A stretch of 38,311 nucleotides of DNA from Bacilli bacterium (lineage in GTDB: Bacteria; Bacillota_I; Bacilli_A; RFN20; CAG-826). A model generated the notes under the pieces. It had not been told where the DNA came from. It was given only the letters and a program-made list of their open reading frames with translations, and did not search any database. The stretch covers positions 1 to 38,311 of the forward strand of contig JAKSVE010000008.1 of assembly GCA_024408295.1 (NCBI GenBank), in the 5' to 3' direction. Positions 1 through 38,311 of this stretch are shown here, in pieces (the first letter of the stretch is position 1; each line of letters begins with the position of its first letter). The translations under genes were made by a program, and so were the position numbers.

Positions 1-95
1 CTAACATCATGGCAGATGTTGACTTAAGCACCTACAAGAAGCTTGGCATCGACGTAACTGAAGAACCAATCAGCTACGCAAATCTCGCAAAGTAA
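1..95 (+). CDS. C-terminal fragment of an unidentified protein
   Basis: The reading frame is open from the window edge to a TAA at 93-95 and gives about 30 residues ending in SYANLAK. A Rho-independent terminator follows 25 bases later, which supports a real gene end. The segment TYKKLGIDV resembles the last strand and helix of some ABC-transporter substrate-binding proteins, where a phrase like 'AKKLGI' precedes the C-terminus. Thirty residues are too few to establish a family. The start and most of the gene lie outside the window. Confidence 0.55.
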   Translation, partial: NIMADVDLSTYKKLGIDVTEEPISYANLAK

Positions 96-118
96 TAATC
101 CAACATTAGACAACTAAA

Positions 119-152
119 ACGCCCCTTATCCAAAACGGAAAGGGGCTTTTAT
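119..152. terminator. Rho-independent terminator, probably bidirectional
   Basis: GCCCCTT (121-127) pairs with AAGGGGC (140-146), followed by TTTT on the plus strand. Read on the minus strand the same stem is followed by GTTTTAG. It can therefore end both the upstream plus-strand gene and the convergent HTH gene that stops at 165. Confidence 0.85.
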
Positions 153-164
153 TGATGCTTCGAT

Positions 165-650
165 TTAATGAGTCACGAATCCAATAAAGAGAAACCAGAA
201 AACAAAATTTGAAATGATTATGTGTAACAAGGAAATAGCTGTAGCTAAGAAACACAACCCGCTGAGGGAGTGTTTGCGGTTGAGTATGCCAAGCGTTAAG
301 AAATACGCAAAGAAGATATGAACGCCGACAAAAGAAGCGACCAGCGTTGCGCCGTTATATGGCCAGAAAGACTGTAAGAAGCAAAGTATATAGAGAAAGA
401 AGAATGCTACGAAAGATATGACAATAAGCTTATTTGCTACTCTTTCTCTTTTTGAAATCGGCATTCTATCTTTTTCGTTATTTGGATCGATTTTAAATTC
501 TTTTTTAAATCTGTTTATCGTTTTCTCGTCAGGAAAAGACGAACCATTTTCCCAGTTCGTAAGTTCTTCTTCATCAACGGCCAATCTATGTGCTATCGAT
601 TTCCTCGAAGCCAGTTTCCTGATACCAATTCTCTCTATCAAGTTCTTCAT
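165..650 (-). CDS. HTH-domain protein with C-terminal membrane segments
   Basis: A 161-residue protein. Residues 1-50 look like an XRE/Cro-type helix-turn-helix; the ...AHRLAVDEEELTNWENG... stretch has the recognition-helix pattern of phage-repressor-like proteins. A charged linker (52-70) follows, then three or four hydrophobic segments (about 73-93, 100-122 and 130-158), so it should be a membrane-tethered DNA-binding protein. Proteins of this design are common in Bacillota, but ligand and targets are not predictable. It is monocistronic, with its own promoter at 684-712, and convergent with the gene at the window edge. No good ribosome site precedes the ATG, so the start is likely rather than certain. 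Confidence 0.75.
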   Translation of the reverse strand: MKNLIERIGIRKLASRKSIAHRLAVDEEELTNWENGSSFPDEKTINRFKKEFKIDPNNEKDRMPISKRERVANKLIVISFVAFFFLYILCFLQSFWPYNGATLVASFVGVHIFFAYFLTLGILNRKHSLSGLCFLATAISLLHIIISNFVFWFLFIGFVTH

Positions 651-683
651 AATGATTTTGTAGTCAAATATTCATTACTAAAC

Positions 684-712
684 ATATTATGTATTGTAGA
701 AAAAAATGGCAA
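684..712 (-). promoter_or_regulatory. Probable sigma-A promoter of the HTH gene
   Basis: On the minus strand, TTGCCA (707-712) and TAATAT (684-689) are separated by 17 bases and lie about 35 bases upstream of the start codon. Confidence 0.5.
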
Positions 713-780
713 GCGTATTAAGGTTGCATATCGGTTGATTACATAACTTAGAACAGATTGGATAATCAACGAAAAGTTGT

Positions 781-810
781 AACCTACATTTTGATAACTC
801 ATAGTAGGTT
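781..810. repeat. Inverted repeat in the intergenic region
   Basis: AACCTAC (781-787) is perfectly inverted as GTAGGTT (804-810). It is not followed by a T-run in either direction, so it is not an obvious terminator. It lies between the pyr operon terminator and the HTH gene promoter; an operator or part of a 3' end are both possible. Confidence 0.4.
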
Positions 811-814
811 ATAA

Positions 815-844
815 GGAAAACCACCAATCAAATCGACTGGTGGT
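815..844 (-). terminator. Rho-independent terminator of the pyr operon
   Basis: On the minus strand, ACCACCA (844-838) pairs with TGGTGGT (826-820), followed by TTTTCC. It lies 14 bases after the pyrB stop codon. Confidence 0.8.
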
Positions 845-857
845 GACTTCTATTTAA

Positions 858-1946
858 TTAGGCTAGTTTGTCGCAATAGATGCATCTGCAGACGTTATTT
901 GCTTCGTCTACGACTTTGAAGACCTGGTCAAGTTCTTGCTCGTTTTGAGAGATGCATTTCATGTTTGTGCATCTATATCTATTGATGAGCAGCTTCTCGC
1001 CTGCGAATCTATCAATAATGACTGGGTCTTTCTCTTTTTCTTCTAAGAGCTTGAGGATGAGGGCCATTCTCATATGCTTTCCGTTTAAGCACTGCTCGAA
1101 ATAAACCGCTCTTGGGTCAGCATCGACTTTAACAGAGATCTCGTTGACTCTTGGGAGAGGATGCAAGACATACATATCGCTCTTAGCCTTAGCCATCTTC
1201 TCGACATCTAAGACATATGAGTTCTTGAGTCTTTCATACTCTTCAGGGTCATCGAATCTTTCTCTCTGGATTCTTGTCATGTAGAGGATATCCAAGCATC
1301 CGATATTGTCTTCAAGGCTTGTGACCTCAACATATTCCATGTTGTTCTTCTCAAGAACTTCTTCCTTGATGTAATCAGGGAGGACCAATTCTTTTGGAGA
1401 GATGAGAACGATCTTGACATTGTTATAGCGGGATAACGCTCCGATTAACGAATGCACGGTTCTTCCGTACTTTAAATCTCCGCAGAAACCGACTGTAAGG
1501 TTATCAAATCCACCTTTGTGCTTGTAGATTGTGAGTAAATCAGCAAGGGTCTGGGTTGGATGGCAGTGACCACCATCTCCACCATTGATGACAGGGACGC
1601 TAGCATTGATTGATGCAACGTATGATGAACCTTCAACCGGTGATCTCATTGCGATGATATCAGCATAGCAAGAGATGACTTTTGCAGTATCTGCATAGCT
1701 TTCGCCCTTTGCAGCGCTTGATGAGCTGGCTGAAGAGAATCCGATAACCGAACCTCCAAGTTCCCACATAGCAGCTTCGAAGCTCAATCTAGTTCTTGTT
1801 GATGGCTCAAAGAATAGAGTGGCTAACTTCTTTCCTTTGCAGGCTTCGGAGTATTTTGCTGGGTTGTTACCAATATCGATGGCAACATCCATCATTTCCT
1901 TTAATTCGTCAACGCTGAAGTCGACGATATCGATAAGGCTTCTCAT
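858..1946 (-). CDS. pyrB: Aspartate carbamoyltransferase catalytic chain with fused PyrI-like zinc ribbon
   Basis: Catalyses carbamoyl phosphate + L-aspartate to carbamoyl aspartate, the committed step of UMP synthesis. Residues 1-305 are a standard PyrB: carbamoyl-phosphate loop STRTR at 49-53, lysine loop around K80-G-E-S, HPTQ at 129-132 and HPLPR at 262-266. The protein runs to 362 residues. Its tail (about 307-362) has C326-x4-C331 and C355-x2-C358, the pattern of the zinc domain of the regulatory chain PyrI. The nucleotide-binding half of PyrI is absent, and no separate pyrI lies in the operon. Fused PyrB-PyrI chains are known, for example in Thermotoga maritima. This is the last gene of the operon, starting 2 bases after pyrE, with a terminator just downstream. 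The catalytic assignment is very secure; a structural role for the zinc tail is inferred. Confidence 0.95.
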
Positions 1947-1948
1947 GA

Positions 1949-2590
1949 TTACTTACCAATCCAGCTTTCGTCTGATGGGTTGTTTCTGAAAGCGATCAAT
2001 CTCTTGATGTCGCTCTCTTTGATGTAGCCTTCTTCTGCTGCTACTTCTGCGATCTTATCGAAGTTGGTGAGTGAGTGATTCTCAACGTTTGCAGCTGCGA
2101 GCCTTTCGATTCCCTTCTTCATTCCGTATGTGAAGATTGAGACGACTCCAAGGACATCAGCGCCTGCTTCTCTTAAGACATCGACGACTTCAAGGACTGA
2201 GCCGCCTGTTGAGATTAAATCTTCGATGACGACGACCTTCTGGCCCTTCTCGAGTCTTCCCTCGATCTGGTTCTGTCTTCCGTGATCCTTAGCACCGCTT
2301 CTGACATATCCCATTGGGAGGTTCATGAGGTGACCAACGATTGCTGCGTGAGCGATACCAGCAGTTGATGTACCCATGAGAACTTCGACTTCTGGATAGT
2401 ATTTCTTAACTGTTTCAGCAAGAGATGTTTCAACATCTGTTCTGACTGCTGGAGCGGTCAATGTTAAACGGTTGTCACAGTAGACTGGTGACTTGATGCC
2501 TGAAGCCCATGTGAATGGTTCTTCTGGGCGGAAGAAGACTGCTTTGATTGAGAGCAAGTCTTTTGCGATTAATGTTTCGATATCTGCCAT
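1949..2590 (-). CDS. pyrE: Orotate phosphoribosyltransferase
   Basis: Transfers phosphoribose from PRPP to orotate, giving OMP. At 213 residues it is of normal length. The type I phosphoribosyltransferase PRPP motif [13 protein letters not shown] lies at about 119-131, and the catalytic loop R-S-G-A-K-D-H-G around 97-104 is the usual OPRTase loop. It lies between pyrF (4-base gap) and pyrB (2-base gap), so the three are co-transcribed. The ribosome site AGGAG sits inside the end of pyrF, which supports translational coupling and this start. Cytoplasmic. Confidence 0.96.
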
Positions 2591-2594
2591 TGTT

Positions 2595-3296
2595 TTATTC
2601 TCCTAAGAATTCCTTAACGCATCTGTTGTATGCTGCAACTGGGTCTTCAGCTGCGGTGATTGGACGGCCAACAACGATGTAGTCTGAGCCAATCTTTCTA
2701 GCCTCTGCTGGGGTCATAACTCTCTTCTGGTCGCCCTTGTCTCCATCGGCAAATCTGACGCCTGGAGTAACTGTAACAAAGTTAGAACCGCAGGAATTGT
2801 GGACTTTTTCTGCTTCAAGTGGTGAGCAGACAACTCCATCTAATCCAGCTTCTTTAGCACACTTTGCATAGTGCATGACAACCTGGTCGATAGGCTCTTT
2901 GATCAAGAGATCCTTCTCCATGCTTTCCTGGTCGGTTGATGTTAGCTGAGTGACTGCGATGAGGATTGGACGTGTGCCGTCTTCTCTTGTGAGTCCTTCG
3001 ATTGCAGCCTTCATCATGTTGATGGTTCCTGCTGCGTGCAAGTTTGTCATATCAACATCTAAATGTGATAAGACTGACATTGCCTTCTTGACTGTGTTAG
3101 GGATGTCGTGAAGTTTGAGGTCTAAGAAGATCTTGTGACCACGAGCCTTGATTTCTCTAACGATGTCTGGTCCTGCTGCATAGAAGAGTTCCATTCCGAT
3201 CTTAACGAATGGTTTTCTTCCCTCGAACTTGTCGAGGAATTCGATTGTCTTCTCTTTTGATGAGAAGTCACAAGCGATGATTACGTCTTTTGCCAT
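2595..3296 (-). CDS. pyrF: Orotidine 5'-phosphate decarboxylase
   Basis: Decarboxylates OMP to UMP, the last step of de novo pyrimidine synthesis. It has 233 residues, normal for the bacterial short form. The active-site signature [11 protein letters not shown] is at 59-69, with the catalytic Asp-Lys-Asp set D59, K61 and D64. The C-terminal phosphate-binding region contains [10 protein letters not shown] and YIVVGRPIT. The start codon overlaps the pyrD stop by one base (TAATG), and GGAGGAG lies upstream at usable spacing. Confidence 0.97.
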
Positions 3297-4213
3297 TATA
3301 ATGCTCCTCCGATTATATCTTTTAATGATGTAATGCCATATTTTTCCATAACTCTTGGTAAATCCTCGATGATTTCCTTACAGGCGTATGGATTTACGAG
3401 GTTAGCTGCGCCAACCTCTACTGCGGTAGCTCCCGCCATCATCATTTCGATGACGTCTTCTGCTGTTGAGACGCCACCCATTCCGATGACTGGAATTTTA
3501 ACTGCGTGTGCTACCTGATACACGCATCTTACTGCAACCGGGAAGATTGCAGGTCCGGATAAACCACCGGTGGTATTCTTCAAAAGAGGTTTTCTCTTTC
3601 TTAAATCAATTCTCATACCTAATAAGGTATTAATCAAGGCGATTCCGTCCGCTCCATTGTCTTCGCATGCTTTTGCGATCTCAACGATGTTGGTGACGTT
3701 TGGCGAGAGCTTGACGATAAGTGGCTTTGTGACCACTTTTCTTACTTCTCTAACGACTTCGCCCAAAAGGACTGGATCAGTGCCGAAGCTCATGCCACCT
3801 CCATGGACGTTTGGACATGAGACATTGAGCTCAATCCATCCGACCTGTTCTTCCTTGTCTAGTTTCTCGCAGGTATAGACATAATCAGGGATTGAGAATC
3901 CTGAGACGTTTGCCATGACCTTCTTGTTGAAGACCTTCTTCAATTTAGGAAGTTCTTCTGAGATGACCTTTTCCACTCCAGGGTTCTGAAGTCCGACAGC
4001 GTTAAGCATGCCTGATGCCGTTTCGGCGATTCTAGGCGTTGGATTGCCGAATCTCGGATCTTTAGTCGTTCCCTTGAACGAGAAGGTTCCAAGGATGTTT
4101 ATGTCGTATAATTCCGCAAATTCGTAGCCAAATCCATATGTGCCGGAGGCTGGGATGATTGGATTATCGAGTTCGATGCCAAGTAAATTGACTTTGGTGT
4201 TTACTTCTCCCAT
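3296..4213 (-). CDS. pyrD: Dihydroorotate dehydrogenase, class 1B catalytic subunit
   Basis: Oxidises dihydroorotate to orotate using FMN. It has 305 residues. The class 1 catalytic cysteine is C133 in NVSCPN; class 2 enzymes have serine there. FMN phosphate binding is seen in GMGG and [10 protein letters not shown] near the C-terminus. Class 1B enzymes work with an iron-sulfur flavoprotein partner, PyrK, which is the gene immediately upstream and overlaps this one by 13 bases. Electrons therefore go through PyrK to NAD+ rather than to fumarate or quinone, which suits an anaerobe. Confidence 0.96.
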
Positions 4214-4938
4214 GTGATTTCCTCCTTCTTTAAGACCGGTCCGTCTTTGCAGATTCTCTTATTTCCGTATAGGGTCTTGCAGCTGCATCCCATGCAGGCC
4301 CCGAACCCGCAGCCCATTCTCTCTTCGAATGAGAATTCGCCGCTGGTTTTGGATGCGTTATACACCGCTTTGAGCATTGGCTCTGGTCCGCAGGTGTAGA
4401 AGTAATCGTATTCTTCTCCATCCATTGCGTTTGTCACGAATCCCTTGATTCCATATGAGCCATCCACTGTTGTGACTTTGACCTTGCAGCCAAGAGCCTT
4501 GAATTCTTCTTCATAGAAGATTTCGCTCTTGGTGTTGAAGCCGAGGATGACCACTACTTCCTTATCGTCTGCTCTAAGAGTTTTTGCAAGGTTATATAGA
4601 GGTGGGACTCCAACTCCTCCGCCGATCAACATCACATAAGTTCCTGATGCATCGGTGTTGTAGCCGTTTCCGAGTCCTGTAAGGGTATCAAGCTTTGTGC
4701 CTTCGCCCATCTTGGACATGGCCTCCGTTCCCTTTCCAACGACCTTATAGATGAGAGTTAATGTCTCGTCATCATAGTCGCAGACTGAGATTGGACGCCT
4801 AAGGTAATATCCATCTATTGCGATGTTCACGAACTGACCACAGTTGGTGATTCCGCTGGTATCGCCCTCAAGAATCATCTTGTAGACGTTTGGGGCGATA
4901 GCTTTATTTGTTTTAACGCTAAATACTACTTGTTTCAT
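4201..4938 (-). CDS. pyrK: Dihydroorotate dehydrogenase electron-transfer subunit
   Basis: This FAD and [2Fe-2S] subunit passes electrons from PyrD to NAD+. It has 245 residues. An N-terminal flavin-binding barrel carries RRPIS at 48-52; the NAD-binding domain has GGGVGVPP near 106-113 and CGPEPML near 183-189. The C-terminal iron-sulfur domain has C210-x4-C215-x2-C218-x11-C230. It overlaps pyrD and starts 8 bases after carB. All expected cofactor ligands are present. Confidence 0.96.
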   Translation of the reverse strand: MKQVVFSVKTNKAIAPNVYKMILEGDTSGITNCGQFVNIAIDGYYLRRPISVCDYDDETLTLIYKVVGKGTEAMSKMGEGTKLDTLTGLGNGYNTDASGTYVMLIGGGVGVPPLYNLAKTLRADDKEVVVILGFNTKSEIFYEEEFKALGCKVKVTTVDGSYGIKGFVTNAMDGEEYDYFYTCGPEPMLKAVYNASKTSGEFSFEERMGCGFGACMGCSCKTLYGNKRICKDGPVLKKEEITWEK

Positions 4939-4946
4939 ATCTACCT

Positions 4947-7900
4947 CTACATATCGATTGTGGATACGTTGATCATTGTCTCTTCAAGGACATCAAGAAG
5001 GGCGGCAACGGTATCTAAAGCGGTCAAGACTGTGACATAGTTTTCAACTGCGACTTGTCTGATGATGTAGCCATCGCTTGCGATGTTGGTTGATGAGACG
5101 TGTCTAGTATTGATGATATATGTGACGTATCCCTGTCTAATTGAATCAAGGATTTCGTTTGAGCCTTCTGCAATCTTGCGTCTGACTCTTGTTCTGATGC
5201 CATGTTCTTTTAAGAATGCAGCGGTTCCTGCTGTTGCTTCAATATTGAAACCGAGGTTGTAGAATCTCTTGATTAATGGGAGAGCTTCTTCCTTATCTTC
5301 ATCCGCAATTGTTGCAAATACAGTGCCGTATTGCTTGAGTTTTGTGCCTGCTGCCTGCATTGCCTTATACAATGCGCGGTTCTTCTTATCATCATATCCG
5401 ATGGCTTCGCCTGTTGACTTCATCTCAGGTGAGAGGTATGCGTCTAAACCTTTGAGCTTTGAGAATGAGAAGGCTGGACACTTGACGTACCATCTCTTCT
5501 TCTCTTCTGGGTAGATTGAGGTAAATCCCTGGGAGACTAGATCTTCGCCCATGATGACTTTTGTTGCAATATCGGCAAGTGAGTAGCCGGTTGCCTTTGA
5601 AAGGAATGGGACGGTTCTTGATGAACGTGGGTTGACCTCGATGATATAGACATCGTCATTTGAATCGACGATGAACTGGATGTTGTATAGGCCGATGATT
5701 CCGCAGCCAAGTCCGAGTTTTTCTGTGTATTCCAAGACTGTTTTCTTGACCTTGTCGGATAAAGAGAATGGAGGATAGACAGAGATTGAGTCGCCTGAGT
5801 GGATACCTGTTCTTTCAACAAGTTCCATGATGCCTGGGCAGAAGACGTTCTTTCCATCGCACACTGCATCGACTTCAACTTCTTTACCCTGGATGTACTT
5901 ATCGACCAAGACTGGCTTGTCCTCATCGATTTCTACAGCTGTCTTGAGGTAGTGTCTTAACTGACCTTCGTTTGCAACGATCTGCATTGCGCGTCCGCCT
6001 AAGACAAAGGATGGTCTGACTAATACTGGGTATCCAATCTTTGCTGCTGCTTCGATTCCGTCTTCAATCTTTGTGACTGCACGGCCGGTTGGCTGTGGGA
6101 TGTTGAGTTCGATCAAGAGTTTCTCGAATGAGTCTCTATTCTCTGCTCTATCGATGCCATCGCAGTCAGTGCCGATGATGTTGACGCCTCTCTTCATAAG
6201 AGGTTCAGCAAGATTGATTGCGGTCTGTCCGCCTAAGGTTGCGATAACGCCGTATGGCTTTTCAAGTGCGATGATGTTCATGACATCTTCAACACATAAT
6301 GGCTCAAAGTAGAGCTTATCTGATGTCGTGTAGTCTGTTGAGACTGTTTCTGGGTTGTTGTTGATGATGATAGCCTCAAATCCGGACTTCTTGATTGTCA
6401 TGACCGCATGAACGGTGGAGTAATCGAATTCGATACCCTGTCCGATTCTGATTGGGCCTGAGCCAAGAACGATGATCTTCTTCTTGTCTGAGACGATTGA
6501 TTCGTTCTCTTCTTCGTATGTTGAATAGAAATATGGGATGTATGATTCAAATTCTGAAGCGCAGGTATCGATCATCTTATAGACTGGGAAGATATTGTTC
6601 TCCACTCTGAGGTTATAGACATCGATTTCCTTGACTCCCCATAACCAAGCGATTGCTCTATCTGAGAAACCCATCTTCTTTGCGTCTCTTAAGACGACGA
6701 GGTTGTTTGGATTTTCTCTTAATTCATCTTCCTCACGGATGATGTTCTTGACCTTCTCGATAAAGAGCATATCGATCTTTGAATATTCAGCGATAACTCC
6801 ATAGTCGACTCTTTGACGGCAGAGTTCTGCGATTGCGTAGATTCTATCGTCTGTGCCAATCTTGATGTAGTCGAGTAACTGTTCTTTGGTCCAGCCATCG
6901 AATTTCTTCATATAGAGGTGGAATACGCCGATTTCAAGAGATCTAACGGCTTTTAGCAAGGATTCTTCAATGGTTCTACCGATTGACATAACCTCGCCTG
7001 TTGCCTTCATCTGGGTTGAGAGCTTGTTGTTTGCGTCTGCGAACTTATCGAATGGGAAACGTGGCATCTTTGTGACGACGTAGTCAAGTGATGGTTCGAA
7101 TGATGCAGGTGTATTTGCGATTTGGATTTCATCAAGGTGCATGCCGACTGCGATCTTTGCTGAGACTCTAGCAATTGGGTAGCCAGATGCCTTAGAAGCA
7201 AGAGCGGATGAACGTGAGACACGTGGATTGACCTCGATGAGGTAATATTTGAATGAAAGAGGGTCTAATGCGAACTGGACGTTGCATCCGCCTTCAATCT
7301 TAAGAGCACGGATGATCTTGAGAGCTGAGTCTCTAAGCATATGGTACTCTTTGTTTGTTAATGTCTGAGAAGGGCAAACAACGATTGAGTCACCGGTGTG
7401 GATACCGACTGGGTCGATGTTTTCCATGTTACAGATGGTGATTGCGGTGTCGTTTGAATCACGCATGACTTCGTATTCGATTTCCTTGAAGCCTTTGATT
7501 GATTTCTCGACCAAGACCTGATGGACTGGAGATAATGCAAGAGCATTCTTCATTATCTCAATGAATTCTTCGTCGTTATCTGCGAATCCACCGCCTGTTC
7601 CACCTAAAGTGAAGGCTGGTCTTAAGACGACTGGATATGTGATTTCATGAGCGGCAGCAAGTCCTTCTTCCATTGAGTTTGCGATCATTGATGGGAGGAC
7701 AGGTTCGCCTAAGTCAATGCAAAGCTGCTTGAAGAGTTCTCTATCTTCAGCCTTTGCAATTGAATCAGATGATGTTCCGAGGAGTTCAACCTGACATTCT
7801 CTAAGAACGCCTTTCTTTTCGAGGGAAATTGCGAGGTTAAGACCTGTTTGACCGCCGATTCCTGGGAGGATTGCGTCTGGTCTTTCGTGACGGATGATCT

Positions 7901-8126
7901 TAGCCATATACTCAAGGGTGAGAGGCTCCATGTAGATCTTATCTGCGACCGCTTTATCGGTCATGATGGTTGCTGGGTTGGAGTTGCAAAGGACAACTTC
8001 ATAGCCTTCTTCTCTTAAGGCTAAGCAAGCCTGTGTGCCTGCATAGTCGAATTCTGCGGCCTGGCCAATGACGATTGGTCCTGAACCGATAACAAGAATT
8101 TTGTGGATGTCTGTTCTCTTAGCCAT
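4947..8126 (-). CDS. carB: Carbamoyl-phosphate synthase large subunit
   Basis: Makes carbamoyl phosphate from bicarbonate, two ATP and ammonia delivered by CarA. At 1059 residues it is full length. It consists of two homologous ATP-grasp halves, each opening with a GSGPI(V/R)IGQ nucleotide motif (about residues 14-22 and 557-565), joined by an oligomerisation region. The last roughly 130 residues are an MGS-like allosteric domain, where UMP and ornithine act in other CarB proteins. It overlaps carA by 8 bases. Because the genes sit in the pyr operon, this pair probably serves pyrimidine synthesis; whether it also feeds arginine synthesis cannot be told here. Confidence 0.97.
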
Positions 8127-9216
8127 TGTTCTTTGCCTCCTTCATGTATTCAATGAATTCATCGAATAAGTATGCGCTGTCCTGTGGACCAGGTGCTGAC
8201 TCTGGGTGGTACTGGACTGAGAAGACTCTGTCTTCCTTGCATTCAGCACCTTCAACAGTCTTATCGAGGATGTTGATGTGAGTTGCAACAAGTCCTGTTC
8301 CCTTGATTGATTCAGGGTCGACTGCGTATGAGTGGTTCTGCGAGGTGATTTCAACCTTGCCGGTCTTAAGATTCATGACTGGGTGGTTGCCGCCTCTATG
8401 TCCGAATTTGAGTTTGTATGTCTTACCGCCATAAGCAAGTGAGATAATCTGGTGTCCTAAGCAGATACCGAATATTGGATATTTGCCGCGTAATTTCTTA
8501 ACCATCTCGATGACTGGTGTTGCATCTTCTGGGTCGCCAGGGCCGTTTGAGATGAAGATTCCGTCTGGATTCATCTCAACGATCTTCTTGTAATCCATAT
8601 CGAATGGGACAACTGTGACGTTGCATCCTCTCTTGTTGAGGGAACGGACGATGTTGAGCTTGATACCGCAGTCGATTGCGACGACATTGTATTTTGCATC
8701 CTGGCATCTTGCATACCATCTCTTCTTGCATGAGACAAGCCTTACTGCCTCGTGGTCGATTGGTGTTTCCTTGATGATCTTGATGCCTTCTTCAACTGTG
8801 GTGTTGACGTTGGTGATGAGCACTCTTCTTGAACCCTTGTCGCGGATTGAGCGTGTGAGCTTTCTTGTGTCAACGCCATAGATGCCGACGATATGGTTTT
8901 CCTCCATGATTTCTCCGAGTGTCTTTGTGTAACGGAAGTTTGATGGGAAGTCGTTATATTCTCTTACGACCAATCCTCCGATTGTTGGGACCTTAGTCTC
9001 GTTGTCTTCATCTGTGATACCGTAGTTTCCGATTAATGGATAAGTCATGCACACTGTCTGGAATGTGTATGATGGGTCAGAGATGATTTCCTGATAGCCG
9101 ACCATTGATGTGTTGAAGACGATTTCTGTAACCTTCTCCTCGTTAGCGCCGAATGAATAGCCATAGTATTCTTCGCCGTCTTCAAGGATGATCTTCTTGT
9201 CGAATTCTTTTACCAT
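8119..9216 (-). CDS. carA: Carbamoyl-phosphate synthase small (glutaminase) subunit
   Basis: Hydrolyses glutamine and channels ammonia to CarB. It has 365 residues. The N-terminal CarA-specific domain spans about 1-150. The C-terminal class I amidotransferase has nucleophile C252 in FGICLGHQI, the oxyanion-loop motif NGPGDP at 224-229, and H337 and E339 in QYHPES. It overlaps pyrC by 7 bases and carB by 8 bases, indicating tight translational coupling. Confidence 0.97.
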
Positions 9217-10400
9217 ACCTTTTTACCTCCGTAATATGTTGCTACGTTCTTGCCGTAGACTTTTGTGTTCAAGAAAGGTGTTGCCTTTCCCTTTGATAAC
9301 ATTGATTCTTTTGTGATTTCCACTTCTTCATCTAAATTCCAGATTGAGAAGCCATTTACCGGGATATTGAATCGTTTGCTTGGGTTTTTGACCAGTAAAT
9401 CGATTAATTTCTCAAGTGTGATTATCCCTTTCTTCACCAAGTGGGTGTACAAGAGAGGGAATGCGTACTCGATTCCAACTATTCCGAATGGGGACTTCTC
9501 TAATCCTCTAGATTTCTCTTCCTCACTGTGTGGGGCATGGTCGGTTGCGATGCAATCGATTGTGCCATCTAGAATACCTTGGATTAAGGCTTCTTTATCT
9601 TCCTTAGATCTTAGAGGAGGATTCATCTTCCAGTAGCCATGCTCCTGGAGATCATTCTCGTCTAATATCAAGTAGTGAGGTGCGGTTTCACAGGTGACGT
9701 TTACGCCTTCCGCCTTAGCCTTGCGGATGATATCCACGCTTTCTTTTGTGGAGATGTGGCATACGTGATAGGCACATCCCGTTTCCTTTGAAAGCCTCAC
9801 ATCTCTTGCAATTTGCTCATATTCACTAGCGGAGCAGATTCCTCTATGTCCGTGCTCTTTTGCATACACGCCATCATGGATGTATCCGCCTTTTAGAAGC
9901 GAGTTCACTTCGCAGTGGGCAACGATCATCTTTCCAAGTGATTTTGCTTTTATCATCGCCTGTCTCATCATCTCTTCTTCCTGGACTCCACGTCCATCAT
10001 CCGAGAATGCGATGACATCCTTTGCCATGCCATCAAGATCAGCGAGTTCTTCTCCTTTCTCTCCTACGGTTATTGCTCCGTATGGGAGAACGTTGATGAC
10101 TGCATCTTTCTTGATGATGTCTAATTGTTCCTTTAAGTGTTCAACTGAATCTGGAACTGGATTCAGGTTAGGCATTGTGAGGACGCTTGTGTATCCTCCG
10201 TGAGCCGCGGCTTTTGATCCGGTTTCAATTGTCTCTTTGTATGAGAATCCCGGTTCTCTAAAGTGAACGTGGACATCGATGAAACCTGGCAGGATTACAC
10301 AGTGTTCGTCTACGTTCTCTAAAGAAAAACCGGACAACAAACTAGATAAGTCAATGGACTCATCGCTGCCGGTTATTATCTTTGCGCTCGTGTTGCTCAT
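9210..10400 (-). CDS. pyrC: Dihydroorotase
   Basis: Cyclises carbamoyl aspartate to dihydroorotate with a zinc centre in an amidohydrolase TIM barrel. It has 396 residues and is of the Bacillus-type (class I) form. Metal ligands are in DVHVHFREPG (41-51) and H162; ATDHAPH (285-291) holds the catalytic aspartate. FSDDG (132-136) matches the metal-bridging Asp found instead of carboxylated lysine in some class I enzymes. The first roughly 30 residues are shorter and more divergent than usual. AAAGGAGGAAAAGG directly precedes the ATG, so the start is well supported. Confidence 0.95.
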   Translation of the reverse strand: MSNTSAKIITGSDESIDLSSLLSGFSLENVDEHCVILPGFIDVHVHFREPGFSYKETIETGSKAAAHGGYTSVLTMPNLNPVPDSVEHLKEQLDIIKKDAVINVLPYGAITVGEKGEELADLDGMAKDVIAFSDDGRGVQEEEMMRQAMIKAKSLGKMIVAHCEVNSLLKGGYIHDGVYAKEHGHRGICSASEYEQIARDVRLSKETGCAYHVCHISTKESVDIIRKAKAEGVNVTCETAPHYLILDENDLQEHGYWKMNPPLRSKEDKEALIQGILDGTIDCIATDHAPHSEEEKSRGLEKSPFGIVGIEYAFPLLYTHLVKKGIITLEKLIDLLVKNPSKRFNIPVNGFSIWNLDEEVEITKESMLSKGKATPFLNTKVYGKNVATYYGGKKVW

Positions 10401-10444
10401 CCTTTTCCTCCTTTCCGACCTCTCTGGATCGATTTAAAGTCTTT

Positions 10445-10975
10445 TTACTGATTGATTATATAAACGCCCTTATCTTCAATTGTTAATGAGACTTGGACTT
10501 TCTCAGTCTTTGCAGTTGGAATGTTTTTCCCAACATAATCTGGACGAATTGGAATTTCTCTGTGGCCTCTATCCACCAATACCGCTAACTGGACGGCTCT
10601 AGGTCTAGCAATTGAGAACACTGTCTCAAGAGCTGCTCTAGCGGTTCTCCCGGTAAAGAGGACATCATCGACTATGATTACGATCTTATCGAAGAGGTCG
10701 CAAGGAATCTGGCTTTCCGTTGCCTTCTCTTTCTTCATTTCGAATGTGTAATCGTCGCGGTGCATGGTGACATCGATTGCGCCGGTTGGAACATCAACAT
10801 CTTCGAAGCGTCTTATATTGGCGGCAAGAGTCTTTGCGATATCAATGCCTCTATTCTTAACGCCTAAGATGACGACATCGTCAACTCCATTATTTCTCTC
10901 GATGATTTCGTGAGTCATACGAGCGAGGGTGCGGGTGATTGTTGCTTCATCCATTACTTGGTGTTTTCTTTCCAT
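10445..10975 (-). CDS. pyrR: Pyrimidine operon attenuation protein / uracil phosphoribosyltransferase family
   Basis: PyrR binds the nascent pyr mRNA when UMP is high and promotes termination; family members also have uracil phosphoribosyltransferase activity. It has 176 residues. The PRPP-binding motif VIIVDDVLFTGRTARAA is at about 99-115, and the ILGVKNRG loop is near 36-43. It is the first gene after the leader, with GGAGG placed between the attenuator T-run and the ATG. Its own RNA target, a PyrR-binding loop at 11054-11067, is recognisable upstream, so the operon is autoregulated. Confidence 0.96.
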   Translation of the reverse strand: MERKHQVMDEATITRTLARMTHEIIERNNGVDDVVILGVKNRGIDIAKTLAANIRRFEDVDVPTGAIDVTMHRDDYTFEMKKEKATESQIPCDLFDKIVIIVDDVLFTGRTARAALETVFSIARPRAVQLAVLVDRGHREIPIRPDYVGKNIPTAKTEKVQVSLTIEDKGVYIINQ

Positions 10976-10988
10976 GCGTTTCCTCCAG

Positions 10989-11070
10989 AAAAAAGGTCCC
11001 GTCTATGCGTGACGAGACCTGAAGCTACACTTAGATTGCTCTCAAACCTTTTCGACGTCACGGCATCGAC
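10989..11070 (-). promoter_or_regulatory. PyrR-responsive transcription attenuator
   Basis: Three elements are visible on the minus strand. First, GATG-CCGTGA-CGTC (11067-11054) is a hairpin whose hexaloop fits the PyrR-binding loop CNGNGA; its stem has compensated pairs relative to the usual ARUCCNGNGAGGYU consensus. Second, AGGTCTCGTC (11020-11011) and GACGGGACCT (11004-10995) form a 10-bp terminator stem with one G-U pair, followed by a T6 run. Third, CGTGACG inside the PyrR loop (11062-11056) is perfectly complementary to CGTCACG at 11014-11008 in the terminator arm and loop, giving a mutually exclusive antiterminator. A further small hairpin lies at 11033-11049. Confidence 0.85.
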
Positions 11071-11092
11071 TTAAAGTTTTTCCGAGGGATAT

Positions 11093-11119
11093 ATTATATT
11101 TAATATAGATATTAGTCAA
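11093..11119 (-). promoter_or_regulatory. pyr operon promoter
   Basis: On the minus strand TTGACT (11119-11114) is followed after 15 bases by TATAAT (11098-11093); reading the -10 box two bases later gives TAATAT with 17-base spacing. This sits just upstream of the attenuator leader and just past the stop codon of the ABC-F gene, giving a leader of about 110 bases before pyrR. Confidence 0.75.
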
Positions 11120-11159
11120 TTAGGCAATTCTGAAAGCGTTTCATATATGAAATCTTTTG

Positions 11160-12707
11160 TTAGATTTTGTACTCCTCAAGATTGATGACTCTAGTGGCAA
11201 CCCCTCTATAGAAATCCTCTTCGTGAGAGACGAGGATTACTGTTCCTGGATATGTCTGAATCGCTTCTTTTAGAGATTCTTTTGCGAGAACATCAAGGTG
11301 GTTGGTAGGCTCATCTAGAATCAAAATATTGGATTTTTGGATGGTTAATTTGCAGAGTCTGACCTTCGCGTTCTCTCCACCGGACAAGGCAATCATGTAT
11401 GAATCTATGTTGTCTTTTGTTAATCCGCATGATGCTAGAGCGCCCATAACCTGTCCGATGTTCAATGATGGGAACTCGTCGTATATCTCATTGAAGGCGG
11501 TTTTGTCTTTGCACTCTTCTTCTTGCTGGAAATACCCGATTTCCGCATTTGAACCAACTACAACTTCTCCGGATATCGGTTTGATTAAGCCGGTTATCGA
11601 TTTAAGAAGCGTAGTCTTGCCGATGCCGTTAACGCCTTTAATGGCTATCTTCTCTCCTCTAGTTATTTCGAGGTTGATTGGTCTAGTTAATGGGAATGAA
11701 TATCCAATAACCAAATCCTTACAGCTGAAAACAGTCTTTGATGTGTTAACGTTATCCATTTTGAAGACAAAGTTAGGTTTAATCTTTTCACTCGCCTTCT
11801 CAATGACTTCCATTCTATCCAGCCTCTTCTGGAGAGAGCTGGCTAATCCTCTAGTTGCAACGCGTGCCTTGTTGCGGGCGATGGTGTCTTCCATCCTTGC
11901 GATTTCTCTTTGCTGAGCGTTATAGGCATCTTCTGCCTGACGTTTCTTTATCTCGGAGTTCTTGAGATAGAAATCATATCCGCCTTTATATCTATTCATC
12001 GTCGCATCTTCAAGATGATAGACAACATTGATAACATCCCTTAAGAACGCTTCATCGTGAGAGATAAGAATAAATGCGTTTCCGAACTCCATGAGGTAGT
12101 TCTTAAGCCACTTTACCTGATATTCATCTAAGAAGTTCGTAGGCTCATCCAACACCAAAATATTAGGGTTTTGTAGCAATAATTTCGCTAAAAGCACCTT
12201 AGAACGCTGTCCACCACTTAATGCAGTGACATCTTTATCCAATCCGAAATCAGACACTCCTAAGCCTCTAGCGACTTCTTCAATCTTGACATCAATCAGA
12301 TAGAATCCAGACTGTTCGAGATATGAAGAGATCTCTCCTGCATCCTGCATTATCTTATCGAGCTCATCGCCTTCAACTTCGCCCATCTTCATATAAGCAT
12401 CGTTCATTTCAGCCTCAAGAGCGTACATATCTTCGAATGCTTCTTGGAGTACTTCTCTGATAGTCTTGCCTTGAGATAATGTTGTGTACTGATCCAAATA
12501 CCCAACTCTAGAGCGTTTGGCCCACTCGATCGTGCCTTCATCAGGAGTTAATTGCTTTAAGACGATCTTGAGGAACGTGGACTTTCCTTCTCCGTTAGGA
12601 CCAATTAGCCCGATATGCTCTCCTTCGTTCAACGCGAAAGATACGTTCTTGAGTATAGTTCTTCCACCAAAGCTATGAGATACGTTTTTGACTGTTAATA
12701 TGGACAT
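11160..12707 (-). CDS. ABC-F family ATPase (ribosome-associated type)
   Basis: A soluble 515-residue protein with two ABC cassettes and no membrane domain. Cassette 1: Walker A GPNGEGKS 36-43, signature LSGGQ 163-167, LDEPTNFLD 186-194. Cassette 2: GVNGIGKT 358-365, LSGGE 441-445, LDEPTNHLD 464-472. The helical linker between them (about 240-315), rich in Arg and Lys, is the element that reaches into the ribosome in ABC-F proteins. The EPTNFLDEYQVKWL wording resembles the YkpA/YbiT group. A housekeeping translation role is more likely than antibiotic protection, but sequence alone does not settle it. AAGGAGCG precedes the ATG. No clear terminator follows; a palindrome TTTCATATATGAAA lies at 11139-11152. 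Confidence 0.9.
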   Translation of the reverse strand: MSILTVKNVSHSFGGRTILKNVSFALNEGEHIGLIGPNGEGKSTFLKIVLKQLTPDEGTIEWAKRSRVGYLDQYTTLSQGKTIREVLQEAFEDMYALEAEMNDAYMKMGEVEGDELDKIMQDAGEISSYLEQSGFYLIDVKIEEVARGLGVSDFGLDKDVTALSGGQRSKVLLAKLLLQNPNILVLDEPTNFLDEYQVKWLKNYLMEFGNAFILISHDEAFLRDVINVVYHLEDATMNRYKGGYDFYLKNSEIKKRQAEDAYNAQQREIARMEDTIARNKARVATRGLASSLQKRLDRMEVIEKASEKIKPNFVFKMDNVNTSKTVFSCKDLVIGYSFPLTRPINLEITRGEKIAIKGVNGIGKTTLLKSITGLIKPISGEVVVGSNAEIGYFQQEEECKDKTAFNEIYDEFPSLNIGQVMGALASCGLTKDNIDSYMIALSGGENAKVRLCKLTIQKSNILILDEPTNHLDVLAKESLKEAIQTYPGTVILVSHEEDFYRGVATRVINLEEYKI

Positions 12708-12775
12708 AAGCGCTCCTTGAAAAGAGGATTGGTTGAATCCCGGCGTATATATTACTTTATTTATTCAATATTGAT

Positions 12776-12800
12776 AAGAAAAAGGGCTGGAATCCAGCCC
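12776..12800 (-). terminator. Rho-independent terminator of the IMP dehydrogenase gene
   Basis: On the minus strand GGGCTGG (12800-12794) and CCAGCCC (12790-12784) form a GC-rich stem with a three-base loop, followed by TTTTTC. Confidence 0.85.
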
Positions 12801-12806
12801 GATTGC

Positions 12807-14309
12807 TTATTTGAAGTTTGCTGTCTTGTTTTTCTCTAAGACGTCGTGAGCTCCACCTTCAACGATAGATGTTGCGGAGACGAGTGTTAAGACTGCCTTA
12901 TCCTGGAGTTCCTTGATTGAGAGAGCGCCGCAGTTGCACATGGTTGATTTGACCTTGTAAAGTGACATTGCGACATTCTCTTTAAGAGGTCCTGCATATG
13001 GAACATATGAGTCAACGCCTTCTTCGAATGTGAGCTTGCTTGCCTCACCGTTATCGTATCTCTGCCAGTTTCTTGCTCTAGCTGAGCCTTCGCCCCAGTA
13101 TTCCTTGTAGTAGGTGCCGTTAATCATGATCTTGTTTGTTGGGGATTCATCGAATCTAGCGAAGTATCTTCCCAACATGACAAAGTCTGCGCCCATCGCA
13201 AGAGCGAGAGTGATGTGGTGATCGTGGACGATGCCACCATCTGAGCAGATTGGAACATAGATTCCTGTTTCCTTATAGTACTCGTCTCTAGCCTGAGCAA
13301 CTTCCAAGACTGATGTTGCCTGGCCACGTCCGATACCCTTGGTTTCTCTTGTGATGCAGATTGAACCACCACCGATGCCGATCTTGATGAAGTCTGCACC
13401 GTGATCAGCCAAGAAACGGAAGCCTTCCTTTGAGACGACGTTACCAGCACCGACTGGGATATCAGGATAGTTGGCCTTGATCCAATCGAGTGCCTGCTCC
13501 TGCCATGCAGAATAACCTTCTGATGAATCTAAGCATAATGCATCCGCACCTGCTTCGACTAAGGCTGGAACTCTAAGCTTGTAGTCTCTTGTGTTGATAC
13601 CTGCACCAACGATGTATCTCTTGTCTTCGTCCAAGAGTTCGTTTGGATAAAGTTTGTGGTTCTCATAGTCTTTTCTAAAGACTAAGTATCTTAATCTATT
13701 TTCATCATCGATGATTGGGAGCTGATTGAGCTTGTTGTCCCAGATGATGTTGTTGCAATGCTTTAATGAGTCGTTGACATGTCCAACGATGAGCTTTGAG
13801 AATGGTGTCATGAATTCAGAGACCTTCATGTTTGGATCCATCTTAGATGGACGATAGTCTCTTGAAGTGATGATGCCGACGAGCACGCCGTTCTTTGTTC
13901 CGTCATCAGTGACAGCAACTGTTGAGTGACCGGTTTTCTCTTTTAATTTAAGAAGGTCTGCGAGTGTTGCGTCTGGAGTGATGTTTGAGTTGCTCTCAAC
14001 GAATCCTGCTTTGTATTTCTTAACAGTTCTGATCATTTCAGCTTCTGATTCGATTGACTGGTTGCCGAAGATGAATGAGACACCGCCTTCTCTAGCAAGT
14101 GCGACTGCGAGGTCTGGTCCTGAGACAGACTGCATGATTGCTGAGATCATAGGGATGTTCATCTTGATCTTAGGTTCTTCTCCCTTCTTGAATCTGGTAA
14201 GTGGTGTTGATAAGTCAACATTTGAAGGGATTGCCCTAGCGTCTGAATAGCCTGGAATTAAAAGATATTCGTTAAAAGTATGTGAAGGTTCGTTGATGAT
14301 TTTTGCCAT
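12807..14309 (-). CDS. guaB: Inosine-5'-monophosphate dehydrogenase
   Basis: Oxidises IMP to XMP with NAD+, the committed step to GMP. I start it at the ATG at 14309 (500 residues), preceded by AAAAAGGAG. An in-frame ATG 30 bases upstream would add ten residues but has no ribosome site. The TIM barrel has the catalytic cysteine C318 in [12 protein letters not shown], and the mobile flap lies later (about residues 405-430, ARNWQRYD). A pair of CBS domains is inserted at about 105-220, the usual Bateman module. It is monocistronic, divergent from the DUF1294 gene, and ends in its own terminator. Confidence 0.95.
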
Positions 14310-14339
14310 AATCGTGCTCCTTTTTAATAGGTTACCCAT

Positions 14340-14368
14340 TAAATATGCGTTTGCATACTTAAAAAGAA
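14340..14368 (-). promoter_or_regulatory. Possible guaB promoter with overlapping inverted repeat
   Basis: Minus-strand TTCTTT (14368-14363) and TATTTA (14345-14340) are separated by 17 bases, a weak match. TATGC and GCATA form a perfect inverted repeat around GTTT (14344-14357), lying between the two boxes. A similar AAACGCATAT string occurs in the promoter spacer of the lipoprotein gene at 23845. A repressor site is possible, but the regulator is unknown. Confidence 0.3.
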
Positions 14369-14438
14369 TAAAAGCGGATACATTGACAGTTATTCGGCGT
14401 TGTTTTGATGTATAATTGCCTCAGGAGAAACAATAACC

Positions 14439-14744
14439 ATGACATTTCAGCAATATTTATTGATTGGATATGTTATCTATCTAATCATCATGTCGCTTAT
14501 AACCATGTTCCTCTTCATCAAGGACAAGGCAATGGCGAAGCAAAACGGCAACGAAGTAAGAATCAAGGAGAAAACGCTTCTTGGGTTCACGTGCTTCGGC
14601 GGCGCTATCGGCGCATTCATCGGAAGAATCCTTGCTCACCATAAGACCAACAAGGGTTACTTCTCATTCACGATTATCGTCTCACTACTCCTTCAGGTCG
14701 CAGTGCTCGGATTAATCGTTCTTAAGGCAATGGGGGCATTCTAA
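14439..14744 (+). CDS. DUF1294 family membrane protein
   Basis: A 101-residue protein with an N-terminal helix (about 5-28), a conserved DKxxAK...RIxEKTLL segment (30-48), a glycine-rich second helix (GGAIGAFIGR, 54-63), HKTNKGYF (67-74), and a last helix (75-97). This matches the DUF1294 family, small inner-membrane proteins of unknown function. AGGAG lies 11-15 bases before the ATG, and a TATAAT box is present at 14411-14416. It is followed after 2 bases by a second small membrane-protein gene, likely in the same transcript. Confidence 0.85.
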   Translation: MTFQQYLLIGYVIYLIIMSLITMFLFIKDKAMAKQNGNEVRIKEKTLLGFTCFGGAIGAFIGRILAHHKTNKGYFSFTIIVSLLLQVAVLGLIVLKAMGAF

Positions 14745-14746
14745 TT

Positions 14747-14968
14747 ATGGAAAAGACATCTTTAGAGAAATCACACTCAAAGGCAAGCAACGCGAAGCTC
14801 ACGCTCCTCTGCTTCGTCTCATCAATCTTCGCTTCACTCACGGTTGCATTCATCTCGCTGTTCGATATGCAGATGAACACAACAGGATATATATTCCTTG
14901 GTGGAGCAATCGCATCTCTTCTCATCTCAATCCTCTGCATGATGGGATTGAATAAATTCACAAGATAA
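14747..14968 (+). CDS. Small two-helix membrane protein, hypothetical
   Basis: A 73-residue protein with a polar N-terminus (1-17), a hydrophobic helix at about 18-38, a short loop, and a second helix at about 45-66. I do not recognise a family. It starts 2 bases after the DUF1294 stop codon without a clear ribosome site, suggesting translational coupling, and is followed by a terminator 5 bases after its stop. Codon use resembles that of its neighbours, which supports it being translated. Confidence 0.65.
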   Translation: MEKTSLEKSHSKASNAKLTLLCFVSSIFASLTVAFISLFDMQMNTTGYIFLGGAIASLLISILCMMGLNKFTR

Positions 14969-14972
14969 GGTA

Positions 14973-15000
14973 AACGGAGGCCAAAAAACCTCCGTTTTTC
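14973..15000 (+). terminator. Rho-independent terminator
   Basis: AACGGAGG (14973-14980) pairs with CCTCCGTT (14989-14996) around a CCAAAAAA loop, followed by a T-run. Confidence 0.9.
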
Positions 15001-15303
15001 TATGCAAAACCCGCATAAATTGAAATATTAAGCCATAAACTAAGACATTTTGCACGCATATAGTCGGCATAAGAAACGAAATTAGAACAGTCGTTTTTTA
15101 TCAAAATATCAGTGTTGTTTTATCGATATAACCATCACATTCGTACTTATTGTTAATTTCGGTACAAGATTACCATATTGATGAATTCTTGAAAACTATC
15201 GATAGAATCGAATGTTTTTGCTCTTTCTCGCATACACGTTATTTTATGTGCTATGCGCCCGTATAAAGAAATGCAATAATGTCAACGCGAAAGAGGCATA
15301 ACT
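15001..15303 (+). promoter_or_regulatory. Intergenic region and structured leader upstream of rnfC
   Basis: There are about 300 bases with no gene I can support. No strong sigma-A promoter stands out. Near rnfC, CTCTTT and CGC (15221-15231, with a CT bulge) can pair with GCGAAAGAG (15287-15295). That stem would cover the AGAGG ribosome site at 15292-15296. Inside it, CATACAC (15231-15237) pairs with GTGcTATG (15248-15255) with one bulged C. The rest is AT-rich and unremarkable. Confidence 0.4.
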
Positions 15304-16605
15304 ATGATTGCAAAAACTACAAAAATAGGTGGCGTAGATAATTTGCTTTCGAAGCGTCCTGCTATCCCAGCTCCAATACCAGACTATGTCTATATTGCTG
15401 TTGAAAACGGCAGATGCGCAAAAGCAGACATCTATGTCAAAGAAGGCGACCATGTTAATCTCGGCCAGATGATTGGCATGAGACATGGACCATTCTTCGA
15501 CCAGCCCATCCACTCATCAGTAAGTGGCACCATGGTCAAAGTTGAAAAGCACTATCATCGTTGCGGTAAGCTCGTCAACTTCATGAAAATCGAGAATGAC
15601 CGTCTTGATACGCTTGATCCTTCAATCAAGGACAGAACACCGGAAGAAGTCGCTGCCATGACTAAGGAAGAGATGATTAAAATCATCGAAAATTGCGCTT
15701 GCGTTGGCTTAGGAGGATCAGGATTCCCTACCCACGTTAAGTTGCAGACAAAAGAAAAGATCAACTACATCTTGATCAACGGTATCGAATGCGAACCATA
15801 CCTTGATACCGACCAGAGATTCATGCTCGACAAGACAAAAGAGATCTTCGGCGGAACAAAGCTCTTAATGCAGATGTTCAATTGCAACGATGCAAGAATC
15901 TGCGTTAAGGAAACTCACCCAGAGATCATCAAGCACCTTAACGACATGATCGAAAAGTATTATCCAAACGAAGGCATCGTCGTCTCACCAATGAAGAACT
16001 TCTACCCTCAGGGTTGGGAAGTCGCAATGGTTAAGACAGCCCTCGGGATCAAGATGGCTCCTGGAAAGATTCCACCAGCATACGGAATCATGAACGTCAA
16101 CGTCACCACTGCTGCTCAGATCTATGACGCAATCTGGCACAACATGCCAGTCTACGAGAGATACATGTCAGTCAATGGCGATGGCATCAACGCTCCAAGT
16201 AACTTTGTTGTCCGTGTTGGAACTCCAGTCATCAACTTAGTCCACTTAGCAGGTGGCTATAAGGGAGACGAGAAGAAAGTTCTTATCTTCGGTGGACCTA
16301 TGATGGGCACCGCTCTTCCAAACGAAGACTGCATCGCAACAAAGACAGTCACATCTCTCATCGTCATGAACGAGAGCACAAAACCAGAGGCAGCTTGCAT
16401 TCGTTGCGGATCATGCGTCTTATCTTGCCCACAGGGACTTCAGCCAGTCCTCATCATGGAGGCAGTCAAGAGCGCAAACCGCGAAAGAGTCAAGATGCTC
16501 ACACCGCTCAATTGCATGGAATGCGGATTATGCACATACAGCTGCACATCAGGCATCCGTGTCACAGATTATGTAAGGAGGGCAAAGCTTTTAGCAAAGC
16601 TATAA
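15304..16605 (+). CDS. rnfC: Rnf complex subunit C (NADH-binding, Fe-S)
   Basis: Peripheral subunit of the ion-pumping ferredoxin:NAD+ oxidoreductase, with binding sites for NAD(H) and FMN. It has 433 residues. After the N-terminal domain come the glycine-rich loop GLGGSGFPTHVK (residues about 135-146), ECEPYLDTDQRFM, and a C-terminal ferredoxin module. The module has two complete cluster motifs, C365-x2-C368-x2-C371-x3-C375 and C404-x2-C407-x2-C410-x3-C414. It is the first gene of the order C-D-G-E-A-(small)-B. The ribosome site AGAGG lies 7 bases before the ATG and may be masked by the leader structure. Confidence 0.96.
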   Translation: MIAKTTKIGGVDNLLSKRPAIPAPIPDYVYIAVENGRCAKADIYVKEGDHVNLGQMIGMRHGPFFDQPIHSSVSGTMVKVEKHYHRCGKLVNFMKIENDRLDTLDPSIKDRTPEEVAAMTKEEMIKIIENCACVGLGGSGFPTHVKLQTKEKINYILINGIECEPYLDTDQRFMLDKTKEIFGGTKLLMQMFNCNDARICVKETHPEIIKHLNDMIEKYYPNEGIVVSPMKNFYPQGWEVAMVKTALGIKMAPGKIPPAYGIMNVNVTTAAQIYDAIWHNMPVYERYMSVNGDGINAPSNFVVRVGTPVINLVHLAGGYKGDEKKVLIFGGPMMGTALPNEDCIATKTVTSLIVMNESTKPEAACIRCGSCVLSCPQGLQPVLIMEAVKSANRERVKMLTPLNCMECGLCTYSCTSGIRVTDYVRRAKLLAKL

Positions 16606-16609
16606 TATT

Positions 16610-17656
16610 ATGCAGTTTGTTAAAGAAACATCTCCACACATCAGACGTAAGGATTCCTTGATGTGGATGCTCCTCAACGTAATCATCGCATTGTTACCAG
16701 TCGTCATTTGGGCCGCAGTTGCATATCCAATGCCAATGCTGCGCATCTACCCACTTGCACTTGTCACATGCGTATTATGTGAGTTCATATTCATTCTTAT
16801 CACCAAAAAGAGTGTTAAGGAATTCAAGATTGAAAACATCTTATCAGCCTTAATCACCGGTATGATCTATGCTCTTTGTCTTCCAACAGAGCTTGGATTT
16901 GCAAGCGGAACAGGCTACTTCGTCGTCGTTGCAGGCGCTGCAATCGGCATCATCTTAGGCAAATTGGTCTTCGGAGGTCTTGGAAACAACATCTTCAACC
17001 CAGCAGCCTTAGGCATGATCGTCGTCAGACTCTTCTGGGGTGGTATCTCAGGAAATTCAGCAGATCCTTCAATCTTCGTTGATCCATCAATCTCAGCGGG
17101 CGCTACATCACTTCAGACAGCACTCCCTGCAACAAACCTCTTAGACTTATTCTTAGGCAGAGTCCCTGGCGCATTAGGCGAAACATTCCACATCGCCATC
17201 TTAGTCGGCATGGTCTACTTGCTCATCACAAAGACAATCGACTGGAAGGTCTTGGTCTCATATCTCGGATCATTCATCGTCTTGACACTCGTCGCTGGAT
17301 TAATCCTCCAGATCAAGGGCGGAGACAATGTCTGTTATTATGCACTCTATCAGTTATTGTCAGGTGGCGTCTTATTCGGTGCTGTCTACATGATCACTGA
17401 CCCAGTCACAGGCCCAGTCGGCGATCCTGCACGTGTCTTATTCGGCGCATTCGCAGGCGTTATCACAGTTATCATCCGTTTATTCGCTGGAACAGAAGGC
17501 GTTGGATTCTCAATCCTCTTCGCTAACATGATTGCTCCAGCACTCAACTACCCACAGTGGTCATCATCAAGATGGAAAAAGTGGCACTACATCGCAGGAG
17601 GCGCACTCGCTGGTGTTGCTCTCTTAGCAGTCATCTTGCCACTTGCCCTTAAATAA
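16610..17656 (+). CDS. rnfD: Rnf complex subunit D (membrane flavoprotein)
   Basis: A 348-residue integral membrane protein with about nine or ten hydrophobic segments, homologous to NqrB. The likely covalent FMN site is Thr166 in SAGATS (162-167), matching the xGAT motif flavinylated by ApbE in RnfD/NqrB. GNNIFNPAALG (125-135) and ITDPVTGPVG near residue 260 are also family features. It starts 4 bases after rnfC with only a weak ribosome site. It should contribute to the ion path and carry electrons through the membrane together with RnfG. Confidence 0.95.
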   Translation: MQFVKETSPHIRRKDSLMWMLLNVIIALLPVVIWAAVAYPMPMLRIYPLALVTCVLCEFIFILITKKSVKEFKIENILSALITGMIYALCLPTELGFASGTGYFVVVAGAAIGIILGKLVFGGLGNNIFNPAALGMIVVRLFWGGISGNSADPSIFVDPSISAGATSLQTALPATNLLDLFLGRVPGALGETFHIAILVGMVYLLITKTIDWKVLVSYLGSFIVLTLVAGLILQIKGGDNVCYYALYQLLSGGVLFGAVYMITDPVTGPVGDPARVLFGAFAGVITVIIRLFAGTEGVGFSILFANMIAPALNYPQWSSSRWKKWHYIAGGALAGVALLAVILPLALK

Positions 17657-17668
17657 GGAGGATAGAAC

Positions 17669-19123
17669 ATGATTAAGAATATTTACTTAAGATGCGCTCT
17701 CGTCCTTAGCTGTATCTGCGTTGGATCAGCTGTCTTAATCGGCGGACTCCACACAGCTACCGACTACTATAAGGAAACCCACAAATCAACAGAAGCTCCA
17801 GCAGAAATCCAGAGCTTGAAGCCAGGAGCAACATTCGAGGAAGTCGCTGACTTCAGCCCAATTTCCTCAACAGAAAGCTCAACAAAAGTCACAATCACTG
17901 CAGTTTACGCATTAAAAGAAGGCGGCCAGACAACTGGTTACGCATATAAGCTCAACTGCTCAAAGCCAGTTAAGACAGACGTTGAGTTCACAGTCTTATT
18001 CGAAGGCCCAGCTCAGGCAGCAAACATCAACGCAGTCAAGCCAAGCAACATCAACATCATGGTCGGAGGCGACTCTGGTTATGATGGCAACATCATCAAA
18101 CTTGCAGATGGTATCGTCGAAGGCTCAGCAACCGCAAACGACTATAGCTCAGTCGTCTCAGGCGGCACTAAGTCACAGAAGTTCTTCATCGACGGTGTTC
18201 AGGCTGCTAGAAAAGATTATGTCGCAAGAATCAACGGACAGACAGGCGGACCAACAGTCGAAAAGACACCAATCGAAAAGATCTACGGCGACCTCTACAA
18301 ATCAAATGTCGAGGACGAATTCACCGCAATCAAGGGCGATACAACCCACTGCTCATACGAAATCACCAACCGTTACACAGTTACCCTTACTGATTCAACA
18401 GTCACTAAGGCATACGCTGGTACAACTTCATTCCAAGATCCAGAAGGCGAGACTGATGTTGTTAAGATCGTCGCTGCATTCAGCGGAGACAAGGCAAGCG
18501 TCAAGCTCGACGGATACAGTGTCACAAAGGATATCTCTTGGAATGATTACAAGAGCTACCTCGATGGTGTGTCAAAGGGCACAACAAGCTTAGAAGATGA
18601 GAACGCTGTCCACACAGGATCAACTCTCTCAACAAACGCTATCCGTGACTTAATCATCGGAATGCGTGCAGATTACATCGCAAACTACAAAACCGTCCTC
18701 GAAGAGATGTATGGAACAAGCTATGTCTCTGAATCAGTTGACGAGTATGCAGCAGTTAAGGGCGATACATCACATTGCTCATATGAACTCACAAAGCGTT
18801 ACTCAGTCGAATTAAGCGACGGCACCACCGGAAAGGCATATGAAGCCACCACTTCATTCAAAGACCCAGAAGGTGAAACCGATGTCATCAAGCTCATCGC
18901 TGCTTGGAGCGGAGATGCGGCTAATGCAAAGCTTGTCGGCTACAAACTCACAAAGAACATCTCTTGGGACGATTACAAGGGATATATCTCAAATGTCGCA
19001 TCAGGAACAACAAGCTTAGAAGACGAAAGCGCAGTCCACACAGGATCAACTCTCTCAACTAACGCAATCCGCGACTTACTCTTGGCTATGCGTACAGATT
19101 ACATAGCATCCAAGAATGCATAA
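17669..19123 (+). CDS. rnfG: Rnf complex subunit G, enlarged, with three FMN-binding-like domains
   Basis: RnfG normally has one covalently bound FMN facing outside and is about 180-220 residues long; this one has 484. A single N-terminal helix (about 8-28) anchors it. Three successive extracytoplasmic units follow, each ending in a candidate flavin-attachment motif: SGGTKS at 164-169 in a diverged first domain, HTGSTLST at 315-322, and HTGSTLST at 457-464. Units two and three (206-342 and 348-484) are tandem copies with a 142-residue offset. The usual motif is SGAT, so TGST is a conservative variant, with Thr as the expected attachment residue. AAGGAGG precedes the ATG. The assignment as RnfG is secure from position and motifs; triple flavinylation is inferred. 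Confidence 0.9.
   Translation: MIKNIYLRCALVLSCICVGSAVLIGGLHTATDYYKETHKSTEAPAEIQSLKPGATFEEVADFSPISSTESSTKVTITAVYALKEGGQTTGYAYKLNCSKPVKTDVEFTVLFEGPAQAANINAVKPSNINIMVGGDSGYDGNIIKLADGIVEGSATANDYSSVVSGGTKSQKFFIDGVQAARKDYVARINGQTGGPTVEKTPIEKIYGDLYKSNVEDEFTAIKGDTTHCSYEITNRYTVTLTDSTVTKAYAGTTSFQDPEGETDVVKIVAAFSGDKASVKLDGYSVTKDISWNDYKSYLDGVSKGTTSLEDENAVHTGSTLSTNAIRDLIIGMRADYIANYKTVLEEMYGTSYVSESVDEYAAVKGDTSHCSYELTKRYSVELSDGTTGKAYEATTSFKDPEGETDVIKLIAAWSGDAANAKLVGYKLTKNISWDDYKGYISNVASGTTSLEDESAVHTGSTLSTNAIRDLLLAMRTDYIASKNA
18284..19120 (+). repeat. Tandem intragenic duplication in rnfG
   Basis: Two units, 18284-18694 and 18710-19120, are offset by 426 bases. The proteins agree closely (shared KGDT-HCSYE, TTSF-DPEGETDV, GTTSLEDE-AVHTGSTLSTNAIRDL), and parts are nearly identical at base level around the FMN motif. 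This implies a relatively recent in-frame duplication or ongoing homogenisation. Confidence 0.9.
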
Positions 19124-19135
19124 GGAGGGACGATT

Positions 19136-19849
19136 ATGGATCAGAAACCAAGCAAATTAAGAGTCTTCTTAGACCCTCTCTTCAAAGCCAACCCATTATT
19201 CGTTATGGTTCTTGGCACTTGCCCTGCTTTAGCGGTCACAACATCATTTGAGTCCGCAATCGGCATGGGAATCCTCTTCACATTCGTCATCTTCTTCTCA
19301 AATCTCATCATCTCTCTTCTCCGCAAGATCATTCCTGATGAGATCAGAACACCTTGCTACATCGTTGTCATCGCAACATTCGTCACAGTAGTCAAGCTTC
19401 TCTCTTCAACCTTCCTCCCTGAACTTTATAGCTCACTCGGCGTCTTTGTCTCATTGCTCGTCGTCAACTGTATCGTCTTAGGTAGAGCTGAGGCATTCGC
19501 TAGCCAGAACACGGTGGTCGATTCCATGTTAGATGGTCTCGGAAACGGCGTTGGCTACACATGGGCAATTGCCGCAATCGCTCTTGTCCGTGAAGTCCTC
19601 GGTGCAGGAACTCTTACATTCGGAAAAGTCTTCACCTTCATCCCTAAGGTCACATTGCCAATCCTTTCTGGATACACAGGCTCAGACTTCTCACTTGCTA
19701 TGCCACTCTTCAAGTCATCAGCAGGCGGCTTCCTCGTCTTAGGTTTTGCTTTAGCAATCATTGCAGCAATCAACAACTACAAAGACAAGAAGGCAAAAGA
19801 AAAGGCTAGAGCTGAAAGAGCAGCAGCCGCTAAAGGAGGAAATAACTAA
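19136..19849 (+). CDS. rnfE: Rnf complex subunit E
   Basis: A 237-residue membrane protein with six predicted helices, homologous to NqrD. The two conserved cysteine-bearing membrane loops are present: GTCPALA (27-33) and VNCIVLGRAEAFA (about 110-122). In Rnf/Nqr the RnfA-RnfE pair shares a [2Fe-2S] centre held by such cysteines in the middle of the membrane. The C-terminal 20 residues are Lys/Ala-rich and cytoplasmic. AAGGAGGGACG precedes the ATG, and the stop codon overlaps the start of rnfA. Confidence 0.95.
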   Translation: MDQKPSKLRVFLDPLFKANPLFVMVLGTCPALAVTTSFESAIGMGILFTFVIFFSNLIISLLRKIIPDEIRTPCYIVVIATFVTVVKLLSSTFLPELYSSLGVFVSLLVVNCIVLGRAEAFASQNTVVDSMLDGLGNGVGYTWAIAAIALVREVLGAGTLTFGKVFTFIPKVTLPILSGYTGSDFSLAMPLFKSSAGGFLVLGFALAIIAAINNYKDKKAKEKARAERAAAAKGGNN

Positions 19850-20451
19850 TGCAGTACATAGTTTCATTCATTCTCGCTATCGTCTCCTACATGGTCATCG
19901 ATAACGTCATCCTCTCAAGATATTTCGGTATCTGCTCATTCATTGGAGTCGGCAACAAGATCAAATCTGCTCTCGGCATGGGTCTTGCAGTCACAGCAGT
20001 CACGCTCATTGCAGCACTTGTCTGCTGGCCACTCTACAACTTCATCCTTGTTCCAGCAAACATGGAATACATGGAGACAATCGTCTTCATCCTCGTCATC
20101 GCATCACTTGTTCAGATGGTCGGATTCTTCATTAAGAAGAAGTCGATCAGCCTTTATAAGACACTTGGCATCTACCTTCCATTAATCACAACAAACTGCG
20201 CAGTACTCGGCGTTGTTGAAAACAACATGGCATACGACTTCGGTCGTTCAATGGCAAACGCATTAGGAACTTCACTCGGATTCATCCTCGTCATCTTCCT
20301 CTTCGCTTGCATCAGAATCAGACTTGAGGGTTCAAATCTTCCTAAGGCCTTCAAGGGCGTGCCAATTGCGCTTATCGTCGCAGGACTCATGGCTATCGTC
20401 TTCATGGGACTCGGAGGCATTGTTGACCTCGGTTCATGGGGGCTCATCTAA
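19849..20451 (+). CDS. rnfA: Rnf complex subunit A
   Basis: A 200-residue, six-helix membrane protein, homologous to NqrE. It carries the paired cysteine loops DNVILSRYFGICSFIGVG (near 20-38) and TTNCAVLGVVENN (near 119-132), which with RnfE hold the intramembrane [2Fe-2S] centre. It overlaps rnfE (TAATG) and in turn overlaps the small cysteine protein by one base (TAATG), indicating coupled translation through this part of the operon. Confidence 0.95.
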   Translation: MQYIVSFILAIVSYMVIDNVILSRYFGICSFIGVGNKIKSALGMGLAVTAVTLIAALVCWPLYNFILVPANMEYMETIVFILVIASLVQMVGFFIKKKSISLYKTLGIYLPLITTNCAVLGVVENNMAYDFGRSMANALGTSLGFILVIFLFACIRIRLEGSNLPKAFKGVPIALIVAGLMAIVFMGLGGIVDLGSWGLI

Positions 20452-20684
20452 TGGGCACTGTCGGTTACGTGGTAATCGCAATAGCAATAATCGTAGTTTT
20501 AGTAGCTCTCTTCACAATCAGCTTCGTTGCTTATGTTAAAACACCGGCACCTGCTGGATGTGAAGCGGGCAAGGGCCCTAACTGCGAGAATTGCGAAGTC
20601 GTTAGTTGTAGGTTCTACGCTAGCGCAGAAGAAAGGGAAAGAAAAAAACGCCAAGAAGCAAATTCTGGCGAGAAAGGAAACTAA
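20451..20684 (+). CDS. Small membrane protein with four clustered cysteines, inserted in the rnf operon
   Basis: I start this at the ATG overlapping the rnfA stop (77 residues); an in-frame ATG 15 bases upstream lies inside rnfA. Residues about 4-27 form one hydrophobic helix. A short loop with the pattern C-x7-C-x2-C-x4-C (CEAGKGPNCENCEVVSC) follows, then a strongly charged tail (E/R/K). The design resembles FeoB-associated cysteine-rich membrane proteins, and four close cysteines could hold a metal or Fe-S centre. I do not recognise it as a standard Rnf subunit. Coupling to rnfA and its place directly before rnfB argue for a role in the complex or in cluster delivery; that is inference. Confidence 0.8.
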   Translation: MGTVGYVVIAIAIIVVLVALFTISFVAYVKTPAPAGCEAGKGPNCENCEVVSCRFYASAEERERKKRQEANSGEKGN

Positions 20685-20687
20685 TAT

Positions 20688-21005
20688 ATGGATATCTTAT
20701 GGGCAGCCTTGCTTATGCTAGGCTTAGCAATCGGATTATCATGCCTTATCGTTTTGTTCTCAATCGTCTTCCACGTTGAAGAGGACCCAAGAATCGACTG
20801 TGTTTCCAAAATGCTTCCTGGAGTCAATTGCGGCGCTTGCGGATATGCAGGCTGCCACGACTTAGCGGATGCGTTGGTTAACGGAGAGGTCAAGAAAGTC
20901 ACAGCTTGCAAGGCTGGACGTAGAGACAAGAACTTCGATCCAATTGTCGAATATCTCAAAACTACACCTGGACCTAACGGCACAACAGTTGAAGTTACAC
21001 TTTAA
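20688..21005 (+). CDS. rnfB: Minimal Rnf complex subunit B lacking ferredoxin domains
   Basis: RnfB accepts electrons from ferredoxin and usually has about 180-300 residues: a membrane helix, a four-cysteine Fe-S domain, and two or more ferredoxin-like clusters. Here there are only 105 residues: helix (about 4-29), then VNCGACGYAGC with C48-x2-C51-x4-C56 and C74, then a short tail. The polyferredoxin part is missing. The stop is followed at once by a good terminator, and no ferredoxin-like CxxCxxC sequence occurs in any frame downstream, so this is not a simple frameshift. AAAGGAAA precedes the ATG. Identity as an RnfB N-terminal domain is strong; how ferredoxin docks is open. Confidence 0.88.
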   Translation: MDILWAALLMLGLAIGLSCLIVLFSIVFHVEEDPRIDCVSKMLPGVNCGACGYAGCHDLADALVNGEVKKVTACKAGRRDKNFDPIVEYLKTTPGPNGTTVEVTL

Positions 21006-21010
21006 TGACT

Positions 21011-21036
21011 AGGACACATTTAGTGTCCTTTTCTTT
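21011..21036 (+). terminator. Rho-independent terminator after rnfB
   Basis: AGGACAC (21011-21017) pairs with GTGTCCT (21023-21029), with T-rich TTTTCTTT after it. It may limit read-through from the rnf genes into apbE, setting a lower downstream level. Confidence 0.8.
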
Positions 21037-21063
21037 AACCCTCTAATGGATTATCATATACGC

Positions 21064-22071
21064 ATGAAAAAGAGATTAGGTCTATTGTTATTGCTCCCAC
21101 TGCTTGTATCATGCAGCGAAACTAGATACAGCGGTTCAGTCCTTGCGTTCCACAGCTTTTTCTCATGGAAATACGTCTCAGGAAAAGACTGTGGCAAGGA
21201 AATATACGATTTAGCAAACAAGATAGACACTTTAGCGGACCCATACACAAACTATGGAGACGCCAACACCTTATACAAAATCAATTCAACTCATGAAGCG
21301 ATTGAGGTTGATCCAATCCTCTTCGATTTGATGAAGACTGCGCTTGATTTATACGCTAAGACAGAACATAACTTCGATCCATATATCGGCAAGATAACTT
21401 CGTTATGGAAAACAACCCTATTTGGGGCGGATGACGACTTCTTGTTCGAAGGTCCAAGCAATTCCTCAATTGAGGAGGCTAAAGCCCTCATACCGGCTCT
21501 TTTAGAGGAAGCTAGAGCTACTTCAGTTGAATTGGATGAGAACAAGATGACGATCAAGCGGATTGGAGACGGTCATATCGATTTAGGCGGCCTAACAAAA
21601 GGTTATGCGGTTGAAGAAGCAGAAAAGATCCTCCACTCCAACAAAGTCAGCAAATACCTAGTCAATGGAGGACAAAGCTCACTTGGCTTAGGGAAGACAC
21701 TTGATGGCAAAAACTACAAAGTCGATTTGATGTATAGCAAAGTCGAAAAGGAAAACACATTCGAATTAAGCGAAATAGACACATCCACCTCTGGAGTCTA
21801 TGAGCAGTGTGTCACGATTGATGGGAAGATGTATTCACACATCATCAACCCAAACACCGGAATGCCTCTGACGGATTATTCAATGGCGTTCCTTGTTGGG
21901 GAAGATAGTGCGCTACTAGACGCATTCTCAACATCCTGTATGATTGCAGGGCCAGAAAAATCAGAAGAATGGTCGAAGAAATACAATTTCATGTATTCTT
22001 TATACGAAGATGATGGAGGATACACAAAGTTTGTGTCCGAATCAGAAGAGCTAACCAAGACTAGAATCTAA
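21064..22071 (+). CDS. apbE: FAD:protein FMN transferase, lipoprotein
   Basis: ApbE links FMN from FAD to Thr in SGAT-like motifs of RnfG, RnfD and similar proteins. I choose the ATG at 21064 (335 residues) because it gives a compact lipoprotein signal with lipobox LLVSC (Cys17); an in-frame ATG 18 bases upstream adds DYHIR before it, and neither has a good ribosome site. Family motifs are IDLGGLTKGYAV (172-183), VNGGQSS (200-206), TSGVYEQ (242-248), HIINPNTG (259-266) and an Asp at 286 near the metal site. Being anchored outside the membrane puts it where the RnfG domains are. Its stop overlaps the next start (TAATG). Confidence 0.94.
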   Translation: MKKRLGLLLLLPLLVSCSETRYSGSVLAFHSFFSWKYVSGKDCGKEIYDLANKIDTLADPYTNYGDANTLYKINSTHEAIEVDPILFDLMKTALDLYAKTEHNFDPYIGKITSLWKTTLFGADDDFLFEGPSNSSIEEAKALIPALLEEARATSVELDENKMTIKRIGDGHIDLGGLTKGYAVEEAEKILHSNKVSKYLVNGGQSSLGLGKTLDGKNYKVDLMYSKVEKENTFELSEIDTSTSGVYEQCVTIDGKMYSHIINPNTGMPLTDYSMAFLVGEDSALLDAFSTSCMIAGPEKSEEWSKKYNFMYSLYEDDGGYTKFVSESEELTKTRI

Positions 22072-22535
22072 TGGAAAAAGAAGAAATAACTCAGCAAAAA
22101 CCTGAGAAAAAGAAAAACTTTATCCTTAAACACCTTTGGGATTTCGTTCTTTTAGGTGTTCTTTTAGTTGGCACCACCACCGCATATGTTGCTAGAAGCG
22201 CAATAAACAATAAATCTAAGGACTTAGATATAACCGCAACAGTCCTTTACGAAGGAAATGTGATGGAAATTAAGGATGAACACGGGAAGAACAAAAACCC
22301 ATTCATCCTATCATCAATCAATGAATATCAAGAGATCGAGATTCAGGGAAGACACACAACCTTGACCATCGGCTTAAAACATAACGCAATCGCAGTCGTA
22401 CATTCTGGATGCCCAGGGCAAGAATGCGTCCATGAAGGATGGGTTGATAGACCAAATCATCCTATCGTTTGCGCACATAACGGCATCTATATAGAAATAG
22501 AGAGCGATAATTGGAGCGATATCACAATCGGATGA
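22071..22535 (+). CDS. NusG domain II-containing membrane-anchored protein
   Basis: A 154-residue protein with a charged N-terminus, one helix (about 22-42), and an outside domain. The domain ends in HSGCPGQECVHEGWV and PIVCAHNGIYIEI with C114, C119 and C134. This CPxxxCVxxGW...IVCxxN pattern is the NusG_II family found beside Rnf and ApbE genes in many Bacillota; despite the name it is not a transcription factor. A role in the extracytoplasmic flavin/redox system is inferred from that context. It overlaps apbE at its start and the next gene at its end (ATGA). Confidence 0.88.
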   Translation: MEKEEITQQKPEKKKNFILKHLWDFVLLGVLLVGTTTAYVARSAINNKSKDLDITATVLYEGNVMEIKDEHGKNKNPFILSSINEYQEIEIQGRHTTLTIGLKHNAIAVVHSGCPGQECVHEGWVDRPNHPIVCAHNGIYIEIESDNWSDITIG

Positions 22536-23071
22536 TTATGAAAAAGAAGATAACGATTAAACAACTGACGCTTCTAGCTATGCTACTATCTCTTGCCTTA
22601 GTGCTTAGCATCGCCGAAAGCTTCATCCCATTTGGAATCCCAGGACTGAAGCTTGGCCTAGCGAATATGGTCATTTTGCTGGCGATTTATTACTTCGGAT
22701 TCTGGATGGCCCTTGCGATTGATATCCTGAGGGTAATCATCTCTTCCATCGCAATCGGAACATTCCTGGCGATGGGATTCTGGATGTCTCTAGCAGGCGC
22801 AACACTCAGCTTCTTCGTGATGTATGTATTCTACAGATGGCTAAAGATATTCACGCCTGTTGGAAATTCTATAGCTGGAGCATACACACATGCATTGGCC
22901 CAGATTCTTGTTGGCGTGTTCTACCTAGGTAGCTGGGGTGTCTTCTACTACTTCCCGGTCATGGCAATCGCTTCACTAATCACAGGAACATTCAACGGAT
23001 TCATCGTTGAGATGATACTGAAGAATAAATACTTATCCACTGCTGTTGGATATGAAAAGACAACGATATAA
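22532..23071 (+). CDS. Gx transporter family / heptaprenyl diphosphate synthase component I-like membrane protein
   Basis: A 180-residue membrane protein with about five or six helices. The opening IPFGIPGLKLGLANMVILLAIYYFG and the later R-V-I-I segment match the Hpre_diP_synt_I (Gx transporter) family. That family resembles ECF-transporter substrate-binding components and repeatedly accompanies Rnf, NusG_II and ApbE genes. Import of a flavin or quinone-like molecule has been proposed for such loci, but the substrate is unknown. I start it at the ATG overlapping the previous stop codon; an upstream in-frame ATG at 22511 lies inside the preceding gene. A terminator follows. Confidence 0.85.
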   Translation: MIMKKKITIKQLTLLAMLLSLALVLSIAESFIPFGIPGLKLGLANMVILLAIYYFGFWMALAIDILRVIISSIAIGTFLAMGFWMSLAGATLSFFVMYVFYRWLKIFTPVGNSIAGAYTHALAQILVGVFYLGSWGVFYYFPVMAIASLITGTFNGFIVEMILKNKYLSTAVGYEKTTI

Positions 23072-23082
23072 GGCATAAAGAA

Positions 23083-23109
23083 AACCCGGCTTAGGAAAGT
23101 CGGGTTTTT
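23083..23109. terminator. Bidirectional Rho-independent terminator
   Basis: AACCCGGC (23083-23090) pairs with GTCGGGTT (23099-23106) with one G-T pair. It is followed by TTTTT on the plus strand, and preceded by AAAGAA, which reads TTCTTT on the minus strand. It separates the convergent Gx-family gene and the lipoprotein gene that stops at 23132. Confidence 0.88.
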
Positions 23110-23131
23110 GAGTTGCTTGCGTTTAGTAGAA

Positions 23132-23845
23132 TTACTTAGCGTTTGCTTCAGCAGCTGTTAAGACAGCGATGTATGAGAGATATCCATCAGCGATCTTGTT
23201 GAAGTCTGTCCATGTTGATCCTGTTGAGACACCATCAACTGTCCAGTACTTCTTGCCTGCTTCGTCTTCAACCTGAGTTGCTGCTAAGCACTTTTCTGAT
23301 CCGTACTTAACATATGCATCAACAGTTGCGTCACGGTTTGACTTCCAGTTGAATCTTTCTCCGCCATAACCGTTCTCGTCCTTGCTTAATGCAGCCTTTG
23401 TCATGATTGTCTTATCGCCACATGCTGCGACGTCGTTTGCCATGACTGCCTTGTAGTAAGCTGAGCAGACTTCTGCCTTTGACCAGTCAGCACCTTCGTA
23501 TGAGAGAGCGCCGTCCTTAACTGTTGCTGTTAAGGTGTATGAGCCGAACTTGACTTCCTTGTAGTAAGAAACTTCCTTTTCTGCTCCATGGTCCATGATT
23601 GTTCCAGTGACCTTCTTTTCTGCATCGACTGCTTCGTCAGCTGTGATGTATGAAGGGAGGCAGACTTCTCCGAGTGTAGCTGCGGTGACCTTGCCGCCTT
23701 CAACTGTGACTGTCGCACCAGCAACGTAAGAACCACCGTGGCAGAGAGCGTATGCTTCGCCTGTCTTAGCGCCATTTGCACCACCGCATGAAGCGAGTAA
23801 TGTAGCTGCGCCAAGGATCATCATGAGTTTGTTTGTGTTTTTCAT
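23132..23845 (-). CDS. Lipoprotein with possible FMN-binding domain
   Basis: A 237-residue lipoprotein with signal and lipobox LLASC (Cys20). The segment GATVTVEGGKVTAATLG (about 43-59) has the 'V-x-V-x-G-G-K-(I/V)-T' look that opens FMN_bind domains. Near the end, VSTGSTWTDF (206-215) followed by a helix ending SYIAVL resembles the FMN-attachment region of the RnfG repeats (HTGSTLSTNAIRDL). Thr211 would be the attachment residue. Five cysteines (C35, C62, C127, C142, C186) are also present. It is convergent with the rnf/apbE block. A flavinylated electron-transfer lipoprotein, like Listeria PplA in principle, is a plausible reading; the alternative is an unrelated surface protein. AAGGGG precedes the ATG. 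Confidence 0.75.
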   Translation of the reverse strand: MKNTNKLMMILGAATLLASCGGANGAKTGEAYALCHGGSYVAGATVTVEGGKVTAATLGEVCLPSYITADEAVDAEKKVTGTIMDHGAEKEVSYYKEVKFGSYTLTATVKDGALSYEGADWSKAEVCSAYYKAVMANDVAACGDKTIMTKAALSKDENGYGGERFNWKSNRDATVDAYVKYGSEKCLAATQVEDEAGKKYWTVDGVSTGSTWTDFNKIADGYLSYIAVLTAAEANAK

Positions 23846-23887
23846 AATTTTTCCCCTTTTTTGTATCCTTTATGGATAAGTACACAC

Positions 23888-23916
23888 AATATATATGCGT
23901 TTATACTATCTTGCAA
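23888..23916 (-). promoter_or_regulatory. Promoter of the 23845 lipoprotein gene
   Basis: Minus strand TTGCAA (23916-23911), a 17-base spacer, then TATATT (23893-23888), about 42 bases upstream of the ATG. A small ATCC-TTTAT-GGAT hairpin lies in the leader near 23867-23879. The rest of 23917-24074 is AT-rich and holds no gene I can support. Confidence 0.6.
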
Positions 23917-24074
23917 TTAAAATTGACACATTTTTACTTTATTCGTTGCATTTTCACAAAATAGCGCTTTCAAGGTAAAAATAAACATACACTTGTATCA
24001 TGTTTTTAACGGATTGGCCATTTGTTCAGCACTGCGTCTTTATGAAGAATCTTTCGTTGACAGCGACATTTTTA

Positions 24075-24112
24075 GCAAAAAAAGAAAAGCCCTTGCGTTG
24101 AACAAAGGCTTT
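24075..24112 (-). terminator. Rho-independent terminator of the esterase gene
   Basis: Minus strand AAGCCTTTG (24112-24104) pairs with CAAGGGCTT (24096-24088, one G-T pair), followed by TTCTTTTTTT. Confidence 0.88.
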
Positions 24113-24127
24113 ATTGTTGACAGAAGA

Positions 24128-25729
24128 TTACTTCTTTGCTTCCATCCAATCGAAGAGGTTCATCTTATTGCCTTCTGCATCCTTGACTGGAGTGTTTGAA
24201 GGAACTGTGATGTTCTCCGGATCGGCCTGGTCCATCTCAACCTCATCACGGAAGATGTAAATCCATGAGTAGTGACCCTGGTAGTTGTTACCATTTGGGT
24301 TGCCATCTGTTCCACGAACATCTGTGAAGTATGAGAAATGGAGGTCCTTAGCACCAGCTTTTGCTAATCTCTGATAGGTTGGGATTGTGAAGTTCTTTGG
24401 GTTGACTGTTGTATCATTTGAAGCGTGGATGAACCACATTGAGAGGTCTTTTAACTGCTCGATGTGCTCGTCTGTGACGATTGAATCGCTGAATGCTTCG
24501 CATGTTGGGTAGTAAGCTCTAAAGAACTTGCCATAGCTGATAGCCATTTCCATTGTCATATAGCCACCGTTTGAGCATCCGCCGATGTAGATACGATTTG
24601 GATCGATATCACCATTTTCAGCGATGTATGTATCAATTGTTGCCTTTAATGACTTTGTGTAGATTGAACGTGCATAACCGCCGTTATTCTTTCCGCTTCC
24701 GTCATCCATCCACATGGTTGGAGTCTGGACTGCGAGGACATAAGCGCCCTTCTGCTTGCCCTTGACGAAGTGTGACTGGATCTTTTCTTCGCCGAGTGCA
24801 GTGACATCGTTTCCTAAAAGAGCGATATCAGGATCTGTTCCGCCTTCGCCCTGACCGTGTAACCAAATGACTAATGGGTTGAGGACTTCGTCTTCACGCA
24901 TTGCGTCGGTTTCATAGCCCTTGTAGCTTAATGTGAAGCCTTCTGCTGTATGCTTCTTACCTTCTCCCCAATCCTTTGTTGAAAGGATGATTCTTGATTT
25001 AACTGGGAACTTTCTTGCGTCTGTGTATGTGTCATCACCGACTGTAAGTGTTTGACCGCTTGCTAAGCCAGCTTCGACTGTGATGTCCTTCTTCCATGTG
25101 TTGACGTTGTTGTATGTGAAGACTGCGCACTCGTTGCCTGCGCCCCATGAATTTGATGAGAACTTCAAGTTGATGCGGACGTAGTTTGATTCTTCAGCAT
25201 CGATTGGCTGACCTTCGACATCGCAAAGGACAACACTTTCGATTGTGCGTGCTGTCTTGTTTGTTTTGACTGCAAATTGCTTGCCTGCTAGGTCTGATTT
25301 CTTGACTTTTGCAGGGAAATTGAGCTTAACGCCAACAATTGCAGGTCCGAATTCGAAGCCTTCAACGAGATAATCGACTGTATCGTATTCTTCAACGAAG
25401 AGTTTTAAGACACGATCATAGTATCCTTCTTTGCTGACGGTGATGTACGTCATGCCAGGGTCTTCTGTTCTGATCTTTCCATCAGCGCCAACAGTTGCAA
25501 CACCTTCATTGCTGCTGCGATATGTAGCGCCTTCAAGATCGGTGACGACCTGTGAGCTTGATCCAGCTTCGACGATTGTCTTGCTTAAAGAAGCCTTGAT
25601 GATCTTTCTTGATGTGTTGAGGGTTTGTTCTTGTGAAGCGCTGTTATCTGCGCCACCGTTGGAACCGCCGCATGCTCCGAGAACAAAGGCTGCGGCAAAT
25701 AGACATGTTAATGCTAATTTTCTGTTCAT
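24128..25729 (-). CDS. Surface lipoprotein: Ig-like domain plus alpha/beta-hydrolase esterase
   Basis: Start set at the ATG at 25729 (533 residues), which begins a standard lipoprotein signal with lipobox LGAC (Cys20). A TTG 30 bases upstream would add ten residues. Residues about 45-115 look like a Big_2-type bacterial Ig domain. The C-terminal half is an alpha/beta hydrolase of the PHB-depolymerase/feruloyl-esterase sort: oxyanion region IWLHGQGEGG (from 288), nucleophile Ser386 in GGCSNGGYM, Asp439 in HASNDTT, and His486 in GHYSW. Deacylation of plant or glycan substrates at the cell surface fits the neighbouring carbohydrate-binding lipoprotein, but the substrate is not predictable. No ribosome site lies next to the ATG; an AGGAGGG is buried in the hairpin upstream. 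Confidence 0.88.
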   Translation of the reverse strand: MNRKLALTCLFAAAFVLGACGGSNGGADNSASQEQTLNTSRKIIKASLSKTIVEAGSSSQVVTDLEGATYRSSNEGVATVGADGKIRTEDPGMTYITVSKEGYYDRVLKLFVEEYDTVDYLVEGFEFGPAIVGVKLNFPAKVKKSDLAGKQFAVKTNKTARTIESVVLCDVEGQPIDAEESNYVRINLKFSSNSWGAGNECAVFTYNNVNTWKKDITVEAGLASGQTLTVGDDTYTDARKFPVKSRIILSTKDWGEGKKHTAEGFTLSYKGYETDAMREDEVLNPLVIWLHGQGEGGTDPDIALLGNDVTALGEEKIQSHFVKGKQKGAYVLAVQTPTMWMDDGSGKNNGGYARSIYTKSLKATIDTYIAENGDIDPNRIYIGGCSNGGYMTMEMAISYGKFFRAYYPTCEAFSDSIVTDEHIEQLKDLSMWFIHASNDTTVNPKNFTIPTYQRLAKAGAKDLHFSYFTDVRGTDGNPNGNNYQGHYSWIYIFRDEVEMDQADPENITVPSNTPVKDAEGNKMNLFDWMEAKK

Positions 25730-25740
25730 ATTACAATAAC

Positions 25741-25767
25741 AGGAGGGTTCGTATTTCAAGCCCTCCT
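25741..25767 (-). promoter_or_regulatory. Intercistronic hairpin burying a Shine-Dalgarno-like sequence
   Basis: On the minus strand AGGAGGG (25767-25761) pairs perfectly with CCCTCCT (25747-25741) across a 13-base loop. It lies between the stop of the carbohydrate-binding lipoprotein (25789) and the esterase start (25729). The sequence after it (GTTATTG) is a poor T-run, so it may be a weak terminator, an mRNA processing/stability element, or a translation control element. Confidence 0.6.
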
Positions 25768-25788
25768 GCCTTTCATTATTTTATTTGA

Positions 25789-27333
25789 TTAGATCTTTGT
25801 GAGCTGGATATAGTCGATGTTTGGTCCCTGAGCGGTGAATGAGAAGACGATCTCGTTTGCACCTTCTTTAAGGGTGACATTTCCTAAATTGACGATGAAC
25901 CAATCAACTGGGTTGTTTGCGCTTCCGCCTGGAATTGTGATTCCGTTGACTGAGTGAGCAACACCGTTAACTGTAACTGGCATTAATTCATCTGTTAATT
26001 CCTGTGAATCTGCCATAACATTTGGCCATGTGCTCCAGTTTGCATTACCTGATCCACAGTTCATTTCGAACTTATATGTTCCTGCTTCTGCATTGAACTT
26101 GAATGTGATAGAAGCATCAGCTGAGAGATAGCCGACAGACTTTCCGCCGCTTGCGCCGCTCTTGCTTTCGACCTGTGCAGGGCCGCCTAATTCAGCGTCT
26201 TCTGCTTCAAGTTCGATCTGGCCTGCAACTGGCTTCTTTGTGACTGTGATTTCAACTTTTGCATCCTTCCAGCCGTCTTTTGAGAGTGTGATTGTTGCGT
26301 TTCCTGGCTTAACACCTGTGACTAAGCCTGATGCGCTAACTGTTGCAACTTCTGCGTTTGATGAAACATATGTGAGGCCGGTGACTTCTGATTCAATCTG
26401 GACTGTTGAGCCTTCTTCAACTGTGAGTTTTGCTGCCTTAACAGTGATTGTTTCTTTGACCTTAGCTGGAACTGACTTGATGTCGAGCTTTTCTGTTGTG
26501 TTGATGACAACCTTGTCCATGTTTGGTCCCTGAGCAAGCATCTCGATTTCGAGAACGTTGTTTCCTGCCTTGAGCTGTACTTTACCAAACATAACAGCGT
26601 GGAATTCATAGTATGATCCTTCTTCCTCTGGACCTGGGACTTCTAATCCAGCCATTGAAAGTTCTGTGCCGTTGAATGTGACTTTAAGGACGCCTTCGAG
26701 TGGCATAACTGCGTTATATGCCATTGTGACACCGATTTCGACTTCTGCAGCCTTATCTGATGTGAATGTCATTGTTTCCTTACAGCCAGCCTGTAACCAT
26801 CCTAATGATGTACCGTCATCTGTTGCGCCTGAGTTGTCTTCGACTGGTGAATCACCAGGGCCCATAATTCCCATTCCCCATTGAGAATAGTCAGCCCCCC
26901 AGAAATCATCTGGATCATAGTGTTCTGCTTCTTCAAGGCGGAGTTCATAGTCTGCCTTCTTTTCAGGAGCCTTGTTGATTGTGATTGTGATGCTTCCGTT
27001 TGCGTAGCCATCTTTCTTAGCTGTGACCTTTGCTGTGCCAGCCTTGAGAGCTGTGACTAAACCTGTGTCGCTGACTGAGACGAAATCTGTGTCTCTTGTT
27101 GACCAAGAAACGCCTTCAACGCTAGCTGATAACTGGAGTGTTTCGCCAACGATGATTTCTTTCTTGTTGTCTGCTGATGTGACAACGATCTTTTCTTCTT
27201 CGTCGTCAACAACTGATGATGTAGCGCCGCCGTTTCCGCCGTTGCTGTTACCACCATTTGATCCACATGCTGCAAGTCCTAATGTAAGGAGTAATGAACC
27301 AGCAAGGAATGGAAGGATTTTTCTCTTTTTCAT
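25789..27333 (-). CDS. Carbohydrate-binding lipoprotein with alternating Big_2 and CBM35-like domains
   Basis: A 514-residue lipoprotein: signal with lipobox LAAC (Cys23), then a Gly/Asn/Ser linker (24-40). Domain order follows an A-B-A-B plan: Ig-like Big_2 (about 47-117), a beta-sandwich resembling CBM6/CBM35 (about 127-281, opening RLEEAEHYD and closing QGPNMDKVVI), a second Big_2 (about 288-366), and a second CBM35-like domain (about 370-514, opening ELEAEDAELGG and closing QGPNIDYIQLTKI). There is no catalytic domain, so it probably holds polysaccharide at the cell surface for its neighbours. AAAGGAA precedes the ATG. Two small hairpins (27345-27358 and 27365-27385) occupy the 5' leader, and a cre-like site lies further upstream. 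It is probably co-transcribed with the esterase. Confidence 0.88.
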   Translation of the reverse strand: MKKRKILPFLAGSLLLTLGLAACGSNGGNSNGGNGGATSSVVDDEEEKIVVTSADNKKEIIVGETLQLSASVEGVSWSTRDTDFVSVSDTGLVTALKAGTAKVTAKKDGYANGSITITINKAPEKKADYELRLEEAEHYDPDDFWGADYSQWGMGIMGPGDSPVEDNSGATDDGTSLGWLQAGCKETMTFTSDKAAEVEIGVTMAYNAVMPLEGVLKVTFNGTELSMAGLEVPGPEEEGSYYEFHAVMFGKVQLKAGNNVLEIEMLAQGPNMDKVVINTTEKLDIKSVPAKVKETITVKAAKLTVEEGSTVQIESEVTGLTYVSSNAEVATVSASGLVTGVKPGNATITLSKDGWKDAKVEITVTKKPVAGQIELEAEDAELGGPAQVESKSGASGGKSVGYLSADASITFKFNAEAGTYKFEMNCGSGNANWSTWPNVMADSQELTDELMPVTVNGVAHSVNGITIPGGSANNPVDWFIVNLGNVTLKEGANEIVFSFTAQGPNIDYIQLTKI

Positions 27334-27460
27334 TTTGTATTCCTTTCTTCATTAAAATGAATTTCGTTGGAATGATTAACCAACGATCAAGATATGTGTC
27401 AAAAGCCCCTAGATGCAACTAATTTTGAATCATACGCAAAAATGTAGTGTTTCAGAGATT

Positions 27461-27474
27461 TTGAAGCGGTTACA
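27461..27474. promoter_or_regulatory. cre-like (catabolite-response) palindrome
   Basis: TTGAAGCGGTTACA matches the CcpA operator pattern TGTAAnCGnTTACA at 12 of 14 positions, with a perfect right half and central CG. It lies 128 bases upstream of the carbohydrate-binding lipoprotein start and after the kinase gene's stop. The surrounding 27334-27555 otherwise holds only leader hairpins and no gene. Confidence 0.4.
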
Positions 27475-27555
27475 TTTTATTAGAAAAGCGCCCAACAACA
27501 CGGCAATTTCATAATCTTGCAAGTTTTGAGCGTAATCTTTTGAAAAATATAGATA

Positions 27556-28923
27556 CTATATAGCGATTTTAAGTTTAAAGATATTATCTTTTACCTCGAT
27601 ATCCATCTCTCCATCGTACTTCTTTGCGATGTATGCAATAGATTTTGTGCCATACCCATGATATCTCTTATCACTCTTGGTGGTTCTGATTGATCCATCA
27701 GGATTAAATGTGAGCTGGCCTTTGAAGTAATTGGACTGTTCTATGAACAGAACGCCTTGTCTCTTTGAGGCGGTTAATGCGATGACCTTATGTTCTTTTG
27801 CATCGGTCTGCTCTACTGCTTCAATTGCATTATCGATGATGTTTGTGAGAAGGAAATAGACGTCACTTGGCGCGATTTCACTGAACGCTTCGCCATCCAC
27901 CAATGCGGTGAATTCAATGCCGACAGAATTACAGTAGATGAGTTTGTCCTGAATCAATGCGTCAACATCGATGTTGCCGGTGCTGATGCTGCTATCGTAG
28001 AAGTTAAGGGATTCTTCAAGCAACGCAAAATCTTCATCAGTTAAGCAATCTTTCTTGCCTTTGAGCCTTCTTAACTCTTTTCTCAAATCATGACATTTCA
28101 TGTTGATGAAACTGATGTTTTGCTCAGTCATTTCCTTTTGTCTGATCTTCGAATTTAAAGTTGCCTTGATGATCATGTTTTCCTGGGCATTTTCAACCAC
28201 TTTGAAACTTCCAACGATCAAGTAATTGAAAAGCATACAGAATACGATGATAAATGTGCGGAGAACAGCGTTGACCGTTTCTACCGACATGCCAACAAAC
28301 TGGAATGCCCATCCAACCCAACTAATACGAACGACGTATGCATTCGCTACGTTCGTGGCGAAATACATAATAACGCTAAGGATGACGATACTTGTGGTCT
28401 TGAGGATGTATTTTGAATACTTGACGTATGTCCTAGCAATTACGAAATAGAAGACAATATAAGCGATGATTATCGTAGAATACTCAAGAACTCTTGAGAT
28501 AATTGGATAATAGGTGTCGTACATATCCTGTCCCATCGAGTTCAATAATGCGCCTTGGAGACCGGTATCTAAGACCAGGCTTGTTGCCTGATATGCCATA
28601 CTTTGGAAGGTGTAGGCGATTGACATAGTCAAGATAAGGCTTAACGGAGAAACCTTGTAGGTAAACAAGAAAGCACCGTAAATACACACAAAAGGAACGG
28701 TATATGCAAGGATATTCATAAGAATATTCCATTCGACTGGAAGATATTTCAATCCAAAAACCGGCAGTAATGCGCTGATAACAACCATCAATACACCAAC
28801 TGGAACGCTAATATACCATTTGAATCTAAAGTTGGTTTTCTTTCTCAATAAAAGGATTCCAGCAACAACAATCTCGATTGTGAAGCTAAAGAACATAGTC
28901 AATAACTGAGGGTAATCAAACAT
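27556..28923 (-). CDS. GHKL-family sensor histidine kinase (AgrC/ComD-like)
   Basis: A 455-residue protein. The first roughly 240 residues hold six or seven membrane helices (about 8-26, 36-55, 67-88, 95-115, 140-165, 175-197, 220-240). A coiled dimerisation segment follows, with the phosphoacceptor H278 in MKCHDLRKEL. The GHKL ATPase has the N-box NIIDNAIEA (361-369) and G-box HGYGTKSI (422-429). This is the HPK10-like class that typically senses peptides or cell-surface signals. AAAGGAGGT at the end of the response-regulator gene is its ribosome site, so the two are co-translated. No AgrB/AgrD-like peptide genes are nearby, so the signal is unknown. Confidence 0.92.
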   Translation of the reverse strand: MFDYPQLLTMFFSFTIEIVVAGILLLRKKTNFRFKWYISVPVGVLMVVISALLPVFGLKYLPVEWNILMNILAYTVPFVCIYGAFLFTYKVSPLSLILTMSIAYTFQSMAYQATSLVLDTGLQGALLNSMGQDMYDTYYPIISRVLEYSTIIIAYIVFYFVIARTYVKYSKYILKTTSIVILSVIMYFATNVANAYVVRISWVGWAFQFVGMSVETVNAVLRTFIIVFCMLFNYLIVGSFKVVENAQENMIIKATLNSKIRQKEMTEQNISFINMKCHDLRKELRRLKGKKDCLTDEDFALLEESLNFYDSSISTGNIDVDALIQDKLIYCNSVGIEFTALVDGEAFSEIAPSDVYFLLTNIIDNAIEAVEQTDAKEHKVIALTASKRQGVLFIEQSNYFKGQLTFNPDGSIRTTKSDKRYHGYGTKSIAYIAKKYDGEMDIEVKDNIFKLKIAI

Positions 28924-28925
28924 TG

Positions 28926-29654
28926 TTATTTACCTCCTTTCATAACGTAATTCTTGAAAGCTTCGACAAATGCTTTTCTCTTTGGGTGAGAAATAGAGAT
29001 CATCTTTCCGTTGACCAATTCGATATCCAGTTTATCAACACGTCTAATTTTTCTTGCGTTGACCAGGTAGCAGGAATTGCATCTTAAGAACCAGTGGCTC
29101 TTCAACTCCTCTTCATACTTCTTCAATGTTCCAGATGTAACCATCTCGGTTCCGTTTGTGAGGTGGAATATGATGTCGTGTGAGATGACTTCGATATATA
29201 AAATGGAGCTGATATCAAGTTTGTACATTCCGTCTTTACAAACCACCATGATGAAGGAATTGTCTCTAGACGAGAGTCTCTTCATGACCTTCTCTAACTT
29301 AAGGTAGAATGAGGCGTAAGATAATGGTTTTAAGGCGAAGTCGATTGCGTCGACCTCATAGCCATGGGTTGCGTATTTGGCGAGGTTAGTCGCAAACATG
29401 ATGATGACTTCCTCATCTTTTAATCTGATATCTCTAGCGATATCGATTCCGTTTGATAATGAAAGGTTGATATCTAGGATGATAAAATCGTATTGGCTCT
29501 TATAGTGCATGGAGAAAGAATCTCCGCTATTAAATGTCTCAATATCGAAATTGAGGCCTTTTTCGCTGCTGTATTTCTCTAAAAGAGCTACGCAATTTGA
29601 TAAATCTTCTGGAGAATCTTCAACGATTGCGATCTTTATTAACTGGCTATCCAT
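28926..29654 (-). CDS. LytTR-family response regulator
   Basis: A 242-residue protein. The receiver domain spans about 7-125, with acidic pocket E12-D13, phosphoacceptor D61 in IILDINL, and a conserved Lys (K112 region, ALKPLS). A LytTR DNA-binding domain follows at about 138-235 (ILYIEVISHD, then FLRCNSCYLVN and the I-R-R core). It is first in a two-gene operon with the kinase (2-base gap). Its place between GH3 and carbohydrate-binding lipoprotein genes suggests it may control them, but that is inferred. No ribosome site precedes the ATG, and the -10 box lies only 13 bases upstream. Confidence 0.93.
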   Translation of the reverse strand: MDSQLIKIAIVEDSPEDLSNCVALLEKYSSEKGLNFDIETFNSGDSFSMHYKSQYDFIILDINLSLSNGIDIARDIRLKDEEVIIMFATNLAKYATHGYEVDAIDFALKPLSYASFYLKLEKVMKRLSSRDNSFIMVVCKDGMYKLDISSILYIEVISHDIIFHLTNGTEMVTSGTLKKYEEELKSHWFLRCNSCYLVNARKIRRVDKLDIELVNGKMISISHPKRKAFVEAFKNYVMKGGK

Positions 29655-29667
29655 AAGTTATATACAA

Positions 29668-29697
29668 ATATTAACACCAAATGTACCTTTTAATCAA
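29668..29697 (-). promoter_or_regulatory. Promoter of the LytTR/GHKL operon
   Basis: Minus strand TTGATT (29697-29692), 18-base spacer, TAATAT (29673-29668). The expected start of transcription is only about 7 bases before the ATG, so the mRNA would have almost no leader. Confidence 0.5.
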
Positions 29698-29702
29698 ACA
29701 CG

Positions 29703-29739
29703 CAAAAAGAAAACCTCCCACTTGGTTAGAAGTGAGAGG
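29703..29739 (-). terminator. Rho-independent terminator of the GH3 gene
   Basis: Minus strand CCTCTCACTT (29739-29730) pairs over ten positions with AAGTGGGAGG (29723-29714, one G-T pair), then TTTTCTTTTT. Confidence 0.9.
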
Positions 29740-29760
29740 AAATTCTTTTTTATTGGCTAA

Positions 29761-32724
29761 TTAGCTGTTTGTCTTGTTGACTTCTGGGATGCCAACATTC
29801 TTGTAGTCTTCTAATGTCCAGACGTTGTTAGAGTGAGCGCATGCATAGAGGATGTTCTTTGCAGCTCTTCTCATAAGGATTGTTGCATCGTGTGGAGTCT
29901 GTGAGTATGTGTTAGCAGCAGCGAATGATGCCTTGTTAAGCCATAAGTCGTTGCCAGCTCTTAAGCCGATGTTTGTAGCCATGTAGTCAGGACCTGCGTA
30001 GTCAGTGACGACGACACCGTGGAAGCCCCATTCTTCTCTTAAGAGAGTTGTAAGGAGAGCCTTGCTACCGCCTGCCCACCATGAACCGACACAGTTGAAT
30101 GATGACATGATACCGATACCACCTAAGTCGCAGTAGATTTCGAATCCACGTGCATAGATTTCACGGATTGCCTGTTCTGAAGCCCAGCAGAAGACACCAG
30201 CACGGCTGTTTTCCTGTTCGTTGAGCAAGAAGTGCTTTGCGTATGAGTAGACACCATACTTCATTGTACCCTGGTTTGTGTATCCAGCCATCTTACCTGC
30301 GATAAGTGGATCTTCTGAGTAGTACTCGAAGTTACGTCCGCCGAATGGTGAACGGTGCATGTTGATGCCAGGAGCATACCAACCGGTTAATCCACGAGAA
30401 GCGCCTTCTCTACCGATTGATTCACCCTGGATTCTAGCGACGTCTGTGTCCCATGAACATGCGACGACGACTTCTGATGGGTGACCTGTACCTGAGTGGA
30501 ATGCTGCGGAAGGTCCGTCATAGTCTGTTGTACCAGCCTTGCCGATGCTATCGATCTTAGCTGTCTTGAATGAACCCTGGTCAACAAGGTCCTGTAAGTC
30601 CTTGACTGAGAGCTGATTGAGTAACTTTTCCCAACGTGGGTCGTCCCATGCAGCGTTCTTGAAGTCATTGAACTTTAATCCGTTATCTTCACCAGTAACT
30701 GGTAAATCTTCGTCGATCTGGTTGTCCTGGAATGTGAATTCTCTACCACCAGTCTGGTTCTTAGAACCACCTGGGAACTTGTCTGCGACTGCAGTTCTAT
30801 CGATGTCTGCTTTGTTCTTCCATGTGCCTTCGAAGTCGTTTCTTGAGAGGTACTGGATCTTTTCAGCGCCTGCGCCCCATTCGACATCCTGGAAGATGTT
30901 TTCGTACTTCTTGCCAGTCTGATAGCTGGTTGTGAAGTCAATGTCCTCTGCGAGATTCATTGTCTTGACGTTTTCGCCAATTAAATCCCAAACATTTTCT
31001 CTGAGTGAGAATTCGTAGTCACCCTTATCGAGTGAGTAGCAACCCTTAGCGGTTGACCATGAAGCGATTTCTCTATATGTGAACTCTAACTTATAGTTCT
31101 CTGTAGCACCTGGTTCGAGGAGGTTTGTCTTCTGGAATGCGGAAAGTGAGAACCAAGCTTTTTCTACACCACCTGCAACATAAGGTGCATGTGTGTAGAT
31201 CTGGACAAGATCCTTACCAGCGACTGAACCAGTGTTCTTAACTGAAACTGTGAGGCTGATCTTCTGCTCGTCCTTGTCGTTTGTGTATTCGACGATGTTC
31301 TTTTCGAATGATGTGTATGATAAACCGTGTCCGAATGAGTACTGGACTTCGTCCTTGTACTTGAAGTTAGAATCGACCATAGCACGTGTTGTGTAGTAAC
31401 GGTAGCCGACATAGATGCCTTCCTGGTAGTTTGTGAACTTGCCAGTTGAAGCACCGGTGTGTGTAAGAGTTGTATCATTACCGAAGTTCTGGTATGAAGG
31501 AGCGCTCTTAACGTCATATGGCCATGTGTCGACTAAGTGGCCTGATGGGTTGACCTTACCGCAGAGAACTTCAGCGATAGCCTTTGTTCCTGTTAAGCCT
31601 GGGTGACCCATGTAGATTGCTGCGTCGATTTCGTCATCGTCTAAGAATTCAGATTCGATGACTGTTGGAACGTTCAATAAGATGATGACCTTTTCGAAGT
31701 TCTCTTCGAGCATTTCGATTGTAGCGATTTCGTTTGCCTTTAACTTTAATTCGCTGTAGTTCATATCTTCGTCTTCTGAACCACGTCTTGTGACGACGAA
31801 GAGAGCTGTATCAGAATATTCCTTTGCCTGTTCAAGTGCTGTCTTTCCACCTAATTCATCGAATGGTGTGTTGTAAGCACTGACTGGAAGTTCATAGTCG
31901 TATGGTGCCTTTGAAGCAACAATTTCAGAATAATTGTACTTGTTGAAACCACACTGGATGTCATAATCGCTTGGTGCGACTGAGACTGTTCTTCTGTTAG
32001 ATGAGTAGTAATTCTTAACTAAGTTGAAGAGGTTGTCGTTGATCTGCATTCCCTCATCCTTGATAGCCTGCTCTAACTTTAAAGCAGTACGTGGGAATGT
32101 CTTGACACGGCCGTCAGTCTGGAATGAGCCAGAACCACCGTTTCCGTAGAATAAGCCGTAAGCACATGAGCCGAAGATGTTGATCTTAGCATCCTGAGCG
32201 AGCGGGAGTGTGTTGCGCTTGTTCTTGAGAAGGACTGTACCTTCTTCCTGGATCTTAACAACGTTCTTTTCTGCCTCTGCAGCTGCTTCTAATGAAGTCT
32301 TTGTGTCGATGATTGTGACAGCTGAGCCACTGACTGTGGTCATGAGGTTCTGGAATGCTGTTGATGGCAAGAATGAAACTGCAAGGGCTGCGACTAATGC
32401 TGTTGCACTCGCTGTAGGGATGAGCCACTTAGCATTCTGCTTCCATGTGATGACATTCTTTGCAGGTCCAGTTGCCTGCTTTGCGATCTCTTTCTTTTCA
32501 GACTTAGATGCGCCATCGTAGTTTTTCATTACTTCTTCGTCAGCTGGCTGGAATTTCTGCTTTCCATTGACCTGAGCTAACATGAAGTAAGTTCCAACGA
32601 TCGCTGCTGCTGCAACGACGAGGACGATTAAACCGATCCACCAATACTCAAAGATTGATGCAAGGGAATAACCAGCGATTTTGATATCGTCAAATATTGA
32701 ATAAATGACAGGTAAACAAATCAT
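29761..32724 (-). CDS. Membrane-anchored glycoside hydrolase family 3 with swapped domain order
   Basis: Start set at the ATG at 32724 (987 residues), preceded by AAAGGAAG; a start 33 bases upstream has no ribosome site. Two N-terminal helices (about 28-49 and 100-120) flank a lysine-rich loop (51-99), so the rest should face outside. Unlike most GH3 enzymes, the C-type alpha/beta sandwich comes first (about 160-440, with RRGSEDED near 313-320), then a fibronectin-III-like domain (about 485-580). The TIM barrel comes last (about 690-965), with APGINMHRSPFGGRN (784-798), KHF (830-832) and nucleophile Asp908 in VVVTDYAG. This inverted order is known from some beta-glucosidases such as that of Ruminococcus albus. 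Substrate (beta-glucoside, xyloside or other) is not predictable. Confidence 0.93.
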   Translation of the reverse strand: MICLPVIYSIFDDIKIAGYSLASIFEYWWIGLIVLVVAAAAIVGTYFMLAQVNGKQKFQPADEEVMKNYDGASKSEKKEIAKQATGPAKNVITWKQNAKWLIPTASATALVAALAVSFLPSTAFQNLMTTVSGSAVTIIDTKTSLEAAAEAEKNVVKIQEEGTVLLKNKRNTLPLAQDAKINIFGSCAYGLFYGNGGSGSFQTDGRVKTFPRTALKLEQAIKDEGMQINDNLFNLVKNYYSSNRRTVSVAPSDYDIQCGFNKYNYSEIVASKAPYDYELPVSAYNTPFDELGGKTALEQAKEYSDTALFVVTRRGSEDEDMNYSELKLKANEIATIEMLEENFEKVIILLNVPTVIESEFLDDDEIDAAIYMGHPGLTGTKAIAEVLCGKVNPSGHLVDTWPYDVKSAPSYQNFGNDTTLTHTGASTGKFTNYQEGIYVGYRYYTTRAMVDSNFKYKDEVQYSFGHGLSYTSFEKNIVEYTNDKDEQKISLTVSVKNTGSVAGKDLVQIYTHAPYVAGGVEKAWFSLSAFQKTNLLEPGATENYKLEFTYREIASWSTAKGCYSLDKGDYEFSLRENVWDLIGENVKTMNLAEDIDFTTSYQTGKKYENIFQDVEWGAGAEKIQYLSRNDFEGTWKNKADIDRTAVADKFPGGSKNQTGGREFTFQDNQIDEDLPVTGEDNGLKFNDFKNAAWDDPRWEKLLNQLSVKDLQDLVDQGSFKTAKIDSIGKAGTTDYDGPSAAFHSGTGHPSEVVVACSWDTDVARIQGESIGREGASRGLTGWYAPGINMHRSPFGGRNFEYYSEDPLIAGKMAGYTNQGTMKYGVYSYAKHFLLNEQENSRAGVFCWASEQAIREIYARGFEIYCDLGGIGIMSSFNCVGSWWAGGSKALLTTLLREEWGFHGVVVTDYAGPDYMATNIGLRAGNDLWLNKASFAAANTYSQTPHDATILMRRAAKNILYACAHSNNVWTLEDYKNVGIPEVNKTNS

Positions 32725-32894
32725 AATCTTTTCTTCCTTTCTTTTTTTGTTATGCACAAGAAAGCGTGGATCTCTTGTGAAAACTTTTGTCTAACTCTAT
32801 CAAGGCAATGAAAAGCAGACTGAAGTTTTTGCATAACATAGCAATATCCTATCATAACCTTGCAAGCGCACAACAGCATAGCAATGGAGCCGCA

Positions 32895-32908
32895 TGTAAA
32901 TGCTTACA
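32895..32908. promoter_or_regulatory. cre-like (catabolite-response) palindrome upstream of the GH3 gene
   Basis: TGTAAATGCTTACA matches TGTAAnCGnTTACA at every fixed position except the central C, which is T. It is 171 bases upstream of the GH3 start. Between them (32725-32894) no gene is seen; a short direct repeat CATAGCAAT occurs twice, about 38 bases apart, near 32838 and 32876. Confidence 0.45.
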
Positions 32909-32954
32909 AGGTAAACAAATGTATCTTAAATTAAGCCCTTACATAATTCCCATA

Positions 32955-32985
32955 TAAAAAACCCTCAACCATCATCGGCCGAGGG
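32955..32985 (-). terminator. Rho-independent terminator of the M42 peptidase gene
   Basis: Minus strand CCCTC (32985-32981) pairs with GAGGG (32966-32962), with a short inner CC/GG pairing, then a T6 run. Confidence 0.75.
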
Positions 32986-33000
32986 ATTGTTACGTCTATA

Positions 33001-34035
33001 TTAATTAATAAGGTATGCGTATATGAGTTTTAACGTGTTCTCAATACCCTGGATGTGGGTTCTTTCCATACCGTGCGATGCGGATACGCCCGTTCCGATC
33101 AACGCGCCTTTGAAATCCACTCCTGCTCTATTCGCAGCGCCGATATCCGATCCGTAGAACGGGAAGATGTCGACTGTATAATTCAACCCATTTTCTTTAG
33201 CGAGATTCATGAGCCTGGTGGTCAATTCGTAATCATATGGCCCACCACTATCTTTAGCGCAGATTGATACGGCATATTCGTTGCCCGCTAAATCCATGCC
33301 CACGCATCCCATATCCAACGTGACGAATTCATCGATGTCCTTAGAGACCATGGAGGCTCCATGTCCCACTTCTTCATAGACCACAAAGTAAATATATGTG
33401 TCATGTTTGAATGAGAGCTTATTCTCGCTGACGTACTTAAGAAGCATAAGCAATACGACTGCAGATGCCTTATCGTCAATAAATCTAGTCTTCAAGAAAC
33501 CTTTTTCGGTTATCTCGAATTTTGGATCATAGCAGACTATGTCTCCGTTTTGGATTCCTAGGTTCTCGACGTCTTTAGAAGTATGGACTATCTCATCGAG
33601 CCTGACTTCCATGTTATCGATGTTTCTTTCTTTCGTTCCCGCATCTTTATAAACGTGGGTTGCAGGTGAATTGCAGAGGATTGTGCCGGTGTAGACCTTG
33701 CCATCTCTAGTGTAGACCTTGCAATATTCTCCATCCAAGGTAGGAACGATTGGGCCGCCTAATGTCGTGAGCGCTAAAGTGCCGTTGGATTTAATGGATC
33801 TAACCATCAGGCCCAAAGTGTCACAGTGAGCGCTTGTTGCAACTACCTTGCTGCTATCTGCCCCTTTAACGAATACCTCCAACGCTCCGTTGTTCATGAT
33901 TTTGCATGAATATCCCATCTCCTCCACTTTGCCTTTGATGAGATTGATGACATTGCATGTGAATCCTGTTGGAGAATCGGTTGTGAATACTTCTTTTGAT
34001 ATTTCTTTGAAATAACCTAAATCAAATTCGATCAT
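33001..34035 (-). CDS. M42 family metallo-aminopeptidase (glutamyl aminopeptidase/PepA-like)
   Basis: A 344-residue cytoplasmic protein with the two-metal site of M42 (TET-type) peptidases: H70 and D72 in SAHCDT, D187-D188 in RFIDDKAS, E221-E222 in VYEEVGHGA, D241, and H321 in SHGMERTH. An inserted beta-barrel domain (about 75-180) is where these proteins form dodecamers. Old annotations of this family as 'endoglucanase M' are not supported. GAGGT precedes the ATG, and a TATAAT box lies at 34059-34064. It is monocistronic. Confidence 0.92.
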   Translation of the reverse strand: MIEFDLGYFKEISKEVFTTDSPTGFTCNVINLIKGKVEEMGYSCKIMNNGALEVFVKGADSSKVVATSAHCDTLGLMVRSIKSNGTLALTTLGGPIVPTLDGEYCKVYTRDGKVYTGTILCNSPATHVYKDAGTKERNIDNMEVRLDEIVHTSKDVENLGIQNGDIVCYDPKFEITEKGFLKTRFIDDKASAVVLLMLLKYVSENKLSFKHDTYIYFVVYEEVGHGASMVSKDIDEFVTLDMGCVGMDLAGNEYAVSICAKDSGGPYDYELTTRLMNLAKENGLNYTVDIFPFYGSDIGAANRAGVDFKGALIGTGVSASHGMERTHIQGIENTLKLIYAYLIN

Positions 34036-34107
34036 GATGATACCTCACTGTCGTAGATATTATAGAACAATCATGCATCGGCATCATATCATAATGAGGG
34101 ATGCATA

Positions 34108-34134
34108 TTAAAAATCCCCGGTTTCCCGAGGATT
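34108..34134 (-). terminator. Terminator after tRNA-Leu
   Basis: Minus strand AATCCTCGG (34134-34126) pairs with CCGGGGATT (34121-34113, one T-G pair) around GAAA, followed by TTTAA. Confidence 0.8.
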
Positions 34135-34147
34135 CGCTTGATAATTT

Positions 34148-34231
34148 TGGTGGGCATAGCAGGACTCGAACCTGTACGTACTGCTACATTAGATCCTAAG
34201 TCTAACGCGTCTACCATTCCGCCATATGCCC
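34148..34231 (-). tRNA. tRNA-Leu (anticodon UAG)
   Basis: Complete cloverleaf on the minus strand: acceptor GGGCATA/TATGCCC with discriminator A and encoded CCA. The D-arm stem is GCG/CGC with the GAATGGTAGA loop. The anticodon arm is TTAGA-CTTAGGA-TCTAA with anticodon TAG at its centre. A long class II variable arm contains a GTA/TAC stem, and the T-loop is TTCGAGT. The long variable arm confirms leucine. A terminator follows 13 bases later. Confidence 0.95.
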
Positions 34232-34289
34232 AGTGGGGATTATTATACCCACTTTTAAGCAAAATAAAAGACAACTTTAAACGTCTAGA

Positions 34290-34430
34290 TTACATCTGCT
34301 GCATCAAAGTCGCAGTGTAGAGAAGCAACATCATTTCTTCGTTGTTGTTCTTTGTTCTACTATCGACGGTTACGTATCTCTTGTTTTCTTTTTTGTGCCC
34401 TTTGAGCACTTTCTTGATTAATTTGATCAC
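34290..34430 (-). CDS. Small basic protein, 46 residues, GTG start
   Basis: The minus-strand frame begins at GTG (34430-34428), preceded by a near-perfect ribosome site AGGAGGGG with 6-base spacing, and ends at TAA. The product begins MIKLIKKVLKGHKKENKRY, so the first third is strongly basic; it ends EEMMLLLYTATLMQQM. A promoter at 34478-34505 lies just upstream, after the rarA terminator, so the gene is an independent unit. I know no family. It is supported by promoter, ribosome site and position rather than homology. It could also be a leader or the 5' portion of a transcript running into tRNA-Leu. Confidence 0.6.
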   Translation of the reverse strand: MIKLIKKVLKGHKKENKRYVTVDSRTKNNNEEMMLLLYTATLMQQM

Positions 34431-34477
34431 TGTACTCCCCTCCTACTAATTTCTTTCCCCCATGGAAAAGAATGCAT

Positions 34478-34505
34478 ATCATAGGCCTATATCGGGGAAC
34501 TGCAA
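34478..34505 (-). promoter_or_regulatory. Promoter of the 46-residue gene (and possibly tRNA-Leu)
   Basis: Minus strand TTGCAG (34505-34500), 16-base spacer, TATGAT (34483-34478), about 48 bases before the GTG start codon. No terminator separates the small gene from tRNA-Leu, so the tRNA may be read from here. Confidence 0.55.
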
Positions 34506-34513
34506 GTATTTTC

Positions 34514-34545
34514 TTTAAAAAAGAAGGATATCTTTCAATCCTTCT
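34514..34545 (-). terminator. Rho-independent terminator of rarA
   Basis: Minus strand AGAAGGAT (34545-34538) pairs perfectly with ATCCTTCT (34529-34522), then a run of T; the stem overlaps the rarA stop codon. Confidence 0.88.
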
Positions 34546-35815
34546 ATTTCTTTTTCTTAAGTTCTCTGAGATTTGATGATCTGCCTTGTCTTTGAAGTCT
34601 TCTGTAATTGTCATTCAAGGCCTTCTCATAGTTGGACATGCTCATCTCTGCTGGATGATAGAATTTCATGTCCTTAATAACCTCAGGGAGGTACTGTATC
34701 TTCTCCCATAAATCAGGCCTATCGTATGGGTATTTATCCTCTTCCTGGACATTTACCGGAGTGAGCTTTAAATAATCCTGAACGACGAATGGTCTAGATT
34801 TAGCAAAATCCATCGCCTCTTCAATACCAAGGCACGCTTTTTTGGACTTAGGGGATAAGGCGAGTTCTGCGACGGTAAATCCTAAAGGAATGATGGCCTC
34901 AGGGAATCCCACTTGTTCTGCTGCCTGGATTGCAAGTTGGCATCTAGTCACTGCAGCCGGATTTGCCAAACCTACATCTTCATAAGCGGTGACCAACAAC
35001 CTTCTCTTTATGGAATCCAAATCCTCAGCGATACATAGTCTTGCTAGATAATATAAGGCTGCATCAACATCTGATCCTCTTATGGACTTCTGCAAAGCAG
35101 AGACCGAATCATAATGCTCGGTCTCATTCTTATCCATCGCATAGTTAGGAACACGATTAATTTTCTCGATGTCCTCTTGAGCGATTTCCTTATCCTTTGA
35201 GAACTGGATTGTCGCCTGTTCTAATGTATTGAGGGAGAAACGCAAATCTCCGCCCGCTAACTTAGCAATATATCTAAGGGCATCTTCGGAAAACTTGTAT
35301 TCGTTGTTAATCCCGTTTTCGTGCTCTACTGCACGTCTAAGCCCTTGATAGATGTCCTCATCTGTCAACGCTTTGACTTCAAGAAGTCTACATCTAGAAC
35401 GGATAGCCCTATTGAGTGCGATGTATGGGTTTGAGGTTGTGGCTCCAATCAAGAAGAAAGTGCCATCCTCAACATATGGGAGCAATAAATCTTGCTTGGT
35501 CTTATCTAATCTATGGACCTCATCCATGATGATGATTGCGTGACCAAACAACTTAGCGGTATTGATGGCCGTTTCCATTTCTTTCTTGTCGGTTGTGACC
35601 GCATTGAGTTTTTCGTAATGGATTCCTAAAGATTTAGCGTAGGCTACCGCGATAGTGGTCTTGCCAGTTCCAGGCGGACCAAAAAGAATCATCGAGAATG
35701 GTTCTTTCTTTTCTAAAGAACGTCTTAAGATAGACTCTTCCCCGACGATATGCTGTTGTCCCACTACCTCATCAAGGCTTGCAGGTCTAATACGAAACGC
35801 TAATGGATCTCTCAT
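34544..35815 (-). CDS. rarA: Replication-associated recombination protein A (MgsA/WRNIP1 family AAA+ ATPase)
   Basis: A 423-residue cytoplasmic AAA+ protein of the clamp-loader clade acting at stalled forks. Walker A is GPPGTGKTT (46-54), Walker B IIIMDEVHRL (94-103), and sensor 1 region IGATTSNPY follows. The C-terminal half has the RarA tetramerisation domain ending YHPAEMSMSNYEK. I use the ATG at 35815; a TTG nine bases upstream is also in frame. The TATAAT box (35824-35829) is only 8 bases from that ATG and there is no ribosome site, so the mRNA may be leaderless. Divergent from the thioesterase gene. Confidence 0.93.
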   Translation of the reverse strand: MRDPLAFRIRPASLDEVVGQQHIVGEESILRRSLEKKEPFSMILFGPPGTGKTTIAVAYAKSLGIHYEKLNAVTTDKKEMETAINTAKLFGHAIIIMDEVHRLDKTKQDLLLPYVEDGTFFLIGATTSNPYIALNRAIRSRCRLLEVKALTDEDIYQGLRRAVEHENGINNEYKFSEDALRYIAKLAGGDLRFSLNTLEQATIQFSKDKEIAQEDIEKINRVPNYAMDKNETEHYDSVSALQKSIRGSDVDAALYYLARLCIAEDLDSIKRRLLVTAYEDVGLANPAAVTRCQLAIQAAEQVGFPEAIIPLGFTVAELALSPKSKKACLGIEEAMDFAKSRPFVVQDYLKLTPVNVQEEDKYPYDRPDLWEKIQYLPEVIKDMKFYHPAEMSMSNYEKALNDNYRRLQRQGRSSNLRELKKKK

Positions 35816-35823
35816 ATGATGCA

Positions 35824-35899
35824 ATTATAGAGGATTATTGTTGCAAAAATAGACTCTACTGAATGTTTCTCGGCTATTTTCTTATAAAAAGCGTACAAT
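35824..35899. promoter_or_regulatory. Divergent promoters of rarA and the thioesterase gene, both abutting the start codons
   Basis: On the minus strand TATAAT at 35829-35824 is 8 bases from the rarA ATG. On the plus strand TACAAT at 35894-35899 is 7 bases from the ATG at 35907. Good -35 boxes are not evident for either. The geometry puts both transcription starts at or next to the start codon. Confidence 0.4.
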
Positions 35900-35906
35900 A
35901 GGCACC

Positions 35907-36407
35907 ATGAAAGTATTAAAGAAACAAGCGAATTCCAAAGACTGCTTCGTCTGCGGAACAGAAAATCCTTATGGCATCCACGCCAACTTCTACAACATGG
36001 AGGACTTAACTTGCGTTGCCCTCTTCCAGTTTGACTCGAAGCATCAAAGCTACCCAGAAAGAACACATGGCGGAAACATCACATCAATCATCGATGAGAC
36101 AATCGGCCGTGCTGTATGGTGCTTAGACCCAAATATCTGGGGCTGCACAATCAAACTCAACATGCAGTATAAGAAACCAGTCCCATATGAGACTCCTCTC
36201 ATGTGCGTTGGCAAAATCGAGAAACTCTCAAACATCACTTTCCAGGGATGGGGCGAGATTAGAACGATGGACGGAGAAGTATTAGCAAGAGGCGACGCGA
36301 TGTATATGCGTCTTTCACCTCAGCAAATCTCCCCTACCGCTAACGACTACGATTTAGTCATGAATCAGGAAGAAGAATCAGACATCGACGAGATAGACGT
36401 TAAATGA
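35907..36407 (+). CDS. Hotdog-fold thioesterase (PaaI/4HBT-like)
   Basis: A 166-residue protein. The N-terminal CFVCGTENPYGIHANF (13-28) is the signature of a hotdog subfamily, and HGGNITSIIDETIGRA (54-69) is the HGG active-site helix of PaaI-type acyl-CoA thioesterases. The C-terminal 25 residues are acidic. It probably hydrolyses an acyl-CoA, substrate unknown. No clear ribosome site is present. It overlaps the next gene by 4 bases (ATGA), so the two are co-translated. Confidence 0.85.
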   Translation: MKVLKKQANSKDCFVCGTENPYGIHANFYNMEDLTCVALFQFDSKHQSYPERTHGGNITSIIDETIGRAVWCLDPNIWGCTIKLNMQYKKPVPYETPLMCVGKIEKLSNITFQGWGEIRTMDGEVLARGDAMYMRLSPQQISPTANDYDLVMNQEEESDIDEIDVK

Positions 36408-37174
36408 AAACCCCAATAGACGACATCTTTAAAACATTTGAACATGGAGTTTGCCACCGCGGACTCCACGACTTAACTAGGCCCGAGAACTCAAGAGCCT
36501 CTTTTGAGTATGCGATAGAAAAGGGATTCCCGTTTGAGTGCGACATCAATCTCACAAAAGACAAGAGATTCGTCGTGAATCATGATGGTGATTTGCTTAG
36601 AGTCACAGGGAAAGAGGGAAATATCAAGGACCTGACAGTAGAAGAAATAAAGGCAAATTACACACTTTTTGATGGTTCAAGCCTAATAACCCTTGAGGAA
36701 TTGCTCGAATTATGGGATTACAAAGTACCTTTAGTCTTAGAAATAAAAGTTCAGGGAGACCAGGCAAGCGAGATAGTCGAATATCTTAAACCTACATTAG
36801 ATGGATTACAGGATAAATCAAAGATCGTCCTCATCTCCTTCAATAGCGAAGTCCTCATCGGTCTAAAGGATATAGACATCAATGTCGGAAGGCTTTATGG
36901 GAGGAAGGAAATCTTCAAGAACTTTGTTGATCCAACTCCATTCGACTTTATGGATGTCTATGTCTACTTCACTGGACTTAGATCATTTAGAAAAGCGAGA
37001 AAAGCAGGAAAGAAAATCCTTACTTGGACCGTAATCGATAAGATGAGCGCTCGCTATTCAGATAAGCATGCGGATGCGATGACATTCGAAGTCATTAACT
37101 CTAGCAAGGAACTAGACAAGCAAAAAGAAAACCAATATCTCCTCAAAAACATAGAAAAATACGGCACAAACTAA
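36404..37174 (+). CDS. Glycerophosphodiester phosphodiesterase
   Basis: A 256-residue protein without a signal peptide, so cytoplasmic. It has the GDPD catalytic layout: H18-R19 in CHRG, N29 in PENS, E45 and D47 in FECDINL, H60 in VNHDGDL, and a later E-I-K in VLEIKVQ. It hydrolyses glycerophosphodiesters to glycerol-3-phosphate and an alcohol in phospholipid turnover. The terminator stem starts inside the last codons. Coupling with a thioesterase and proximity to DegV (a fatty-acid-binding protein) gives a loose lipid-metabolism theme. Confidence 0.92.
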   Translation: MKTPIDDIFKTFEHGVCHRGLHDLTRPENSRASFEYAIEKGFPFECDINLTKDKRFVVNHDGDLLRVTGKEGNIKDLTVEEIKANYTLFDGSSLITLEELLELWDYKVPLVLEIKVQGDQASEIVEYLKPTLDGLQDKSKIVLISFNSEVLIGLKDIDINVGRLYGRKEIFKNFVDPTPFDFMDVYVYFTGLRSFRKARKAGKKILTWTVIDKMSARYSDKHADAMTFEVINSSKELDKQKENQYLLKNIEKYGTN

Positions 37175-37190
37175 CCTTTGTGTCGTTTTC
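37161..37190 (+). terminator. Rho-independent terminator overlapping the GDPD stop codon
   Basis: ACGGCACAAA (37161-37170) pairs over ten positions with TTTGTGTCGT (37177-37186, one G-T pair), then TTTTC. Confidence 0.88.
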
Positions 37191-37278
37191 TACAATTTGA
37201 GAGTACAGCATTATCCTTATTTAGATACTACATTCATTTAAAAAGTGTAAAATATCATTCGTTCACGAGGTAACACAA

Positions 37279-38166
37279 ATGGCAAATTACATTCTTAGCT
37301 GCTGTTCAACAGCAGACTTAACACAGGAAAAATTTGACGAATTAGACGTCAAATTCTGCCCTTTCCACTTCAGCGTCGATGGCGTTGACTATCCAGATGA
37401 CTTAGGCAAATCATACCCATTCGAAAAGTTCTACAACGACATGACAAATGGCGCGATGACAAAGACCAGCCAGCTCTCAGTCGGAGAATACACAGCATAC
37501 TTTGAAAGCTTCCTTCTCGAAGGAAAGGATATCATCCACTGCGCATTATCAAGCGGATTAAGTGGAACAGTTCAGTCAGCAACAATCGCTGCAAACATGC
37601 TCATGGAGAAATATCCAGAGAGGAAGATCGCAATCATTGACTCCCTTGCAGCTTCATCAGGCTTCGGCTTATTGATGGCGATGCTCGCAAAGAAGAGAGA
37701 CGAAGGCGCTACATTCGAAGAATGTGCTAAATATGCGGAAGAAATCAAATTAAACGTTCACCACTGGTTCTTCTCAACAGACTTAACATTCTACGTTAGA
37801 GGCGGACGTGTCTCTAAGGCCAGCGGATGGATTGGCAACATGCTTCACATCTGCCCACTCCTCAACGTCGACTTCGAAGGTCATCTCATCCCAAGAGAGA
37901 AGATTAGATCAGAGAAGAAAGTTCAGAAGATCATCGTCGATAGAATGTTAGAGAACGCAGATAACGGCGCAGACTATGATGGCATCTGCTACATCTCCCA
38001 CTCCAACTGCCCTGAATGGGTCGAAGGCGTTATCAAACATATCGAGAATAACTTCCCAAAACTCAAAGGAAAAGTTGAAGTCTTCTCAATCGGCACCACA
38101 ATCGGCGCTCACACAGGACCTGGCACAGTTGCCTTGTTCTTCATGGGTAAGAAGAGAGAAAACTAA
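37279..38166 (+). CDS. DegV family (FakB-like) fatty-acid-binding protein
   Basis: A 295-residue protein. The family features are an N-terminal S-x-A-D-L start, TKTSQLSVGEY (about 59-69), which holds the head-group-binding Thr-Ser, SSGLSGTVQSA (86-96), and DSLAASSGFG followed by FYVRGGRVSKASGWIG. FakB proteins present exogenous fatty acids to the kinase FakA; DegV paralogues are common in Bacillota, and no fakA is in the window. CACGAGGTAAC is the ribosome site, 8 bases before the ATG. It is monocistronic, with a terminator after it. Confidence 0.93.
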   Translation: MANYILSCCSTADLTQEKFDELDVKFCPFHFSVDGVDYPDDLGKSYPFEKFYNDMTNGAMTKTSQLSVGEYTAYFESFLLEGKDIIHCALSSGLSGTVQSATIAANMLMEKYPERKIAIIDSLAASSGFGLLMAMLAKKRDEGATFEECAKYAEEIKLNVHHWFFSTDLTFYVRGGRVSKASGWIGNMLHICPLLNVDFEGHLIPREKIRSEKKVQKIIVDRMLENADNGADYDGICYISHSNCPEWVEGVIKHIENNFPKLKGKVEVFSIGTTIGAHTGPGTVALFFMGKKREN

Positions 38167-38179
38167 TAGACAAGAAATT

Positions 38180-38207
38180 GCAGTAGGCTAGCCCTGCTGC
38201 TTTTTTT
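38180..38207 (+). terminator. Rho-independent terminator after the DegV gene
   Basis: GCAGTAGG (38180-38187) pairs with CCTGCTGC (38193-38200, one T-G pair) around CTAGC, followed by T7. Confidence 0.9.
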
Positions 38208-38224
38208 GTTAGTATGAAAGCATG

Positions 38225-38250
38225 AAAAAAGCCTCGGTTTCCCAAGGCTT
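38225..38250 (-). terminator. Terminator after tRNA-Thr
   Basis: Minus strand AAGCCTTGG (38250-38242) pairs with CCGAGGCTT (38237-38229) around GAAA, followed by TTTTC. It has the same GAAA-loop design as the terminator after tRNA-Leu. Confidence 0.88.
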
Positions 38251-38259
38251 ACTTTCTAG

Positions 38260-38311
38260 TGGTGCCGACCACCGGAATCGAACCAGCAACCTATTGATTA
38301 CAAATCAATTG
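38260..38311 (-). tRNA. tRNA-Thr (anticodon UGU), 3' part
   Basis: On the minus strand the window enters inside the anticodon stem: the arm ATTGA-TTTGTAA-TCAAT is cut at its first bases, and the loop gives anticodon TGT. The T-arm GCTGG-TTCGATT-CCGGT follows, then acceptor strand GGTCGGC, discriminator A and encoded CCA. The 5' half lies outside the window. Confidence 0.85.

Follow-up and report, generated by a model that had tools for sequence, protein, structure and literature searches.

The rnf cluster and its genes

The window, by which we mean the whole stretch of 38,311 nucleotides analysed here, carries an rnf cluster whose genes all lie on the forward strand, in the order rnfC-rnfD-rnfG-rnfE-rnfA-(small transmembrane protein)-rnfB-apbE-(NusG domain II protein)-(heptaprenyl diphosphate synthase component I / ECF-like protein). 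A lipoprotein gene convergent to the cluster lies beyond it. Besides rnfG, the features considered are as follows.

15304..16605, + strand: rnfC, 433 aa, NADH-binding domain and two 4Fe-4S sites (TIGR01945, 339 bits over cut-off; two CxxCxxCxxxC clusters)
16610..17656, + strand: rnfD, 348 aa, SAGATSL where RnfD has its flavinylation motif (PF03116, 2.3e-73; sequence)
19136..19849, + strand: rnfE, 237 aa (PF02508, 5.7e-59)
19849..20451, + strand: rnfA, 200 aa (PF02508, 3e-50)
20436..20684, + strand: small protein, 82 aa, one transmembrane helix and four Cys (CEAGKGPNCENCEVVSC); found between rnfA and rnfB, with four Cys, in 20 of 22 loci
20688..21005, + strand: rnfB, minimal, 105 aa, transmembrane helix and one FeS domain (PF04060, 5.2e-12)
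21046..22071, + strand: apbE, flavin transferase, 341 aa, lipobox LVSC (PF02424, 4.7e-46; TSGVYE, HIINPNTG and D-A-x-x-T motifs)
23132..23845, - strand: lipoprotein, 237 aa, with DGVSTGSTWTD; candidate partner (co-occurrence with the RnfG type)

In the core of the complex, the NADH site and 4Fe-4S sites of RnfC, the cysteines of RnfA and RnfE and the flavin site of RnfD are all intact. RnfB is reduced: rnfB models match it over only about their first 80-90 positions, and it lacks the C-terminal domain, with at least two 4Fe-4S clusters, that RnfB has in a canonical ferredoxin:NAD+ Rnf. The same minimal form (about 105 aa, a transmembrane helix and one FeS domain) occurs throughout the order in the relatives examined. 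Since the C-terminal RnfB domain normally takes electrons from ferredoxin (PMC12174285), its loss from the protein sequence makes ferredoxin use by this Rnf, and with it the link to ferredoxin metabolism drawn in the initial annotation, uncertain.

The slot between rnfA and rnfB (20436-20684 in the window; L032-L069) is occupied across the order by a protein of 60-106 aa with one transmembrane helix and four cysteines, patterned GCE...C..C....C in the genus and in variant forms elsewhere. It has no NCBIfam match and only a sub-threshold Pfam match. In layout we take it to resemble NqrM, which matures the intramembrane [2Fe-2S] cluster of NQR; the protein could possibly be an NqrM-like maturation factor or an FeS subunit, and may represent a new Rnf accessory protein.

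The flavin transferase ApbE, initially described as encoded nearby, is indeed part of the same cluster. Within the genus it is confined to rnf-bearing genomes, with one copy each; a few rnf-bearing genomes with broken contigs lack it, and in one it is split over two contigs.

Three RnfG-type units on a single membrane anchor

Between rnfD and rnfE, an uninterrupted open reading frame on the forward strand, with many stops on the complementary strand, encodes the 484-aa protein that is our main subject. The initial annotation had identified this frame as rnfG, a reading borne out by the open reading frame, position, profile and fold.

17669..19123, + strand: rnfG, one transmembrane helix and three RnfG-type units, 484 aa (sequence, hhalign, AlphaFold)
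17678..17779, + strand: N-terminal membrane helix, residues 4-37 (AlphaFold helix H4-37; aligns with the transmembrane helix of single-domain RnfGs)
17789..18256, + strand: unit D1, canonical RnfG domain, about residues 41-196 (hhalign 97.9% against single-domain RnfGs; 9eri_G probability 1.00)
18158..18175, + strand: SGGTKS in D1, candidate acceptor T167 at 18167-18169 (SGGT invariant in 4 orthologues)
18257..18682, + strand: unit D2, about residues 197-338 (426-nt repeat with D3; hhalign to RnfGs)
18611..18634, + strand: HTGSTLST in D2, candidate acceptor T319 at 18623-18625 (T319 and G317 invariant in 4 orthologues; helix 319-338 starts with T319)
18683..19120, + strand: unit D3, about residues 339-484 (426-nt repeat, hhalign; AlphaFold pLDDT 94.1)
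19037..19060, + strand: HTGSTLST in D3, candidate acceptor T461 at 19049-19051 (T461 and G459 invariant in 4 orthologues; start of the last helix)

A frameshift or an assembly artefact as the origin of the three-unit protein was rejected, three other MAGs having the identical architecture. A scan of genome contigs returned the three known orthologues and one weak match only; the first 40 relatives searched, a set that excluded the three orthologous genomes, gave no match, nor did a viral collection. All three units are under similar constraint, with NG86 dN/dS of about 0.10-0.15 as measured against one orthologue at a dS near saturation.

Its place in an apbE-containing rnf operon, its profile and its fold all mark the protein as an RnfG: a transmembrane helix is followed by an extracytosolic part with the RnfG sequence profile. 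Single-domain RnfGs from the genus and from the order align with the whole of D1 (97.9% probability in hhalign). D2 and D3 form a direct repeat with a step of 426 nt and 76-78% DNA identity; D1 is more distant from them, yet homologous (hhalign). Against RnfGs, the D2/D3 profile scores 47-48 in hhalign over about 125 columns with motif on motif, and against independent RnfGs of other families it scores 47.0 over 125 columns, the motif again aligned; the top score of 50 column-shuffled profiles was 18.1. The repeat-unit profile also matches domain 1 of CbFMN4 (8p2b). The solved RnfG 7zc6_G is matched by the A4 profile at 7.6e-8 and by a profile of reference RnfGs at 2.2e-21. Profile comparison shows all three units to be homologous to the RnfG extracytosolic domain. 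The window protein would owe its length to tandem duplication of this domain, with all three units borne by a single membrane anchor.

Standard single-sequence scans do not reveal this. Neither Pfam FMN_bind (PF04205) nor NCBIfam rnfG matches any unit of the window RnfG, and phmmer with the single sequence against the PDB returned only chance matches (dihydrofolate reductase). Among 19 reference RnfGs, NCBIfam rnfG recognises 18 and Pfam FMN_bind 9 at a loose threshold; FMN_bind profiles miss nearly all RnfGs of the genus. By a count of Pfam FMN_bind domains the window RnfG would not qualify as multi-flavinylated, although by homology to the FMN-binding domain it has more than one unit with a correctly placed acceptor Thr. 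The three FMN-binding-like domains initially proposed hold as three units homologous to the RnfG domain, but not as matches to the Pfam family.

The AlphaFold model of the full-length protein (10-sequence alignment) has a mean pLDDT of 81.9, but it leaves uncertain how the units are arranged relative to one another (pTM 0.52); D3 modelled alone reaches a pLDDT of 94.1. Six strands and two helices follow one another in the same order in D2 and D3; D1 shares this order but has a short helix in addition. The final helix of each unit starts at residue 167, 319 or 462, so that the candidate Thr stands at or adjoining the first helix residue and caps the helix. In Foldseek the full model matches the Acetobacterium woodii RnfG 9eri_G with a probability of 1.00 and a weak E-value, owing to the multi-unit chain; otherwise the search with the whole model mixed the units and yielded mostly noise. 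With D3 alone, no RnfG or FMN_bind entry was among the 50 best matches, which comprised NTF2-like and other sheets with a TM of at most about 0.35. In the structural check suggested along with the initial annotation, the units share one order of elements, and Foldseek did not place D3 beside FMN_bind structures. The fold of D3 is therefore assigned from its profile homology and from the order of its elements instead of from Foldseek, and on the same grounds D2 and D3 are provisionally taken as RnfG-like in fold.

Candidate flavinylation sites

The motifs initially noted, SGGTKS at residues 164-169 and HTGSTLST at 315-322 and 457-464, are exactly placed. The acceptor in motifs of the [ST]G[AGS][ST] type is the fourth residue, which makes T167, T319 and T461 the candidates; of the acceptors first suggested, T167 stands, but residues 318 and 460 are both Ser. 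The three motifs lie at equivalent places in three homologous units. Shuffled versions of the protein contain 0.45 motifs on average, and three motifs exceed chance because only about 1% of shuffles reach at least three, even before position is counted. Chance or composition as the source of the motifs and of the unit matches is rejected by the shuffles.

These tests bear on the idea that the units are not redox domains, and that the motifs arose by chance on a repeated surface protein that replaced rnfG. It could appeal to the failure of Pfam FMN_bind and to the fact that D2 and D3 could be any surface repeat. It is hard to reconcile with D1, which matches solved RnfG in profile and fold, with D2/D3 scores against RnfG profiles far above those of shuffles, and with the rarity of three motifs in shuffled sequences. 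The profile tests largely refute it, and we consider it highly improbable.

All three sites depart from the consensus. The strict [ST]GA[ST] is absent from the whole window RnfG and none of the sites fits D-x-x-[ST]-G-A-[ST], the Asp being out of place and the Ala replaced by Gly or Ser; SGGT or TGST stands in place of GAT, and the Thr is present and invariant. The flavin-pocket motif of classical RnfG, eTPGLG, is replaced by GGDSGYD in D1, DISWNDY in D2 and NISWDDY in D3. In motif mutagenesis, Thr was essential, Asp nearly dispensable, and Gly/Ala changes only halved flavinylation (PMC12052999). T167, T319 and T461, together with the Gly two residues before each, are invariant in four orthologues (60-70% identity), among which the neighbouring motif positions drift: SGGT in D1, TGST or AGGT in D2, TGST or TGAT in D3. 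The D1 motif keeps its first G and its T in every RnfG of the alignment. ApbE, whose gene belongs to the cluster and is present once per genome, likely attaches FMN to T167, T319 and T461, and we infer three FMNs on the window RnfG.

RnfG length series in the genus and order

The genus was surveyed in 37 genomes, 29 of which have rnfD, and RnfG lengths were taken from the sequences and from the rnfD-rnfE distance. Among the 29, RnfG is about 180 aa long in 10 genomes, about 330 aa with two units in 4, and about 490 aa with three units in 7, whereas 5 have an RnfG of about 1000-1150 aa built of seven or eight repeat units; the remaining 3 were not measurable and stand outside the count. In the seven- or eight-unit proteins, profile comparison supports the first units well as RnfG-like but not the last ones. 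The long forms occupy no fewer than three separate positions in a tree built from RnfC, D, E and A, in which some deep branches of the genus are weakly supported. One is the window's clade, with four genomes; another is the G016/G014/G049 clade, which lies within a group of genomes with one unit; and a third clade contains the two-unit and the seven- or eight-unit RnfGs. The tree points to at least three independent expansions of RnfG within one genus.

Outside the window's clade, the acceptor motif is lost in most extra units (SAGASYA, SGVNQAA, or nothing), namely in most of units 2-3 in G016, G014 and G049 and of the later units of the seven- or eight-unit RnfGs. The number of units cannot therefore be read as the number of flavins, and the pattern suggests that extra RnfG units can be kept without covalent FMN.

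FMN might accordingly be carried by unit 1 only, or by unit 1 and one other, units 2-3 serving, as RnfG-type copies, as spacers or docking modules to position the shuttle or to hold the complex at the cell surface. The motif losses elsewhere in the genus speak for such an arrangement, as do, in the window itself, the off-consensus form of all three sites, the vanished pocket motif and the absence of FMN_bind structures among the matches of D3. Against it, the G and T of units 2-3 are invariant in the four genomes of the window's clade, where three keep TGST(L/Y)ST in both units and the fourth has TGAT in unit 3. We regard this arrangement as somewhat unlikely, and flavinylation of all three units as the preferred reading.

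Two further observations concern length variation. In loci L035, L036, L037, L038 and L056, RnfG reaches about 1000-1150 aa with 7 or 8 repeat units and an acceptor motif that decays toward the C-terminus; Pfam sCache_3_3 matches five members of the alignment containing these proteins. Elsewhere in the order, in other families, the long C-terminal extension is found on RnfD (L063:2005-4251, + strand; L062:3474-6464, - strand; L048:7901-9844, + strand), which in G029 comprises a surface Ig-like domain and FMN_bind (PF04205, 2e-5) and in G057 several TGAT/TGAS motifs.

The neighbouring lipoprotein

The lipoprotein gene adjoins rnf in exactly the four genomes with the window-type RnfG and is absent from the other 33 of the genus; because these four genomes form one clade, the co-occurrence counts as a single correlated event. 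The lipoprotein has no profile match to FMN_bind or RnfG. Its assignment as an FMN_bind protein is therefore unsupported by profiles, favoured only by the DGVSTGSTWTD motif and the co-occurrence, and it is a candidate electron acceptor.

Flavins on units 2-3 might instead store or buffer electrons within the Rnf cycle, with no outlet to the outside. Consistent with a store, the neighbouring genes in the window include no recognised terminal reductase, and the lipoprotein is only a putative flavin protein. However, a chain added distal to the membrane anchor would serve for relay no less well than for storage, and the motif-bearing lipoprotein accompanies exactly this RnfG type, if only as one event in four genomes of one clade. 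Storage seems quite unlikely to us.

Discussion

Based on the evidence presented here, we propose that the window encodes a three-unit RnfG with FMN placed on all three units by ApbE, D1 acting as the shuttle and D2-D3 as an outward relay; taken as a whole, we give this scheme an even chance of being correct. D1 would perform the normal RnfG role, carrying electrons between the [2Fe-2S] cluster of RnfA/E and RnfD. D2 and D3 might then accept electrons from D1 and relay them outward to an extracytosolic acceptor, for which the neighbouring lipoprotein is a candidate. As the classical RnfB ferredoxin module is missing, NADH via RnfC, or ferredoxin docking on the small RnfB domain, would be a likelier electron source than such a module. 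In a broader reading, the Rnf of the genus, whose members are gut Bacilli with small genomes, would no longer work as a ferredoxin:NAD+ pump but would export electrons outward, a change comprising the loss of the RnfB ferredoxin module, the repeated extension of RnfG into flavin chains that differ in length, the flavin-type domains on RnfD in other families of the order and the clade-specific flavinylated lipoprotein acceptors; jointly, these elements make an unlikely combination in our estimation.

If the extra units carry FMN, an extracytosolic flavin wire would be joined to Rnf in uncultured gut Bacilli and provide fermenters with an electron outlet. With the series found in the genus (1, 2, 3 or about 7-8 units, with or without the acceptor Thr), an effect of the number of units on electron transfer out of Rnf could be told apart from one of the number of flavins. 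Surveys built on Pfam FMN_bind overlook such RnfGs.

The idea of a multi-flavinylated RnfG with an outward role is not new, since RnfGs with more than one FMN-binding domain were described earlier in Rnf clusters, and a second electron route to extracytosolic acceptors was proposed for them (Meheust et al. 2021, PMC8238504, Fig. 6C and H). The count of those proteins relied on FMN_bind profiles; the duplicated unit of the window protein is of the RnfG type, with non-canonical motifs, and there is no haem domain. The RnfGs of Clostridium tetanomorphum (7zc6) and Acetobacterium woodii (9eri) share the transmembrane helix and extracytosolic domain and correspond to D1, but consist of a single domain rather than three units; moreover, 7zc6_G has TGAT and eTPGLG where the window RnfG has SGGT or TGST and lacks eTPGLG. 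SaFMN3 and CbFMN4 likewise consist of tandem units, each with a flavinylation site, and the three-FMN protein SaFMN3 has been made and its full flavinylation confirmed by mass; in contrast to the window protein, they are not Rnf subunits, and their small FMN-binding units have the canonical motif (PMC10339131). In Methanosarcina, an extracytosolic electron conduit is also added to an Rnf core, but as a separate haem protein, the multihaem cytochrome MmcA (PMC12174285), instead of extra flavin-type units on RnfG. What is new here is the occurrence of RnfG-type tandem units with non-canonical motifs missed by FMN_bind profiles, and the repeated expansion of RnfG in one genus, where it has 1, 2, 3 or about 7-8 units, combined with decay of acceptor sites; to these are added the reduction of RnfB to its small FeS domain and, beside rnf in the window's clade alone, a lipoprotein whose motif resembles a flavinylation site.
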